A stretch of 64,000 nucleotides of DNA from Vibrio bathopelagicus (GTDB taxonomy: Bacteria > Pseudomonadota > Gammaproteobacteria > Enterobacterales > Vibrionaceae). Shown here in pieces: positions 1 to 64,000 of this stretch. The position numbers and the translations under genes are program-made. The notes below the pieces were generated by a model that was not told the DNA's origin, ran no database searches, and saw only the letters and a program-made list of their open reading frames with translations. Where the stretch lies: contig NZ_CP062501.1 of the NCBI RefSeq assembly GCF_014879975.1, forward strand, positions 868,001-932,000. The letters run 5' to 3'. Position 1 is the first letter of the stretch; each line of letters opens with the position of its first letter.

Positions 1-2171
<2,171 letters not shown>

Positions 2172-2218
2172 TATCTGCTCCTAATTTGTTTTGATTTCCA
2201 GCCAACAAACCGGAGCGT

Positions 2219-3760
2219 TTACCAAGCTTTCAACGCTACAAAGTCACCGAGAAGCTTTGCAAGAGCGCCATCAATTTCATCGTTGTAGTCACCATTAGCG
2301 TTGATGGTGTCGAACAATTCTGGGTTTTGACCTTTTGCGTAAGCAATCAATTCTTCTTCAAAACGTGCAATCTTGTTCAACTCTACGTCAGCCAAATAGC
2401 CTTTTTCTGCTGCGTAGATAACCGTTGCTTGCTCAGCGACAGACATTGGCGAGTATTGCTTTTGCTTCATCAGTTCGGTTACACGCTCACCATGGTCGAG
2501 CTGCTTACGCGTCATGTCATCTAAATCAGAAGAGAACTGAGCAAATGCGGCTAACTCACGGTATTGAGCTAATGATGTACGAATACCACCCGACAATTTC
2601 TTGATGATCTTGCACTGTGCTGCGCCACCCACACGAGATACCGAGATACCTGGGTCAACTGCAGGACGTAGGCCTGAGTTAAACAGTTGGGTTTGTAGGA
2701 AAACCTGACCATCAGTAATTGAGATTACGTTGGTTGGTACAAACGCAGATACGTCACCCGCTTGAGTTTCAATGATAGGAAGTGCTGTTAATGAGCCTGT
2801 TTGGCCTTTCACTTCACCGTTCGTGAACTTCTCTACATATTCCGCATTCACTCTTGCCGCACGTTCTAGTAGGCGAGAGTGGAGGTAGAATACGTCGCCA
2901 GGGAAGGCTTCACGACCCGGTGGACGCTTAAGTAGCAATGAGATTTGACGGTAAGCCACGGCTTGTTTTGATAGGTCATCATAGATGATCAGTGCATCTT
3001 CACCGCGGTCACGGAAGTATTCGCCCATTGTGCAGCCCGCATAGGGTGCTAGGTATTGAAGTGCTGCTGATTCTGATGCTGACGCCACAACGACGATGGT
3101 ATTTTTAAGCGCATCGTGGTCTTCGAGTTTACGAACAACGTTTGCGATAGTGGACGCTTTCTGGCCAATAGCCACGTACACACATTTGATGCCAGAATCT
3201 TTTTGATTGATGATCGCATCAATGGCTAATGCAGTTTTACCTGTCTGACGGTCACCGATGATAAGTTCACGTTGACCTCGGCCGATAGGCACCATGGTGT
3301 CGACCGCTTTATAGCCCGTCTGGATGGGTTGATCGACTGACTTACGCTCGATTACACCGGGTGCAATCACTTCTACTGGGTCAAGTCGGTCACAACTTAC
3401 TGGGCCTTTGCCATCAATGGGCTCGCCTAGTGTGTTCACTACACGGCCAAGAAGTCCGTTACCGACAGGTACTTCCAAGATACGACCTGTCCCTTTCACT
3501 TTCATACCTTCAGATAGGTCAGTGTAGGGCCCCATAACCACGGCACCGACTGAGTGGGTATCTAAGTTAAGTGCGAGGGCGTATTTTCCACCTGGAAGCT
3601 CGATCATCTCACCCTGCATCACATCCGCAAGGCCATTAATGGTAATGATGCCATCACGAACCGAGACTATGGTGCCTTCGTTGCGAGCTTCGGTGCTCAC
3701 ATTAAACTTCGAGATGCGATCTTTAATCAGGTCGCTGATTTCATTTGAATTTAATTGCAT
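2219..3760 (-). CDS. atpA: F1F0 ATP synthase subunit alpha
   Basis: This is the non-catalytic nucleotide-binding subunit of F1. At 513 residues it is full length. It has the P-loop GDRQTGKT (near residues 169-176), the downstream segment [21 protein letters not shown], and the C-terminal domain ending GDFVALKAW. The N-terminus [16 protein letters not shown] is the standard alpha start. The gene begins 9 bases after atpH ends and is followed by atpG, so it belongs to one polycistronic unit. Vibrio normally carries a primary atp operon on chromosome 1. That this is the second copy is inferred from the neighbourhood, since no replication or chromosome 1 marker genes flank it. Confidence 0.97.
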
Positions 3761-3769
3761 AATTGTTAC

Positions 3770-4321
3770 CTATCTCGCGTGAAGTTGATGAGCTAATCGG
3801 TTAATTGATGTGTTCAAAGAACCATCGATGACGGTTTCACCCGCCTTGATTACGATCCCGCCAACCAGCGAGTCATCAATAACCTGTTCCATTTCAACCT
3901 GACGCTCTAATTTCTTCTCAAGTGCAGCAGTGAGTGATGTAACTTGATCTTGTGTAAGCAATTCTGAACTGGTGACAGTGACAGGGATTACACGTTCATG
4001 TTCGTCCTTTAGGTCGCTGAACAAGTTAAACAAGTCTCTGATCACTGCAAGACGGCCATTCTCAGCCAAGACTTTGATGAGATTGATGACGTGGTCATCA
4101 ACAAGTCCTTGGCAAACGTGAATGATGAGATTGACCAGTTCTTCAGATTGTTGTGTGTGAACACCTTCTGCTGATGAAATCTGCTTAGCGATCGTTTCTT
4201 CTTCCGCTACCGTCACAAGAATCGACAGCATTGAGTGCCACTCTTGTAACTTGTTTTCACCTAAAGCAAAGTCGAACGATGCTTTAGCGTAGGGATGAGC
4301 AATATTGGTGTAATCTGACAT
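3770..4321 (-). CDS. atpH: F1F0 ATP synthase subunit delta
   Basis: This is the peripheral-stalk delta subunit, which ties the b dimer to the top of F1. At 183 residues it is close to the usual length of about 177. It starts [20 protein letters not shown], the typical 'YAKA' delta N-terminus, and near the C-terminus has the conserved [20 protein letters not shown]. It is 11 bases downstream of atpF and 9 bases upstream of atpA, which implies translational coupling within the operon. The central helices diverge more than those of alpha or beta, as is normal for delta. Confidence 0.95.
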
Positions 4322-4332
4322 ATTGCCTCCGT

Positions 4333-4803
4333 TTAGAGTTCGCTTATCAATTGATCAACTAACGCTCGGTTCGTTTCAGAATCTAGGTTCTTGCTAATCA
4401 ATTTCTGTGCACTTTGAATGACAGCGTCAGCCATATCCGCCTGAAGTTCACGGCGTATCTTTTGGCGTTCGCCTTCGAGTTCAGCTCTACCTTGTTCTAA
4501 GATGCGCGCCTTTTCTTGCTCACCTTCTTGGTGAGCTAAAGTGATGATCTCGTTGCGGCGTTTTTTGCCTTGCTCAATCAGTTCGGTCACATTTCTTTTC
4601 GCATCTGCGACGAGTTGCGCGCCATTTGATTTTGCTAGTTCTAGTTCTTTCGCTGCATTCTCTGAGTGGCGTAAACCATCAGCGATTTCTTTTTGGCGCT
4701 CGTCTAACATCGCGGTGAGAGGGGGCCATACATATTTCATGCATAGCCAAACAAAAATCACGAATGAGATTGCTTGACCAAACATGCTGGCATTTAAGTT
4801 CAT
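4333..4803 (-). CDS. atpF: F1F0 ATP synthase subunit b
   Basis: This is the membrane-anchored peripheral-stalk subunit b of the F0 sector. The 156 residues consist of one N-terminal transmembrane helix (about 8-25, [20 protein letters not shown]) followed by a long charged, alanine-rich helix expected to form the parallel coiled coil. The motif [19 protein letters not shown] just after the membrane segment is the usual b-subunit boundary. The gene lies 54 bases downstream of atpE, the widest gap in the operon apart from its upstream region. That is consistent with separate translation initiation for the low-copy b subunit after the high-copy c subunit. Confidence 0.96.
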
Positions 4804-4857
4804 ACCTTCCTCACTAAATCTTGATTATTTACAAATCGATCTTTTCAAAGCTCTTAA

Positions 4858-5094
4858 TTAAGCAACGGCAAAGATGATGTATAGACCGATACCAACACCG
4901 ATCATCGGTACAGCATCCACAAGGCCCATCATGATGAAGAATTGAGTACGAAGCATTGGAGTAAGGTCTGGTTGACGAGCAACACCTTCAAGGTATTTAC
5001 CTGCTAAGTTACCAATACCAGATGCCGCACCTGCTGCACCTAAACCGATCAGTAATGCACCTGCTACATATAAAACTGCGCTTACGATATCCAT
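4858..5094 (-). CDS. atpE: F1F0 ATP synthase subunit c (proton type)
   Basis: This is the proteolipid of the rotor ring in the inner membrane. The 78 residues form a two-helix hairpin with the polar loop [15 protein letters not shown]. The ion-binding carboxylate is Asp60 in [11 protein letters not shown], aligning with E. coli Asp61. The glutamine and Glu-Ser ligands of sodium-specific rings are absent, so the sequence predicts proton coupling. Its helix 1 ([20 protein letters not shown]) has the small-residue packing expected of c rings. It is flanked by atpB and atpF. The Asp60 reading is direct, while ion specificity is inferred from known ligand patterns. Confidence 0.97.
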
Positions 5095-5140
5095 TTGTAT
5101 CTCCGATAAATAATTTGTTAGTTAATTTTTTAGTTATTAA

Positions 5141-6314
<1,174 letters not shown>

Positions 6315-6370
6315 AATAAAACCTTATATTTAACAGTGTAAGTTAATATAAAACACAGTTTGAATATGTT

Positions 6371-6430
6371 TTGTTACTAGCACTTACTTGTTAATAGCAA
6401 TTTAACTTGTTAATAAACCTTTACTCGTTA
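6371..6430. repeat. Spaced TTGTTA repeats before atpI
   Basis: The hexamer TTGTTA starts at 6371, 6388 and 6407, and a variant TCGTTA starts at 6425. The spacings are therefore 17, 19 and 18 bases. Around the last three the match extends to ACTTGTTAATA, ACTTGTTAATA and ACTCGTTAACA. Spacing near two helical turns suggests a cooperative regulator site on one face of the DNA, 57 to 116 bases upstream of atpI. Function is inferred only. Confidence 0.45.
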
Positions 6431-6597
6431 ACAAAGAAATAATCTTTCTGGCTTTATATCTCCTGACGAAATTAAACGAGATAAACTAATTCGCTATCGT
6501 TTCGACAAAATATAAACTACGCCTAAAATTATGTGATCAAAACGACAAATATCGGCATCAATAATTCCATTTTTGAAATAAGTGTTTTTCATTTATG

Positions 6598-6619
6598 AAA
6601 GTAATAGTTTTATTACTTT
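6598..6619. repeat. Inverted repeat, 8-base arms
   Basis: The arms AAAGTAAT and ATTACTTT are separated by AGTTTT. The site lies about 435 bases beyond the 3' end of the LysR gene and about 285 bases before atpI. It could be a weak terminator or an operator. It is AT-rich, so chance occurrence is possible. Confidence 0.35.
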
Positions 6620-7054
6620 ATTCATGAATATTTAAGATGCTTTATCCTTAAATAAATGAGGGACTTTTTAGAAGGATTCAGCGAGCGAAATTATCAACTT
6701 ACTATCTTATCAATTAAGGCTATTCAAACACTTAGGCTCATTTGTTAGCTGAATTGCCTAGTGTGATTTTGGGAGAGATTAAGCTTGTTTGAGGCAATGA
6801 CGGAAGGTCTTGTTTGTCTGACAAATTAAAAGTACGCCGCTCCTTATCAGTAAGCGAATATTTTTTATATTGTTGTTACTTTGTCATTATTTGCATACAC
6901 GAGAGTGAAAATTCAGCGCCCAAATGTTGATGTTTTAGGAGTGAAGGTGATGATTGGGTGTGTGAGAAGCATGGTGCTGGAGAAGAGACACCAAGTTTTG
7001 AGGAAGTAAATGGCAGCAAAGTGCCGCCTAATTTACTTAATCTAGGTTCGCTTA

Positions 7055-7936
7055 TTACTCTTCATAACTGAGGTATTGAATACATAAGTCATGAAAAGCC
7101 TGTGCTTGTGGCGAGATCGTACGGTCTGCCAGTCTGAAAATACCGATTTGACGCTGTAAAGGTGGGTCAATCAATGGAATCCATACCAAGCGGGTTTCAT
7201 TGGTTGGGAAAGCCAGTTTAGGTAGCGTGGTCACGCCTATCCCGAGCTCTAGCACCGAAAACAGCGAAGTAATGTTCTCTACTGAATACAAAGCTTGCTC
7301 GCTGAGCATTCGTGCGGGTGTTGGGTCAAGTAGGGTACAAGTACCGTTGCGAATGAAGGGTTGTTTTAACAAAGTTTGCCACTCGATTCCCTCTTTTTGA
7401 GAGGCGATAGGGTTGTCTTTGAGGCACACCACACCGATAGGATCTGAGAGTAAAGGTGTGAAGTCGATGCTCTCTTCTTCTAAATGGGAGCTATTTCCGA
7501 GGGCAACATCCACTTCTCCTGAGAGTAATCTTGCTTCCACACCTGCCGCATTATCATCAATCAAGCTAACTTCTACATTCGGGTACTGCTCACAAAAAGC
7601 CCCTAAAACACTAGGGATTAATTTTGCGGCGACTGATGGCACGCTCGCTATTCGAACTCTTCCTTGTTGTCCTGCTGCTGCTGCGCGTAAATCATTGTCT
7701 AATGCTTTGTAAACATTCAGAAATTGAATGATTTTTGGAAGGCATATTTCCCCGAAAGGTGTCAGCGTTGATTTGTTGCCTGTTTCAAACAGTGGCTGAC
7801 CGAGTATTTTTTCCAACTCTTTTATCGATGTAGAAAGTGCCGCTTGCGATCGATTTGCTCGGTGAGATGCCGCTCGAAATCCGCCTTCTTCGACCACTAA
7901 AACAAAATGTTTTAACTGTTGTAGCTTAATACTCAT
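7055..7936 (-). CDS. LysR-family transcriptional regulator
   Basis: A LysR-type regulator of 293 residues, the normal length. The N-terminal winged helix-turn-helix (about 6-65) reads LKHFVLVVEEGGFRAASHRA...LSTSIKELEKILGQPLFE, and the effector domain (about 92-290) begins RVRIASVPSVAAKLIP. It is divergent from the RidA gene, with about 155 bases between the start codons. By the usual LysR arrangement it probably controls the rightward catabolic genes at 8094-15982 and responds to a substrate or intermediate. A candidate dyad, TGATA-N9-TATCA, lies in the shared intergenic region. The effector is unknown. Confidence 0.92.
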   Translation of the reverse strand: MSIKLQQLKHFVLVVEEGGFRAASHRANRSQAALSTSIKELEKILGQPLFETGNKSTLTPFGEICLPKIIQFLNVYKALDNDLRAAAAGQQGRVRIASVPSVAAKLIPSVLGAFCEQYPNVEVSLIDDNAAGVEARLLSGEVDVALGNSSHLEEESIDFTPLLSDPIGVVCLKDNPIASQKEGIEWQTLLKQPFIRNGTCTLLDPTPARMLSEQALYSVENITSLFSVLELGIGVTTLPKLAFPTNETRLVWIPLIDPPLQRQIGIFRLADRTISPQAQAFHDLCIQYLSYEE

Positions 7937-7983
7937 GGCACTGATCCTTCTCTAGCCCTTGCTATACCTTACTTTTTGCAAGG

Positions 7984-8002
7984 TGATAGATTTTATTTAT
8001 CA
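7984..8002. promoter_or_regulatory. Candidate LysR operator (TGATA-N9-TATCA)
   Basis: A 19-base dyad lies midway between the divergent LysR and RidA genes. The sequence TTTATCA at its right end recurs at 8026-8032. One full dyad plus a further half site is common for LysR recognition and activation sites. This is an inference from position and symmetry. Confidence 0.4.
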
Positions 8003-8093
8003 AATGCACAAAATTTACCGTTAGATTTATCAGTCGTCAAGGTGCAGTATTTAACCATCTTGAAACATAGTTGTTACAAAGTTGGATGGAATC

Positions 8094-8492
8094 GTGAACG
8101 CACAAACTAAAAAACACCCAGTAAAAACCGAGCTTTTTGCTTCAAAAGCACCACTAGAGTGGGCAATCGTTAATAACGGCACTCTATACACAGCACAGAT
8201 TCCAATTGATGAAACTGGCGCAGTAGTAGAAGGCGGTATTGAAGCGCAAACGCGTCAGACTTTTAACAACCTTGTTCATACGTTGGAGTGTGCAGGCGAA
8301 TCTATGGATTCCGTGCTGCAAGTTCTGATTTACGTGACAGACCGTGAATATCTAAAAACGGTAAACAGCGTATACGGAGAATACTTCAATGCACCTTATC
8401 CAAACCGTGCTGCGGTCGTCGTTGCAGGGTTAGCAAGAGAAGAAATGCTGGTCGAGTTCGTGGTTTATGCATCGGCGTCTCAACCTGAATAA
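8094..8492 (+). CDS. RidA-family (YjgF/YER057c/UK114) protein
   Basis: RidA proteins are cytosolic trimers that hydrolyse reactive enamines and imines released by PLP enzymes and some oxidases. The roughly 132 residues contain the family signatures NNGTLYTAQIPID, TRQTFNNLVHTLECAGESMDSVLQVLIYVTD and PNRAAVVVAGLAREEMLVEF. The arginine in PNRAAV aligns with the substrate-binding Arg105 of E. coli RidA, so activity is expected. The start is uncertain: GTG at 8094 gives MNAQTKKHPVK, and an in-frame TTG at 8082 would add four residues. As first gene of the cluster it suggests that the pathway produces an imine or enamine intermediate. Confidence 0.88.
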   Translation: MNAQTKKHPVKTELFASKAPLEWAIVNNGTLYTAQIPIDETGAVVEGGIEAQTRQTFNNLVHTLECAGESMDSVLQVLIYVTDREYLKTVNSVYGEYFNAPYPNRAAVVVAGLAREEMLVEFVVYASASQPE

Positions 8493-8688
8493 TCAGACTG
8501 TGAACTAAAGCTATTTGCGGATCAAAACTCTTTTAATTTGAAGTGGTTTATTGATACAAGCGATTTGGTTCACTTTAGAAACAAAATATACATCTTATTT
8601 TAGCAATTAATTACCTGAATATTAACAGTTTATTAATTAACCAGATGGTTGCCAGACTCAACCGCAACCTAACCGTTACAAGGACAGA

Positions 8689-10152
8689 ATGATGACTCAA
8701 TTACAGAATGTTCAAGCAGAAAACGCACTTTACATTGGCGGCGAATGGCAAGCGGGTGTAAGCACCGTTGCGAACATTAACCCATCAGATATTTCTGAAA
8801 ACATCGGTAACTTCGCACAAGCAAGTGCTGACCAAGTTCAACAAGCGATTTCAGCGGCAAAGCACGCTCAACCAGAGTGGGAAAAAACGCCGATTGAACG
8901 TAAGCAAGCGGTACTTCAAGCGATTGGTGATGAGCTGATTGCACGTTGTGATGAACTAGGTACGTTGCTTTCTCGTGAAGAGGGTAAACCTTTTGCTGAA
9001 GGTCGTGGTGAAATTTACCGTGCAGGTCAGTTCTTCCAGTACTTTGCGGCTGAAGTGCTTCGTCAAATTGGCGACAACGCAGAATCAGTACGCCCTGGCG
9101 TTTCTGTAGAAGTGACTCGTGAAGCGGTGGGTGTTATCGGCATCATCTCTCCTTGGAATTTCCCGACAGCAACAGCAGCTTGGAAAATCGCTCCAGCATT
9201 GGCTTTCGGTAACAGCGTTATCTGGAAACCTGCAAACCTAACACCAGCAAGTGCGGTTGCGCTAACTGAGATTATCCACCGCCAAGGCATGCCAGCAGGC
9301 ACGTTCAACCTTGTTCTAGGTAGCGGTTCTAAAGTAGGTGATGCACTGATCAACTCTAAAGAAGTGAACGGTGTGAGCTTTACTGGTTCTGTTGACACGG
9401 GTCGTAAGGTTGCCGCTGCTACAGCGCCAAACTTCGTTCGTTGCCAATTAGAGATGGGCAGTAAGAACGCACTTGTGGTTGCTGATGATGCTGATATCCA
9501 AACAGCCGTTGATGCAACTATCGCAGGTTCGTTCTCTGGCGCAGGTCAAAAATGTACAGCATCTTCTCGTCTAGTGGTTATGGATGGCATTCACGACCAA
9601 TACGTTGAAGCACTGATCAAACGTATGAGCGAGCTGAAAGTCGGTCACGCACTAGAAGACGGTGTGTTCATGGGGCCTGTTGTTGACGGCAACCAACTTG
9701 AAGCAAACCTAGGTTGGGTTGAGAAAGCACGTCAAAGCGGCGGTGAGCTAGCATTTGGTGGCGAACGCCTAAGCATGAAACACGAAGGTTTCTACATGTC
9801 TCCAACGCTGTTCTTAAACACTAAGAACGATTGGGAAGTGAACCAAGAAGAAGTGTTTGCACCAATGGCAAGTGTGATTCGTGTAGCTGACCTAGAAGAG
9901 GCTATCGCGACAACCAACGATACTCGCTTTGGTCTAACGGGCGGCATCATTACTCAAAGCCTACGTACTAGCGCAATGTTCAAGCAACAAGCGCAAACAG
10001 GTTGTGTGATGGTGAACCTACCAACAGCTGGCACGGATTACCACGTACCGTTTGGTGGTCGTAAAGAGTCTAGCTTCGGTCCTCGTGAGCAAGGTCAATA
10101 CGCGAAAGAGTTCTACACAGTTGTGAAGACCGCTTACCAGCGTCCTTACTAA
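8689..10152 (+). CDS. Aldehyde dehydrogenase, ketoglutarate-semialdehyde dehydrogenase type
   Basis: An NAD(P)-dependent aldehyde dehydrogenase of 487 residues. Visible landmarks are ISPWNFP (about 153-159), the general base Glu255 in LEMGSKNALVV and the nucleophile Cys289 in GQKCTASSRL. The MGSKNALVV and KCTASSRL blocks resemble 2,5-dioxovalerate (alpha-ketoglutarate semialdehyde) dehydrogenases more than betaine-aldehyde enzymes. Those enzymes end hydroxyproline and sugar-acid pathways by making 2-oxoglutarate. Two adjacent ATG codons follow an AAGGA, and the second (8692) has the better spacing. The family is clear, but the substrate is inferred from motif similarity and is not certain. 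Confidence 0.9.
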   Translation: MMTQLQNVQAENALYIGGEWQAGVSTVANINPSDISENIGNFAQASADQVQQAISAAKHAQPEWEKTPIERKQAVLQAIGDELIARCDELGTLLSREEGKPFAEGRGEIYRAGQFFQYFAAEVLRQIGDNAESVRPGVSVEVTREAVGVIGIISPWNFPTATAAWKIAPALAFGNSVIWKPANLTPASAVALTEIIHRQGMPAGTFNLVLGSGSKVGDALINSKEVNGVSFTGSVDTGRKVAAATAPNFVRCQLEMGSKNALVVADDADIQTAVDATIAGSFSGAGQKCTASSRLVVMDGIHDQYVEALIKRMSELKVGHALEDGVFMGPVVDGNQLEANLGWVEKARQSGGELAFGGERLSMKHEGFYMSPTLFLNTKNDWEVNQEEVFAPMASVIRVADLEEAIATTNDTRFGLTGGIITQSLRTSAMFKQQAQTGCVMVNLPTAGTDYHVPFGGRKESSFGPREQGQYAKEFYTVVKTAYQRPY

Positions 10153-10233
10153 TCGGCTTTTTATTAATCAGCTTTCTATTAACTAGAACGGGATGGCTGG
10201 AGACATTAAGCGCCTAGCCATCCAGCTATTGAA

Positions 10234-10260
10234 TTGGCCTGATTCACAGAGTCAGGCCAA
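10234..10260. repeat. Hairpin between aldehyde dehydrogenase and M19 genes
   Basis: The arms TTGGCCTGA and TCAGGCCAA are perfect, with a 9-base loop and no following T run. A second dyad, GGATGGCT with AGCCATCC, lies just before it (about 10190-10222). It may be an attenuating or RNA-stabilising structure between co-transcribed genes, or a weak terminator. Confidence 0.5.
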
Positions 10261-10380
10261 CATCCAAACCCAACACAACAAATGAAATTAGAGACGTGAT
10301 TTAACCCATTTTTGAAAACATGTTATTTGAGCGTGTTTTCAAAACCGAGCTAGAACACTGAGCTTTCAATAGGAGTGGTT

Positions 10381-11376
10381 ATGTACCAGCAACGGATTGT
10401 TATAGATGGATTGCAATACTGCAATTGGAACAGAGAATACTTCCAAACACTAAAGGCGAGCGGCATTACAGCAGTTCACGCTACCGCGGTTTACCACGAG
10501 ACAGCTCGTGAAACCTTATCTCGCTTTGCAGAGTGGAACTTAAGATTCGAGCAAAATGCAGACATTATCATGCCAATTCATTCAATGGCTGATGTTGAAA
10601 CTGCGAAAGCGACGGGCAAAGTCGGCATTTTTCTAGGTGCTCAAAACTGTTCTCCAATCGACGATGAAATTGGTCTTATCGAAGTGATGCGTCAGCAAGG
10701 TCTTTTGATCATGCAACTGACGTACAACAACCAGAGCTTATTGGCGACGGGTTGCTACGAGAAGAACGACACCGGTATTACTCGCTTTGGTAAGCAAGCG
10801 ATCGAAGAGATGAACCGAGTGGGCATGATCATCGATATGTCTCACAGCGCCGAGCGTTCAACGCTTGAGGCGATTGACCTGTCTTCTCGTCCTATTTGTA
10901 TCAGCCATGCGAACCCAACGTTTGCTCATGATGCACTACGAAACAAATCAAACGATGTGATTAAAGCCCTAACCGCACGCGGCGGCCTAATCGGATTCAG
11001 TTTATACCCATTCCACCTACCAAATGGCAGCCAATGTACGTTGGAAGACTTCTGCCAAATGGTTGCGACTACCGCTGACATGGTTGGCGTAGAACACCTA
11101 GGTATTGGTAGTGACCTATGCTTAAACCAACCTCAAGCCGTCCTTGAATGGATGAGAAATGGTCGTTGGTCTAAAGCAATGGACTACGGTGAAGGCTCTG
11201 CAAACAACTCAGGTTGGCCAGATGCGTTGCCTTGGTTCTGTGGTAGTGCGGGTATGGAAAATATTTATAACGGATTGATGCGTCATGGTTTCAGCGAGTC
11301 TGAAGCTGGACAAGTCTTGGGAGAAAACTGGTTTAACTTTTTGAAAGATGGCCTAGAGCCTCAAAGCAAGGGTTAA
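10381..11376 (+). CDS. Peptidase M19 (membrane dipeptidase) family protein with altered metal site
   Basis: This is a TIM-barrel amidohydrolase of the renal/membrane dipeptidase family, 331 residues. The ATG at 10381 follows AGGAG by 5 bases; an upstream GTG at 10375 overlaps that site. Family residues His155 (IDMSH), His176 (CISHAN) and the aspartate of GIGSDL are present. The usual N-terminal metal motif DGHxD reads DGLQY, and the usual bridging glutamate region reads FLGAQN. The binuclear zinc site therefore seems incomplete. M19 homologues occur beside glycine-betaine/dimethylglycine genes in pseudomonads (PA5396 type), and this one resembles them from memory. Peptide hydrolysis is doubtful, and a role in betaine-like metabolism is inferred. 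Confidence 0.82.
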   Translation: MYQQRIVIDGLQYCNWNREYFQTLKASGITAVHATAVYHETARETLSRFAEWNLRFEQNADIIMPIHSMADVETAKATGKVGIFLGAQNCSPIDDEIGLIEVMRQQGLLIMQLTYNNQSLLATGCYEKNDTGITRFGKQAIEEMNRVGMIIDMSHSAERSTLEAIDLSSRPICISHANPTFAHDALRNKSNDVIKALTARGGLIGFSLYPFHLPNGSQCTLEDFCQMVATTADMVGVEHLGIGSDLCLNQPQAVLEWMRNGRWSKAMDYGEGSANNSGWPDALPWFCGSAGMENIYNGLMRHGFSESEAGQVLGENWFNFLKDGLEPQSKG

Positions 11377-11404
11377 GCGCTTTCTCACGAGCCATCATCG
11401 AATT

Positions 11405-11443
11405 AGCAGCCTTCTAAAAACGTTCATTTAGAAGTGCTGTTTT
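11405..11443 (+). terminator. Hairpin after the M19 gene
   Basis: The sequences AGCAGCCTTCTAAA and TTTAGAAGTGCTGT form a long stem with one internal mismatch and a loop of 8 to 9 bases, followed by a short T run. It may end or attenuate transcription before the BCCT gene. A second small dyad, CCTGCCC with GGGCAGG, lies at 11511-11539 in the BCCT leader. Confidence 0.5.
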
Positions 11444-11510
11444 AACCAATTTCACTATTCAAAAGGAACAACGGTCTATTTCGCAACGCGGTAACCCAAA
11501 CATGGATTAG

Positions 11511-11539
11511 CCTGCCCAACACAAAAATAATAGGGCAGG
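11511..11539. repeat. Stem-loop in the BCCT gene leader
   Basis: The arms CCTGCCC and GGGCAGG are perfect, with a 15-base AT-rich loop. They lie 67 bases before the BCCT start codon. It may be an RNA structure or an operator. Function is unknown. Confidence 0.4.
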
Positions 11540-11605
11540 TGTTAAATACACCTCTTGTAGTCATCATTTAAATGACAGCTGCAAAGAAACCTCTGGAGTC
11601 AGAGT

Positions 11606-13201
11606 ATGTCTGATTTAACCAATAGCGTGAAATCTTCAAACGTAAATGCGGGTCAAGCACACACAGCAAGCAACACAAATAAGTCTGAATCTACTTCAGA
11701 CAAATTAGGACTATCCAATCCAGCACTTTGGTACAGCGGCGGTTTTATCGCTCTGTTCGTAGCACTTGCTTTATTTGATGGCGAGCTATTATCAAGTCTA
11801 GTAAACACGGGCTTTGCATGGTCTGTAAAAGTATTCGGTCCTTATTGGCAAATGCTTCTTCTTCTGACTTTTCTTATTGGTCTTGGCCTGGCGGCAGGGC
11901 GAACAGGCAAGGTTATCCTAGGCGGCATCGCAAAACCTGAAATGGATGGCTTCCGTTGGATGGCTATCATCTTCTGTACGCTACTTGCGGGTGGCGGTGT
12001 TTTTTGGGCGGCAGCTGAGCCAATCGCGCACTATGTCAGCCCACCACCTTTGTATGGCGCACAAGAAAACGCACAGCAAGGCGCAGTGAATGCTTTATCG
12101 CAATCTTTCATGCACTGGGGTTTCCTAGCATGGGCTATTGTGGGTAGCTTAACGTCTATCGTGGTTATGCACCTTCATTACGACAAAGGCTTGCCTCTTA
12201 AACCTCGTATTTTGCTTTACCCAGTTTTGGGCGAAAGAGCACTGAAAGGCCACACCGGCGCACTGATTGATGCATGTTGTATTGTCGCAGTAGCGGCGGG
12301 CACCATTGGCCCTATCGGGTTCTTGGGCTTGCAAGTGAGCTACGCGCTTAACGAACTGTTTGGTATTCCAGATGGCTTTACGACACAGCTGATCATCATC
12401 TTGTTCGCTATCGTTCTGTACACATTGTCGGCATTAAGTGGTCTTAACCGCGGAATGCAAATGCTAAGCCGTTACAACGTAATTTTGGCGATGGCATTGA
12501 TGGTCTATATCCTGATCTTTGGCCCAACAAACTTCATCTTCAATGGCTACATCCAAGGTGTAGGCAGCATGATTGATAACTTCATCCCAATGGCGACTTA
12601 CCGTGGTGACGAAGGTTGGTTGAGCTGGTGGACAGTATTCTTCTGGGGTTGGTTCCTAGGTTACGGCCCAATGATGGCAATCTTCATCGCACGTATTTCA
12701 CGCGGTCGTAGTATTCGCCAATTGGTATCAACTATTAGCTTGATTGCACCGTTTGTTACTTGCTTCTGGTTCACGATTGTTGGCGGCTCTGGTCTTGCGT
12801 TCGAAATCGCGGATCCAGGCAGCGTAAGTAAAGCGTTCGAAGGCTTTAACTTACCAGGTGCTCTGCTAGCGGTAACTCAACAGCTACCTATGCCAATGCT
12901 TATCTCTATTTTGTTCTTGATCTTAACCACGATCTTCATTGTAACGACCGGTGACTCAATGACTTACACCATCAGTGTGGTTATCAGTGGTGAGACAGAA
13001 CCGAATGCAATTATTCGTACCTTCTGGGGTGTGATGATGGGGGTAACAGCGTTAATTCTGATTTCCTTAGGTTCCGGCGGTATTTCAGCGCTGCAATCAT
13101 TCATTGTTATCACAGCGGTACCGGTGTCCTTAATCTTGCTGCCATCACTTTGGAATGCGCCTCAAATCGCAATCAAGATGGCGAAAGAGCAGGGCCTATA
13201 A
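11606..13201 (+). CDS. BCCT-family betaine/carnitine/choline transporter
   Basis: A secondary transporter of the betaine-carnitine-choline family with about 12 membrane helices in 531 residues. The family core LSWWTVFFWGWFLGYGPMMAIFIARISRGRSIRQ (about 334-367) holds the tryptophan-rich substrate region and the arginine-rich loop. The N-terminal tail of about 40 residues is hydrophilic and Ser/Asn-rich. GGAG lies 8 bases before the ATG. BCCT proteins import quaternary ammonium or sulfonium compounds, coupled to sodium or proton entry or to exchange. The position among catabolic genes suggests nutrient uptake rather than osmoprotection. The substrate cannot be read from the sequence. Confidence 0.93.
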   Translation: MSDLTNSVKSSNVNAGQAHTASNTNKSESTSDKLGLSNPALWYSGGFIALFVALALFDGELLSSLVNTGFAWSVKVFGPYWQMLLLLTFLIGLGLAAGRTGKVILGGIAKPEMDGFRWMAIIFCTLLAGGGVFWAAAEPIAHYVSPPPLYGAQENAQQGAVNALSQSFMHWGFLAWAIVGSLTSIVVMHLHYDKGLPLKPRILLYPVLGERALKGHTGALIDACCIVAVAAGTIGPIGFLGLQVSYALNELFGIPDGFTTQLIIILFAIVLYTLSALSGLNRGMQMLSRYNVILAMALMVYILIFGPTNFIFNGYIQGVGSMIDNFIPMATYRGDEGWLSWWTVFFWGWFLGYGPMMAIFIARISRGRSIRQLVSTISLIAPFVTCFWFTIVGGSGLAFEIADPGSVSKAFEGFNLPGALLAVTQQLPMPMLISILFLILTTIFIVTTGDSMTYTISVVISGETEPNAIIRTFWGVMMGVTALILISLGSGGISALQSFIVITAVPVSLILLPSLWNAPQIAIKMAKEQGL

Positions 13202-13220
13202 CAAGTTAAAGAGAAACAAG

Positions 13221-13248
13221 GTATCAGCCTTTGAAAGAAGGCTGATAC
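13221..13248. repeat. Hairpin after the BCCT gene
   Basis: The 11-base perfect arms GTATCAGCCTT and AAGGCTGATAC have a 6-base loop and no T run. It lies 19 bases past the BCCT stop codon. It is likely an RNA stabiliser or partial terminator separating the carrier gene from the two unknown genes. Confidence 0.55.
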
Positions 13249-13469
13249 AAGATTCCGAAAGGAACAGCAAACCCGTACTGGTGAAGATACACCGAGCTGC
13301 ACGTATTTAGGTCAATCGATCTAGTTAGGACAAATAATAAGGGGTGAGTTCGCTTGCTCCTATAACGTGAAAGCTAACCAGCACACTGTAACAACGAATG
13401 CTTCAAATGATGGCAACGATCGGTTCTGAATGGCTAGCAAAATCCTATAACTATAAGGTGGTGAGCAAA

Positions 13470-15248
13470 ATGGATGCACATCGTTCTACCTACACTGAAT
13501 CAGCACTACGTGACGCAACAGTCGTCATGGCACCGGAAAGGCTAGGTGCGATGCACCAAACACGCATCAGCTTTGTAAGAACTCTGATTCGTAAAATGGC
13601 GCAGCAAGAATGGAAAGTGACTAAGCATGAGTGGCAACTAGACCCTCAAGGTTTTGGTCACGTTATCTATAAGCTAGCGACGCCAAACCATGTTTATCAT
13701 TTGGTTGTTTTTTGCGATGAAATTGCAGACGACGAACGAAATGACCGTGTAATTGCTGAAAAGTGGGACGTAACGTTTGCGCTTGTTCTTGGTGATGTGG
13801 ATGTCACCCTACTTGAAAGACTTCGTGCGAATGTACCGCTTCAAGAAGCAGGCCGTAACCCTAACAATGTGCTTGTTTTAGCGCGTGCCAACAAAAGCGT
13901 GCGTGTGTTTGAACATATCGTTAGTCACTTGGCTAAAGGTGTTCAACCAACGCCAAAAGAGCTGGCTGAAGTGGGTTACATCTTGCGAACGACAGCGGTA
14001 TACGGTAATGGCAAATTTGGCATTGCTGACTTTAAAATCTTAGAAAAAAATGAAGATTTTAATCAATCGTTTAGTGCGCAAATGTGTGCCGTTTATATGC
14101 TGCGTGAATTTAGCCTCGATTGGGTTCATTACCTAGCTGAGCAACAGGGCGGTGAACAAGCGATCACCTTGCACAGAGGATTACAACGTTACCTTGGTGT
14201 TGGTAATGCGACAGGTCTAGGCATGGCGCCATACCTTATTAACCACCCAAGTATTGTCGATCAGTGGATGACAACCCGTGAGCATGCATTGGCTGACGTG
14301 TTGGTTAATCCTACTGATGCGGCGTTGATCGAGCCATTACGTACACTAGTTAAAAAAGCGATTTGTCATTTAGAACAAGTCGTAACCATCAATGAAAAGC
14401 AGCAAGAGTTGAACAAAGCTGCCGTCACTGAGTTGAAAGCTGCAGAACAAACGTTAGATGCTACAGTCAACCGATGTGAAACATGGGGTGAATTTGTCGA
14501 GCAATCTAAGCACATGAGTATGGAAGCCCAAGAAATCCTTATCTCATGCTTGATGGAATTGTACCCAGAATTAGTGGACGCCCATCAAGAGCAAATGAAT
14601 TGTAGCGAAACGCTGTCGCTTCCTAGCGGTAAAAAAATTCAAGATCTTTTGGTTGTACTAGAAGAAAAGTATCGTTGGGCAATTACGACCGACTTTACGA
14701 AAGCAGAGAATAATTACTGGTTCTGGTATCGCTCTCAAGATAAAGAAGAGCCAAGGCTCGGTGTTCGAGGCGAAGAGCTAGGTGAAGAGCGTGAACTGCC
14801 GTTGGATATCGGCCGTCAAGCTTACCGTTTGTATCATGCTTTATTGCAGTTTGCGCCAGAGCTTTCATTGGCAGAGTTTTTGGTTAAGCAGCCACAGCAT
14901 CGTGCTATTGCACGCCGTGTGTGGACGCTAGGTAACAAGGCGATGGGCGACATTCAAATGAATGTGTTGCACCAAGATTCTCCACCAATGCACTTACTGC
15001 GTTGTAAGCTTGCTATGTTTGGCGCGACTAAGTTTGATCCTCGCTCAGACCGCTGGGTACGAGTGACGTTTTTCCAAGGCGCGCCACTGCTTGATGAAAT
15101 TCATCAGGACGAATGGGTGTTCCCACTGTTACCAAGTGAAGCTGAACTGTCTGGTTCGCAAAATATGTCTACTCACAGTACAGCTACTCACAGCACAACT
15201 GCTCACACCACAACTACGAAAGGCCAACATGGAGGTAAATCGTTATGA
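13470..15248 (+). CDS. Protein of unknown function, about 592 aa
   Basis: I do not recognise this protein. The preferred start is ATG 13470, preceded by AAGGTGG; an in-frame ATG at 13398 has no ribosome-binding site and would add 24 residues. The protein is soluble and charged with no signal peptide, so it is probably cytoplasmic. A helical, Glu/Gln-rich stretch (residues about 290-340 of the shorter form) may form a coiled coil. The C-terminus is low complexity, with repeated THST/THTT units. No catalytic motif was spotted. Its stop codon overlaps the next start (ATGA at 15245-15248), so the two products are probably made together. Context points to the same pathway as the BCCT and aldehyde dehydrogenase genes. 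Confidence 0.75.
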   Translation: MDAHRSTYTESALRDATVVMAPERLGAMHQTRISFVRTLIRKMAQQEWKVTKHEWQLDPQGFGHVIYKLATPNHVYHLVVFCDEIADDERNDRVIAEKWDVTFALVLGDVDVTLLERLRANVPLQEAGRNPNNVLVLARANKSVRVFEHIVSHLAKGVQPTPKELAEVGYILRTTAVYGNGKFGIADFKILEKNEDFNQSFSAQMCAVYMLREFSLDWVHYLAEQQGGEQAITLHRGLQRYLGVGNATGLGMAPYLINHPSIVDQWMTTREHALADVLVNPTDAALIEPLRTLVKKAICHLEQVVTINEKQQELNKAAVTELKAAEQTLDATVNRCETWGEFVEQSKHMSMEAQEILISCLMELYPELVDAHQEQMNCSETLSLPSGKKIQDLLVVLEEKYRWAITTDFTKAENNYWFWYRSQDKEEPRLGVRGEELGEERELPLDIGRQAYRLYHALLQFAPELSLAEFLVKQPQHRAIARRVWTLGNKAMGDIQMNVLHQDSPPMHLLRCKLAMFGATKFDPRSDRWVRVTFFQGAPLLDEIHQDEWVFPLLPSEAELSGSQNMSTHSTATHSTTAHTTTTKGQHGGKSL

Positions 15249-15982
15249 TCGTTTCTCACAATGAACTGGTAGCGGCCGTCAATAAAGCCTTTCTGGGTAT
15301 GCGTCGTACATGTGGTGAAGCCGATGTGATAGCGAACATGGTGGCAGATTTACAAATGGTCGGTTTGGATGGTGTTCGTCATTTTAACAATGCGAGCAAC
15401 TTTATGGGTCTTGAAGACGATTGCCCTGTAGACATTCAAGTGAGCAGCGACAATACCGTTGAAGTTGACCTGCACAAGGCGAGTTTGGCGTGCCACCTCC
15501 CCGTTGTGATGGACTACGCGATTGAAAAAATGGTCGGTAAAAAGACGCTGAAAATTGAGCTAAACAACTGCCACAACCGTTGGTTAGCGTACAGCGAGCT
15601 TGTGAAATTGGCTGCGAAAGGTATCGCATGTACCGCACGTTGGGACAATGGCTCAAACCCTAAGAGCACTTTGTATGTCCTTAACCGTGGTTGCGTTGCT
15701 CCAGAACTGTTTTTATCAGATTTGCCACTGGCATCGGACGAACATATCCACAATATGACCATCGAGCTTTCCGTCCAGGATTTCGATATCGAACGTTTGT
15801 CAGATGGCTACCAAACACACATTGAATCGGAAGCGCTTTTTAAAACTCAAGAGAAAGCGTGGAACGATGGCATTGAAGTTGATGATGGAGAGTGGGGCGC
15901 GTTGAAAGAGACCGCGACGGCAATCCTTGTTGAAAGTAGCCAACGTTCGACTCAAGGTGCAGGTGAATTAACGGCTTCGTAG
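15245..15982 (+). CDS. Protein of unknown function, 245 aa (possibly DUF3726-like)
   Basis: A soluble protein without signal peptide, translationally coupled to the preceding gene through an ATGA overlap. The N-terminus (VSHNELVAAVNKAFLGMRRTCGEADVIANMVADLQMVGLDGV) looks like a helical motif seen in DUF3726-type proteins, but this is a recollection and not a search result. That region is similar in style to the N-terminal helices of malate/lactate dehydrogenase-2 family enzymes. Five cysteines are scattered without a metal-binding pattern. It closes the cluster, since a strong terminator follows at 16062. The role is unknown. Partnership with the 592-residue protein is the best-supported statement. 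Confidence 0.75.
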   Translation: MIVSHNELVAAVNKAFLGMRRTCGEADVIANMVADLQMVGLDGVRHFNNASNFMGLEDDCPVDIQVSSDNTVEVDLHKASLACHLPVVMDYAIEKMVGKKTLKIELNNCHNRWLAYSELVKLAAKGIACTARWDNGSNPKSTLYVLNRGCVAPELFLSDLPLASDEHIHNMTIELSVQDFDIERLSDGYQTHIESEALFKTQEKAWNDGIEVDDGEWGALKETATAILVESSQRSTQGAGELTAS

Positions 15983-16336
15983 TCGCTAGATTTGATAGAA
16001 CGAATAGATTCGATAGATTAACGGCAAATAATCCAGTTAGTTTATCAACACAGATAAAACCAAAGAGCTTAACGTATCCTCACTTCGTTAAGCTCTTTTT
16101 ATTTGTTTCCCATTTTCATTCTTCCTCTCAATAGCCTCCCTTAAACCTTCTGTTTTGAAACAAGTTGTTACGCGTTTAAAGCTAATTTGGCGATTTAATG
16201 AAGTACCTTCACATTCAGGTTCAACAAACAGTTTCATTTACAAGCCACTATGCGTATCTTGCTAATTAAAGGTGCCAAAGGGTGCCGATTTTATGCGTAC
16301 CGATGACTTTAGAATCAGATAAAAAAGGAATGAAGC
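15983..16336. other. Intergenic region before the prolyl aminopeptidase gene
   Basis: This 354-base region has no gene. It holds the terminator at 16062-16101, and the promoter of the aminopeptidase gene should lie in its right half. Nothing else was recognised. Confidence 0.6.
16062..16101 (+). terminator. Rho-independent terminator of the catabolic cluster
   Basis: The 13-base arms AAAGAGCTTAACG and CGTTAAGCTCTTT have an 11-base loop and are followed by a T-rich run. It lies 80 bases after the 245-residue gene. This is a strong bidirectional-type terminator. Confidence 0.85.
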
Positions 16337-17629
16337 GTGCAAGCTAACTTTATTGATGGAACCACCCTGTATCGTCAGCACTCTTTTGAGTTGCCACTCG
16401 ATTACCAAGCAAAAGATGGACAACAGATCCAAGTCTTCGCTCGTGAACTGGTTGATCTCGCAAAAGATGCGCAAGAATTACCGTGGTTGATCTACTTTCA
16501 AGGTGGCCCGGGCTTTCCTTCTCCACGTGTTAGCGGTCAATCAGGCTGGCTAAAGCGTGCATTACAAAACTACCGTGTTCTGCTTCTTGACCAGCGCGGC
16601 ACAGGCAACAGCACGGTTATCAGCCATGAAACCTTGGCACATATGTCTCCAGATCAACAAGTAGATTACTTAACGAATTTCAGAGCGGATAACATTGTTC
16701 GTGACGCTGAAGCCATTCGTGAGCAATTCGGTGTTAAGCAATGGTCGACGATTGGTCAAAGCTTTGGTGGCTTCTGCACCTTGAGCTATTTGTCACTGTT
16801 CCCACAAAGCCTACAGTGCTGTTATGTAACGGGTGGTATTCCGTCTATCGAGCGTGAAGCAGATGATGTTTACCGTGCGACTTACAAGCGTGTCGAAGAT
16901 AAAAATAGAGCCTTCTTTGCTCAGTTCCCACAAGCACAAGCCATGTGTCGTGAGATCTCTGATTACCTGCTTAATAACGATGTGAGACTGCCAAACGGTC
17001 AGGTGTTCACAGTTGAACAATTCCAGCTAATCGGTATTAACCTTGGTGGTGGTGAAGCTAATCTCCCGATGTATTTCACATTGGAGAGTGCGTTTGTTGA
17101 AGTGAACGGTAGTAAGCAATTGAGCTACAGCTTCTTAAACCAAATGCAGCAAGAGCAGGGTTACCTTACAAATCCTATCTACGCGATTCTGCATGAGTCT
17201 ATTTACTGCCAAGGCACAGCGTCTAACTGGTCTGCACACCGTGTTCGTGAGCAGTACCCGCATTTCAACTACCAATCGGGTAGTGAGTTCTGGTTTACTG
17301 GAGAAATGGTCTACCCATGGATGTTCGACCAACTAGAAACACTGAAGCCATTGCGTGAAGCGGCGAATCTTTTGGCTGAGAAGTCGGATTGGGGCAATTT
17401 GTACAACGCAGAACAACTGAGCAAAAATACGGTTCCGATGGCGTGTGCGGTTTATGCAGACGACATGTACGTAGAGCTGGATTACAGCCGCGAAACGCTT
17501 GCCAACATTCCAAACTCTAAAGCGTGGATTACCAACGAGTATGAACACAACGGCTTGAGAGTCGATGGCGAACGAATTGTCGATAAGTTAATGACAATGG
17601 TTGATGCGTTAGAAAACCTGCCAAAATAG
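16337..17629 (+). CDS. Proline iminopeptidase-type alpha/beta hydrolase (S33)
   Basis: This is an S33 serine peptidase family member of 430 residues that should release N-terminal proline from peptides in the cytoplasm. The oxyanion motif GGPGFPSPR (about 56-64), the segment LLLDQRGTGNS (about 82-92) and the nucleophile Ser142 in GQSFGG are present. The C-terminal histidine is probably in NEYEHNGLRVDGERI. The length fits the larger prolyl-aminopeptidase subgroup rather than the short one of about 310 residues. The start is GTG 16337, with AAGGA 7 bases upstream. It has its own terminators on both sides, so it is a single-gene unit. Confidence 0.88.
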   Translation: MQANFIDGTTLYRQHSFELPLDYQAKDGQQIQVFARELVDLAKDAQELPWLIYFQGGPGFPSPRVSGQSGWLKRALQNYRVLLLDQRGTGNSTVISHETLAHMSPDQQVDYLTNFRADNIVRDAEAIREQFGVKQWSTIGQSFGGFCTLSYLSLFPQSLQCCYVTGGIPSIEREADDVYRATYKRVEDKNRAFFAQFPQAQAMCREISDYLLNNDVRLPNGQVFTVEQFQLIGINLGGGEANLPMYFTLESAFVEVNGSKQLSYSFLNQMQQEQGYLTNPIYAILHESIYCQGTASNWSAHRVREQYPHFNYQSGSEFWFTGEMVYPWMFDQLETLKPLREAANLLAEKSDWGNLYNAEQLSKNTVPMACAVYADDMYVELDYSRETLANIPNSKAWITNEYEHNGLRVDGERIVDKLMTMVDALENLPK

Positions 17630-17654
17630 TCAAACTGTCTACGTTAGAAACAAG

Positions 17655-17683
17655 AAAACGCTGCATCCGTGCAGCGTTTTTTT
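17655..17683. terminator. Bidirectional terminator after the aminopeptidase gene
   Basis: The arms ACGCTGCA and TGCAGCGT have a 4-base loop, flanked by A and T runs on the two sides. It can end the rightward aminopeptidase transcript and the leftward small gene at 17779-17961. Confidence 0.9.
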
Positions 17684-17778
17684 ATGTCATCGAACTCTGT
17701 TTTGCTCAGTATCGTATTAATAACTAAAGCGAGTAAAACAGAGAGTTTAAGAACCGGGAGGGATAGTTCCTAAATTCA

Positions 17779-17961
17779 TTAAGGTTGGATGACGATATCT
17801 TGATTTTCAGTGGTCGATAAGCTGGCGCGGTTCTGTTTGATAAGCTGAGCCGCATAAGAGGGAGTCACAGCTTGAATTTCGCCTTTTGAACGAATCGTTA
17901 ATGCTTCCCACGCATGGTCACGGTATTTGCCTGTTTGTGTATATTCAATAAGTACTCTCAT
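17779..17961 (-). CDS. Small protein of unknown function, 60 aa
   Basis: This gene has a good ribosome-binding site, GGAAGA, just before the ATG, and is followed by a shared terminator, so it looks real. The product is soluble and mixed alpha/beta, with no signal, membrane or metal motif. It reads MRVLIEYTQTGKYRDHAWEAL and is not recognised. Its neighbours are unrelated and no function is proposed. Confidence 0.6.
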   Translation of the reverse strand: MRVLIEYTQTGKYRDHAWEALTIRSKGEIQAVTPSYAAQLIKQNRASLSTTENQDIVIQP

Positions 17962-18128
17962 GATTCTTCCATCCGATGTGTGGTTAACGTGCTACTAACA
18001 TTAGCGCCATTATTGAGGTTGCACACCTGTTAAAAATGGAACATAAGATTAACCAAATGAGAATGCATGTAACTTGAAAAACAGAGCGAATTGGACTTAT
18101 CGCGAACCGTTATCAATACGGTTTGTCT

Positions 18129-18153
18129 GCTAAAAGCTAAAAGCTAAAAGCTA
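18129..18153. repeat. 7-base tandem repeat GCTAAAA
   Basis: Three perfect copies of GCTAAAA followed by GCTA. Copy number of such units can change by slippage. No gene is directly affected. Confidence 0.8.
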
Positions 18154-18222
18154 GGATAGGAGTCAGAGTTGAGTTTATGTATGAAAATCTTTGTTGTGGA
18201 AAAGCCTTTGTTGTAAGAAAAC

Positions 18223-18250
18223 AAAAAACGCTGCGAATTCGCAGCGTTTT
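18223..18250 (-). terminator. Rho-independent terminator
   Basis: The perfect palindromic stem built on ACGCTGCG and CGCAGCGT is flanked by an A run on the left and T runs on the right. It lies 44 bases past the stop of the leftward gene at 18294-18518. Confidence 0.85.
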
Positions 18251-18293
18251 AATTTTTGGTTTCCTAGAAAGAAATACTCAGTACCAAGGCGGG

Positions 18294-18518
18294 TTATTTT
18301 TTCAAACCAACAATCTTACATGCAGAAACGACCGCACTTTCAAGGTCTGTTAAACGGCCTGCACTGGCTGGTCCTAGGACATTTGAATACAAGGCTAACT
18401 GCTTCTCAAATGATAAATCTAATTGGTTGTATAGATTTTGGCGAATTTGAGCGTGCTGTTGAGGCTCTGCGCTCGATAACCCTTCCAATGTATCGTAGAT
18501 GAGAGTTGTTGTATCCAT
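18294..18518 (-). CDS. Small protein of unknown function, 74 aa
   Basis: The ATG follows AAGGG by a normal distance, and a terminator lies downstream, supporting a real gene. The product is acidic and mostly helical, with no signal peptide or membrane segment. It contains one cysteine near the C-terminus (SACKIVGLKK). The family is not recognised. It is separated from the cbb3 operon by about 300 bases carrying degenerate tandem repeats. Confidence 0.65.
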   Translation of the reverse strand: MDTTTLIYDTLEGLSSAEPQQHAQIRQNLYNQLDLSFEKQLALYSNVLGPASAGRLTDLESAVVSACKIVGLKK

Positions 18519-18691
18519 AGACGGTCCCTTAGTACATCTTTATAAAATAATGAAGATTATGCACTTAGTCACATCTTTGTTCTGCGATATCGATCTCATT
18601 ATGTGTGAATTGACTTTATTATGTAATCAGTTAGTTAAAACGTTTGGTGGGTAAAGTGTCTAGATTGGGTGTGATTAGAATATCGAAAACA

Positions 18692-18774
18692 CGGTTGTAT
18701 CAAAGCTCGTCTGTACTAAAACACAGTTGTATTGGAGACGGTTGTTTTAAAAACTGTTGTATTAAAAACAGTTG
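18692..18774. repeat. Degenerate 15-base tandem repeat
   Basis: Units beginning CAGTTGTATT, CGGTTGTTTT, CTGTTGTATT and CAGTTG start at 18724, 18739, 18754 and 18769, exactly 15 bases apart. Weaker copies start at 18692 and 18711. The consensus is about CNGTTGTATTAAAAA. It lies directly beyond the cbb3 operon terminator. Function is unknown. Confidence 0.6.
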
Positions 18775-18799
18775 AAAGGAGGCCAGAACTTGGCCTCCT
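18774..18799 (-). terminator. Terminator of the cbb3 oxidase operon
   Basis: The 9-base arms AGGAGGCCA and TGGCCTCCT with a 5-base loop lie 19 bases past the last stop codon. Read leftward, the hairpin is followed by a short T run. Confidence 0.75.
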
Positions 18800-18817
18800 G
18801 CATGGTTTGTTCGTCGA

Positions 18818-20974
18818 CTAACGGATGTTAATGTTCTTATCTCGACTTTCATACATTTCAGGAGTGGTGTGCAACCCTCCGGCGTAACCTGCAGCTTCTA
18901 GTGTTTCTCTTACCTCTCGAACATGCTCTGCCGTGACAGGTTCGTTTCGGTCTCCAAGATTTGAACGCACAAACGTGATTAACTCAGCCAGCCTTTGATC
19001 CGACAGTACATCTTCAAAACTTGCCATTGGCATGAAGTTACGGTCCTTGTCGAGATAGGTTGGTTGTAGGCCACGTACCGTTACCGCGATGGTGTTGAAT
19101 GGATCGCTGTGCATGATGATGCCGTTATTCAACAATGTTGGTGCGATTGGAGCTCGACCCTTACCATCATCACCATGGCATGCCCCACAGGTTTGCCGAT
19201 AAGTGATGTAGATTTCACTGCCATAGGCGGCTTCGTCAAACCCTTTAGGCTGTAACGGAACTGCGTCACTAGCAATGGTGTTGTTGATGTCTCCACTGAG
19301 TAGGTAATAAGACATCGACTCAATATCTTCACGCGTCATCAAACTCAGGCTATTTTTCACTACGTCTGCCATACCCGCGAAAGCAGTACCTTTATCCGAG
19401 TGACCTGTATGTAAGAAGTCGGTGAGTGTTTTCTCATCCCAACCATCGACATAGAGCTCATTGGCAGTGATATCAGGCGCGTTCCAACCATCGATCAAGT
19501 TACCTTGGAAAATACGCTCTGCTATCAAAGCTTGCGCGATGTTTCGTGGTGTATGGCACTCCGAGCAGTGACCAAGTCCCGCAACCCAATACTTGCCTTG
19601 TTGCCACTTATCGACATCCTTAACTTCACCTTTAAGCTCTTCTGGTACCTGATAATCAATAGGATCGGTGTCCATGAATACAATGTTCCAGCCAAGTAAG
19701 CCTAAGCGAATATTGGATGGAAATATCATGCTGTTGTCGTCATTGCGTCGTGGCACTGCGGCGATTGACTGCATGTATTCCCATAAATCGATCATGTCTT
19801 GGTCGGTGAGGTATTGATAAGAGGTGTAAGGCATAGCAGGGTAGAGGTACCCGTTCTTGCCTTTACCTGCAACTAATGCGGCTCGGAAGTCGTCGAAGTC
19901 GTAGGTTCCTATTCCTTCAGTCGTGTGTGGGGTAATGTTGGTTGAATACACGGTACCGAACGGGGTAACAAACGGTAGGCCGCCAGCGAAGGGTTCGCCA
20001 CCTTCTGAGCTATGACAAGCCACACAGTCACCGGCATACGCTAGGTATTCTCCACGCTCAACAGACGATGTTTTTAAACTCGCGAGCCTTTGTTGCTCCA
20101 CTTCACCAGCGTGTCGGATGTAAGCCCCAAGCGCAAGTATTTCGTTCTCCGTAAGCTGCTCATCAAACGCAGGCATTAGGTTGTTCAAGCCGTAATTGAT
20201 AGTGTGTTGAATCTCTTCAATACTGCCGCCGTGAAGCCAGATATCATCAGAAAGATCTGGGACCCCAATTGCAGGGTTAGCGACAGCACCATCGGCATGG
20301 CAAGACGAACAGTATTTGACGAACAAGGTTTTACCGAGCTCGACTTTAACCTCGGGCACATTGGTATGACGTTGGTTGAGAGACGCTAGATAGTAGGAAA
20401 CTTTCGCCACCTCATCTGGACGCATGATTTCACTCCAACCCGGCATAGCACCGTTCCGACCTTTGGCGATCGAATGAATAACAGCTTCATCACTTCCGCC
20501 ATAGAGCCACTCTTGGTCTATCAGGTTAGGAAAGTGCTTTTGTCCCTGAGCGTTATCTCGGTGACAGGCCGCACAGTGAGTTTGGAACAGGATTTTACCG
20601 CTGTTCACGATCTCTGGAACTGAAGCTACCCCGTCCAACGTGGTTTCACTGGTTTGAGAGAATTGTTCATTAAGGCTGGTGGTCGGCGAACTGAGTTTAT
20701 CGTCGCTTTGCTCCCAATCGACTAATCCTTTCCATTCTCCAAGCCCGGGGTAAAGCACTAAATAGCCCGCAGATAGCAGAAATGCTACTGCATAACTGAT
20801 AAAAAGTATTTTAGGTGGAGGCGCATCTTTCTCTTCAATACCATCAAAGGTGCCAATGGTGTGATCGTGATCGGCCTTGTGATTGCTACGCCAGTACTTA
20901 ACGACAACAGACACCATCAGAACAAAGAATATTAAGGTTAATAGTACCGCCCATAGATTCCAAAATGTGCTCAT
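18818..20974 (-). CDS. CcoP fused to a triheme AdhB-like cytochrome c (pentaheme)
   Basis: A 718-residue fusion. Residues 1-290 are a CcoP subunit of cbb3 oxidase: two membrane helices (about 7-26 and 56-74), then two heme c sites, CAACH (134-138) and CSSCH (222-226). Residues about 300-718 match the triheme cytochrome subunit of membrane alcohol, aldehyde and gluconate dehydrogenases, with CVACH (317-321), CSECH (470-474) and CGACH (596-600). The intervening text FAGGLPFVTPFGTVYSTNITP is characteristic of AdhB. Normal CcoP is about 300 residues with two hemes. The start overlaps the ccoO stop by 4 bases. The extra domain probably brings electrons from a periplasmic dehydrogenase directly to the oxidase. 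No such dehydrogenase is encoded next to it. Confidence 0.92.
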   Translation of the reverse strand: MSTFWNLWAVLLTLIFFVLMVSVVVKYWRSNHKADHDHTIGTFDGIEEKDAPPPKILFISYAVAFLLSAGYLVLYPGLGEWKGLVDWEQSDDKLSSPTTSLNEQFSQTSETTLDGVASVPEIVNSGKILFQTHCAACHRDNAQGQKHFPNLIDQEWLYGGSDEAVIHSIAKGRNGAMPGWSEIMRPDEVAKVSYYLASLNQRHTNVPEVKVELGKTLFVKYCSSCHADGAVANPAIGVPDLSDDIWLHGGSIEEIQHTINYGLNNLMPAFDEQLTENEILALGAYIRHAGEVEQQRLASLKTSSVERGEYLAYAGDCVACHSSEGGEPFAGGLPFVTPFGTVYSTNITPHTTEGIGTYDFDDFRAALVAGKGKNGYLYPAMPYTSYQYLTDQDMIDLWEYMQSIAAVPRRNDDNSMIFPSNIRLGLLGWNIVFMDTDPIDYQVPEELKGEVKDVDKWQQGKYWVAGLGHCSECHTPRNIAQALIAERIFQGNLIDGWNAPDITANELYVDGWDEKTLTDFLHTGHSDKGTAFAGMADVVKNSLSLMTREDIESMSYYLLSGDINNTIASDAVPLQPKGFDEAAYGSEIYITYRQTCGACHGDDGKGRAPIAPTLLNNGIIMHSDPFNTIAVTVRGLQPTYLDKDRNFMPMASFEDVLSDQRLAELITFVRSNLGDRNEPVTAEHVREVRETLEAAGYAGGLHTTPEMYESRDKNINIR

Positions 20975-21585
20975 TGTGATACCTCCTGTGACGTATCTTT
21001 ACCAAGGCTTTGTAAATAGCGAATCAGAGCCTCACCTTTGGTTTTGCCTCTTACTTGCAATCTAGCGTCGCCAATTTCTTGATCGCTATAAGGCACGCCT
21101 AAGGTACGTAAAACTTCCATTTTGGCGCTGATGTCATCGCCTGTAAGAGTTTGCTCAAACAGCCACGGATAAGAGGGCATAATAGAGGTAGGTACGACTT
21201 TTCGAGGATCAATTAGGTGGATAACATGCCACTGGTCAGAATACTTTCTACCTAAGTTAGTGAGGTCTGGCCCTGTACGTTTGGAACCCCACAAGTTAGG
21301 AAACTCGTAGATATCGTCCGCTTCCTTATTCGGGCGTCCATTACGTTTCACTTCTGGTTCTAAAGGGCGAACCATTTGCGTGTGGCACACATGGCAGCCT
21401 TCGCTGATGTATATGTCTCGCCCTGCCAACTCAATAGGAGTGAGTGGCATCGCTAAACTGTTTTTGGCAATATCATCTCCACGGACAATGCTTGGCACTA
21501 CCCATACCAACAAAGAGAAGGAGGCGACGACAACGGTGGTCAAAATTAAAATGACGATAGAATGTGTAAAGTCTTTACTCATCAT
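20971..21585 (-). CDS. ccoO: cbb3-type cytochrome c oxidase subunit II (CcoO)
   Basis: This is the monoheme membrane-anchored cytochrome c subunit of cbb3 oxidase. The 204 residues comprise one N-terminal membrane helix (about 9-30), then GCHVCHTQMVRPL carrying the single CxxCH, then NLWGSKRTGPDLTNLGRKYSDQWHVIHLIDPR, which is diagnostic of CcoO. MPSYPWLF supplies the likely axial methionine. It overlaps ccoN and the fused ccoP by 4 bases at each end, so all three are translationally coupled. No ccoQ lies between it and ccoP, unlike the usual ccoNOQP order. Confidence 0.95.
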   Translation of the reverse strand: MMSKDFTHSIVILILTTVVVASFSLLVWVVPSIVRGDDIAKNSLAMPLTPIELAGRDIYISEGCHVCHTQMVRPLEPEVKRNGRPNKEADDIYEFPNLWGSKRTGPDLTNLGRKYSDQWHVIHLIDPRKVVPTSIMPSYPWLFEQTLTGDDISAKMEVLRTLGVPYSDQEIGDARLQVRGKTKGEALIRYLQSLGKDTSQEVSQ

Positions 21586-23009
21586 TTAAGCCCCTCATTA
21601 GCGGTGTGTTTAGCGTCATGTACTACTGGCATACGAACCGTTTTGTACAAATTGAATGCCATTAAGAACAATCCAAGTACAAACAGCGCACCACCAAAGA
21701 ATCGTAAGAACAACCAAGGTGCTTTAAAGTTCATAGCCTCTACAAAACTGTAAATCAGTTCGCCATTTTCATTTTGAGCGAGCCACATATAACCCTCACC
21801 GATGCCTGCAACCCAAAGTGCTATCGCATAAAGAGCGACACCAGCATGAGCGAGCCAGAAGTGCCATTTGATCAGTCGTCGTGACCAAAGGTCAGTTTGG
21901 CCCCATAGGCGTGGAATGAAATAGTAAAAAACCGCAATCCCTGACATTCCAACCCATCCGAGAGCTGCAGAATGTACGTGACCGATGATCCATTCGGTGT
22001 TGTGTGCCACCATGTTGAACCAGCGAATAGCAAGTAGTGGGCCTTCGAATGTCGCCAAGCAGTAGTAAAGAATCGCTGAGAAAAAGAATAAAAGAATGTA
22101 GTCGGACTTCAGCTTTTCTTTGTTTTGAAGCAGGGTCATTGCGCTATTAAACGCACCTGCCCATGAAGGGAGCCACAGGATCAATGACATCACGATTCCG
22201 ATGTTCTGAATCCAGATAGGAACCGAAGAGTAAACTAAATGGTGCGTTCCAGCCCAAGTGTAAAAACCGACTAAGCCCCAGAAATGGATCACAGACAAAC
22301 GATACGAATAGATAGGTCGATCCGCGGCTTTAGGTATGAAGTAGTAATTCATGCCAATCACACCGGCGGTCAGTAAGAAACCAACGGCATTATGTCCCCA
22401 CCACCACTGAACAATCGCATCTTGAGCCCCTGCAAATACAGAGTAGGACTTCATAGCCGATACTGGCATCGCTAGATTATTCACAATGAAAATCATGGCA
22501 ACGACGATAATGAATGCCGCGAAGAACCAGTTAGCCACGAAGATATGGCTCACTTTTCGCTTGGCAAGGGTGCCAAAGAACAACACCGCATAGAGCACCC
22601 AAACCAACACAATCATTAAGTCGATGGGCCATTCAAGTTCCGCATACTCTTTTGAGCTAGTGTGACCCGCGGGTAAGGAGACGACCGCAAGCAACAGAAT
22701 GAATTGCCACCCCCAAAAGACCATCCATGACAAACTTTTGTTGAACAGACCACAATGGCCAGTTCGTTGGGCAATGTACAAAGACGTCCCCATCAAAATA
22801 TTCACGACGAAGCCGTAAATAACTCCTGATGTATGTAGCGGGCGCAGTCGTCCAAATTGGAAGTATTGGGAATCAAAGTTTAAGACTGGCCAATATAATT
22901 GTGCGGCGAGAATCACACCGATGATCATACCTACAATCGCCCACACTAAGGATGCGACGATGAAGTATTTCACGACCTTAATGCTGTACTGCGTTGTCAC
23001 TTGTTCCAT
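21582..23009 (-). CDS. ccoN: cbb3-type cytochrome c oxidase subunit I (CcoN)
   Basis: This is the catalytic heme-copper subunit that reduces oxygen in the inner membrane. It has 475 residues and about 12 membrane helices. Metal-site histidines are visible in RPLHTSGVIYGF, WWWGHNAVGF (the CuB histidine region), TWAGTHHLVYSS (the CuB pair) and WIIGHVHSAALGW (heme ligands). It starts at the ATG following AAGGAG by 7 bases. cbb3 oxidases have high oxygen affinity and are used at low oxygen. The upstream cytochrome c gene ends 15 bases before it and is probably in the same transcript. Confidence 0.96.
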   Translation of the reverse strand: MEQVTTQYSIKVVKYFIVASLVWAIVGMIIGVILAAQLYWPVLNFDSQYFQFGRLRPLHTSGVIYGFVVNILMGTSLYIAQRTGHCGLFNKSLSWMVFWGWQFILLLAVVSLPAGHTSSKEYAELEWPIDLMIVLVWVLYAVLFFGTLAKRKVSHIFVANWFFAAFIIVVAMIFIVNNLAMPVSAMKSYSVFAGAQDAIVQWWWGHNAVGFLLTAGVIGMNYYFIPKAADRPIYSYRLSVIHFWGLVGFYTWAGTHHLVYSSVPIWIQNIGIVMSLILWLPSWAGAFNSAMTLLQNKEKLKSDYILLFFFSAILYYCLATFEGPLLAIRWFNMVAHNTEWIIGHVHSAALGWVGMSGIAVFYYFIPRLWGQTDLWSRRLIKWHFWLAHAGVALYAIALWVAGIGEGYMWLAQNENGELIYSFVEAMNFKAPWLFLRFFGGALFVLGLFLMAFNLYKTVRMPVVHDAKHTANEGLK

Positions 23010-23024
23010 AACAAGGCTCCTTGC

Positions 23025-23420
23025 CTACAGTTTTGAATTGCTGTCTGTTTTTGAGTCGCTAACTGAACTTGATTCCTTGCCGAGCATTGAATAGAAATAG
23101 GAGATATCGCGGATGTCTTGGTCTGAGAGCGTATCGGCTTGTTGCTGCATGAGGATCGCTAAACCACTGGTTCTCTCCCTTGTCTGATAATCTTTTAAAG
23201 AAGAGATGAGATAACCCACCTTTTGACCGCGAAGGTTAGGGTAGGGATCTTGCGTTGAGATGCCATCAACGCCATGACAAGTCATACACACCTTGGCTTT
23301 TTGTTTTCCTAACTCGAACTGCTCGTCGCTTGATTCTGCATAAACTGGATTCATGACAGCCGTCATTAGCAGAATGGAAAGTGCGGTTATGGGGTTAAAC
23401 TTTTGCTTATTTAATCTCAT
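23025..23420 (-). CDS. Periplasmic monoheme cytochrome c
   Basis: A small class I cytochrome c of 131 residues with a signal peptide (about 1-28, ending VYA) and one heme site, KVCMTCHG. The following PYPNLRGQKVGYLISSLKDYQ and a C-terminal helix are typical of the c553/c4-half group. The likely axial methionine is in AILMQQQ. It is the first gene of the oxidase operon and could be the diffusible electron donor to the oxidase. The tail after residue 115 is Ser/Lys/Asp-rich and probably flexible. Confidence 0.9.
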   Translation of the reverse strand: MRLNKQKFNPITALSILLMTAVMNPVYAESSDEQFELGKQKAKVCMTCHGVDGISTQDPYPNLRGQKVGYLISSLKDYQTRERTSGLAILMQQQADTLSDQDIRDISYFYSMLGKESSSVSDSKTDSNSKL

Positions 23421-23776
23421 TACTGATTCCCTTATTGAAGAAAAGAGCGAGTGCTTGATGATCCTCAGAAAACACTCACCTTGGTGTAAAGGTTATGCAT
23501 GCATAAGCGTTCTCGCTACTCAGTTACTCATTTTTATTGTCAATTTTATCGGTCGCTACGTATTCATCACGGTAATTGGATTACTTGTTAGCCATAAAAA
23601 AGTCGTTTTTATTTAAATTGAGCGACGCCAATAGCGCGGTAAACCGAGGATTGTGGGATTTCATGGAATATAGAAAAAACGTGGAAGGTGGACTGAAATT
23701 AGCGAGTGACTTACACCAATTAAATGACGAATATGAGCTAGACTCAGATAAGTGACCTTTTAAAATGGAGTTTAAA
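23421..23776. other. Divergent region between the oxidase operon and the SUOX-like gene
   Basis: These 356 bases should hold both divergent promoters. No canonical FNR site was found; TTGAT at 23455 lacks a matching second half. A possible small gene lies at 23585-23755. Confidence 0.5.
23585..23755 (+). CDS. Possible small protein, 56 aa
   Basis: An open frame from TTG 23585 to TGA 23755 encodes a soluble, charged peptide (LSDANSAVNRGLWDFMEYRKN, then NDEYELDSDK). Only a weak GGAT precedes the TTG, and an internal ATG at 23663 would give 30 residues. The composition looks protein-like, and the gene would end 21 bases before the SUOX-like start, suggesting co-transcription. The family is unrecognised. 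It is uncertain whether this is expressed. Confidence 0.35.
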   Translation: MLAIKKSFLFKLSDANSAVNRGLWDFMEYRKNVEGGLKLASDLHQLNDEYELDSDK

Positions 23777-24232
23777 ATGCGAACTGCACTTCTGTTTATA
23801 CTTTCATTGTGTTCATTTTCTATTTTCGCGACATCGGAACTCACCGTATTCGACCACTTAGGGCAAGAACATCAATTAAGCAGAGAACAATTGTTACAGC
23901 TCCCTCAAAAAGAAATTACCACGTCGTTACCTTGGGTTGATGGAGAGTTGGTTTATAGTGGTGTGACTTTACAAACCGTGCTTGAAACAATGGATTTACC
24001 CATTTCATCACAAGTAACTTTTGTGGCTTTGAATGACTACAAGATCGCTGTTCCTAAAGAAGACTTTGAGGATTATCAGCCGATCATTGCGATAAAACAA
24101 AATGGCCAGTTTATGTCGGTTAGGGACAAAGGACCGTATTGGTTGATCTACCCGCTTTCTTCGACTCCAGACATTGATAACACAGACTTCCATGCCAAGA
24201 TGATTTGGCAGATACGCGATATTCATTTGTAA
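23777..24232 (+). CDS. Periplasmic SUOX-fold (oxidoreductase molybdopterin-binding-like) protein
   Basis: A 151-residue protein with a clear signal peptide (about 1-20, MRTALLFILSLCSFSIFA). The ATG at 23777 has GGAG 6 bases upstream, and the in-frame ATG at 23765 overlaps that site. The mature part, with LPWVDGELVYSGVTLQTVLE, FVALNDYKIAVPKEDF and GPYWLIYPLSS, resembles the small stand-alone sulfite-oxidase-fold domain. The cofactor-ligating cysteine of true sulfite oxidases is absent, so a binding or sensing role is more likely than catalysis. It is followed 9 bases later by a membrane GGDEF-like protein, its probable signalling partner. Confidence 0.8.
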   Translation: MRTALLFILSLCSFSIFATSELTVFDHLGQEHQLSREQLLQLPQKEITTSLPWVDGELVYSGVTLQTVLETMDLPISSQVTFVALNDYKIAVPKEDFEDYQPIIAIKQNGQFMSVRDKGPYWLIYPLSSTPDIDNTDFHAKMIWQIRDIHL

Positions 24233-24241
24233 GGGTTTACT

Positions 24242-25267
24242 ATGAAAAAGCTGCTGTCATTGACTGCTGTTAAAATCGCTGTGTTATCTCTGGCAGCAGT
24301 GGTACTGACCGTTAATATCTACAGTGTTACTCGCATTAACGATATCAATAAGAGTTTTTCGAATAGACAAAATGAAGCAACTTGGTTCGTCTTTCAATTG
24401 GTAAAAGAATATGCCAACTTCTTAATGGTAAGCCGTTCTGAAACCATTGATTATGATGAGTTGTGGCTAGCATACGATATTACTTGGAGTCGTTTTGATA
24501 TATTGATTAATAGCAACGAGTCTTCCAATTTCATTAAATCTGCTAACTTTAAGCCTTATTTTACCGCCGAGTTTGAGAAGTTTAAGAGCTTGGAATCCTC
24601 CATTAAACTAGTTAGCCAAGGGGTCCTACCTAAAGAATCTTTGCAGAAGAAAGTCGATATTTGTTATCACACACTTGTAGATTTTATTAACGAAAAATTT
24701 CGCTTACAAAGCCCTGTTATTGAAGAGAACACGTCCATAGTAGGCAAATTTGTCGTTGTTCACCAAGTCAGCAGTGCCTTTCTCGTCTTTATTTTGTTGA
24801 TCACGGGTACCATTTTCTATCTCGACTTTTCTATCAAACGAAAACTCCATTCGACCGACTTTATTACAGGCTTTCGTAACAGAGTCTCGCTAATGAAATT
24901 TGTCAAAAATAGCTATCCAACAAACAGTAACTTCGACCTCTACTTTGTACGAATTAGAAACCTCAATGAGATTAACCAAAAATATGGGCTTGAATATGGA
25001 GACCTCGTGGTGAGTTCCGCTGCGAAGTCTCTGACCGACAAGATTCCTGAAAGCACAATTTCATTCCGTAGTAGCGGAAGTCAGTTTTTATTTTTTATTC
25101 CTGACCATCTATACGCGAGTGACGAAATTCAAGAGAGATTTAACGATGTACTCAGTGATTACATCTCGGCGGGTAACCTAGAGCTGATGATTGACGCCGT
25201 AGTTAGACATAAAAAAAACATCAGTTCTAAAGACATGATGGAGTTACTCACATCCATGCAAGGCTAA
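24242..25267 (+). CDS. Membrane protein with a degenerate GGDEF domain
   Basis: The 341 residues form a membrane helix (about 8-28), a periplasmic helical domain (about 30-170), a second membrane helix (about 175-197) and a C-terminal GGDEF-fold domain (about 203-340). The signature GG[DE]EF is replaced by SGSQF (278-282), so diguanylate cyclase activity is not expected. The TGFRNRVSLMKF and YGLEYGDLVV segments keep the fold. It probably acts as a receptor or scaffold in c-di-GMP signalling, controlled by the SUOX-like protein encoded 9 bases upstream. The pairing is inferred from gene order and topology. Confidence 0.8.
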   Translation: MKKLLSLTAVKIAVLSLAAVVLTVNIYSVTRINDINKSFSNRQNEATWFVFQLVKEYANFLMVSRSETIDYDELWLAYDITWSRFDILINSNESSNFIKSANFKPYFTAEFEKFKSLESSIKLVSQGVLPKESLQKKVDICYHTLVDFINEKFRLQSPVIEENTSIVGKFVVVHQVSSAFLVFILLITGTIFYLDFSIKRKLHSTDFITGFRNRVSLMKFVKNSYPTNSNFDLYFVRIRNLNEINQKYGLEYGDLVVSSAAKSLTDKIPESTISFRSSGSQFLFFIPDHLYASDEIQERFNDVLSDYISAGNLELMIDAVVRHKKNISSKDMMELLTSMQG

Positions 25268-25636
25268 GCTTTTTAAAAGGCTCCTCTTACGTTCGTTTTT
25301 CTAATCCATTGTCCCTTAGTCTGTCCTACCTATATCTCTCTATATTCGGTGTTGGCATTGCAACGCTAGTAGCCTCCGCTGAACTAATGAACTAATAGAG
25401 AATGGACTCGGATAAGGCTTAGTTTGTTTAGTCGCTTTTTCTTATAGGAGTAGGAGCTTTTTGGCTTATCGGAGTATATTGCGTGAATAGTTTGTGGTTA
25501 AGCGCAGATAATGATTGAGCATCACTTAGTATGTAAAGAAGAAGGGTTCTTGTCGCTGTGATGAAGTTGTCGTGGTTATTAAGATGCCTAAGCGACCATG
25601 GTCATCAGTCACTGTGATTTCCAAGTAACATAGCTA
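25268..25636. other. Convergent intergenic region
   Basis: This 369-base gap lies between two convergent signalling genes. No open frame of note, no strong terminator hairpin and no repeat was seen. Confidence 0.5.
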
Positions 25637-28066
25637 TTATTTCTGATTGAGTGCCACAATCTTTTCGTCAGAGCTTGGTTCTAAAGTTGTTTGTTGGTCT
25701 AGAATGGCTCGAGGGTTATGGTCACGGACAAATTCAATGAACTCAATATAAGTTAATGGTGAGCTAAAGAAGTATCCTTGTATTAGGTCACAGTTGGCTC
25801 TTCGTAGGTGATGATATTGCTCGATCGACTCGACGCCTTCCCCAACAACAAAGGTGTCACAAGAGTGCCCTAAGTTAACCATCGATTCGACCATCTTACG
25901 GTCAGCCTTGTCCTTGGCGATATTATCTATAAAGCTCTTATCAATTTTAAGTTCATCAACAGGGTAGTGAAGTAGTTGGTTGAACGCGGTATAACCCGTG
26001 CCGAAATCGTCGAGGGAAACTTTTAGTCCTAAATTTCGGATACTCTCTATGGTTTGTACGGTCAGTTTCGTGCTTTTAACGTAACTGGTTTCGGTTATTT
26101 CTATGATGATGTTTTCGGGAGGCACTTGATAACGCTCAATCACTTTGCGAATGTTGTCGGCAAAATTACGATTGTAGAGCTCCATAGCTGATATATTGAT
26201 GGATAAGGTGCCTTTGTAGTTGTGAATTTCTGAGAGCTCTTTGTAGCTCTTGATTGCGGTGCTAATAACCCACATATCGAGTTTGGAGATCAAGTTGCTT
26301 TTCTCTGCGACTGGAATGAACTCATCTGGCCCTGCTTTAATATCAAACAGTGCAGGGCAGCGAATGAGACATTCAGCACCGTCAATATGGAGTGTTTGAG
26401 CATTGAAAATGGGCATAAAGCGAAGCTCAAAGTTGTCGCTCTCACAACATTCCAAAAGCCTTTTCTCAATAATATCGTGCCTTTCCAGCGTATGGAGCAG
26501 CTCTTCGCCGTAAACAATACGGCTCTCGCCATCACTGTGCGCTTTTGCGCTGATTAGCATTTCATCAATGCATCTGTGCCATATTTCTTCAAATTTCGGC
26601 GTGTCGACCTGCAGTACGCCAGTGGCAATCGAAAGTCTAAAACCATAATAATCCAGGAATGTTGTACCCGTTAGAGTGTTATTGATGTTCTCTATTTCTT
26701 CGTTTATCGATTGGTGTTCATTCATTTCCAATATGGCAATGAACTGGTTCCCGCCCAATCTTGCGAGTGAGTAATCGCTGCAACTGAACCCGAAAGCAGA
26801 CTGTTGATTTTGCAGCGTTTCTTTAAGCGATTTAGCTAGGCTTATCAGTACATTATCACCCACCTTTGCGCCATATAGGTCGTTGATTTTTCGAAAGTCG
26901 ATGATATCCCAGCACACCAAATAACAGCGGGGCTTCATTGAGCTTTTAATGCGAACATCGAGGTGACGTATGAATGAACGTCGATTAGCAAGTTTGGTGA
27001 GTTGGTCAAACTCGGCTTCAAATTTCAATTCTGTCAGTGAGTCTATATAGGCGTTCTTTAAGCCATCAATTTCACTTTGCCCCGACGATCGTTTGAAGTA
27101 TCTAAGTTTAAGTCCACCAATGGAGATTTCATTCAGCAGGTTTCTGAGGGGGCTGACCAATTGATAACGCACGACCAAGTGAACGATAAACATGATAGTA
27201 AATAGAGTGGCGAGGCTTCCAAGCATGGTTTGTTGAGCGATAACTGCTTTTTCTTGGTCGAACTTTTGTTCACGAATATCAACTTGGGCGAGGAAGTGTC
27301 GGCTTGTCATTTTTACATTGATGCTGTCTTCATTTTGTTCAAAAGACTGAATAACGAACTGAGTATTTTCAAGGTTCTCTTTATTTGATGAGGGCTCGAT
27401 CATAAGTTGCATGTTGTCGTCGCCGTTATACTGAGTCATCAAGCTAGACAGTTGTTTCATTGGACCATCTGCAATCAAAATGTAGCGATCTAAACTGTTT
27501 TTGGCTCGCTTATCTTGCGGGAGCAAATATGGGTCTATCGCAGCGACATAGGCATACCTGAGGCCTCCACTAACCGAAATGTAAGAAAAGCCGTCTTGAG
27601 TTAGCTCATCTTTGTTCATTAAAGACGCGTATATGTCGAAGACTCGTTCGTAAATGGTGTCGGGGATTTTTAATCCCTCGAATGGGTCCGCTCTCAAGGT
27701 TGAGAGTGTCAGATTGAACTTGGGATCGATGATGTAGATGTTACGTTGACCAAATTGATTAACATGGTTTTGGTTTAAAACTCGGAGTACGCGTTTCTCT
27801 AACAGGGACAAAGTGATGTAGTCGCTAGGCGTTTGAATGTAGCGCAAGAACTGCAATGATGCCCCAATATCTTTGACCAATAATGACAAGCCTAGCTGTT
27901 CATATTCAGCGGCGACCAAAGCGGTATTTACATCAGATTGCACCTCATCCAAATACATGTGTTTGGCGTGGTTAGATGCAAAGTTGTAGGTAACGATTCC
28001 CGCAATTGTGAGTACAAACATTAGGGTCGGAACTAATACAAAATACAGCTTCTTTAATATCGGCAT
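25637..28066 (-). CDS. MbaA-like transmembrane GGDEF-EAL protein
   Basis: An inner-membrane c-di-GMP enzyme of 809 residues: membrane helix (about 8-28), periplasmic domain (about 30-275), second helix (about 280-300), linker, GGDEF domain (about 345-515) and EAL domain (about 535-785). The cyclase signature reads GGNQF (438-442), so synthesis is unlikely. The EAL domain has ECLIR (565-569), DDFGTGYTAFNQL and KIDKSFI, so phosphodiesterase activity is plausible. Cys in place of Ala in the EAL motif is unusual but spares the metal-binding Glu. Gene order with an upstream PotD-like protein matches nspS-mbaA of V. cholerae, in which polyamines set biofilm behaviour. Whether it is the orthologue or a paralogue cannot be decided here. 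Confidence 0.85.
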   Translation of the reverse strand: MPILKKLYFVLVPTLMFVLTIAGIVTYNFASNHAKHMYLDEVQSDVNTALVAAEYEQLGLSLLVKDIGASLQFLRYIQTPSDYITLSLLEKRVLRVLNQNHVNQFGQRNIYIIDPKFNLTLSTLRADPFEGLKIPDTIYERVFDIYASLMNKDELTQDGFSYISVSGGLRYAYVAAIDPYLLPQDKRAKNSLDRYILIADGPMKQLSSLMTQYNGDDNMQLMIEPSSNKENLENTQFVIQSFEQNEDSINVKMTSRHFLAQVDIREQKFDQEKAVIAQQTMLGSLATLFTIMFIVHLVVRYQLVSPLRNLLNEISIGGLKLRYFKRSSGQSEIDGLKNAYIDSLTELKFEAEFDQLTKLANRRSFIRHLDVRIKSSMKPRCYLVCWDIIDFRKINDLYGAKVGDNVLISLAKSLKETLQNQQSAFGFSCSDYSLARLGGNQFIAILEMNEHQSINEEIENINNTLTGTTFLDYYGFRLSIATGVLQVDTPKFEEIWHRCIDEMLISAKAHSDGESRIVYGEELLHTLERHDIIEKRLLECCESDNFELRFMPIFNAQTLHIDGAECLIRCPALFDIKAGPDEFIPVAEKSNLISKLDMWVISTAIKSYKELSEIHNYKGTLSINISAMELYNRNFADNIRKVIERYQVPPENIIIEITETSYVKSTKLTVQTIESIRNLGLKVSLDDFGTGYTAFNQLLHYPVDELKIDKSFIDNIAKDKADRKMVESMVNLGHSCDTFVVGEGVESIEQYHHLRRANCDLIQGYFFSSPLTYIEFIEFVRDHNPRAILDQQTTLEPSSDEKIVALNQK

Positions 28067-28069
28067 TGA

Positions 28070-29101
28070 TTATCTCAAACTGTCGACAATACGATTACGA
28101 ATTTGAATACTATTAGGCTCGAGTTGCTCATACAGATAACTGCGTTCTAATACCTCTTTGCTAGGGAAAAGCTCAGGATCATTTTGATACTCTTGAGAAG
28201 TCAGTGCTTTCGCTTTTGAACTTGGGGTTGCAAACCAGGAGTCCATGGCATTCTGTGCAGCAATGGTCGGTTGGGATAGAAACGACAATATTGTGGAGGC
28301 CTGTGAAGACATCTCTCCATTGTTAATGGCGGCAATGCACTCTAACCATAACGTTGTGCCTTCTTGAGGGACTATATAAGCCCATGAAGCGTCTGGATCG
28401 GCATCATTAAGCACATAACTATCGCCGGAATATCCGTAAGCCAAATCAATATTGGTGAGTCGTTCTGGCTGATGGATATAGTCAACGACGTACTCATTGC
28501 TTTCGAGATGAGGTTTCTGAATTTGCAAGGTTTTATAGGCAACACGAAGTTCTTGTTCATCATTAGTGAAGGGATCAAATTGATTGACCAATAAGGCGGT
28601 GCTCACTAAATCCGTAGGTTCGTAATACATGCTGATTCGGCCGCTGCTCTTGGTCTCTGGTTCGAGAATGGCTTTCCAAGATTGAGGAGGGGACATTTTA
28701 TCGGTTCTATACAAGATTCCGGACGTTCCCCAAGCGTAAGGAATGCCATATTCTCCGCATCCGTCGACCCAACGAGAATCAAAGTTATCAGCGAGGGAAT
28801 TCTGCAATTCCCTGAGGTTGTGAAATAAATTCTGTTTAGCCAAAGCTTTAAGTTTTACGCTCTCAACAACCACCAGTTCGAAAGCGCCTCGACGTTCGCT
28901 CAATAGAACTTCATCTCTGATGGACTCATCTGAAAAAAATTGTTGCTTCAACGAAATATCATAGGTATCGCTCAACTGAGTAATAACATTGTCCGACAAA
29001 AATTCATCCCAATTATAGAGATAAATGTCGTTCTGTTGGCCAAACGTTGTGCCAGTTAAAAAGCATGATGACACAACAACTGAAATATAGAATGTCTTCA
29101 C
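28070..29101 (-). CDS. NspS-like periplasmic polyamine-binding protein
   Basis: A PotD-type solute-binding protein of 343 residues with a signal peptide (about 1-21). The mature N-terminus IYLYNWDEFLSDNVITQL is the classic polyamine-binding opening. GIPYAWGTSGILYRTDKM and WAYIVPQEGTTLWLECIAA are binding-cleft regions conserved in PotD and NspS. It starts with GTG 29101, with AAAGGA 7 bases upstream. No ABC transporter genes are adjacent. Instead it precedes the MbaA-like gene by 3 bases, so it probably signals ligand occupancy to that membrane protein rather than feeding transport. The ligand (norspermidine, spermidine or other) is unknown. Confidence 0.87.
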   Translation of the reverse strand: MKTFYISVVVSSCFLTGTTFGQQNDIYLYNWDEFLSDNVITQLSDTYDISLKQQFFSDESIRDEVLLSERRGAFELVVVESVKLKALAKQNLFHNLRELQNSLADNFDSRWVDGCGEYGIPYAWGTSGILYRTDKMSPPQSWKAILEPETKSSGRISMYYEPTDLVSTALLVNQFDPFTNDEQELRVAYKTLQIQKPHLESNEYVVDYIHQPERLTNIDLAYGYSGDSYVLNDADPDASWAYIVPQEGTTLWLECIAAINNGEMSSQASTILSFLSQPTIAAQNAMDSWFATPSSKAKALTSQEYQNDPELFPSKEVLERSYLYEQLEPNSIQIRNRIVDSLR

Positions 29102-29491
29102 TGACCGATTCCTTTCGTACCGTGACTAGCTAAATCGTAGCCTAAATTTTGAGACATAGTTCAAATTTAGGCCTCTAATTTTACTTCAACCCCATGCATT
29201 GCATACAAATACCAACTTTCTGCAACCCAATGAAAACGAAAAATGAGTGTTGGGCACAGGATCACAAGTTAAATCAGGAAATACCCAGCTTTAGCTATCG
29301 AAATATAAAAAGTACTCATTGAATGGCTCCAATTTCCCAATTGAATTCATATTTTCCTGAATTGGACGGATGAAAATGAGTAGTCTCTCTGATTACTTTG
29401 GAATAAGTACACTATTGCTCAACTGCTTGAGCATGTTTTCTTATATTTATGCAATAATCAGGCATTAATTAAACAACAAGGAGGTTGGTTT
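29102..29491. other. Divergent intergenic region before lysE-type gene
   Basis: These 390 bases hold the divergent promoters of the NspS-like and LysE-like genes. The only structure seen is the perfect dyad GCTCAA-CTGC-TTGAGC at 29417-29432, 60 bases before the LysE start. No gene was found. Confidence 0.5.
29417..29432. promoter_or_regulatory. Candidate operator dyad before the LysE-type gene
   Basis: The arms GCTCAA and TTGAGC flank CTGC. The site overlaps the likely -35 region of the downstream exporter gene. A regulator site is inferred from symmetry and position only. Confidence 0.35.
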
Positions 29492-30142
29492 ATGGATGCA
29501 GGTTTACTCGGTATTTTCATTACTGTGGCAATTGCTCATTTCTTGGCACTGTTAAGTCCAGGGCCTGATTTTGTCATCGTGGTAAAAAGTGCGGTTCGAA
29601 ATAAAGGTAAAAAAGCATTGGGTGTCGCATTAGGCATTGCCAGTGCGAACGCGGTTTATATTGGTTTGTGTCTTATTGGAGTCGGTTCTATTTTGGCGGC
29701 TTCGGTTTCAGTCATGATCGCGTTAAAAATAATTGGCGGTTTGTTTCTTGTGTACTTAGCTGTTCAAGCCATAAGAGCAAAAAAGTGTAATTACAGTAGC
29801 ATTGATGTGTCAGATACAGATATTTCCAGTCAAACTACTTTCGCAAAAGAATTCGTGACTGGTTTTCTATCGGGAATTCTAAATCCTAAAAACCTGTTGT
29901 TCTATTTGAGCCTATTCACTGTTGTTCTAAACAATGATGTTGGTTTTATGTTCAAATTGGGGTTGGGAATTTGGATGACAATGGTTGTGTTTATCTGGGA
30001 TGCAGCGATCATCTTCCTTTTATCGGCACCTAAAGTTCGACGAGAGTTTACGCGTGCGGCCTATTATATTGATAAGGTTACAGGGGTAATGCTAGGCTTA
30101 CTGGGGCTAACTATTGTGAAATCTGCTCTGGTACGTCAATAG
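29492..30142 (+). CDS. LysE/RhtB-family amino-acid exporter
   Basis: An inner-membrane exporter of 216 residues with about six hydrophobic helices. The N-terminus GIFITVAIAHFLALLSPGPDFVIVVKSAVR carries the SPGPD motif of the RhtB family, and FVTGFLSGILNPKNLLFYLSLF is the second conserved block. AAGGAGG lies upstream of the ATG. Family members export homoserine, threonine, arginine or related compounds, and the substrate cannot be predicted here. It is a single-gene unit with its own terminator at 30173-30214. Confidence 0.9.
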   Translation: MDAGLLGIFITVAIAHFLALLSPGPDFVIVVKSAVRNKGKKALGVALGIASANAVYIGLCLIGVGSILAASVSVMIALKIIGGLFLVYLAVQAIRAKKCNYSSIDVSDTDISSQTTFAKEFVTGFLSGILNPKNLLFYLSLFTVVLNNDVGFMFKLGLGIWMTMVVFIWDAAIIFLLSAPKVRREFTRAAYYIDKVTGVMLGLLGLTIVKSALVRQ

Positions 30143-30172
30143 ATTTAGTCGCGTCTAATTATTCATTAAACT

Positions 30173-30214
30173 CACGCTTGTGGCACGATACGATGCTTAT
30201 TTGCCACGAGCGTG
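30173..30214 (+). terminator. Terminator after the LysE-type gene
   Basis: The 13-base arms CACGCTTGTGGCA and TGCCACGAGCGTG have one mismatch and a 16-base loop. They are followed by a T-rich stretch, 30 bases past the stop. Confidence 0.7.
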
Positions 30215-30362
30215 TGCTTGTTAATTTTCCTATCAGAGTTAGCCAAGTCTCAACGTTTGTTTTAGCCTTATGTTCAACCTTCTGTTGAACCTGGTAACTC
30301 TTTTCATCACTCTTTGTTTATCATTCCTGACTTCTTAAATAAGCATTAATAATGTTGCCGCT

Positions 30363-30386
30363 AAATACTTGTAGCACGAAGTATTT
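30363..30386. repeat. Inverted repeat upstream of the PhzF gene
   Basis: The perfect 8-base arms AAATACTT and AAGTATTT are separated by GTAGCACG, 51 bases before the PhzF start. It could be an operator or leader hairpin. Confidence 0.4.
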
Positions 30387-30437
30387 GTGCTTATTGTAGT
30401 CAGCAATATTTAACCCGTACTAGAGGTAGGAATCATT

Positions 30438-31238
30438 GTGGACCTAAAAATTTATCAAGTGGATTCATTTACCAACCAAGCGTTTAAAGGGAATCCTGCT
30501 GGGGTCTGTATTTCTCAAGAAATCCTCGAAGAGTCGCTGATGTTTTCAATTGCGGAAGAGATGGCGGTGTCAGAAACGGCTTTTCTCGCATTAGAAACAA
30601 TGACACTCAAGTGGTTCACTCCTGAAGTGGAAGTGAAACTATGCGGACACGGTACTTTGGCTGCAGTCCATGTATTGAAAGAGCAAGGGGTGGCAAAAAC
30701 AGGCGACAAGGTAGTGTTTAATACTTTGTCTGGCGAGTTATCTGCCACTGTTTGTGAATCGTCTATCGAGCTTGATTTTCCAAGCTCTCAGTTCTCATTG
30801 AGTTCTGACCCTGATTTTGTGTTGCTTGAACATCTTGGCTTAAAGCCGAGCCAAGTTATTTCATTCCGGGAGTTTGATTCGAAACAGTTAATTGAAGTGA
30901 TAAACGAACAAGTGCTATTGGATATATCACCTAACTTTGACGCCTTAAAAGGTATTAAGGGGCGAGGTGTTGTCGTGACAGCGCTGACATCAAATACAGA
31001 ACTCGATTTTGTTTCTCGTTACTTTGCACCATGGGTTGGTGTCAATGAAGATCCCGTTACTGGTTCGGCACATTGCGCATTGACACAGTATTGGGCTGAA
31101 AAGTTAAATAAACGCAGTTTTAGTGCATATCAAGCGTCACATCGCGGCGGATACCTGTCGACAGAGTTACTAGCTAACGGACGAATAAAATTAATTGGAT
31201 CTGCTACCACAGTGATTAGTGGTGTGTTGAAGATCTAA
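30438..31238 (+). CDS. PhzF-family isomerase
   Basis: A PhzF-type protein of 266 residues; the family folds like diaminopimelate epimerase and catalyses isomerisations of small acids. The catalytic glutamate lies in EEMAVSETAFL (about 39-49). NPAGVC, LKWFTPEVEVKLCGHGTLAAVHVL and NEDPVTGSAHCAL are the other conserved blocks. It starts with GTG 30438 after TAGGA. Apart from a dyad upstream there is no operon partner. The substrate is unknown, and most genomic PhzF proteins are not phenazine enzymes. Confidence 0.9.
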   Translation: MDLKIYQVDSFTNQAFKGNPAGVCISQEILEESLMFSIAEEMAVSETAFLALETMTLKWFTPEVEVKLCGHGTLAAVHVLKEQGVAKTGDKVVFNTLSGELSATVCESSIELDFPSSQFSLSSDPDFVLLEHLGLKPSQVISFREFDSKQLIEVINEQVLLDISPNFDALKGIKGRGVVVTALTSNTELDFVSRYFAPWVGVNEDPVTGSAHCALTQYWAEKLNKRSFSAYQASHRGGYLSTELLANGRIKLIGSATTVISGVLKI

Positions 31239-31376
31239 AGCGTCGTGTTCAGAGTTGATATCGCGCGAGATTTTCTTGTTTGTCTTATCTGTTTGAATTA
31301 ACCAAGCATGCTTTATTTGCTCATTCATGACTGAGCTAATCACCTTGGGCGTAACGTTATTATGGAAGGAATCACC

Positions 31377-31763
31377 GTGTCAGCTTTTTATCTATCTCAA
31401 GTGCTTGTCGCTATCGCGATTTGCTTCGATCTGTTGTCATTCCAATTTAAGGAAAGGAAGAAGATCGTTACCTGTCTGTTTTTTGCGGGCGTACTTATTT
31501 CGAGTCATTTTATTCTTCTTGAGCAATGGACTGCCGCGAGTTTAATGACGATTGCCACCATTCGCTATTTGACCAGTGTATTTTCTACATCGCCTAAGTT
31601 TAAATATCTGTTTTGTTCTATGTCTGTCGTTGCGACAGCTTTTACTTACTCGGGACTGACTAGCGTATTAAGTTGTGTTGCCTCTGTGTTTCAAACCTTT
31701 GCCGCCTTCAATAAGGACGACCGTCGATTAAGAGAATTGATGATCATCGGAACCAGTTTTTAG
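31377..31763 (+). CDS. YgjV-like inner-membrane protein
   Basis: A hydrophobic protein of 128 residues with about four membrane helices. The opening YLSQVLVAIAICFDLLSFQFKERKKIVTCLFFAG matches the YgjV inner-membrane family of unknown function. The start is taken as GTG 31377, because AAGGA stands 6 bases before it; an in-frame ATG at 31362 lies upstream but inside that ribosome-binding site. No operon partner is evident. Confidence 0.75.
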   Translation: MSAFYLSQVLVAIAICFDLLSFQFKERKKIVTCLFFAGVLISSHFILLEQWTAASLMTIATIRYLTSVFSTSPKFKYLFCSMSVVATAFTYSGLTSVLSCVASVFQTFAAFNKDDRRLRELMIIGTSF

Positions 31764-31889
31764 TTGGTTCATAATTACTTGATTGGCTCCCCAACCGCCG
31801 TTGTGATGGAAGCTCTGTTTATCTGCAGTAATTTGGTTGGCTATTACCGTTTTTACTTCAAAAAGAGTGCGATGGCTTAGGAGATAATA

Positions 31890-32204
31890 ATGTCAAATAT
31901 CTACTCGGATGTTCCTTCATCGATACCTAATGAAATATTCAGCGATCTAATCACCAACGATAATATTCGAATTGAAAGGATACTGTCTCACGGGCACAGT
32001 TCTCCTGAAGAAGGTTGGTATGATCAAGATGAACATGAATGGGTGATGGTTATTGAAGGGCAAGGGGTCATTGAATTTGAAGATGGACGTGTCGTTACCT
32101 TATCCAAAGGTGACTACATCAACATTGCTGCGAAAGAAAAGCACAAGGTGCTAGGAACGGACAGAGATACTGTTACGATCTGGCTAGCCGTGTTTTATCG
32201 TTAA
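31890..32204 (+). CDS. Small cupin-domain protein
   Basis: A single-domain cupin of 104 residues. The first cupin motif is around HGHSSPEEGWYDQDEHEWVMVIEGQG, and the second is GDYINIAAKEKHKV. The His/Glu/His residues that would bind a metal are present in part. The ATG follows AGGAGA by 5 bases. Small cupins of this kind act as isomerases, dioxygenase-like enzymes or sensors, and none can be chosen from the sequence. It is not obviously linked to its neighbours. Confidence 0.82.
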   Translation: MSNIYSDVPSSIPNEIFSDLITNDNIRIERILSHGHSSPEEGWYDQDEHEWVMVIEGQGVIEFEDGRVVTLSKGDYINIAAKEKHKVLGTDRDTVTIWLAVFYR

Positions 32205-32272
32205 ATACCTTTTTTCAGAATCCGCCAACTCAGATATTTACATACGGGTTTGTACGCCCAGTACAATATGTC

Positions 32273-32308
32273 AAAGACACTAAAGACACTAAAGACACTA
32301 AAGACATG
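32273..32308. repeat. 9-base tandem repeat AAAGACACT before an acetyltransferase gene
   Basis: Three perfect copies and a fourth ending ATG instead of ACT abut the AAAGGAG ribosome-binding site of the gene starting at 32322. Slippage could change the leader length without altering the reading frame. Confidence 0.85.
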
Positions 32309-32321
32309 AAAGGAGTATGTC

Positions 32322-32792
32322 GTGGTTAAAATTCGAAACTACCAAGCGAGTGATGCCAAAGCATTATGGGAGATCTATTTTCATACTGTTCGCAATATTA
32401 ACATTCGAGATTATTCTCAAGAACAAGTTGAGGCATGGGCGCCAAGTGATTTTGAACCTGAGCTTTGGAAAAAGTGTCTGTATCGCATACAACCCTTTGT
32501 AGCTGAACTAGACGGTTGTGTTGTCGGCTATACTGACCTTCAACCGAATGGGTTGATTGATCACTTTTTCTGCCATCATGAATATCAAGGAAAAGGTATT
32601 GGAAGAGCGCTGATGGAGCATGTTTTTACTATTGGTCGAGTTCGTGGCGTATCGAGATATTTCTCTGAGGTGAGTATTACCGCCAGGCCATTCTATGAGC
32701 GTATGGGTTTTAATGTTGTGAATGAACAGCAAGTCGATATGCGTGGAGTAACGCTAACGAATTTCGTGATGGAAAAGGTTGTTGACCAGTAG
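32322..32792 (+). CDS. GNAT-family N-acetyltransferase
   Basis: An acetyl-CoA-dependent acetyltransferase of 156 residues. The acetyl-CoA-binding loop is HHEYQGKGIGRALMEHVF (Q/RxxGxG/A form, about 86-103), preceded by the strand GYTDLQPNGLIDHFFC. The C-terminal ARPFYERMGFNVVNEQQV is the usual motif B. It starts with GTG 32322, 6 bases after AAAGGAG. A 9-base tandem repeat lies directly upstream. The substrate is unknown, and the nearest style is the YafP/ElaA-like single-domain group. Confidence 0.88.
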   Translation: MVKIRNYQASDAKALWEIYFHTVRNINIRDYSQEQVEAWAPSDFEPELWKKCLYRIQPFVAELDGCVVGYTDLQPNGLIDHFFCHHEYQGKGIGRALMEHVFTIGRVRGVSRYFSEVSITARPFYERMGFNVVNEQQVDMRGVTLTNFVMEKVVDQ

Positions 32793-32961
32793 GCTTATGT
32801 TAAGAGCGGAGATTGTGAAGAGGAACAGGCCTAAAAGGATTATTAAACCTTTTTAAGGGTAAATTTTGCCGATCTATTGATATTGTCGATGAGTTCAAAT
32901 TGTGTGCTAGCCAATTTGTTGTCTAATCTTAAAGATTGAATGAATACAAGGAGTGTTGTTC

Positions 32962-33153
32962 ATGAGTCATGTGAGTAGATTGAAAATATATACCTTAGTG
33001 TCGATGTTATCTTTTGCAATTGGAGTGTTAGCCCTACAAGCCGGGGTCTCTGGACTGTTTCCGCTCTTTGTTGTTGTTATTTCGTTCTTTTCTTTTGTCA
33101 TCAATGCGTTTCTTTGTTTGTTCGGCCACAAATATGAAAATGCCAAAGAATAA
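32962..33153 (+). CDS. Small membrane protein, 63 aa
   Basis: Two hydrophobic helices (about 8-28 and 32-54) end in a charged tail, GHKYENAKE. AAGGAG lies 8 bases before ATG 32962; upstream GTG and TTG codons fall inside that site. The family is unrecognised. The ribosome-binding site and composition support a real gene. Confidence 0.6.
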   Translation: MSHVSRLKIYTLVSMLSFAIGVLALQAGVSGLFPLFVVVISFFSFVINAFLCLFGHKYENAKE

Positions 33154-33294
33154 ATCGCGTAAATGATCCCCCCATAATTTTCTCTAAATCTCAAATCTGA
33201 GACGGATGTTGATGATGTTTTTACTATCTCCTTAAGATTTCCTCTTTAATTTCAATGTACTATTCGGTTCGATTGAAAAGAGTGAGGGTAGTAA

Positions 33295-33591
33295 GTGGGA
33301 ATCGAAGCTTTAGCGTTTGTAATGGACGCACTGGTCACGGCTTGTTGTATGTACATTGCGTCTAAAATGTCGTTTGTTGTAGCGGATTTTAAGTCTCTTC
33401 TAACGATAGCGATTATTGTGTCTTTAGTCTCTATGATACCGACGGTTGGGTGGATTTTAGGGCTGATACTGTTTGTATTCCTACTTGGAAAGGCAACGCA
33501 CTCTAGTATTAGTGATTGTATTTGGGTTGTGGTGTTTACCAAAGTGGTGTCGATGGCGGCATTTTTGATATTCGGTCGTTTGTTTATGTAG
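33295..33591 (+). CDS. Small membrane protein, 98 aa
   Basis: A hydrophobic protein with about three membrane helices (residues 4-20, 30-58 and 75-97). GTG 33295 follows GAGGG by a normal spacing. The sequence contains PTVGWILGLILFVFLL. The family is not recognised and no partner gene is evident. Confidence 0.6.
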   Translation: MGIEALAFVMDALVTACCMYIASKMSFVVADFKSLLTIAIIVSLVSMIPTVGWILGLILFVFLLGKATHSSISDCIWVVVFTKVVSMAAFLIFGRLFM

Positions 33592-34106
33592 CTCGGGTTA
33601 TTGCTTGTGTCAGGGAAGCACGATTTATTTGGTACCGACATTCACTTGATATAGAAAGATGACAAGGGTGTGAGCGTGTCACACCCTTAAATGGTTTTCT
33701 AATTTATTTTTAATTTGATTAATTGGGCAGTAAATGCCGTCAATTACGCGGAGATCGCGTCAATATCTAGCATCACGACTTTGGACTTTAACGGCTCATT
33801 ACGTCATCTCGACCAGTCCAACCACCACAGCCTCACTTTGAACAGCTACAGTGCGATTAAGCTTCATCACTTCGCCGCTACATCTACGATGTCTGTTTTC
33901 ATTTTATGATGATTCCCATGATCAGAACCTATTCTGTTAAGTGTTATGAAAGCCTAAAAGCGATAGATCAGCTTATTGTGTGTTTAAGCCGATTCCTGAG
34001 ATAGCTAGTACCTTAAGGCGAGTAATATTTACACGTTAAATATTTGTTATAATTCCATTTTAATACTTATAGTTAATAGATGATTATTCAATTATTGGAT
34101 GTGAAT
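33592..34106. other. Intergenic region with a hairpin and a possible decayed gene
   Basis: This 515-base region carries the hairpin at 33664-33688. The segment about 33715-33909 is less AT-rich than its surroundings. On the minus strand it reads as short protein-like pieces broken by stops and a frameshift, for example AVVVGLVEMT and EPLKSKVVMLDIDAISA. It may be a gene remnant. A 64-codon plus-strand frame there has no ribosome-binding site. The rest is AT-rich and should contain the promoter of the DUF2860 gene. Confidence 0.4.
33664..33688 (+). terminator. Hairpin after the 98-residue membrane protein gene
   Basis: The 10-base arms AAGGGTGTGA and TCACACCCTT are perfect with a 5-base loop. 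They are followed by AAATGGTTTT, a weak T run. Confidence 0.65.
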
Positions 34107-35090
34107 ATGAGGTCTGTTTTACCTGTAGTACTTTCGGCAGTCATTTCTATGCCGGCATACAGTGGCTTAGCTCCCAGCGAAGGCTTTAGTGGTAACTTTA
34201 GTGTTTTGGCTGGTTTCTATTCTGACAGTAGTAATTTGAGTACCGAACAAGACTCAAATCAAGCAACCAATACCATGGAAGGTGACAGTGAAAACCAAGG
34301 TTTGCTTGGCTTTCTTGGTACCGTTCAATATACCTTCGGTGAATCTCTGACTCATCAGGTTTATGCAGGTACTACTAGAGAGGATATTGCGACCGGTACT
34401 ATAGCGTTCGAAATTGGTTATCGACATCAACTCTCTGGTGGTACGGTCATAGACTTTTCTGTGTTGCCTACGCTTATTTCTGGTAAGGCTTGGTCAGACC
34501 CTTATGCTGAAGGCGTTAATCGAAAAGAAACCGATGTAAAAGGGAATGTTGGCCGATTACAGCTGACCAATATTGGAGGAACCCGCTTCCAAACGGATTT
34601 TGCGATTGGTGAATCTGACGTGGATGACGAGCTTTCAGGGAGTCAAAGCTTACTTCCAGAAGAGGCAGCGCTCTTAGATAGGGAAAGAACCTATGTGTAT
34701 GCGAAAGCTGGGTATCGCTTCATATTGCCAAACCACGCTGGCCTGTTGGTTCCTTCCATGGTGTATTTTAATTCAGATGCAGAAGGCGGTGCACTTAGCT
34801 TTGACAGCTACGGTATTGAATTGAATTACGCGAAGAGAATTGGTCGTCATGGTTTTGTTGTCACATTAGATGCCAATGATCGTCAGTATGATGAAGCGAA
34901 TCCGATTTATGAAAAAGCTCGTGAAGAGAACGAATATGGCGCCTTCTTAGCGTATGAATTTGGCGGATTGATGGGTTATGAAGATTGGTCGTTTATCACC
35001 TTACTTGGTTTAAGAACGATTGATTCCAATATCGACTTCTATAACTCCGAACAAGTACTCGCGAGCGTTGGTGTCGACTATAAATTCTAA
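34107..35090 (+). CDS. DUF2860-family outer-surface or periplasmic protein
   Basis: A protein of 327 residues with a signal peptide (MRSVLPVVLSAVISMPAYS). The start ATG 34107 follows GGAT, and the in-frame ATG at 34080 lacks a ribosome-binding site. The mature part begins GLAPSEGFSGNFSVLAGFYSDSSNL and shows alternating hydrophobic strands ending in an aromatic C-terminus, VGVDYKF, the usual mark of an outer-membrane beta-barrel. This matches DUF2860, a family found mainly in Vibrio and Shewanella. Function is unknown. It is a single gene with a downstream hairpin at 35160-35194. Confidence 0.75.
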   Translation: MRSVLPVVLSAVISMPAYSGLAPSEGFSGNFSVLAGFYSDSSNLSTEQDSNQATNTMEGDSENQGLLGFLGTVQYTFGESLTHQVYAGTTREDIATGTIAFEIGYRHQLSGGTVIDFSVLPTLISGKAWSDPYAEGVNRKETDVKGNVGRLQLTNIGGTRFQTDFAIGESDVDDELSGSQSLLPEEAALLDRERTYVYAKAGYRFILPNHAGLLVPSMVYFNSDAEGGALSFDSYGIELNYAKRIGRHGFVVTLDANDRQYDEANPIYEKAREENEYGAFLAYEFGGLMGYEDWSFITLLGLRTIDSNIDFYNSEQVLASVGVDYKF

Positions 35091-35159
35091 GGTTAAGACA
35101 TTTCGAAGTCTCGCCTAAAGTTAGGATTTAATTGAGTTTTATTATCTGTTTAATTATTT

Positions 35160-35194
35160 CGAGCACTTATAATCTTTAAGGTTGTAGGTGCTCG
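35160..35194 (+). terminator. Hairpin after the DUF2860 gene
   Basis: The arms CGAGCAC and GTGCTCG are perfect with a long loop, and are followed by TTGCT. This is a weak terminator candidate. Confidence 0.5.
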
Positions 35195-35252
35195 TTGCTA
35201 TCCGTAGTATGAAAGTCGTTCAGTTAAGAAGATCAGATAGTAAGGAAGCGCT

Positions 35253-35753
35253 TTGGAAATACAAATTAGACACCTAGAACTCACAGACAACCAAGATATT
35301 TTTGATATTTATCGTCATCCAGCAGTATCAGAAAACACGTCACAAAAGCCTTTCCTTAGTTCTGATCAAGTTGAAAGACTGTTCGGGCATTCAGACCATT
35401 TCACATTAGTTGCTGAAGTGTCAGATAAAGTGGTCGGTCACGTTACTTTGTTTATGACCACCAAGGTAAGAGACAGACACAGTGCAGGTCTTGGCATTGC
35501 AATTCACCCTGATGCCCATGGTAAAGGGGTAGGTAAGACGTTAATGGAAGAAGTCATTAATCAGGCTGATAACTGGCTTAACCTAGTTCGCCTTGAGCTA
35601 GAAGTTCATGCCGATAACCACGCAGCTATTGCGTTATATGAACGTGTGGGTTTTCAGTTAGAAGGCACTAAGAGGTTAAGTACATTCAAAGATGGAAAGT
35701 ATATTGATATGTTGCTGATGTCGAGAATTCGACATGATTATCGATGCGAGTGA
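35253..35753 (+). CDS. GNAT-family N-acetyltransferase (RimI/L-amino-acid type)
   Basis: An acetyltransferase of 166 residues with the acetyl-CoA loop HPDAHGKGVGKTLMEEVI (about 89-106). HADNHAAIALYERVGFQLEGTKR is the second family block, followed by FKDGKYIDMLLMSRI. It begins with TTG 35253, with AAGGA about 7 bases upstream and no better start nearby. This pattern resembles YhhY and phosphinothricin-acetyltransferase-like enzymes, which act on small amines or amino acids. The substrate is unknown. It has its own terminator at 35813. Confidence 0.88.
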   Translation: MEIQIRHLELTDNQDIFDIYRHPAVSENTSQKPFLSSDQVERLFGHSDHFTLVAEVSDKVVGHVTLFMTTKVRDRHSAGLGIAIHPDAHGKGVGKTLMEEVINQADNWLNLVRLELEVHADNHAAIALYERVGFQLEGTKRLSTFKDGKYIDMLLMSRIRHDYRCE

Positions 35754-35812
35754 GCCACAGAGGTTTTGCTGAAATTGCTTAATAAGAGGGTGATTAAGCA
35801 TTTCCCCTAAAT

Positions 35813-35851
35813 ACACAGTCCTCAAACTATTATGTGTTGAGGCTGTGTTTT
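35813..35851 (+). terminator. Terminator after the acetyltransferase gene
   Basis: The arms ACACAGTCCTCAA and TTGAGGCTGTGT have one mismatch and an 11-base loop and are followed by TTTT. It faces the convergent LuxR-type gene. Confidence 0.75.
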
Positions 35852-35919
35852 GATATCAGGGTGTTTATGTTCGAGCTATTGATCGCTATGTACGCTAGAA
35901 CACTATGTACGTTAGGACG

Positions 35920-36702
35920 CTATGGATTATCGATACTAAAGCCATTTCGCAGTGCAAACTGAATAAGCTCGGTATGGTTGTCGAGATCAAGGATATCCAA
36001 CATGCGATATTTGTGTGACTCGATAGTTCTTGGACTCAAAAACAGAATTTCAGCACACTGCTTAGCGGTATAACCTTGCGCCAATTGAGTAAGAACTGCG
36101 CACTGTCTTTTGGTTAGCAGCAATAGCTTTTCGCTCTCATTTATATTATCGGCTTCATCACTCGTAACACTGCGTGTCATTTTTGAGTGTTGCCAGAAGC
36201 AGAGCCAAACATCACTTAATAGCTTAATTCGCTTCATGTCCCGTTCTTCGATAGGGGTATCGTAATGCTTGAATCTTGAGAAGCCGATAGCCCCCCATTG
36301 CTGCCCGAAAAGCGACAAACTCACAATGGCGTGCCAACACGCGCCCTCTTCATGGAGTAATCGTAACGGGTCTATCTTGTGATTTCTCAAAGTCTCTTCA
36401 GGGAATAATTGCCAACACTCTTTTGAGCGTAGAAGCTTGAGATAATCAAGATAGTTTCCTTTAAGAAAGCGTTTCATGTCGAGCTGCGGAGTATCAGTTT
36501 TAGAGACAGAGATGCTCTTGCCCGTATCCAAAAGAATCATAGAGTTTGGGAATAGGGTGAGCCTATCGAGTTTAAACCAAGTAAGCGCTTCCTTAGCAAG
36601 TAACGAGAAAACACTATCGAAATCTTTTGGTTGGCATGCGGTTAAAGTGTTGGTTTGGTGTGAGAGGAGAGCTTCAAAGCTATCAAATTGGTTGTCTTTC
36701 AT
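35920..36702 (-). CDS. LuxR-type transcriptional regulator with GAF-like sensor domain
   Basis: A regulator of 260 residues. The C-terminal helix-turn-helix (about 192-255) reads LTKRQCAVLTQLAQGYTAKQCAEILFLSPRTIESHKYRML, a clear LuxR/FixJ DNA-binding domain. The N-terminal 170 residues look like a GAF-type sensor fold, without the phosphoacceptor site of response regulators. The tryptophans and aspartate typical of acyl-homoserine-lactone receptors are not arranged as expected, so the ligand is unknown. It is a single gene, convergent with the acetyltransferase and divergent from the riboswitch-controlled gene. Confidence 0.85.
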   Translation of the reverse strand: MKDNQFDSFEALLSHQTNTLTACQPKDFDSVFSLLAKEALTWFKLDRLTLFPNSMILLDTGKSISVSKTDTPQLDMKRFLKGNYLDYLKLLRSKECWQLFPEETLRNHKIDPLRLLHEEGACWHAIVSLSLFGQQWGAIGFSRFKHYDTPIEERDMKRIKLLSDVWLCFWQHSKMTRSVTSDEADNINESEKLLLLTKRQCAVLTQLAQGYTAKQCAEILFLSPRTIESHKYRMLDILDLDNHTELIQFALRNGFSIDNP

Positions 36703-36870
36703 ATTGACCGCCTTTTGTTATTTAAGACAAAAATAGCGGCAATAGCTAAAGCATGTCAACCTTAGGTACGAATGTTGTTCTGAATAGATTGCGTTATGTG
36801 TTCAACAATTTTATTGACTCATTGATTAGTGAAACCCCCATAGAACTCTGTAACTCTCTGTTGAACGGTG

Positions 36871-36876
36871 TATAGT
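36871..36876 (+). promoter_or_regulatory. Probable -10 box of the riboswitch transcript
   Basis: TATAGT lies 12 bases before the aptamer, placing a start site close to the first paired base. The -35 region is weak. This is inferred from spacing to the aptamer. Confidence 0.4.
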
Positions 36877-36888
36877 AGCAACCGTTTG

Positions 36889-36955
36889 CTTCGTATAACC
36901 CCAATGATATGGTTTGGGGGTCTCTACCAGCTCCCGCAAAGTGCTGATTACGAAG
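36889..36955 (+). ncRNA. Adenine-sensing purine riboswitch aptamer
   Basis: The sequence has all landmarks of the purine aptamer. P1 is CTTCGTA pairing with TACGAAG. The conserved core TATAA, ATGATATGG, TCTCTACC and GATTA appears in order. The last element carries T where guanine riboswitches have C, which sets adenine specificity by pairing with the ligand. P3 (CAGCTC with GTGCTG) has one mismatch around the loop CCGCAAA. It resembles the well-known add riboswitch of Vibrio vulnificus. It lies 104 bases upstream of the deaminase start. Confidence 0.96.
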
Positions 36956-36976
36956 GGTTTAGATCACAATAGTGTT

Positions 36977-37055
36977 CTTACTCTTTGTAATGGCGTTCAA
37001 AAAACCTCCTGTCTATTATTCAGAGTAAGTGCACACCTAAAATCCATAGTAGGTG
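36977..37055 (+). promoter_or_regulatory. Riboswitch expression platform with sequestered ribosome-binding site
   Basis: CTTACTCT (36977) can pair with AGAGTAAG (37022). CACCTA (37034) can pair with TAGGTG (37050), which includes the ribosome-binding AGGTG of the ATG at 37060. An internal CCTCCT also lies at about 37005. Translational control by freeing AGGTG is inferred. The leader is longer than in the short V. vulnificus add switch. Confidence 0.6.
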
Positions 37056-37059
37056 AAAT

Positions 37060-38073
37060 ATGAACGCATTTATTCAAGGGCTTCCAAAAGTAGAGCTGCA
37101 TTTACACATTGAGGGCTCACTCGAACCTGAGTTGCTTTTTCAGCTTGCTCAACGCAACGGCATTGAACTGCCTTATTCATCCCCAGAGCTGTTAAGGCGC
37201 GCATACGAATTTGATGACTTGCAGTCATTTCTCGATATCTATTATCAAGGCGCTAATGCTTTGCGCACTGAACAAGACTTCTATGATTTAACATGGGCAT
37301 ATTTAGAGCGCTGTAAAGCCGATAATGTTATTCACACTGAAATCTTCTTTGATCCTCAGACACATACCGATCGTGGTATTGCATTCAACACTGTAATTAA
37401 CGGTATTCATCGTGCGCTTGAACAGGGTCACGAGGAGTTGGGAATTACGTCTCAAATCATTGCGTGCTTCTTACGCCATTTATCTGAAGAGAGTGCCATT
37501 CAAACATTTTCGGATGTGTTGAAGCACAAAGATAAGATCATCGGTATAGGGTTAGATTCTTCTGAATTAGGGCATCCGCCAGAGAAATTCAAGCGCGTAT
37601 TCCAGAAAGCCAAGCAAGCAGGTTTCCTAACGGTAGCTCATGCAGGAGAAGAAGGGCCCGCTCAAAATATTGTTGATGCCATCGAAATGCTTAGCGTAAG
37701 TCGAGTGGATCATGGTGTGCAATGCATGATCGACCAAGCTTTAATAGAGGATTTGATCAAAACCAAAATGCCACTGACGGTGTGTCCATTATCTAACATT
37801 AAACTGAAAGTATTCGATGTGATGGAAGACCACAACATTGTAGAGCTATTGAGAAGAGGAGTGGCTGTAACGATTAATTCGGACGACCCTGCGTACTTCG
37901 GTGGTTATATGTCGGATAACTTTAATGCAGTCAGTAAGGCTCATGAATTAACGCATCAAGAACTAGCGCAGTTTAGCCTGAATGCCATTGAGGCTAGTTT
38001 TATTGAAGAGCCAATGAAACAGCAATATCGAGGTGTGGTTCAAGCGTATCTCGAGCGAGTCGATATTTTCTAG
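37060..38073 (+). CDS. add: Adenosine deaminase-family protein, probably adenine deaminase
   Basis: A cytoplasmic zinc amidohydrolase of 337 residues. Zinc and catalytic motifs are HLHIEGSL (about 14-21), TVAHAGEEG, VDHGVQ and INSDDPAYFG. The blocks FFDPQTHTDRGI, FLRHLSEE and GLDSSELGHPPEKF are those of the Pa0148-type adenine deaminases, rather than LAGDELG as in E. coli adenosine deaminase. The enzyme therefore probably converts adenine to hypoxanthine plus ammonia. That agrees with an adenine riboswitch in its leader. The start ATG 37060 is preceded by AGGTG within a predicted hairpin. The gene name add is the usual one for this Vibrio gene, and the substrate call is an inference from motifs. 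Confidence 0.93.
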   Translation: MNAFIQGLPKVELHLHIEGSLEPELLFQLAQRNGIELPYSSPELLRRAYEFDDLQSFLDIYYQGANALRTEQDFYDLTWAYLERCKADNVIHTEIFFDPQTHTDRGIAFNTVINGIHRALEQGHEELGITSQIIACFLRHLSEESAIQTFSDVLKHKDKIIGIGLDSSELGHPPEKFKRVFQKAKQAGFLTVAHAGEEGPAQNIVDAIEMLSVSRVDHGVQCMIDQALIEDLIKTKMPLTVCPLSNIKLKVFDVMEDHNIVELLRRGVAVTINSDDPAYFGGYMSDNFNAVSKAHELTHQELAQFSLNAIEASFIEEPMKQQYRGVVQAYLERVDIF

Positions 38074-38110
38074 CTCGCTAGCTTTCAATATTCTGCAATT
38101 TAGAACACCC

Positions 38111-38137
38111 AACGACCAGCAATTGCTGGTCGTTTTT
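38111..38137 (+). terminator. Terminator after the deaminase gene
   Basis: A perfect palindromic stem based on ACGACCAGCA and TGCTGGTCGT is followed by TTTTTATTTTG. This is a strong rho-independent terminator. Confidence 0.92.
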
Positions 38138-38306
38138 ATTTTGTTTTTCGCCTGAATAACAAGTAAGACACATGACTTAACCTACTAAGATATATCATTT
38201 TATTTAAATAAAAACGCCTTGTCTCAGTAATGATGAACTACATTTAAAGGAGGTGTATAGGTACGACGTGACCTCGTATAGCGATTGTCGGAGGAGGAAC
38301 AAACCA

Positions 38307-39026
38307 TTGTTAGACCCAACAATCAGTGAACAAATTCAGTGGCCTTGTGATTTGCCACAAGATTTTATAGACAGCCTACTTGAAATTGCTGTCTTTAAAA
38401 CGGGCATTAATAGCTTAGAGATTACGCAGAGATTTCAAAACCTACCGGGTGTTTTTTATATTCTTACTGGTTCGGCTGGTATCTGCTTTTCAACTGAGAA
38501 TTTGAAAAGCCTGTCAGGTGGTGTAGTAGGTAAAGGCGATTGGATCGGTGCGCTGTCGGTTCATGTCGACTATAACCTTTTTGCTATAGCTGAAGAGGTA
38601 GAACCTATCACAATGGTACTTTTTCCTTCAGATAAGGTGTTAGAGCTCGCTGAAAAAAAGTGCTTGGTATTTAAGTGGTTACTTCATAGTGGTGCTAAAG
38701 CGCAATCTATTTGGATTCAAGCTTTCCTATCGTCTATTCATGAGAAAGAACAAAAAACAATTTATGTATTGTTAGAATTGGCGGCTCGTCAAACCAACAT
38801 TACTGGGGCAACACTCAGTATCAATATTTCACAAAGTCAGTTAAGTACCATCACGGGTATATCAAGGCCTAGATTAAACGAAGTTTTAAAAGGAATTGAA
38901 CAGTTGGGCATGGTGAAAATTCAGAGAGGTAAAGTCTTTATCTCGGATTTGGAGGGGCTATATAAACGAATCTCGCCAATGAACTTGATGATGCGTGACC
39001 CTGTCGCGGAAATGATGTCAAAGTAG
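38307..39026 (+). CDS. Crp/Fnr-family transcriptional regulator
   Basis: A regulator with an N-terminal cyclic-nucleotide-like sensor domain (strands around PGVFYILTGSAGICF and GKGDWIGAL) and a C-terminal helix-turn-helix (SQLSTITGISRPRLNEVLKGIEQLGMVKIQRGKVFI). No FNR-type N-terminal cysteine cluster is present, and the CRP cAMP-contact residues are not conserved, so the signal is unknown. The start is uncertain: TTG 38307 is preceded by GGAGGAGG with 9-base spacing. Upstream GTG codons at 38253 and 38268 lie in frame near an AAGGAGG and would add 13 to 18 residues. It is a single gene. Confidence 0.85.
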   Translation: MLDPTISEQIQWPCDLPQDFIDSLLEIAVFKTGINSLEITQRFQNLPGVFYILTGSAGICFSTENLKSLSGGVVGKGDWIGALSVHVDYNLFAIAEEVEPITMVLFPSDKVLELAEKKCLVFKWLLHSGAKAQSIWIQAFLSSIHEKEQKTIYVLLELAARQTNITGATLSINISQSQLSTITGISRPRLNEVLKGIEQLGMVKIQRGKVFISDLEGLYKRISPMNLMMRDPVAEMMSK

Positions 39027-39197
39027 TTGATTCTCATTCGGTTAACAATATTCCTTCTTTGAGATGTCTAGGTCTCATAAGCAACTATTTATGAGTAAAT
39101 CATGGTCTTGTGTTCTTTTGGGAACATACACAACTCATTCATATCGTTAACTTACGCCTGATATTTATAAATTTAAAATTGAGTGAGTAATGTTGTT

Positions 39198-39350
39198 ATG
39201 AAAATGGCCGTATTGGAATACAAAGTGTGTGGCATAGGCGACTGGATTAAAACAACGATTTCGAGTCGTTGTGCCTATTTGTTAGCTGCCGAGTATAAAC
39301 AGCTGGGTTGGCCTGCTAGAGTGAATGGTGAAGTCATATCTATCGATTAG
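39198..39350 (+). CDS. Possible small protein, 50 aa
   Basis: An ATG-initiated frame encodes a basic, mostly soluble peptide (KMAVLEYKVCGIGDWIKTT, ending GEVISID). GAGTGAG lies about 10 bases upstream as a weak ribosome-binding site, and a strong terminator lies 41 bases downstream. The composition is protein-like but the family is unrecognised. Confidence 0.4.
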   Translation: MKMAVLEYKVCGIGDWIKTTISSRCAYLLAAEYKQLGWPARVNGEVISID

Positions 39351-39390
39351 TTTTACGTTTATTCTAAATACAGAATGAACGTCGAGATAA

Positions 39391-39426
39391 AAAAGAAGCT
39401 GGCAATATGCCAGCTTCTTTTCTTTT
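39391..39426. terminator. Bidirectional terminator
   Basis: The arms AAGAAGCTGGCA and TGCCAGCTTCTT with flanking A and T runs lie between the small rightward frame and the leftward DUF2057 gene. They can end both transcripts. Confidence 0.9.
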
Positions 39427-39444
39427 TAAGTGAGACAAGTAGGG

Positions 39445-40104
39445 TTACTTGTTCACGTAATCTTTGAATTTCTGCTTGGTTTCAGCATCTGCTTTGTCGT
39501 ACCAAAAGTAAAGCATCTCTTCGGCCGTGTTAGCAGCGTTAGCATCAATTTTAGCTGGTAGCGTTACCGGTTGAACAACTGCCGCTGTAGCGCCTGCAGC
39601 TGTACCCATAGCTAGCGCAGCAACGCCGCCTTTCTTGTTGTACTCTTTTGCTTCTTGAGGGAATTTACGACCAATCTGCATACCGTCTTTTACAAGCTTG
39701 TCTTGTTTAACACTGATTGCGTCTTGGTTTTCATCAACCAATTTCCAATCTAGGTTATCAAAGCCTTTCTTCGCGTCAGCGGTATTGCGGAACTTTGGCA
39801 TATCGAACGTCAATGCGGCGTCAGTTGCACTAAAGGTTGCAATAATAGCGTCACTGTCGACAAACTCTCGGTCGTTACCTTTATCAAAAGCAAGTTGATA
39901 TTGGAATACGATCTGGTTTTGACCGTCTGGAACGGTTAGCGTTTTATGAGAAGAAAATAAGCTGCCATCTAGGTCAGGTTTCGCTTCATTAACCGCTAAG
40001 ATATCTACGCTAGCGGGAACTTCAATTGTCACGTCAGCTAGCACATGTGGTGCTACGATAATTGTGGAAAGCAGCGCAATGGATTGTAATGTTTTCATAA
40101 TCAT
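39445..40104 (-). CDS. DUF2057 (YccT-like) periplasmic protein
   Basis: A protein of 219 residues with a signal peptide (about 1-23, ending LA). The mature N-terminus DVTIEVPASVDILAVNEAKP and the segment TLTVPDGQNQIVFQYQ are the conserved opening of the DUF2057 family. Function is unknown. The C-terminal part includes a Gly/Ala-rich stretch (GGVAALAMGTAAGATAAVV) that could be a membrane or flexible segment. ATG codons at 40104 and 40098 are both possible starts. It is followed by a terminator at 39391 and is probably monocistronic. Confidence 0.78.
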   Translation of the reverse strand: MIMKTLQSIALLSTIIVAPHVLADVTIEVPASVDILAVNEAKPDLDGSLFSSHKTLTVPDGQNQIVFQYQLAFDKGNDREFVDSDAIIATFSATDAALTFDMPKFRNTADAKKGFDNLDWKLVDENQDAISVKQDKLVKDGMQIGRKFPQEAKEYNKKGGVAALAMGTAAGATAAVVQPVTLPAKIDANAANTAEEMLYFWYDKADAETKQKFKDYVNK

Positions 40105-40280
40105 ACAGTTGTTTATGGGAAGTTAAATTACAATCTCATGCAGAACAAAGTATTTCAAGTTAGCTCGTCTCGAATTGAAAAAATTCACCGAAACTTAACG
40201 TAAAAGCTAGTTCTAAGTGTTTGACATTACAGCGTCCAGTCTGATTGGACAGTAAATGATCAGCCGACCATAGTTTCGCT

Positions 40281-42716
40281 TTACCCTGTTTTACGTTGTT
40301 GATTGAGTTTATGAATAAGGCGAGTTGCTTGATGACTGTTCACCATAAGCCTATTGATGAGTTGTTGTAATAACTCTGCTTCGGGCAAGATGTTGTTACG
40401 TGTTGTGCTTTCAGCTGAGCTTGCGAGTTCAAGAACTTCACTCATTTGAAGCTCGGCAGCAACGCCTTTAACTGCTAGCAAAGTGTGGTTGAGTTCTTCG
40501 GCTTGAGAGTTAGAAAACATGTCAATTAGGGCATCAATTTGGTGTTCTAAGTCAGAAACAATGGACGCTAGGTAATCGAGTTTTTCATCGAGGTCTAGGT
40601 TCTGGCCAACAAGTAATGGGTTTCGTGTTAGTTCTTCTTCGGTCATTGGTAACTGATTTTTTGGGCATCGGGTAAGTATTGTGACGTTGCCTTCATTTTG
40701 TGTTTTACCCACGTTTGAGGCGTCTATGTCTAAGTGTGTTCTATTGACTTCAAACTGCTTATGGAACTCTACAATTGCATTCTGAAGGCTGTTTTTTTGT
40801 AGTGGCTTGGTCAGCACGAAATTTGCGCCTGAACTTAGGAAGTCATCATGAGCTTCTTTAAATACATCAGCGGTGCAAGCAAAAATAACTGTCGAAAGTT
40901 TTAGTTCATTTCGGATTTTCCGTATTGCTTCGATACCACTCATGTTCGGCATATGGTTGTCCATAATGATGAGGTCATATTGATTTTCAGACAGTTTGTC
41001 GAGAGCTTGTAACCCATCAAAAGCATTATCAACAGTCAAGTTGAGAGACTCGCAGAACTTCTTTATCACCATTGCGTTGACCTTGTTATCTTCAACAAGC
41101 AATACAGAGAAGTTTTCGTGAATGGATGTCTTCTCTGACTCTGCTACCTTGGTTATTCTCGGCGCAAGTTTTTGAAATTTTAAAGGTAAAGTGATGTTGA
41201 ATTGAGTTCCAACGTTCAACTGACTAGAAACGCTAATATCGCCTCCCATCAGGTTAACCAGTTGCTTAACAATCGAAAGCCCTAGACCTGTCCCTCCAAA
41301 TTTACGCGTTGTTGATAATTCTGCTTGCTCAAATGCTGTAAATATATGGTCTATCTTACTTTCATCTATGCCTATCCCTGTATCTGACACTCGGATATTG
41401 ACGGTAGGTGGGGTCGTGTTGGATAGATCAAACTGGATTTCGACTTTGCCTGACTCCGTAAATTTGACTGCATTACCTGCCAAATTAAATAGGATCTGGC
41501 GGGTACGTGCAGAGTCACCAATTAATTGGATATTTGATGGGATATTGTCATTGATGATTAATAATAAGCCCTTATTTTCAGCGAGTGGAGTGAGTGTCTT
41601 ATCTAGGTGTGTCACGACATCACAAACCGAGAAAGGGGCAAACTCAAGCTCTAGCTTTCCTTGCTCGACTTTAGAAAAATCTAAGATGTCATCAAGGATG
41701 GTTACTAAGTGTTGCCCTGAATCGATGATTACCTGAGCTTGTTTGCGAGTCTCGGGTTCTTGAGAGTCGCTTTTGATTATTTGTGCAAGCCCCAAGACCC
41801 CATTCATAGGTGTTCTTAATTCATGGCTCATTGTTGCGAGAAAAAGAGATTTCGCTTCGTTAGCATGCTGCGCGGTACTCGCGGCTTCTTGGTAAGCAAG
41901 AGTATTACGTTTTAACTCAAAAATTCTCATGATGAACATGGTAAAAGAGAAGGCGAAGATTAAGGCTGTAATCGAGAAAATCAGTTTTATGATTAGGCTT
42001 TTTAATGAGTTTTGTAGATCGGTAAATTCGTGTTCAACTTCCTCGACATATTGCATGCTGTTATCGGATAAAATTTTGGACAGTAATAACTGTTGTTGGA
42101 TGTTTAGGTCTGTAAAAGTTTCTATGAGTTGAATAAAGTCAGGGTGACTATTTAGGTTGCCTATGGTGTTCTTTGAGCTTGTAGAACCTTCATGTTTTGC
42201 GCTGTCTTCTTGATTAGCAAGGGAAGGCTTTGTTTGCAAAACATTAGAGAGCAGTTCGCTCTGAACTTTAAACATTGCTGTGGAAGTGTTGTTATCCGTC
42301 AATTTTTGTGTGAGTGATTGAAGGATGAACTGACGTGCCACACTCTGGCCAACCAAGTGATCTAAAGTATCAATATTGGTCATAGAAGAGTCATAAAATC
42401 GTTCTAGTATCTGTCTCGTATGTAATTTGTTGAACCATGGGGAATGTATGCTTTTCTCCTGATAGCTTCTCCTCAGTTTTTGAAGCTCTTTTTCTAGGTG
42501 CACTAAATTGGCAGAGAGCTGATAAGGGTTCGAAATGCCAGTAATAGCGCTATTCGTTATTTGATCCCTCATGTTTAACACTTCATGCCCTAATTCACGG
42601 GCTAACTTCCCGTAAGATGCCACGCGTTCATGTTCAATATAAGACAGAACAGTGAAGCTTATGAGTGCAATAAACGATAACGGAAAGGCTAAAAATGTCA
42701 GTTTGATTTTATTCAT
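40281..42716 (-). CDS. Hybrid sensor histidine kinase with receiver and Hpt-like tail
   Basis: The 811-residue inner-membrane kinase has a membrane helix (about 6-25), a long periplasmic helical domain (about 28-240) and a second helix (about 243-264). The dimerisation domain carries the phosphoacceptor His298 (ATMSHELRTPMNG), and the ATPase domain has NAVKF, DTGIGID and GGTGLGLS. The receiver domain carries Asp586 (LIIMDNHMP). The C-terminal 120 residues resemble a histidine phosphotransfer domain, but the text HTLLAVKGVAAEL misplaces the histidine relative to the KG. The tail may therefore be inactive. ATG 42716 follows GGAG by 7 bases. The gene overlaps the 3' end of the di-heme peroxidase-like gene by 8 bases, implying coupled synthesis. 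Confidence 0.92.
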   Translation of the reverse strand: MNKIKLTFLAFPLSFIALISFTVLSYIEHERVASYGKLARELGHEVLNMRDQITNSAITGISNPYQLSANLVHLEKELQKLRRSYQEKSIHSPWFNKLHTRQILERFYDSSMTNIDTLDHLVGQSVARQFILQSLTQKLTDNNTSTAMFKVQSELLSNVLQTKPSLANQEDSAKHEGSTSSKNTIGNLNSHPDFIQLIETFTDLNIQQQLLLSKILSDNSMQYVEEVEHEFTDLQNSLKSLIIKLIFSITALIFAFSFTMFIMRIFELKRNTLAYQEAASTAQHANEAKSLFLATMSHELRTPMNGVLGLAQIIKSDSQEPETRKQAQVIIDSGQHLVTILDDILDFSKVEQGKLELEFAPFSVCDVVTHLDKTLTPLAENKGLLLIINDNIPSNIQLIGDSARTRQILFNLAGNAVKFTESGKVEIQFDLSNTTPPTVNIRVSDTGIGIDESKIDHIFTAFEQAELSTTRKFGGTGLGLSIVKQLVNLMGGDISVSSQLNVGTQFNITLPLKFQKLAPRITKVAESEKTSIHENFSVLLVEDNKVNAMVIKKFCESLNLTVDNAFDGLQALDKLSENQYDLIIMDNHMPNMSGIEAIRKIRNELKLSTVIFACTADVFKEAHDDFLSSGANFVLTKPLQKNSLQNAIVEFHKQFEVNRTHLDIDASNVGKTQNEGNVTILTRCPKNQLPMTEEELTRNPLLVGQNLDLDEKLDYLASIVSDLEHQIDALIDMFSNSQAEELNHTLLAVKGVAAELQMSEVLELASSAESTTRNNILPEAELLQQLINRLMVNSHQATRLIHKLNQQRKTG

Positions 42717-43794
42717 TTTCAAACTCCAGAAGCATTTGCGGACGGTCGCCTGTCAGTGATTCTAGAAACGCCTTAATATCGTTAATCGTTTCCCTTTTAA
42801 ATGTTTTACCCAGTTGACTCTCACCCATGATTTTAATGGCTTCTTCTAATGTGTCTGTTCGTCCGTCGTGAAAGTAGGGGGCTGTGATAGCGACGTTTCT
42901 TAAGCTCGCAACACGAAACAAGTGCTTGTCTTGGGGCGAAGAGGTAAACATATATCTCCCTTGATCATCACTACGTTCACTACCCGTTTTAGCAATTCCG
43001 AAGTAACCAAATCTCATGATCATTCCCCCGCCAATATTGGTTCCTTGATGACAACGGATACAGCCTTCTTTTTGGAATGTTTCCCATCCACGCAATGCTG
43101 AATCGGAAAGTGCGGCACTGTCTCCTTGCAAATACTGGTCAAAAGGGGAGTTGGGCGTGGTGAGACCATGCATAAACTCGATCAAAGACGACTTAATTGA
43201 ATGGGTGGTGATGGGTAAATCGTATTTTTTGAATAGGTTTGTGTAGTGATTGGACTGAGATACATAATTCGTTATCAGATCCCAGTTTGAGTCCATTTCA
43301 AGGACGTTGTGAACGGGTCCATCTATTTGATCGGAAAGGTTGTTGACTCGTCCATCCCAAAAAAATCGGTAATTGAAAATAGCATTGAAAACGGTCAGTG
43401 AATTACGCATTCCAGCGCCGTTCACTCCAATAGAAACTGGGATGCTTTCTGCGCCATTCGAGTGCAGGCTATGGCATGTCTCACAGCTGATTTGTTTATT
43501 CGAAGAAAGGTTCGGATCTTTAAATAGCGCCCAACCAATTTTGGCTAAGTTTACGTCAATATCGGCTTCGTTTGGGATGGCAAAGATTGGCTGACTGGAG
43601 GAGACACTGTAGCTATTAATTTGTGACGTTTGAGTAGACGGCGAGGATGCTTTAGGTGAATCATTATGGGAATGTTGATTCGAAGTAATTTCAATCGGAG
43701 TTGTGGTTGTTGGCGGAGATGAGCTGTAAATTACGACGATGACAGAAATAGAAATAACAGTGATCACTATCGCAGCCAAATAGGGTGTTCTCAT
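42709..43794 (-). CDS. Di-heme cytochrome c peroxidase/MauG-family protein
   Basis: A 361-residue membrane-anchored periplasmic protein: an N-terminal hydrophobic helix (about 6-24), a Ser/Thr/Pro-rich linker (about 25-70), then a di-heme core with CETCH (104-108) and CIRCH (245-249). WDGRVNNLSDQIDGPV and TAPYFHDGRTDTLEEAI are typical family blocks. Classical bacterial enzymes reduce hydrogen peroxide using cytochrome c or quinol. MauG relatives carry out protein-radical oxidations. The overlap with a hybrid kinase gene suggests that this protein may report redox state or peroxide to that kinase. That link is inferred from gene order. Confidence 0.9.
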   Translation of the reverse strand: MRTPYLAAIVITVISISVIVVIYSSSPPTTTTPIEITSNQHSHNDSPKASSPSTQTSQINSYSVSSSQPIFAIPNEADIDVNLAKIGWALFKDPNLSSNKQISCETCHSLHSNGAESIPVSIGVNGAGMRNSLTVFNAIFNYRFFWDGRVNNLSDQIDGPVHNVLEMDSNWDLITNYVSQSNHYTNLFKKYDLPITTHSIKSSLIEFMHGLTTPNSPFDQYLQGDSAALSDSALRGWETFQKEGCIRCHQGTNIGGGMIMRFGYFGIAKTGSERSDDQGRYMFTSSPQDKHLFRVASLRNVAITAPYFHDGRTDTLEEAIKIMGESQLGKTFKRETINDIKAFLESLTGDRPQMLLEFENE

Positions 43795-43994
43795 AGTACT
43801 AGTTCCATCTAATTTTAGACCCTTAACATGATTCAGAATCCGTCTGAATTTGATCTTGTTTAATCCATGTAAAAATTACGTCTTTGATGTAAATCTAGTT
43901 TCATATTTTGCTTGTTGCAAGGAGGTCGTATAGAAATGAAGAGAAAAGAGGTGTGGAAGAGCTATAGAAATTCAGAGGCTTAAAGAGGTTTTCT

Positions 43995-44038
43995 GTCAGA
44001 AAAGAGAAAACCGTGACAGCGTAAAGAGGCTGACACGG
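43995..44038 (-). terminator. Terminator after the leftward sulfatase gene
   Basis: Read leftward, CCGTGTCAGC pairs with GCTGTCACGG (one mismatch) over an 8-base loop, then TTTTCTCTTTT follows. An overlapping dyad, GGTTTTCT with AGAAAACC, lies just beyond. Confidence 0.8.
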
Positions 44039-44075
44039 CTTTGAATTTAGCTTACTCGGTTGTACTTAAAGCGAT

Positions 44076-45638
44076 TTATTTAGCTTGCGCAGCTGCCGCT
44101 TCGAGTTGCTTAAGTTTACCTTGAAGCATGTAAGCATTCTGGTTGAAGTTACCAGGGTTCAACACTTGGCTTTGCTGCATTGGGTAGTCAGGTAGCGTGT
44201 TCATGAACTCTTGTACTTTGCCGCCAACTGGTACGAATAGCCACATGTTGTCTGCCATCCAACGTAGGTACATGCCAGATTCGTGTGGTGCTTTTTCGAA
44301 TGGGTCAGCACGTAGGTGAACAACTTGAGGCCAGTTTGGTTGGAAACGTACCGCATCAACGATGTTACCGTCCATTACAGCGAATGAGATCTTAAAGTCA
44401 TTCCAACGTACAGCGTTTAGCTCAGCGTTCGCAGAGAAGTAAAGCATGCTGTCACGAGGGCCTTTCTCTTCTTTACCTTGGAAGTAAGGTAGGAAGTTGT
44501 AACCATCGAGGTGTACACGCCAGTTTTTACCGTTGTACGTTGCACCTTTGTCAGACGCTAATTTCTCAACGACTTTGTCATCACCAGCCGCGGCTAGCAA
44601 TGTAGGGATCCAGTCTTGGTGGCCCATGATGTCGTTGATCTTAGTCCCCGGTTTAATCGTACCAGGCCAGCGAACTAACTGAGGAACACGCATACCACCT
44701 TCGTAAGTTGTACCTTTCTCACCGTGGAAGTAAGTTGCACCGCCATCAGGCCAAGATACCGTTTCTGCACCGTTATCCGTTGAGTAGATTACGATTGTGT
44801 TGTCTGCAATTTTCAGCTCATCAAGCTTGTCTAGCAGCACACCAACTTGGTCATCGTGCTCTAACATGCCGTCAGCGTAGATGCTGATACCAGATTTACC
44901 TTGGTATTTCTCTTGTAGACGAGTCCACACGTGCATACGAGTGGTGTTGTGCCAGATGAAGAAAGGCTTGTCAGCTTTAACCGCTTTTTCCATGAATGCT
45001 AGAGATTCTTCTAGGAACTCTTCATCTGCATGCTCCATACGCTTACGCGTCATAGGGCCAGTATCTTCAATCTTACCGTCAGAAGTTGACTTGATTACAC
45101 CACGAGGGCCAAAGTTCTTACGGAACTCAGGATCTTTAGGGTAGTAGTATGTCTCAGGCTCTTCTTCCGCGTTTAAGTGGTAAAGGTTACCGAAGAACTG
45201 GTCAAAACCGTGGTTCGTTGGAAGGTGTTTGTCTTGGTCACCCATGTGGTTCTTACCGAACTGAGCGGTCATGTAGCCTTGTTCTTTAAGAAGGTCTGCG
45301 ATCGTTGGAGCCCAATCAGGGATACCATGGTCCGAACCCGGCATACCGATAGTCAATAGACCAGTACGGAAAGGTTCTTGACCTGTTAGGAATGCAGCAC
45401 GACCAGCAGTACACGATTGTTGACCGTAGTGGTCAGTAAATAGTGCGCCTTCGTTAGCAATACGGTCGATGTTAGGTGTTTCGTAACCCATCATTCCGTT
45501 GTTGTATGCACTGATGTTGAATACACCAATGTCATCACCCCAGATAGCAAGAATGTTTGGTTTTTCTGCCGCTGTTGCTGCTGAAGAAGCTGCTAATAAG
45601 CCAACACCTAATGCTAGTTTATTAATTTTAGTACCCAT
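44076..45638 (-). CDS. Periplasmic sulfatase, Cys-type (first paralogue)
   Basis: A type I sulfatase of 520 residues with a signal peptide (about 1-23, ending ATA). PNILAIWGDDIG provides metal-binding aspartates. The formylglycine site is C76TAGR80, with Ala where most sulfatases have Pro (CxPxR). FGKNHMGD, IVIYSTDNGAE and GEKGTTYEGGMRVP are further active-site blocks. The Cys must be converted to formylglycine, presumably by the maturase encoded at 52697. The ATG follows GGAG by 6 bases. It is divergent from the second paralogue. The natural sulfate ester is unknown. Confidence 0.93.
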   Translation of the reverse strand: MGTKINKLALGVGLLAASSAATAAEKPNILAIWGDDIGVFNISAYNNGMMGYETPNIDRIANEGALFTDHYGQQSCTAGRAAFLTGQEPFRTGLLTIGMPGSDHGIPDWAPTIADLLKEQGYMTAQFGKNHMGDQDKHLPTNHGFDQFFGNLYHLNAEEEPETYYYPKDPEFRKNFGPRGVIKSTSDGKIEDTGPMTRKRMEHADEEFLEESLAFMEKAVKADKPFFIWHNTTRMHVWTRLQEKYQGKSGISIYADGMLEHDDQVGVLLDKLDELKIADNTIVIYSTDNGAETVSWPDGGATYFHGEKGTTYEGGMRVPQLVRWPGTIKPGTKINDIMGHQDWIPTLLAAAGDDKVVEKLASDKGATYNGKNWRVHLDGYNFLPYFQGKEEKGPRDSMLYFSANAELNAVRWNDFKISFAVMDGNIVDAVRFQPNWPQVVHLRADPFEKAPHESGMYLRWMADNMWLFVPVGGKVQEFMNTLPDYPMQQSQVLNPGNFNQNAYMLQGKLKQLEAAAAQAK

Positions 45639-45983
45639 AAGGACTCCGATTTACTTTAAAGATTAATGCGTTAGAACAACACATCGTTGGGCAAACATTA
45701 ATCTCAAAAATCGGTTGTGTCTTTTTATAGTGGTTATAACCAATTGTTATGGAGGGGGTATAACTTGCTGATTTTAGCCGCTTTTAATTCAGAATTGGAA
45801 TTTACCCTTAGGTTTTATGTGTGATCATTATCAAGTTTATTCGCGTAAATTTTATCGTTGAGTGAGCGTGCTGCTTATTGGAAAAATGACAAAAAGATTA
45901 ATAGTTTAGTGAATCTCGCGATAGTGCAAAAAATGAACTATACGTTGTATGGCAGGATGCAAATAACTAACGAAGAGGTTTCT
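45639..45983. other. Divergent promoter region between two sulfatase genes
   Basis: These 345 bases contain no supported gene. A perfect 12-base palindrome, TGGTTATAACCA, lies at 45731-45742. A frame extending the rightward sulfatase upstream to 45858 is rejected because the ribosome-binding site supports ATG 45984. Confidence 0.6.
45731..45742. promoter_or_regulatory. Candidate operator TGGTTATAACCA
   Basis: A perfect palindrome 93 bases from the leftward and 241 bases from the rightward sulfatase start. It could bind a regulator of the divergent pair, such as the LysR protein encoded at 50087. The link is inferred. Confidence 0.35.
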
Positions 45984-47531
45984 ATGACAGCGAAATATGG
46001 CGTCAAACGTCGATTAGCGATTTTGGGCACAGCGATGATGGCGGCTTCCACCACCACATTCGCAGCAGAAAAACCGAATATTCTCGTCATTTGGGGTGAT
46101 GACATTGGTCAATCTAATGTCAGTGCATACACCTTTGGCTTAATGGGGTACCAAACTCCAAACATTGATAGCATCGCCAAAGAAGGCATGATGTTCACCG
46201 ATTACTATGCAGAGCAATCGTGTACCGCAGGCCGCTCTACCTTCATTACGGGTCAAAGTGTATTGAGAACAGGTTTGAGTAAAGTAGGACTACCGGGAGC
46301 AGACATTGGGCTTCAAGCAGAAGATGCAACCATTGCAGAACTTCTAAAGCCAATGGGCTACATGACAGGCCAATTTGGTAAAAACCACCTTGGCGATAAA
46401 GATGAATTTCTACCAACAGCACACGGGTTTGACGAATTTTTTGGCAACCTTTACCACCTGAATGCTGAGGAAGAACCAGAGAATGAAGATTACCCGACGG
46501 ATCCTGAGTTTCGTAAGAAATTCGGCCCGCGTGGTGTTATTAAATCATTCGCTGATGGCAAGATTGAAGATACCGGTCCTTTAACGCGTAAGCGTATGGA
46601 GACGGTGGATGAAGAAACATTAGAAGTGGCACTTGATTTCATGGATCGTGCGGTGAAAGCTGATAAGCCATTCTTTGTTTGGTGGAATGCAACGCGTATG
46701 CACTTTAGAACGCATGTTCAGCCAGACAGCAAAGGCGTGACTGGGATTAGTAACTATGCTGATGGCATGGTAGAGCACGATAGACACGTAGGTGAGTTAC
46801 TAAAACAAGTTGACGAATTGGGTATCAAAGACAACACCATTGTTTTCTATTCAACGGATAATGGCCCACACATGAACTCTTGGCCTGATGCCGGTACTAC
46901 ACCGTTCCGTGGTGAGAAGAACACCAACTGGGAAGGCGCATACCGTGTACCAGCAATGGTCCGTTGGCCTGGTAAGATAGAGCCAGGAAGTGTATCTAAT
47001 GAAATCATGCACCACATGGACTGGATGCCAACCTTCGTTGCGGCTGCTGGTGATGACCAAATCAAAGAGAAGTTGCTAAAAGGCCATACCGCCGGTGATA
47101 AAACGTTTAAGGTTCACCTAGATGGTTATAACTTCCTTCCTTACCTAACAGGTGAAGAAGAAAAAGGCCGTCGTCACGAGATCTTCTACTTTACCGATGA
47201 TGGTGATTTAGCGGCGCTTCGTTACAACCAATGGAAAGCGGTGTTCATGGAGCAGCGTGCAACGGGTACCATGCAGATTTGGTCGGAACCGTTCGTTACG
47301 TTACGTCTTCCTAAGCTGTTTAACCTGCGTATGGACCCATACGAAAACGCAGATATTACATCGAACACATACTACGACTGGTTGTTAGACCATGCTTATA
47401 TGTTTGTTCCTGCTCAAGCGTACGTTGGCAAATTCTTAGAGACGTTTGTTGAATACCCACCACGTCAAAAAGCAGCAAGCTTTAGCTTGGATCAGGTTAT
47501 GGAAAAACTTCAAGAGAACCACAACAAGTAG
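45984..47531 (+). CDS. Periplasmic sulfatase, Cys-type (second paralogue)
   Basis: A type I sulfatase of 515 residues. ATG 45984 follows AGAGG by 6 to 7 bases, and the signal peptide spans about 1-28 (ending FAA). The formylglycine site is C80TAGR84, again with Ala in place of Pro. It shares the block FGKNHLGDKDE, HGFDEFFGNLYHLNAEEEPEN and KFGPRGVI with the other two paralogues. That indicates gene duplication and probably related substrates. IVFYSTDNGPHMNSWPDAG and GEKNTNWEGAYRVPAMVRWPG complete the active site. A perfect terminator follows at 47561. Its substrate is unknown. Confidence 0.93.
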   Translation: MTAKYGVKRRLAILGTAMMAASTTTFAAEKPNILVIWGDDIGQSNVSAYTFGLMGYQTPNIDSIAKEGMMFTDYYAEQSCTAGRSTFITGQSVLRTGLSKVGLPGADIGLQAEDATIAELLKPMGYMTGQFGKNHLGDKDEFLPTAHGFDEFFGNLYHLNAEEEPENEDYPTDPEFRKKFGPRGVIKSFADGKIEDTGPLTRKRMETVDEETLEVALDFMDRAVKADKPFFVWWNATRMHFRTHVQPDSKGVTGISNYADGMVEHDRHVGELLKQVDELGIKDNTIVFYSTDNGPHMNSWPDAGTTPFRGEKNTNWEGAYRVPAMVRWPGKIEPGSVSNEIMHHMDWMPTFVAAAGDDQIKEKLLKGHTAGDKTFKVHLDGYNFLPYLTGEEEKGRRHEIFYFTDDGDLAALRYNQWKAVFMEQRATGTMQIWSEPFVTLRLPKLFNLRMDPYENADITSNTYYDWLLDHAYMFVPAQAYVGKFLETFVEYPPRQKAASFSLDQVMEKLQENHNK

Positions 47532-47560
47532 ACTATGGATTAGTGAAACTGCTAACACGA

Positions 47561-47584
47561 AAGAGCTCCTAGGAGCTCTTTTTT
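47561..47584 (+). terminator. Terminator after the second sulfatase gene
   Basis: The perfect palindromic stem AAGAGCTCCT and AGGAGCTCTT is followed by TTTT. Confidence 0.88.
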
Positions 47585-47721
47585 ATGCGCATATCGATGA
47601 CCAAATACCAGTCGTGAATATGAATCACAACTATCGCGTTCACAGACACTAAATAATTGTAAATTCATTGTTTTTGCGTCTACCTTATTAAGCATAAGGA
47701 TGTATAAAAACAAGGAATGTT

Positions 47722-50100
47722 ATGTCTGCATGGTTGTGCTCGTTAGTGAACGGATTGAAACACCAGCGAGTTGCAGTATTATCCGCAATGTTGTCTTTAC
47801 CTATGTTGTCGCTGCTCAGTTTCAACGTGTATGCCAATGAACAGGTGCCGCCAGTTAGCTCCCAAGCTACATATGTCGGCTCTGAAGCTTGTATTGACTG
47901 TCACAGCGCTGAAGTGGAAGCATGGCAAGGCTCTCATCACGACATGGCGATGAAGCACGCCTCTGATGAATCGGTGTTGGGTGATTTCAACGATCAAGCG
48001 GTCACTCATGACGGTAAGCCCAACCGTTTTTTTCGTAAGGGTGATGAGTTTTGGGTCAATATCGAAGGACCAGACGGGCAATTCAAAGATTACAAAATCA
48101 GTTATACCTTTGCCTTTGAGCCACTACAGCAATACATGGTTGAGTTTGAAGATGGCCGAGTACAGTTGATTCCTTTCGCTTGGGACTCTCGCAATGAGGG
48201 TGAAGGCGGCCAACGTTGGTTTCACCTCTATCCTGATACCACCAACACCGATGAGTTTTACTGGACCAACAGCGGCCAGAATTGGAACTTCATGTGTGCC
48301 GATTGCCATTCAACGAACCTAGACAAGAACTACGACAGCGCAAGTAATACCTACAACACTACTTGGTCTGAGATTAATGTCGGCTGTGAGGCGTGTCATG
48401 GCCCTGCGAGTGAGCATGTTGAACAAGCCCAGTTAGCCAAAGCGAAGTTAGCAAATAACAAGTTAGCGAAAGCGGACGGTGGGAAAGACGCTCCAGCATC
48501 GGCGCATTACGGTTTTGATCGTGACTTGTCGAAGTCGGTGAAAGAGTGGATTTATCAAGAGGGCAACTCAACCCTTCAACCGAAAGACATCATACATACC
48601 AATCAAGTTCAAACCTGCGCACAGTGCCACAGTCGACGCACACAATTGAATGAAACGGGCGACCACGTTAACGGGTCATTCTTTGATAAGTACCGTCTTA
48701 GCTTAATTACTCCTGAGCTCTACCATAACGATGGTCAAATCTACGATGAAGATTACGTTTACGGGTCTTTCCTTCAGTCGGTGATGGCTGAAAAAGGTGT
48801 CACATGTACTAACTGCCACGATCCCCATACTGCAGAACTAAAAATTGCAGAGGAAGCCGTGTGTAGTCAGTGTCACATTGCTTCTGAATACACACCTGAA
48901 AAGCATACATTCCACGAAGCTAATACCGAAGCGTCGAAATGCACGACTTGCCACATGCCAGAAACGACTTACATGGAGGTCGACCCAAGGCGTGACCACA
49001 GTTGGCACATCCCACGACCTGATATCAGCCAACACATTAAAACGCCGAACGTGTGTACAAGTTGCCACGAAGATCAAACAGATCAGTGGGCCGATAAACA
49101 AATCGGTCAATGGTTCCCTGACTCTAAGTATCGTAACCAGCAACATTTTGCTGTTGCCTTTTATGCGGATTCAATAGGGCACAAAGGTGCAGAAGATGCA
49201 TTGGCGTATTCAGCTCAGGATTCCAGTTTGAGTAATATCATTCGCGCTTCGAGTTTAGAACGTTTGGGTGGTAACACGGGCAAGAATACGCTTATATCTC
49301 TCGCAAGAGCTGTGAAACACGACGATGAGATGATTCGCTTGGGCGTTGTGCAAGGTTCGTCCGGCTTTCCGTTTACTGACCGTTGGCAGATTTTAGAGCC
49401 ACTATTGAAAGACCCTGTATTGTCGATTCGTTCAGAAACCGCAGGCGCGCTAGTACGTTACTGGGGAGAAATGAATCCTCTGCAGAAAGATCAAATCAAG
49501 CCTGGATTGGAAGAGTACATTGAGATACAACGTTTTAATGCAGATAGAGGGTTTGGGCGTACTAACCTAGGCAACGTTTACCGCGATCTAGGCCAATATC
49601 AAAAAGCGATTGAGTTCTACTTAGGCGCTATCGAAATAGAGCCATATTTTGAGAACAGCTATGCCAATCTTGCTGATCTTTATCGTGCTCTAGGTGATGA
49701 ACCTAAAGCACTAGCGACCTTGAAACAAGGCATTCAAGCTCAACCTAAATCGAGTGTATTGCCATACAGTACAGGGTTATCTCTACTTCGTGTGAAAGAT
49801 TACGACCAAGCAACGGAGTACCTTAAACAAGCAGCTGAAACGGCGCAAACCGACCCACAATATTGGTATGTGTATGGCTTAGCTTTAGAGAAATCAGACG
49901 TGCTTGCTGCAAGTAAATCACTGCACAAGGCTTACCAATTTAGCAGCAACCCACAGCATCTGTATGCGCAGTGTGAAGTGTTGGCGCGAAACTACAAAGA
50001 CGGCTCTGTCGCGTTTGCTTTTGAGCAATGTTTGAAGCAACTCGGAGAATTTGCACCAGCTGATGTTATTCAGCGTTTGAGAGCCTCTATAAATCAATAG
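47722..50100 (+). CDS. Octaheme c-type cytochrome with HEAT-like and TPR domains
   Basis: A 792-residue exported protein with a signal segment (about 17-38, ending VYA). Eight CxxCH heme sites start near residues 57, 192, 222, 299, 362, 381, 407 and 445 (CIDCH, CADCH, CEACH, CAQCH, CTNCH, CSQCH, CTTCH, CTSCH). The arrangement recalls the cytochrome c554 and doubled-CxxCH families. Residues about 480-600 look like short helical HEAT-type repeats. Residues about 610-760 form TPR units such as TNLGNVYRDLGQYQKAIEFYLGAIEIEP. AAGGA lies 6 bases before the ATG. It stands between sulfatase genes and overlaps the convergent LysR gene by 14 bases. The reaction is unknown; sulfur or nitrogen oxyanion chemistry, or electron wiring, is possible. 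Confidence 0.9.
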   Translation: MSAWLCSLVNGLKHQRVAVLSAMLSLPMLSLLSFNVYANEQVPPVSSQATYVGSEACIDCHSAEVEAWQGSHHDMAMKHASDESVLGDFNDQAVTHDGKPNRFFRKGDEFWVNIEGPDGQFKDYKISYTFAFEPLQQYMVEFEDGRVQLIPFAWDSRNEGEGGQRWFHLYPDTTNTDEFYWTNSGQNWNFMCADCHSTNLDKNYDSASNTYNTTWSEINVGCEACHGPASEHVEQAQLAKAKLANNKLAKADGGKDAPASAHYGFDRDLSKSVKEWIYQEGNSTLQPKDIIHTNQVQTCAQCHSRRTQLNETGDHVNGSFFDKYRLSLITPELYHNDGQIYDEDYVYGSFLQSVMAEKGVTCTNCHDPHTAELKIAEEAVCSQCHIASEYTPEKHTFHEANTEASKCTTCHMPETTYMEVDPRRDHSWHIPRPDISQHIKTPNVCTSCHEDQTDQWADKQIGQWFPDSKYRNQQHFAVAFYADSIGHKGAEDALAYSAQDSSLSNIIRASSLERLGGNTGKNTLISLARAVKHDDEMIRLGVVQGSSGFPFTDRWQILEPLLKDPVLSIRSETAGALVRYWGEMNPLQKDQIKPGLEEYIEIQRFNADRGFGRTNLGNVYRDLGQYQKAIEFYLGAIEIEPYFENSYANLADLYRALGDEPKALATLKQGIQAQPKSSVLPYSTGLSLLRVKDYDQATEYLKQAAETAQTDPQYWYVYGLALEKSDVLAASKSLHKAYQFSSNPQHLYAQCEVLARNYKDGSVAFAFEQCLKQLGEFAPADVIQRLRASINQ

Positions 50101-50944
50101 GGGATGCATGGGCAAACTCAAGTTGTTGCTTGACCTGTTCCCTTAAACGCTGATGAGCAGGGTTGTGCTCATCGCGCTTGTGATAGACAAACTTATAAGG
50201 AATATGGTCGATTTCAATCGGGCACTCAAGGACCTGTAACTTGAGTGCCTTACTCCATTTCATTGCAAACGAGTGAGAGACGACGCCTAGGCAATCTCGC
50301 TGCGCAACGTACATTGCCATACCTGCCAACGATGACGTTACGATCTCTATATTTCGCTCCTGTATCGGCTCTTTTGCCAGCTGTTCGAAGCCGGAAGTGT
50401 TATTCCACTTACCAGAAAACATACAGTGATTTTCGCGATAAAAATCTTCTCGGCTCAATGCTCCTTGGATTCTTGGATGACTTTGACGACAGATGATCAT
50501 TGCGGGTTCATAGTAGGCGTTTTCTATTACGAAAGAGGAGTCTTTGGTTATGATGGTATCAATCACCAAGTCCATTTTTTGCTGACGAATTTGCTCAAAC
50601 AACAAGTACTTTTCCGGTGGAGATTCGTGGAAAACTACGTTTTCAATCGGATTTAAACTGTGGAGTAAAGTTTCTGAGCAGCAGACTTGAAAAGTGGTTC
50701 TTTCTGAAATGGCGTTGTCTACGATGCTCACTGCCTGACGAAACTGCGGCATGAGTTGATAGGCGGTTGAAGTGGGTGCGATCCCTCGTCCTTGTTTGAC
50801 GAAAAGCTGCTTTCCTACCACTTGTTCAAGCCGCTTAATCGAAGCGCTCACCGCTGGTTGCGTAAGGCCCAAATGGTTGGCCGCTTTGGTGTAGGACTGA
50901 TACTCCGCAACCACCAAGAAAGTTTGAATCAAGTTTAAGTCCAT
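50087..50944 (-). CDS. LysR-family transcriptional regulator
   Basis: A LysR-type regulator whose likely start is ATG 50944 (MDLNLIQTFLVVAEYQSYTKAANHLG), giving 285 residues; an ATG at 50956 would add four. The helix-turn-helix ends LTQPAVSASIKRLEQVVGKQLFVKQGRG. The effector domain (about 85-280) is shorter and more divergent than usual. It is convergent with, and overlaps by 14 bases, the octaheme gene, and it is divergent from the third sulfatase gene. It is therefore the best candidate regulator of the sulfatase-maturase unit. The inducer is unknown. Confidence 0.9.
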   Translation of the reverse strand: MDLNLIQTFLVVAEYQSYTKAANHLGLTQPAVSASIKRLEQVVGKQLFVKQGRGIAPTSTAYQLMPQFRQAVSIVDNAISERTTFQVCCSETLLHSLNPIENVVFHESPPEKYLLFEQIRQQKMDLVIDTIITKDSSFVIENAYYEPAMIICRQSHPRIQGALSREDFYRENHCMFSGKWNNTSGFEQLAKEPIQERNIEIVTSSLAGMAMYVAQRDCLGVVSHSFAMKWSKALKLQVLECPIEIDHIPYKFVYHKRDEHNPAHQRLREQVKQQLEFAHASPIDL

Positions 50945-51083
50945 CTTTTCATCCATAAACTAAATTTATATATCAACGTATCTGAACTCTATTTATCCGT
51001 CAACTAACAAGTTTTATCTTAATCAAATCTTGGTATCTGATTTTCTAACAAGATTTGCAGCAACAGATTTATGGAGCCCTTTT

Positions 51084-52601
51084 ATGGCAAACCACGATAA
51101 AAAACGCGGCAAGAAGCTGGTATTAAACGCTTGTACGCTTGCGATTGGAGCGGCATCAGCGACCGCTTATTCGGCAGAACAGCCTAACATTCTCGTTATC
51201 TTTGGTGACGATGTCGGCTACTGGAACTTGAGTGCATACAACGGTGGCATGTTGGCTTACAGCACACCAAATATTGATAGCATTGCAAGAGACGGTGCTA
51301 AGTTTACTAACTTCTACGCACAGCAAAGTTCAACCGCTGGGCGCTCTGCGTTCATCACGGGACAAATGCCAAAACGCACTGGCTTGTCTAAAGTGGGTTT
51401 GCCAGGAGCGAAAGAAGGGATTTCTGAGAAAGATCCAACTATCGCGACATTGCTACGTGACCTTGGTTATGCAACCGGTCAATTTGGTAAAAACCACCTT
51501 GGCGATCGTGATGAACACTTGCCGACCAATCACGGTTTCGACGAGTTCTTTGGCAACCTTTACCACTTAAATGCGGAAGAAGAACCGGAGAATGTAGACT
51601 ACCCACAAGATCCTGAATTTAAGAAGAAGTTCGGTCCTCGTGGTGTGATCCACTCTTATGCGGATGGCAAGATTGAAGACACCGGCCCATTGACGCGTAA
51701 ACGCATGGAAACCGTCGATGATGAGTTCCTAGATGAAGCTGAGAAGTTTATCGAGAAGCAAGTCAAAGCCGATAAGCCATTCTTTACGTGGTTTAACACC
51801 ACGCGCATGCACAACTTCACTCACGTACCAGACGCCTACAAAGGGAAAACAGGTGCAGGTTTCTACGCCGATGGTGTGAAGCAACACGATGACCAAATTG
51901 GTCACTTGCTGAATAAGATTAAAGAGCTGGGCGTTGATGACAACACCATCATTGTTTACACCACAGATAATGGCCCAATGATTAACTTGTGGCCGGACGC
52001 GGGTATGACACCATTCCGCAGTGAGAAAAACACCGGTTGGGAAGGTGGCTTTCGCGTTCCTGCAGTGATCAAGTGGCCGGATCATATCCAAGCGGGTACG
52101 ACGCTTAACGGCATTGTGTCTCTGGAAGATTTCTTACCAACCTTGGTGGCTGCTGCGGGCAACAGCAACGTAAAAGAAGAGCTGTTGAAAGGCAAGAAAG
52201 TGGGCGATATGAACTACAACGTTCACTTAGACGGTTACAACCAACTGCCATACCTAACGGGTAAAACCGACAACTCTGCTCGTAACGAGTTTGTTTACTG
52301 GAGTGATGACGGCGATTTGTTGGCTCTGCGCTACGGTAAATACAAATACCACTTCATGATCCAAGAAAACGAAACGGGTTTGGATATCTGGAAGAAGCCA
52401 TTTACCAAACTCCGCGTACCACAAATCTATGATTTGAGTATCGACCCATTTGAGCGTGGCGATACTGGTATGGGCTACGACCGTTGGATGTACGAACGTT
52501 CATTCTTAATGATGCCAGCGGTTGAAAAAGTAAAAGAGGTCATGGATACCTTCAAAGAGTACCCACCGCGCATGGCTCCGGGCTCGTTTGTTCCGAAATA
52601 A
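51084..52601 (+). CDS. Periplasmic sulfatase, Ser-type (third paralogue)
   Basis: A type I sulfatase of 505 residues. ATG 51084 follows GGAG by 7 bases, and the signal peptide runs to about residue 31. Its formylglycine site is S83TAGR87, encoded by TCA, so it is a Ser-type sulfatase. The two other paralogues in the locus use Cys at this site. Metal-site and active-site blocks GDDVGYWN, FGKNHLGDRDEHLPTNHGFDEFFGNLYHL, IVYTTDNGP and SEKNTGWEGGFRVPAVIKWP are intact. Ser sites are converted to formylglycine by anaerobic radical SAM maturases, and such an enzyme is encoded next. The substrate is unknown. Confidence 0.93.
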   Translation: MANHDKKRGKKLVLNACTLAIGAASATAYSAEQPNILVIFGDDVGYWNLSAYNGGMLAYSTPNIDSIARDGAKFTNFYAQQSSTAGRSAFITGQMPKRTGLSKVGLPGAKEGISEKDPTIATLLRDLGYATGQFGKNHLGDRDEHLPTNHGFDEFFGNLYHLNAEEEPENVDYPQDPEFKKKFGPRGVIHSYADGKIEDTGPLTRKRMETVDDEFLDEAEKFIEKQVKADKPFFTWFNTTRMHNFTHVPDAYKGKTGAGFYADGVKQHDDQIGHLLNKIKELGVDDNTIIVYTTDNGPMINLWPDAGMTPFRSEKNTGWEGGFRVPAVIKWPDHIQAGTTLNGIVSLEDFLPTLVAAAGNSNVKEELLKGKKVGDMNYNVHLDGYNQLPYLTGKTDNSARNEFVYWSDDGDLLALRYGKYKYHFMIQENETGLDIWKKPFTKLRVPQIYDLSIDPFERGDTGMGYDRWMYERSFLMMPAVEKVKEVMDTFKEYPPRMAPGSFVPK

Positions 52602-52646
52602 CGTTTTGTCCTTAGGTCAATAGACCTTAGTTATTGTCCTTAAATA

Positions 52647-52667
52647 CAGCGCCCAACTTGGGCGCTG
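52647..52667 (+). terminator. Hairpin between third sulfatase and maturase genes
   Basis: The perfect 8-base arms CAGCGCCC and GGGCGCTG with a 5-base loop lie 45 bases past the sulfatase stop and 29 bases before the maturase ATG. The following T run is weak, so partial read-through into the maturase gene is likely. Confidence 0.7.
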
Positions 52668-52696
52668 ATTTACTTCTGTTTTCGAGATCGTTCTGC

Positions 52697-54013
52697 ATGA
52701 AAAAACAAACTCACATTCATACCACTCAAATGGCATTAACACCCCTCAAAACGGCGTTTTCATCTAATAGTGATAAAGTCGAACGACGCTTTCATGTGAT
52801 GGCGAAACCGGGCGGGGCAAAATGCAATATCGATTGTCAGTACTGCTTTTATCTGCACAAAGATGAATTACTCAATCAAGGTACTCAGCCCAAAATGGAT
52901 GATGCAACACTTGAGGCATTCATAAAGAGCTATATCGAAAGCCAAGATGGTAACGAGATTGTGTTTTCTTGGCAGGGTGGCGAACCAACATTATTGGGTT
53001 TGGACTACTTCAAGAAGATTGTCGAACTGCAGAACAAACACGCTAAACGCGGTGTTCGCATCAAAAACGACCTTCAAACAAATGGCTTGTTATTAAACGA
53101 GGCTTGGTGTCAGTTTCTGCATGACCATGGTTTTCTGGTTGGTCTATCGATAGATGGCCCGGAATTTATCCACGATAAATACCGTAAAACCCGAAGTGGC
53201 AAACCGACGTTTCAACGCGTCATGCAAGCCGTTGATCTGATGAAGCGTCATAAGGTGTCATTCAATGCTCTGGTCACCGTGAACCGCTTTAACGCCAAAT
53301 ATCCTCTCGAAGTGTACCGCTTTCTTACTCAAGAGCTCGGTGTCACTTATATCCAGTTCACACCTTGTGTTGAACCTCGATCTTTTACTCAAACCGCTCC
53401 CCACTTTTGGAAAGAAAACAAGCATCCAAAACTGGGCAGCGAATTGGCAAAGCCGGGGCATTTGATGTCGGTTGTCACGGATTGGTCGGTCGACGCAGAA
53501 GAGTGGGGTAAGTTTTTGATTGCTGTGTTTGAAGAATGGGTGAACAACGATCTTGGCAGAATATTGGTTAACCTTTTCGAAACAGCAGTCGCACAAGTGA
53601 TGGGGATGCCTTCGCAGTTATGTGTTAGCGCAGAGTTCTGCGGTAAAGGGTTGGCGATTGAGCACAACGGCGATGTGTTTAGTTGTGACCATTATGTGTA
53701 TCCCGAATATCGACTAGCCAATATCAATGAACGACCGCTAAATGAGATAGCTATCTCGACTCGTCAGTACAGCTTTGGCATGGCGAAAAAGTCATCGTTG
53801 CCGCAATACTGCGTTGATTGCCCGTATTTGCAGTATTGCTGGGGAGAATGCCCCAAAAATCGGCTACTTACCGCGCCGAATGGTGAGGCTGGTCTAAACT
53901 ACTTGTGTCCGGGAATAAAAATGTTCTTCGAACATGCACTGCCAATCTTAGTTGGAATATCGACGCTACTAAGGTCTTCTAACTCAAGTGAATATAGCGA
54001 ATATAACCTTTAG
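52697..54013 (+). CDS. Anaerobic sulfatase-maturating enzyme (radical SAM)
   Basis: A cytoplasmic radical SAM enzyme of 438 residues that oxidises an active-site Cys or Ser of sulfatases to formylglycine before export. The radical SAM cluster is C43NIDCQYC50 (CX3CX2C). WQGGEPTLLG is the GGEP motif. The C-terminal SPASM-type cysteines occur in CGKGLAIEHNGDVFSCDHYVYPEY and CVDCPYLQYCWGECPKNR...CPG. The start is taken as ATG 52697; an in-frame TTG at 52634 would place the terminator hairpin inside the coding region. It directly follows the Ser-type sulfatase and is the only maturase visible, so it probably serves all three paralogues. Confidence 0.93.
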   Translation: MKKQTHIHTTQMALTPLKTAFSSNSDKVERRFHVMAKPGGAKCNIDCQYCFYLHKDELLNQGTQPKMDDATLEAFIKSYIESQDGNEIVFSWQGGEPTLLGLDYFKKIVELQNKHAKRGVRIKNDLQTNGLLLNEAWCQFLHDHGFLVGLSIDGPEFIHDKYRKTRSGKPTFQRVMQAVDLMKRHKVSFNALVTVNRFNAKYPLEVYRFLTQELGVTYIQFTPCVEPRSFTQTAPHFWKENKHPKLGSELAKPGHLMSVVTDWSVDAEEWGKFLIAVFEEWVNNDLGRILVNLFETAVAQVMGMPSQLCVSAEFCGKGLAIEHNGDVFSCDHYVYPEYRLANINERPLNEIAISTRQYSFGMAKKSSLPQYCVDCPYLQYCWGECPKNRLLTAPNGEAGLNYLCPGIKMFFEHALPILVGISTLLRSSNSSEYSEYNL

Positions 54014-54078
54014 TTATTAGCTTCGACTTTATACTTAAACTTTAATGCTCAGGCTCCTGAAAATTGTATAGGTAGACT

Positions 54079-55062
54079 ATGAACCATGCGCAACAAGCAA
54101 TAAACCAACTGATTGAACAGACAGAGAAAAGTGTTATCGGTCAGAGTCACGTCGTTCGGGCTCTGGTGATAGGGTTATTGACTAATGGCCATGTGCTTCT
54201 TGAGGGGCTTCCCGGTACAGCGAAAACTCGCTCAGTGAAATCGCTAGCGAACCTATTGAATACCAGTTTTGGTCGAATTCAGTTTACGCCTGACCTGCTG
54301 CCATCAGATGTAACAGGTACAGAAGTGTATCAAGAGCTTGATGGAAAGCCTCAGTTGCACTTCCAACCGGGTCCTATTTTCAACAGTATTGTATTAGCCG
54401 ATGAAGTTAACCGTGCTCCTGCGAAGGTACAAGCTGCTCTGCTTGAAGCGATGGCGGAAGGGACGATTACGGTGGGTGGTCAAACTCATATCCTTCCTGA
54501 TCTGTTCATGGTGCTAGCAACTCAAAACCCAGTTGAGCAAGAGGGTACTTATCCATTACCTGAAGCACAAATGGACCGTTTCATCATGAAAGTAACGGTC
54601 GACTATCCAGAAGATGAAGCTGAACGTGACATCATTCGACTGGTGCGTAGCGAAGAGTTGGGTTGCGAAACCAGTTCAGAATTAGTCACTCCGCAACATA
54701 TTGAACCTGAATTAGTGCTTGAAGCGCGTCGACAGCTGCCTGAAATAGTAGTTTCTGACTTAGTCGAAAATTACATTGTCGCTTTGGTGATGGCGACTCG
54801 GAAGCCAGAACGTTACCCAGAATCTAACTTAGCCAAATGGATTGAAATTGGTTCAAGTCCTCGAGCTTCAATTTCACTAGATAAATGTGCTCGTGCTTAT
54901 GCGTGGCTCCAAGGGCGTGACCACGTCACGTTAGACGATGTTCGTGCAATGCTGCCAACCGTATTAGGCCACCGATTCTCTTTGTCTTATGACGCACTTG
55001 CTGACGGCGTTGACCATCAGAGAGTGGTTGAAGAACTGCTTGATAATGTTGAGATCGGATAA
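54079..55062 (+). CDS. MoxR-family AAA+ ATPase
   Basis: A cytoplasmic AAA+ chaperone-like ATPase of 327 residues. Walker A is GLPGTAKT (43-50), Walker B is VLADEVNRAPAKVQAALLEAMAE, and sensor I is MVLATQNPVEQEGTYPLPEAQMDRF. MoxR proteins work with von Willebrand A proteins to activate or assemble other proteins, often periplasmic or cofactor-containing enzymes. It starts the six-gene unit 54079-60769 and lies 65 bases after the maturase gene without a clear terminator between. Read-through from the sulfatase locus is therefore possible. Confidence 0.95.
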   Translation: MNHAQQAINQLIEQTEKSVIGQSHVVRALVIGLLTNGHVLLEGLPGTAKTRSVKSLANLLNTSFGRIQFTPDLLPSDVTGTEVYQELDGKPQLHFQPGPIFNSIVLADEVNRAPAKVQAALLEAMAEGTITVGGQTHILPDLFMVLATQNPVEQEGTYPLPEAQMDRFIMKVTVDYPEDEAERDIIRLVRSEELGCETSSELVTPQHIEPELVLEARRQLPEIVVSDLVENYIVALVMATRKPERYPESNLAKWIEIGSSPRASISLDKCARAYAWLQGRDHVTLDDVRAMLPTVLGHRFSLSYDALADGVDHQRVVEELLDNVEIG

Positions 55063-55074
55063 TAAGGGGGCGTC

Positions 55075-56037
55075 ATGGCGAAGCCAACACAAGCTCCCAA
55101 ATCGCAAGGCCTCGATCCACGGTTGTATTGTGACTACTCAAGGTTAGTGCGAATACAGGCTCAAGCTGAATCGTTTTCCCTGCTACCTCATTTGAAAGCG
55201 GGCAGCGTGCTTTCGGGCAGACATAATTCTTTGTTCCGTGGTCGTGGGTTGAATTTCGAGGAGTTACGACATTACCAACTCGGTGATGATATTCGTAATC
55301 TTGATTGGAAAGTCACTATGCGAACGGGTAAGCCTCATGTTCGTAGTTACACCGAAGAGAAAGACCGTAATGTGATGATCTGTGTCGATCAGCGCAGCTC
55401 AATGTTCTTTGCCTCTCAAGATACCATGAAGTCAGTCGTCGCAGCCGAAGTTGCGGCATTGTGTGGTTGGCGAGTGCTCAAGGATGGTGACCGCGTCGGC
55501 TTCGTTTTAGCCTCACACCAAAAGCTATTTCACACTAAAGCGCAACGTTCTCAGTCTGACTTGCTATCCCAACTCAAACATCTTGCTAAAGCTAATCAGA
55601 GCTTGGGTGTGAATGTAAGTGACAATGAGGGAGTCGGGTTTACTCAATGGATCGAGTTGATTAAGCGAATGAGGTTAAAACAGTCGACCTTAATCTTTAT
55701 TAGTGATTGGCGAGATTGCCAAGAGCAACATCTTGATCGACTCAAGCAACTGCAACAACACAACGATATCTTGGCCATTATGGTGACCGATCCTCTGGAA
55801 CAGTCGCTGCCTCAAGATCTTGCAAACGCAAACTGGGTAGTCGGTGATGGTCGCTTTCAACTTAATCTGGATAGCCAATCTAAGGTTAACCTCGCGAGTG
55901 AGAGCCTTGCTCAAAAAGCGGCACTTCAAAAACAATCTCTTGCTAAATTAATGGCGATGAAAAACCTTCCTTATATCGAATTAGACACATCTGGCACTCA
56001 TATTTCACAGCTCCAAAAGCTGGTGGGAGGGCGCTAA
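55075..56037 (+). CDS. DUF58-domain protein
   Basis: A cytoplasmic protein of 320 residues that in this family usually accompanies MoxR. The signature GRGLNFEELRHYQLGDDIRNLDWKVTMRTGKPHVRSYTEEKDRNVMICVDQRSSMFF covers the DUF58 core (about 58-116). It includes a VWA-like strand, VDQRSS, in which the metal-site serines are partly kept. It starts 12 bases after the MoxR stop, and its stop touches the next start. It is likely an adaptor between MoxR and the membrane VWA proteins. The exact role is not known. Confidence 0.92.
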   Translation: MAKPTQAPKSQGLDPRLYCDYSRLVRIQAQAESFSLLPHLKAGSVLSGRHNSLFRGRGLNFEELRHYQLGDDIRNLDWKVTMRTGKPHVRSYTEEKDRNVMICVDQRSSMFFASQDTMKSVVAAEVAALCGWRVLKDGDRVGFVLASHQKLFHTKAQRSQSDLLSQLKHLAKANQSLGVNVSDNEGVGFTQWIELIKRMRLKQSTLIFISDWRDCQEQHLDRLKQLQQHNDILAIMVTDPLEQSLPQDLANANWVVGDGRFQLNLDSQSKVNLASESLAQKAALQKQSLAKLMAMKNLPYIELDTSGTHISQLQKLVGGR

Positions 56038-56598
56038 ATGACCGTTGAACATACGCCTCCAAGTACTTATATCCTTCGCGAATTGCACGATGTCGCTATT
56101 CCCGAAAGCGTGAGCTGGGTTCCTCAAACAATCGGTTGGAAGATCCTAGGCGTTGCATTGTTATTAGCCGCTTTCTATTTGGCTTATCGCGTAGGCTTAA
56201 GGTGGTGGAATAATCGCTATCGTAAAGAAGCACTTAAAGAACTCATGTTACTGGATGCTCGAGACAAAAACTCAACCGAACGAACCTTTAAAGTACTCAA
56301 AGTAGTGCTTCGTTATTTAGACAGTAGCAATGCCAAGTTGTTTGACCAAGCCTATGTCAACCGCTTGAATGCTTATTTGCCTGTTAGCGCTGGCACGAAT
56401 GCAAACAGTAATGCTTTCTTTACCGATGAAGTGTCGGGACTATGGATGCAAAGCTTGATTGATCCAAAGGTGCGTTTGACCTTTGAACAGCGTTTAGAGG
56501 TGATTCAAACTGCGATGATGTGGCTAAAACTTCATAAACCCGATGTACAAACAAAACCGAATGTACAAGCGACAACAGAGGGGCAAGATAATGTTTGA
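56038..56598 (+). CDS. DUF4381-domain membrane protein
   Basis: A protein of 186 residues with one membrane helix (about 35-55) and a cytoplasmic helical domain. The opening LRELHDVAIPESVSWVPQTIGWKILGVALLLAAFYL is typical of DUF4381, a component of MoxR/VWA operons. Its ATG directly follows the DUF58 stop codon. The end overlaps the next gene's start (56591) by 8 bases, showing tight translational coupling. Function is inferred only from the operon: a membrane scaffold for the VWA subunits. Confidence 0.88.
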   Translation: MTVEHTPPSTYILRELHDVAIPESVSWVPQTIGWKILGVALLLAAFYLAYRVGLRWWNNRYRKEALKELMLLDARDKNSTERTFKVLKVVLRYLDSSNAKLFDQAYVNRLNAYLPVSAGTNANSNAFFTDEVSGLWMQSLIDPKVRLTFEQRLEVIQTAMMWLKLHKPDVQTKPNVQATTEGQDNV

Positions 56599-57670
56599 TA
56601 GTTTATCTGCCAGCTTCGAGTTCGCGCATCCATTGTGGTTTATCGCGTTACCATTGCCTTTGTTGGTCTACTTGGCTGTACCGGCTTATCGAACCAAGCA
56701 AATGGCAATTAAAGTCCCATTTTTCAGTGAGTTGGTTGAAGCGATTGGTGAAGCGCCATCTGAAGGGGCAAGCCAGTTAATCCCTAGCTGGTGGCAACGC
56801 ACGACGCTGATTATTACTTGGGTATTGGTCGTGTGTGCTCTGGCGAAACCAACCATTCTTGGTGAGCCGCAGGTTCGCGAACAATTAGGTCGTGATGTCA
56901 TGGTGGTGGTCGATTTGTCCGGTTCAATGGCTGAACAAGATTTTACCTCTAAACAAGGGAACAAAATCTCGCGTTTAGATGCGACTAAAGAGGTGTTAGC
57001 TGACTTTGCTAAAACTCGAAAGGGTGACCGATTAGGCTTGATTCTGTTTGGTGACGCGGCATTTGTACAAACTCCGTTTACCGCGGATCAAGACGTATGG
57101 CTCGAACTACTCAACCAAACTGATGTGGCAATGGCAGGGCAAAGCACTCACTTAGGTGATGCAATTGGCCTTGCGATTAAGGTGTTTGAACAGAGTGAAA
57201 AGCAGAGTGCTGTAGCCCAAGATTCAAGCATCGATGCCAACGCGAAAGAGAAAGTCGTGATCGTATTAACAGACGGCAATGACACTGGAAGCTTTGTTGA
57301 GCCGATCGATGCAGCCAAGGTTGCGAAGGCTAAAGGCGTTCGAATTCATGTTATTGCGATGGGCGATCCGCAAACAGTCGGAGAGGTTGCTCTGGACATG
57401 GAAACCATCAAGCGTGTGGCTCAAGAGTCTGGTGGTGAAGCCTTTGAAGCGCTTAACCGCGACGAACTGACCAAAGCCTACGCTCAAATTGGTGAATTAG
57501 AACCTCAGTTGTATGAGAGTACGACTTATCGTCCTAAACAGGGGCTACACCATTACTTGATGGCAATTGTTGTTGTGATGTATTTGACTGCGTTTAGTTT
57601 AGCAACAATCCGCCGACGATCGCTTTTAGCTTCTTCAATGAAAAATTTGAAAGGAGAGAACAATGCCTGA
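56591..57670 (+). CDS. VWA-domain membrane protein (BatA-like)
   Basis: A protein of 359 residues with N-terminal membrane helices (about 12-30 and 70-88), a von Willebrand A domain (about 100-300) and a C-terminal helix (about 320-342). The metal-ion-dependent adhesion site is D108LSGS112, followed by a threonine (STHLGDA) and VIVLTDGNDTGS, so the metal site is complete. ATG 56591 follows GAGGGG; an earlier in-frame ATG at 56543 lies inside the previous gene. The protein resembles BatA of the Bacteroides aerotolerance operon. It probably partners MoxR. Confidence 0.92.
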   Translation: MFDSLSASFEFAHPLWFIALPLPLLVYLAVPAYRTKQMAIKVPFFSELVEAIGEAPSEGASQLIPSWWQRTTLIITWVLVVCALAKPTILGEPQVREQLGRDVMVVVDLSGSMAEQDFTSKQGNKISRLDATKEVLADFAKTRKGDRLGLILFGDAAFVQTPFTADQDVWLELLNQTDVAMAGQSTHLGDAIGLAIKVFEQSEKQSAVAQDSSIDANAKEKVVIVLTDGNDTGSFVEPIDAAKVAKAKGVRIHVIAMGDPQTVGEVALDMETIKRVAQESGGEAFEALNRDELTKAYAQIGELEPQLYESTTYRPKQGLHHYLMAIVVVMYLTAFSLATIRRRSLLASSMKNLKGENNA

Positions 57671-59387
57671 TTCTCTCGTGTTGCAACAGTTCTTTACTCA
57701 GTTTCACTTTATCCGACCATTGTGGTTGTTGGCCTTTATTCCGATGTTTTTCCTGTTGTGGATTCGCTGGAGAGAAGAGACCAAACCAACGTGGAAAGAC
57801 ATTTTGCCTGCACACTTACGTGATGCATTGACCATTGGTGAAACCGGTTGGCGCAAACAGTTACCACTAAAGCTTTTAATGGTGATTGTGACAATCGCCA
57901 TTATTATCTGCTCAGGCCCAACATGGCAACGTGAAGCTTCGCCGTTTGGTGAAGACAAAGCCTCGATGTTAGTGGTACTCGATAACAGTGACTCTATGCT
58001 GGCTAAAGACTTACCACCAAGTCGCTTGGAACGCTCCAAACAGAAAATTAGAGACTTGCTCGCAGCGCGTAAAGGCGGCAACACAGGTTTGGTTGTGTAT
58101 GCAGGCAGTGCCCACGTCGCCATGCCTGTCACTCAAGACAGCAAGGTATTCGAACCGTTTTTAGCGGCTATCAAACCCGACATCATGCCTGTATCCGGTA
58201 AGTCAGCAGAAGAGGCATTGCCACTTATCAATCAACAACTGTCTGGTGAGTTAGGCTCGTCAGTGTTGTTGGTATCAGATGGTGTAAACCCAAGCACTAT
58301 CAGGGCGTTCGAAACCTTCTTTAACGACAACCCTTATCAGCTGCTCATTCTAGCGGCAGGAAATAGCAATGTGGTGAGCGATAACCCAGTCGACCTCGAT
58401 TCATTACGCAATTTGTCGAATAAGACAGGTGGTCGAGTGATTGAGGTGACCGTTGATGATTCGGATATTCAACAACTGAATCAGGCTGTTGAAAGAAACA
58501 TGCAGCTCAACGGTGAATCTGCTATGCCTTGGAAAGACATGGGATATGGCCTACTAATCCCAATGGCTATTATCATGCTGCTGTGGTTTAGAAAAGGGTG
58601 GTTGGTTCAATGGTGTGTGGTTGGCGTTTTGATTACAGGCAGCGTGTATTCTCCGCACACTTTGGCGAAAACGGTCAGTTTGACCGCTGACAAGCCAGTG
58701 GTTGAAGAGTCCGTGACGGTTTGGGATAAAACAGCCCAATGGTGGTGGGATTTATGGTTAACGGCAGATCAACAAGGACAACGCTTATTGAACCAAAAGG
58801 AATACCTTGAAGCAGCTAAGCACTTCACAGACCCTATGAGAACGGGCGCGGCTTATTATTATGCTCGTGATTTTAAGCTGGCTCACAGTGCGTTTTTGCA
58901 GACCAAAACAGATCTTGGTTTTTATAATGCTGCTAGCGCACTAGCTCGCCAACGTGAGTACCTTGCCGCGAGAGACTTGTTGAAAACACTGAGTGAAAAG
59001 CCAGACCTGTCTCCAAAATTAAGAGCTGATGTAGAAAATAACTTGGCTGTGCTGAGCGGGATTGTCGAAGAAGTTAACCGAACCAGTGAGAGTCAATCAG
59101 GCACTACAGACGGTCCTGAAGAATCTTTAGAGCTTGATGACGATCAGCCGCGCACGGGTGATGGTGCAGAAGAAGAAACAGTAGCGGAATTAATGCTTAA
59201 GGAAACGCTTAATGCCAATGAAATATTGGGGAGCCAAGAGCTCGCCGACAAGTGGTTGAAGCGCGTAGAAGCGGATCCTAAGTTCTTCTTGAAGTCTAAG
59301 TTCCAAATTCAGTTAAGAGACCCTGCGCCTGCTATTGAGCAGACGAAAAAACAGCAACAGACGCCAAAACAGGAGCAAACACAATGA
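57663..59387 (+). CDS. VWA-TPR membrane protein (BatB/BatC-like fusion)
   Basis: A 574-residue protein: two N-terminal helices (about 18-35 and 68-84), a VWA domain (about 98-280) with metal site D107NSDS111, a helix pair (about 293-325) and a periplasmic TPR region (about 375-470). The C-terminal tail is acidic, then Gln/Lys-rich. In Bacteroides, BatB (VWA) and BatC (TPR) are separate; here both parts are in one chain, as is common in gammaproteobacteria. It overlaps the upstream VWA gene by 8 bases and the BatD-like gene by 4 bases. Confidence 0.9.
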   Translation: MPDSLVLQQFFTQFHFIRPLWLLAFIPMFFLLWIRWREETKPTWKDILPAHLRDALTIGETGWRKQLPLKLLMVIVTIAIIICSGPTWQREASPFGEDKASMLVVLDNSDSMLAKDLPPSRLERSKQKIRDLLAARKGGNTGLVVYAGSAHVAMPVTQDSKVFEPFLAAIKPDIMPVSGKSAEEALPLINQQLSGELGSSVLLVSDGVNPSTIRAFETFFNDNPYQLLILAAGNSNVVSDNPVDLDSLRNLSNKTGGRVIEVTVDDSDIQQLNQAVERNMQLNGESAMPWKDMGYGLLIPMAIIMLLWFRKGWLVQWCVVGVLITGSVYSPHTLAKTVSLTADKPVVEESVTVWDKTAQWWWDLWLTADQQGQRLLNQKEYLEAAKHFTDPMRTGAAYYYARDFKLAHSAFLQTKTDLGFYNAASALARQREYLAARDLLKTLSEKPDLSPKLRADVENNLAVLSGIVEEVNRTSESQSGTTDGPEESLELDDDQPRTGDGAEEETVAELMLKETLNANEILGSQELADKWLKRVEADPKFFLKSKFQIQLRDPAPAIEQTKKQQQTPKQEQTQ

Positions 59388-60769
59388 GTCGATATGATTT
59401 AGCTCTTGAAGCCGTTCAAGCAAAGGTAGGGAGCTTGGAGCTCTTTAAACTAACCAAGACCTTGCTTGTATCGATGGTTCTGCTGCTTAGCGCTGCTTTT
59501 TCTACACTTGCTTCTGCTTCTGCTACTGATATCTTCGATCTACAAAAAAGTGGTGATGTTGAATTGATCGCTTGGGTTGGAGAAAAACCCAAGTCAGGCG
59601 ACAAGATCATGCCTACCAAAGTTAGCGTAAATGAGCAGGTCATTCTGAACATTGAGGTGGCGACACCGCGTTGGTTAACAGGTGGCACTCGAATCGGCAG
59701 CATCGAAATCCCTAATGTGATTGCTAAGCAGCGTAACCAACTTGCGACTAACTACACTGAAAGAGTCGGTGGGACAACATGGTCGCGTCAACGTTGGGAA
59801 GTTACGCTCTATCCGATGACATCAGGTAAATTCGTGATTCCTACGCTGCCTGTTCGCGTCCAAGTTTCTGCTCCTGATGGTTCAAACGTTGGTGGCACGC
59901 TTTACACGCAGCCAATTAAGTTTGAAGCTTCGTTGCCTTCAGGTTTACTCGATAATGAATCGCCTTGGTTTTCTGCGACAGGCGTAGATATAGAGCAACA
60001 ATGGCAACGTTCGAGTGAAAACTTAAAAGTAGGTGATGCCATTACTCGAACGGTGACTATCAAGGCCAAAGACAGCTTGTCTGTATTACTGCCGAATGTG
60101 TTAAACAATGAATCGACTCAGCAGTACCAAGCTTATCCTCAACCTAATCGTTTGGATGATACTCAAGAACGTGGTGATTATCGCTCAAGCCGAGTTGAAG
60201 AGACGGTATATGTGATTCAACAAGGTGGTGAATTTACCTTGCCGGATTTTACATTCCAGTGGTGGGACAGCAAAAATCAACGTCTTGAAAGTGTAGTGAT
60301 AAAAGGCGAGGTGTTTGAAGCAAAACACACGCTCCAGTCCTTCATCAAGGCTTACATGTCAGTGTTTATTACTGTTGGTTTGGCTCTGTTAGTCTGCATT
60401 GCGTTAGTTGTTGCTGTTAAACGTTATTACACAAACCGTCCAACACCGAGTTGGCTGGTATTACGTCGTTTACTTAAGCAAGGTAATTGGGCTGAATTGA
60501 GAACCTTTATTTATCGTCAATTACGAAACGAAACCTCTCAGCTAGAACTGGGTAAAGCGCAACTTGGTAAATTGAATGGACAAAAGCGTTGGCTAGAGGA
60601 TAGCGAAGCCCTTCAACAAGGACGTGAAGATAAAAACGTATTTACTCGTTTATGGAAAGGCTTGCGTAACTTATCCGACGACAAATCAAACCAGAGCAAA
60701 TCCCGTTCAATTGCCGCTCGCTTGAAAATCCCGAAAGCCTTGCCAGACTTAAAAGATAGAACTAAGTAG
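59384..60769 (+). CDS. BatD-like protein
   Basis: The final gene of the MoxR/VWA unit, 461 residues. A hydrophobic signal segment (about 25-46) is followed by an extended beta-rich periplasmic region with VSVNEQVILNIEV, GTRIGSIEIPNV and a WEVTLYPMTSGKFVIPTLPV strand typical of BatD. A C-terminal membrane helix (about 326-345) and a basic cytoplasmic tail follow. BatD proteins are thought to display immunoglobulin-like domains that bind clients in the periplasm. The start overlaps the previous stop by 4 bases. Together the six products look like one envelope-spanning complex. Confidence 0.9.
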   Translation: MSRYDLALEAVQAKVGSLELFKLTKTLLVSMVLLLSAAFSTLASASATDIFDLQKSGDVELIAWVGEKPKSGDKIMPTKVSVNEQVILNIEVATPRWLTGGTRIGSIEIPNVIAKQRNQLATNYTERVGGTTWSRQRWEVTLYPMTSGKFVIPTLPVRVQVSAPDGSNVGGTLYTQPIKFEASLPSGLLDNESPWFSATGVDIEQQWQRSSENLKVGDAITRTVTIKAKDSLSVLLPNVLNNESTQQYQAYPQPNRLDDTQERGDYRSSRVEETVYVIQQGGEFTLPDFTFQWWDSKNQRLESVVIKGEVFEAKHTLQSFIKAYMSVFITVGLALLVCIALVVAVKRYYTNRPTPSWLVLRRLLKQGNWAELRTFIYRQLRNETSQLELGKAQLGKLNGQKRWLEDSEALQQGREDKNVFTRLWKGLRNLSDDKSNQSKSRSIAARLKIPKALPDLKDRTK

Positions 60770-60847
60770 CAAACTTTAGTCATTCGCATCGAACATAATC
60801 GGCAGGTTCTCTACTATAGGGAACCTGCTTCTTTAATATGGAACTGT

Positions 60848-61753
60848 ATGAAAAGTACCGAGCTAAATCTAATTCCTATATTTGTCGCTATCTATGAAGA
60901 GCAGAACTTATCTAGGGCTGCTAATCGCATGGATATAAGCCAACCGGCTGTGAGTAAAGCGCTTGCAAGGTTGAGAGATATCTATGATGAGCCATTGTTT
61001 CACAGAACCACTTCTGGCGTAGAGCCAACCACATTCGCTATTGATATCTATCCTGCAATGGCCGCTGCGCTTAAAAACTTTACTTCTACGTTATCCGCAT
61101 CAAGAGACTTCGACCCTAAAACTTCAGGCCGCGTGTTTTCAATTGCCTGCGTCTCGGCGGCTAGCTACGAAATGATGCCGAGAGTTATGCAGTTAATTAG
61201 CCAAGTGGCACCCGGCATAGCGTTAGAAATCCACCCTCTTTTTACAGAAGACTACGAGTCAGATCTGAGGCTACAAAGGCACGATGTGATTGTCGATATG
61301 ACGCCCAGAGGGAGAACCATGCTTAAGCATGAGGTGATTTCAACTGAAGAACTCGTTGTTGTCTGCCGTCAGGATCACCCGACAATAGGTGATACTATTA
61401 ATATGGAACAATTCCTAGCACATGAACATGTTGTGGTAGCCCGTTGGCACGCTCGTAAGAGCTTGTTGAGTTCTGAACACTTTAGTGACTTAGAAAAGCG
61501 TAAAATTGCCTACCGAGCTGCTGGTGTTGTTGAAATGCTTCCCGTTATAGAAGGGTCTGATTACTTGGGTGTGCTTCCTGTTTCGTCAGTTCGTTGTTTC
61601 GCTGAAAAATATAATGTCAAAACACTGCCGATACCATTCCATATTGATGATCTGGATATGTGTATGATCTGGCACCCGAGTAGAACCAATGAGCCAAGCC
61701 ACAAATGGTTACGCGCTAAGATCAAAGCGGCAGCAAAAGACGTATCGAGTTAG
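60848..61753 (+). CDS. LysR-family regulator (LeuO-like)
   Basis: A LysR-type regulator of 301 residues. The N-terminal domain MKSTELNLIPIFVAIYEEQNLSRAANRMDISQPAVSKALARLRDIYDEPLFHRTTSGVEPT resembles the LeuO/NodD-like branch. The effector domain spans about 94-295. The gene follows the BatD-like gene by 78 bases and may be transcribed with it or alone. No divergent target is present, so its regulon is not apparent from context. Confidence 0.9.
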   Translation: MKSTELNLIPIFVAIYEEQNLSRAANRMDISQPAVSKALARLRDIYDEPLFHRTTSGVEPTTFAIDIYPAMAAALKNFTSTLSASRDFDPKTSGRVFSIACVSAASYEMMPRVMQLISQVAPGIALEIHPLFTEDYESDLRLQRHDVIVDMTPRGRTMLKHEVISTEELVVVCRQDHPTIGDTINMEQFLAHEHVVVARWHARKSLLSSEHFSDLEKRKIAYRAAGVVEMLPVIEGSDYLGVLPVSSVRCFAEKYNVKTLPIPFHIDDLDMCMIWHPSRTNEPSHKWLRAKIKAAAKDVSS

Positions 61754-62027
61754 CCTAAAAGAGGACATCACTATGGAAAGTGTTCGCGCGATTTTAAGGG
61801 AAAGACAGCGAATTCCCCAGAGCTAAGGGGAGCGGCCTTTGCTGCAATGGACTGATACATTGACCTGCAAGTTAGAGTGACTTGGGAATCGTCGGGCATG
61901 TTCCGCTTAGTGAGCGAGGCAAACAGCCCTTGTTTGGTGAAGAACCAGTGACAGAACTAAAGTAATTAATCACTGGCTTGCTTGAGAGGCTGTTTGATTG
62001 AAGATCAATTAGTATCAAAAACTGACG
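61754..62027. other. Structured intergenic region after the LysR gene
   Basis: This 274-base region, less AT-rich than most gaps, has several dyads. CCCC with GGGG lies around 61816-61832, and CCAGTGA with TCACTGG spans 61945-61976. A 17-codon frame from ATG 61773 and a 30-codon frame ending at 61965 have no convincing start or family. It may be a terminator region, an RNA or a gene remnant. Nothing firm is called. Confidence 0.35.
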
Positions 62028-64000
62028 TTATGCCTTTTTTTGACCCTGTTCAGAGTTAAGTAAGAAGTAAGATACCCAATCATTAATCGGCAGAGGTCGC
62101 GCAAAGAAATAGCCTTGAGCGTATTTACAACCTATTTGACGCAATGTCTCAACATGATTTTGGGTTTCCAGGCCTTCTGCTATGACTGAAAAATCAAGTA
62201 TTTGTGCGAGTTTTAACACTGCACAGGTAATTTCGTAATCGACTTTAGACGAGTTAATGTCTTCAATAAAGCTACGGTCCAATTTGACGCAATCAGCAGA
62301 AAGGTTCTTCAAAACCGACAGTGAAGAATAGCCCGTACCAAAATCATCGATAGCAATTTTGTACCCTTTCGAATGAAGCACCTCAATGGTTCTCGAGCAG
62401 GTTTCAAAATCGCGCATCATGTCTCTTTCGGTAATCTCAAGCAGTAGTTGGTGAGGCTTACAATCCGTTTCATCGAGTATTACTTGCAGCTGTTCAGCCA
62501 GGTCTGTCATATAGAAGATTCTTGCAGAAAAATTGATTGAGAAAGTGACGCCTTGTAAATCAAGCCCCGCGCGTTGCCACTCGGTAATCAAGTTTGCGAC
62601 CTTCTTAAATACCCATTTATCGATGTCGATGATCAGGTCACTTTTCTCAGCAACTTCAAGAAAATCAACCGGAGGAAGTAACCCTAACTTGGGGTGTCTC
62701 CATCGAATCAAAGCCTCGGCTCCGATGATGTCTTGAGAGTTCAAATCAACCTTGGGTTGGAAGTAAACTTCCAGTTCATCATTGGCGATGGCTTGATGAA
62801 GCCCCATATTGGTTTCGATTAAGTCATTAACCTCATGTGTCATTTTGTCAGCATAGATGCGGTACTGGTCTCTACCATTGCGTTTGGCGTGATACATCGC
62901 AGTATCTGCGTTTCTAATCAAGGTTTCGCCGTCCAAACCATGAGTAGGGTATTCACACACGCCAATACTGGCTGACACGAAGATAGAATTATCACCGATG
63001 TAGTAGGGCTTACGCAGTGCTTGATTTAAACGGTCTGCGATCGGTTCGCCTTCTTCTAACCCAATGTTTGAAAACACAACCATGAACTCGTCACCCCCCA
63101 TTCGAGCGACAAAGCCTTTGTCTCCAACTAGGTTTCTTAGGATGTCAGATACATTGACCAAAAGGTTGTCACCCGGCGCGTGTCCCAGCGAGTCGTTAAT
63201 GGTTTTAAACTCATCAATGTCGAGGTAAAGCAATAAGAAAGACTCATGGTTTTGGCTCGATCTTCTGATCTCTTCGTCCAATTTTTTCGTCGCCAAAAGG
63301 CGATTGGCCAAACCGGTCAGTGGATCATGGTGAGCCAAGAAATCGAAGTTTTTCTTCTCTTCGGTGAGTTCTAAATAAGCCTCTGAAAGTCGTGAGGCCA
63401 TATCGTTATAGGCCTTTTCTAAGTGAGACCATTCATCGCTTCTGCCCAAATTGATCGGTTCTTTGAGGCTCCCAGACTCTAGGCGGTCAAAGCCATGTTT
63501 AAGCGCATTAAGTGGTTGTCTAATATGATATCTGACCACGTGGTTTACCAATAGCATCGATAATACAAACGCGGAGAGGCTAATAAGGATGGCGTTGAAT
63601 CTTGATAGACCAATTTCTTTTTCTAGCTGGTCGGTTAATTCTAAGGCTTGGTTTTGGACTCGTGACTCTGTGTTTTTCACCATTTCTAATAAGTCACTCT
63701 GTGCTTCTAAAAGAGAGGCCATTACCAACCAACGCTGTTCTAAATTGGCTCTAATTCGTTTTAATGCGGCGTTGTATCGCATTACCGTTCTGTTGATGCG
63801 CTTTTTCTCTGCGATGACGGCGGGCGTTTCGATATCAACGTTCTCTAGGTGAAGTAAGAATATATCGAGTTCTTTCTCGACCTCAATAAGCAGCACTTTT
63901 TCTGTTTCTGGAGTGATACGACTGTGAATGTCACCGACCATTTTTCCTGAAGTAAGAAAAGATTCGCGTAACATGTTGATGAGATCTAACTCGTTGTTGT
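62028..64000 (-). CDS. GGDEF-EAL membrane signalling protein (5' end outside window)
   Basis: The open frame runs through the right edge without a stop (NNELDLINMLRES), so the first residues are missing. Visible parts in order are a helical periplasmic sensor region, a membrane helix (FNAILISLSAFVLSMLLVNHVV), a HAMP-like linker, a GGDEF domain with intact MGGDEF and an EAL domain with EALIRW, DDFGTGYSSLSVL and KLDRSFIEDI. Both active sites look complete, so it could make or degrade c-di-GMP. In such pairs one activity often dominates. It is convergent with the LeuO-like gene. Confidence 0.92.
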   Translation of the reverse strand, partial: NNELDLINMLRESFLTSGKMVGDIHSRITPETEKVLLIEVEKELDIFLLHLENVDIETPAVIAEKKRINRTVMRYNAALKRIRANLEQRWLVMASLLEAQSDLLEMVKNTESRVQNQALELTDQLEKEIGLSRFNAILISLSAFVLSMLLVNHVVRYHIRQPLNALKHGFDRLESGSLKEPINLGRSDEWSHLEKAYNDMASRLSEAYLELTEEKKNFDFLAHHDPLTGLANRLLATKKLDEEIRRSSQNHESFLLLYLDIDEFKTINDSLGHAPGDNLLVNVSDILRNLVGDKGFVARMGGDEFMVVFSNIGLEEGEPIADRLNQALRKPYYIGDNSIFVSASIGVCEYPTHGLDGETLIRNADTAMYHAKRNGRDQYRIYADKMTHEVNDLIETNMGLHQAIANDELEVYFQPKVDLNSQDIIGAEALIRWRHPKLGLLPPVDFLEVAEKSDLIIDIDKWVFKKVANLITEWQRAGLDLQGVTFSINFSARIFYMTDLAEQLQVILDETDCKPHQLLLEITERDMMRDFETCSRTIEVLHSKGYKIAIDDFGTGYSSLSVLKNLSADCVKLDRSFIEDINSSKVDYEITCAVLKLAQILDFSVIAEGLETQNHVETLRQIGCKYAQGYFFARPLPINDWVSYFLLNSEQGQKKA

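Follow-up and report, generated by a model that had tools for sequence, protein, structure and literature searches.

The last gene of a small operon in the window, by which we mean the whole stretch of 64,000 nucleotides of Vibrio bathopelagicus DNA that was analysed, encodes one polypeptide in which the CcoP subunit of a cbb3 oxidase is joined to a complete triheme cytochrome, and the operon as a whole, judged by its sequence, appears to encode a second, ccoQ-less cbb3 oxidase. The attached cytochrome, which we call the arm, seems by descent to belong to the triheme subunits of xanthine-dehydrogenase-family molybdenum oxidoreductases. We put at about one half the probability that the arm is an electron entry, fed mainly by the c4-like cytochrome encoded in the same cassette, with a molybdenum enzyme as an extra donor where one is present. 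What would thus be found in a constant four-gene cassette of marine gammaproteobacteria is a three-heme wire joined to the electron entry of a cbb3 oxidase, and the surprise is that the arm is widespread and constrained though the enzyme of its relatives is missing from most of the host genomes sampled. Through this fusion the feeding of a terminal oxidase and the skipping of bc1 become questions that are directly testable.

Table 1. The four cassette genes and the two portions of the fused chain; coordinates are counted from the first nucleotide of the window.
Feature	Coordinates	Strand	Description
Small monoheme c-type cytochrome, c4/c554-like	23025..23420	(-)	131 aa, CMTCH at 45; first cassette gene; candidate electron donor
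ccoN, cbb3 oxidase catalytic subunit	21582..23009	(-)	475 aa; TIGR00780 592 bits (cut-off 583.15)
ccoO, monoheme subunit	20971..21585	(-)	204 aa, CHVCH at 64; PF02433 207.9 bits; NF011055 233.5 (cut-off 218)
Pentaheme ccoP fusion	18818..20974	(-)	718 aa, ATG start, no internal stop
CcoP portion, residues 1-290	20105..20974	(-)	two N-terminal hydrophobic helices; hemes at 134, 222
Triheme arm, residues 296-695	18890..20089	(-)	hemes at 317, 470, 596

The genes follow one another in the order monoheme cytochrome, ccoN, ccoO and pentaheme ccoP (Table 1), with 15 bp between the cytochrome gene and ccoN and with overlaps of 4 bp between ccoN and ccoO and between ccoO and ccoP. There is no ccoQ between ccoO and ccoP in this operon, nor is there space for it because the two genes overlap, and the spacing and overlaps agree with the original prediction, which had described an operon lacking ccoQ and opening with its own small cytochrome c. 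CcoN, CcoO and CcoP, the subunits that define a cbb3-type (C-family) heme-copper oxidase, are all encoded. The CcoN motifs RPLHTSG, WGHNAV, FYTWAGTHH and GHVH, which include the His, Tyr and acidic motifs, line up with 3mk7_A, and we take their residues to be the heme, CuB and cross-link residues; CcoO scored 196.7 against TIGR00781, which is slightly below the cut-off of 200.65. Four heme-copper oxidase genes (PF00115) are present in the host genome, which has 5.67 Mb in two contigs. They include that of a canonical ccoN/ccoO/ccoP set on the large contig, where a short frame resembling ccoQ lies between the last two genes; the N, O and P subunits of this set are 55, 45 and 34% identical, respectively, to those of the cassette. 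When the small cytochrome was compared with solved chains, the best matches were cytochrome c554 (2zzs_A), c552 (1cno_A) and c4 (1etp_A), and 6q2u_A, which also matched, is a c4 chain that occurs as well in 8smr and 8snh, two bc1-cbb3 entries from P. aeruginosa. Its gene was present in every cassette examined and was not seen beside molybdenum operons in the named loci (best 80 of 590). Of 26 cassettes, 4 have a loose FNR-like pattern close to their start, but this is uninformative because the promoter of the canonical ccoN was itself missed by a related pattern.

The fused chain is an intact open reading frame in which the five CxxCH sites stand at residues 134, 222, 317, 470 and 596, the same residues at which they had been read originally, and since profile and solved-chain matches cover both halves, the claim that CcoP is joined to a full triheme cytochrome in one chain is upheld. 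In profile searches residues 1-290 were identified as CcoP by TIGR00782 (188.6 bits; cut-off 179.95) and PF14715 (30.8 bits; cut-off 24.9), they also match the solved chains 3mk7_C and 8smr_G, and the FixP_N domain and the two CxxCH sites that mark a CcoP are both in place. Residues 296-695 correspond to most of the length of four triheme subunits of dehydrogenases, 8gy2_B, 8hdd_B, 7w2j_C and 8gy3_A, the best solved match by raw score being an alcohol dehydrogenase subunit and not 8gy3. The three-domain triheme fold of the AdhB type extends over the whole length of the arm, and structure comparison (a Foldseek search followed by a second look with VIA) found that this fold is common to 8gy2_B and 8jej_C. 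In the predicted model of the fusion (mean pLDDT 82.8, pTM 0.78) helix 276-298 runs almost straight into arm helix 302-314, and the arm is modelled as continuous with CcoP.

Relatives of the fusion, down to about 51% identity, were sought at E <= 1e-110. Among 118 genomes of the genus 38 have one, broken in at least three cases; 18 of 394 genomes of the order have one too, and in the class sample the window genome is the only one of 369 with a match. The closest full-length proteins carry the names of Vibrio splendidus and its relatives, and the hosts are Vibrio, Photobacterium, Aliivibrio, Shewanella, Psychromonas and Microbulbifer. When the CcoP-triheme architecture was searched for and its neighbours were listed, as the original prediction had proposed, the fusion turned out to be widespread and the same four genes were found together in all 45 distinct loci, that is, in 21 of 21 loci made up of 20 fetched ones and the window and in 28 of 28 named ones, four loci being in both sets. 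The 28 named fusion loci come from the best 80 of 590 confirmed loci, and two of the small cytochrome genes there were found by a frame search. The genes around the cassette are common to close relatives and different between lineages, and therefore the cassette appears to behave as a self-contained unit. As for spread by plasmids, only two records labelled as plasmids contain the protein, and these replicons, of 1.7 and 2.1 Mb, are probably second chromosomes. A search for an unfused forerunner, with CcoP residues 1-290 as the query and a length limit that bars full-length fusions, gave pieces of fusions and then di-heme CcoP proteins at about 40% identity or less, and there was no close sister among the best 120 matches listed. 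That the join is an artefact, either a sequencing error that links two genes or a decaying read-through, is hardly credible. Three fetched cassettes among the 21 loci (L069, L070 and L071) are indeed broken; however, ccoN or ccoO is split or shortened in these loci as well, and therefore it is the whole cassette that decays and not the join. The frames are intact in many independent assemblies and the nonsynonymous divergence (dN) of the arm is low, and so an assembly error or frameshift, which had been named as a possible refutation, fails at the level of the sequence.

In 40 aligned intact fusions all five CxxCH sites are invariant and so are the candidate distal Met residues 177, 267, 381, 535, 648 and 650. 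With the window chain as the reference, the three arm domains of the seven most distant fusions compared (L056, L057, L058, L093, L110, L152 and L164) are 57-65, 59-62 and 53-61% identical, whereas the two CcoP heme domains of the same fusions are 46-60 and 39-55% identical and the membrane part is 38-46% identical. Only dN was used because dS was saturated in most comparisons, and the arm had the lower dN in seven of eight comparisons with the CcoP heme region, the exception being L112 (0.046 in the arm and 0.041 in the heme region), and in all eight with the membrane part. The arm is at least as conserved as CcoP itself, and this pattern argues that it is not a passenger.

The descent of the arm was followed through its relatives, which were searched for with a length limit that bars full-length fusions; 18 stand-alone relatives, picked by similarity and not by context, were aligned together with the separate triheme of a Psychromonas locus (L054). 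In the scan of named genomes the best 80 of 590 confirmed loci were made up of 28 fusions and 52 stand-alone trihemes. Within these best 80, all 52 stand-alone loci include a 2Fe-2S gene that belongs to an oxidoreductase of the xanthine-dehydrogenase family, 51 have the large subunit of the enzyme, the contig ending before that gene in the last one, and 40 have XdhC, whereas neither the large subunit nor the 2Fe-2S gene was found in any of the 28 named fusion loci. The large subunits, read by eye, presumably start with twin-arginine-like signals. A tree was made from 16 arms, 53 molybdenum-linked trihemes, 14 others and four PDB anchors, the fragments P0131, P0132 and P0134 and most of the fusions being omitted. 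In this tree the fusions form a single clade (support 100/100) which nests in a group made up of the arms and the molybdenum-linked trihemes (100/100), apart from the PDB anchors; the 53 linked rows need two changes on the tree and the arms nest among them, while the sister of the arms within the group is weakly resolved (82/83). The aldehyde dehydrogenase subunit 8gy3 falls outside the group on a very long branch, and its placement is unsure. At 62 positions that are conserved across the molybdenum-linked clades, a count that leaves out 8gy3, the arm keeps 59, including 33 of 33 in arm domain 1; true molybdenum-linked clades keep 89-100% of the 62 and other trihemes keep 51. The term AdhB-type, by which the arm had been described, is therefore right for the fold family, but it is too loose for the lineage since the arm is in the xanthine-dehydrogenase-family molybdenum branch of the tree. 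The retained ancestral positions would suit equally well a continued docking of a dehydrogenase or a fold that was merely kept.

This lineage leads to the question of which dehydrogenase the arm would serve. The partner types that we take to be relevant for AdhB-type trihemes are molybdenum, PQQ and GMC enzymes, and profile searches of the window genome with PF20256, PF05199, PF01011 and PF13618 gave no matching partner of any of these types. The only MoCoBD_2 protein is a xanthine dehydrogenase of the cytosolic kind (TIGR02965) with no signal sequence; the two GMC proteins are choline-dehydrogenase-like, one above and one below the betA cut-off; the sole PF01011 matches are in BamB, there being no PF01011-type PQQ dehydrogenase; and there is no Gluconate_2-dh3, which was found in 3 of 118 genomes of the genus, including one genome with the fusion (G461). 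Thus, the lookup elsewhere in the genome for a GMC, PQQ or xanthine-dehydrogenase-type partner, which the original prediction had suggested, came back with these unsuitable proteins only, and its statement that no dehydrogenase gene is adjacent is correct in that molybdenum-enzyme genes were not found in the window. As no matching dehydrogenase was found in this genome, the simplest form of the earlier idea does not apply here: its built-in electron-entry arm is sound insofar as the fusion is real and the arm family serves dehydrogenases as their outlet, but the matching periplasmic dehydrogenase is missing from this genome, and nothing in it supports a route that is independent of quinol and bc1. 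The window genome may yet encode a dehydrogenase of another type than those searched for. The divergent PF00174 gene at 23765-24232 was considered as a donor and rejected, since the mature part of its protein has no cysteine and so no molybdenum ligand. Also encoded in the window genome are a TtrA-like enzyme, with two diheme cytochromes adjoining it, and a SorA-like sulfite dehydrogenase, likewise with cytochrome genes of its own alongside.

In the genus sample (query L054, E <= 1e-100) the molybdenum enzyme was found in 2 of 118 genomes (G418 and G432), both of which have the fusion (one-sided Fisher 0.10), and it had no match in the other 36 of the 38 fusion-bearing genomes, the window's included. 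In the order sample (query L133, E <= 1e-150) the enzyme was found in 22 and the fusion in 18 of 394 genomes, and the two occur together in four (G379, G182, G213 and G257), which is somewhat above chance (one-sided Fisher 0.013, uncorrected for kinship); the remaining 14 of the 18 fusion-bearing genomes had no match to the enzyme, and one of the two genomes of the genus that have the enzyme in this sample (G189) has no fusion. The fusion operon of Psychromonas (L054) has as its convergent neighbour the enzyme operon, which includes a triheme gene of its own. None of the other 45 distinct loci has the enzyme (1 of 20 fetched and 0 of 28 named from the best 80 of 590, the window also having none), and no dehydrogenase neighbour common to lineages was seen among the fusion loci scanned, the named ones being from the same best 80. 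The adjacency in Psychromonas and the co-occurrence in the order favour a dehydrogenase as partner in some species. Where a genome has both the enzyme and the fusion (L133, L139, L151 and L054), the enzyme keeps its separate triheme gene; Psychromonas marina and Vibrio sp. 10N.286.49.B1 are examples of hosts with the two systems.

In cbb3 oxidases CcoP is the electron-receiving subunit, small carriers are thought to feed CcoP and CcoO, and the triheme family receives electrons from an oxidising enzyme. An electron inlet is suggested because the arm comes from a family that takes electrons from an oxidising enzyme and is attached to the subunit that receives them. On this reading the triheme subunit of a molybdenum oxidoreductase of the xanthine-dehydrogenase family has become a permanent part of CcoP. 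Electrons would pass from the ordinary periplasmic c pool to the small c4-like monoheme cytochrome and on to the arm, then from its three hemes to the two hemes of CcoP and to the heme of CcoO, and would reduce O2 at the heme b / b3-CuB centre. The small cytochrome is favoured as the donor because its gene is passed on together with those of the oxidase in every locus examined, and in the organism of the window its linkage and resemblance make it the most likely immediate donor. The molybdenum enzyme, or the cytochrome that belongs to it, may also charge the arm in species that have kept the enzyme.

An alternative that we consider unlikely, yet keep because the ancestral positions are retained (59/62), is that a periplasmic dehydrogenase docks directly on the arm in trans, as the 2Fe-2S subunit of a molybdenum enzyme would have done ancestrally, and drives O2 reduction without quinone or quinol, bc1 or a diffusing cytochrome; the dehydrogenase would be the ancestral one in some species and one of an unrecognised type in V. 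splendidus relatives. If true, this would be a natural dehydrogenase-to-oxygen enzyme, a cbb3 oxidase that covalently bears the electron inlet of a molybdenum oxidoreductase. The molybdenum-linked ancestry of the arm, the complete retention in domain 1, the Psychromonas neighbourhood and the four shared genomes of the order all speak for it; however, no enzyme was matched in most fusion genomes of either sample, PQQ enzymes of the PF01011 type and Gluconate_2-dh3 are missing from the window genome, and the enzyme already has a triheme of its own where both share a genome. The opposite direction of flow, in which the arm passes electrons from CcoP to a periplasmic reductase, is doubtful. It has a precedent in the tri-heme CcoP of Neisseria, whose third heme domain, according to PMC2924362, is proposed as the donor to NirK and supports nitrite reduction, and the window genome does have other periplasmic redox enzymes such as the TtrA-like one. 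CcoP is lengthened by a fused cytochrome domain in both cases, but the Neisseria protein has one extra heme, of the cytochrome c5 type (PMC2924362), whereas the arm has three and derives from a dehydrogenase-triheme family that receives electrons, and no periplasmic reductase gene was seen beside the cassette among the few neighbours scanned by family.

It is still less probable that the arm has no specific partner and is either a wider docking surface for soluble cytochromes or a store of hemes that buffers electrons. In favour of this, no dedicated partner was found in the window genome and the surroundings of the cassette are very different between loci, but the constraint is strong for a non-specific surface, the arm being the best conserved portion in the seven most distant fusions. 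Least plausible among these functional alternatives is a quinol oxidase module, in which the arm would take electrons from quinol at the membrane. In acetic acid bacteria, related subunits interact with ubiquinone, and the arm fold is common to 8gy2_B and 8jej_C; on the other hand, the match stops at about chain residue 440 in relatives whose lengths are 478 and 486 residues, the 8gy2 and 7w2j chains extending past its end, and the C-terminal hydrophobic region of acetic acid bacterial trihemes, which is not universal and is named in the title of 9jqa, is absent from the arm. No hydrophobic tail was found in any of 28 fusions from the best 80 of 590 loci, in which the highest 15-residue mean hydropathy was 0.25. 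This speaks against a role at the membrane or with quinone, but the argument is weakened because 9 of 9 other trihemes that were checked have no such tail either.

Compared with the canonical CcoNOQP oxidases (3mk7; 8smr/8snh), the cassette is alike in the active-site motifs of CcoN, the monoheme CcoO and the di-heme CcoP with N-terminal membrane helices, and it differs in having no ccoQ, which is common between ccoO and ccoP in cbb3 operons but is not defining, in its own c4-like cytochrome gene and in the three extra hemes on CcoP. The xanthine-dehydrogenase-family enzyme set consists of a large MoCo subunit, a 2Fe-2S subunit, the triheme and often XdhC. Its triheme is the nearest tree relative of the arm and likewise has three hemes and no hydrophobic tail, but it is a stand-alone gene beside the enzyme, whereas the arm is part of an oxidase subunit, and most of the sampled host genomes gave no match to the enzyme. 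The trihemes of alcohol, fructose, glucose and aldehyde dehydrogenases (8gy2, 7w2j/8jej, 8hdd and 8gy3) lie outside the group formed by the arm and the molybdenum-linked trihemes. Cytochrome cy is a monoheme electron carrier. It is joined to CcoP in the CcoP-cytochrome cy chain of 6xkx/6xkz (title of PMC7876108), but that chain is engineered. A description of the CcoP-triheme fusion was not found in open-licence full-text literature; what we describe is therefore a cbb3 oxidase with an arm of a known family, the combination itself being the part not found described there. Finally, a prismane protein (PF03063) together with an FAD/2Fe-2S reductase, a pair that is not in the window, was seen near 3 of 20 fetched cassettes and 1 of 28 named ones from the best 80 of 590 loci (L055, L056, L057 and L110).

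The search for relatives of the triheme arm of the fusion also returned further chains that carry five hemes and are about 680 aa long (P0159, P0181, P0193, P0194, P0198, P0206, and P0212), in which the triheme unit comes first and is followed by two further CxxCH sites, with PF21342 among the domains. In the tree of the arms and their relatives, in which rows of unverified context were included, these chains formed a separate clade; they are another natural extension of the triheme unit found in the arm. In the same tree P0131 and P0134, which are fragments from short contigs, branched outside all full-length fusions and may represent a relative of the arm that is older or unfused.

Features near the cassettes and elsewhere in the genome of the window
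Feature	Location	Strand	Remark
Pas factor (PF09016, saposin fold)	window 18294-18518	-	immediately downstream of cassette; family match
Short PF00174 protein and GGDEF protein	window 23765-25267	+	divergent from oxidase cassette; family scan
GGDEF-EAL protein	window 25637-28066	-	next after PF00174/GGDEF pair; family scan
Purine riboswitch RF00167	window 36871-36970	+	74.6 bits, Rfam
Prismane/reductase region	L055 1455-6040
Prismane/reductase region	L056 766-5411
Prismane/reductase region	L057 14934-17783
Prismane/reductase region	L110 1-2555
TtrA-like Tat enzyme	L078, G000:C2:434500-444500		1389.5 bits, below NF011567 cut-off 1750
SorA-like sulfite dehydrogenase	L084, G000:C1:2130000-2138000		217.6 bits, far below NF052245 cut-off 600

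Among the genes around the cassette, proteins of the GGDEF-EAL cluster were found within the stretch at 8 of the 21 loci, in variable position, and this recurrence possibly reflects merely a common family. At four loci belonging to two distant fusion lineages, the cassette has near it a gene for a prismane (hybrid-cluster) protein together with one for an FAD/2Fe-2S reductase, and two of these loci additionally have a sigma-54 activator. Genes of the prismane and FAD/2Fe-2S reductase type are tied to nitric oxide stress; their proximity to the cassette is either chance or a hint at the conditions under which the oxidase works. Apart from the purine riboswitch, the Rfam scan of the window gave no family above threshold.

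Elsewhere in the genome of the window, two diheme cytochromes adjoin the TtrA-like enzyme and three monoheme cytochrome genes adjoin the SorA-like sulfite dehydrogenase. Finally, in three Vibrio genomes (loci L069, L070, and L071) the copies of the cassette are broken, and it seems that the cassette is dispensable and is now and then lost.
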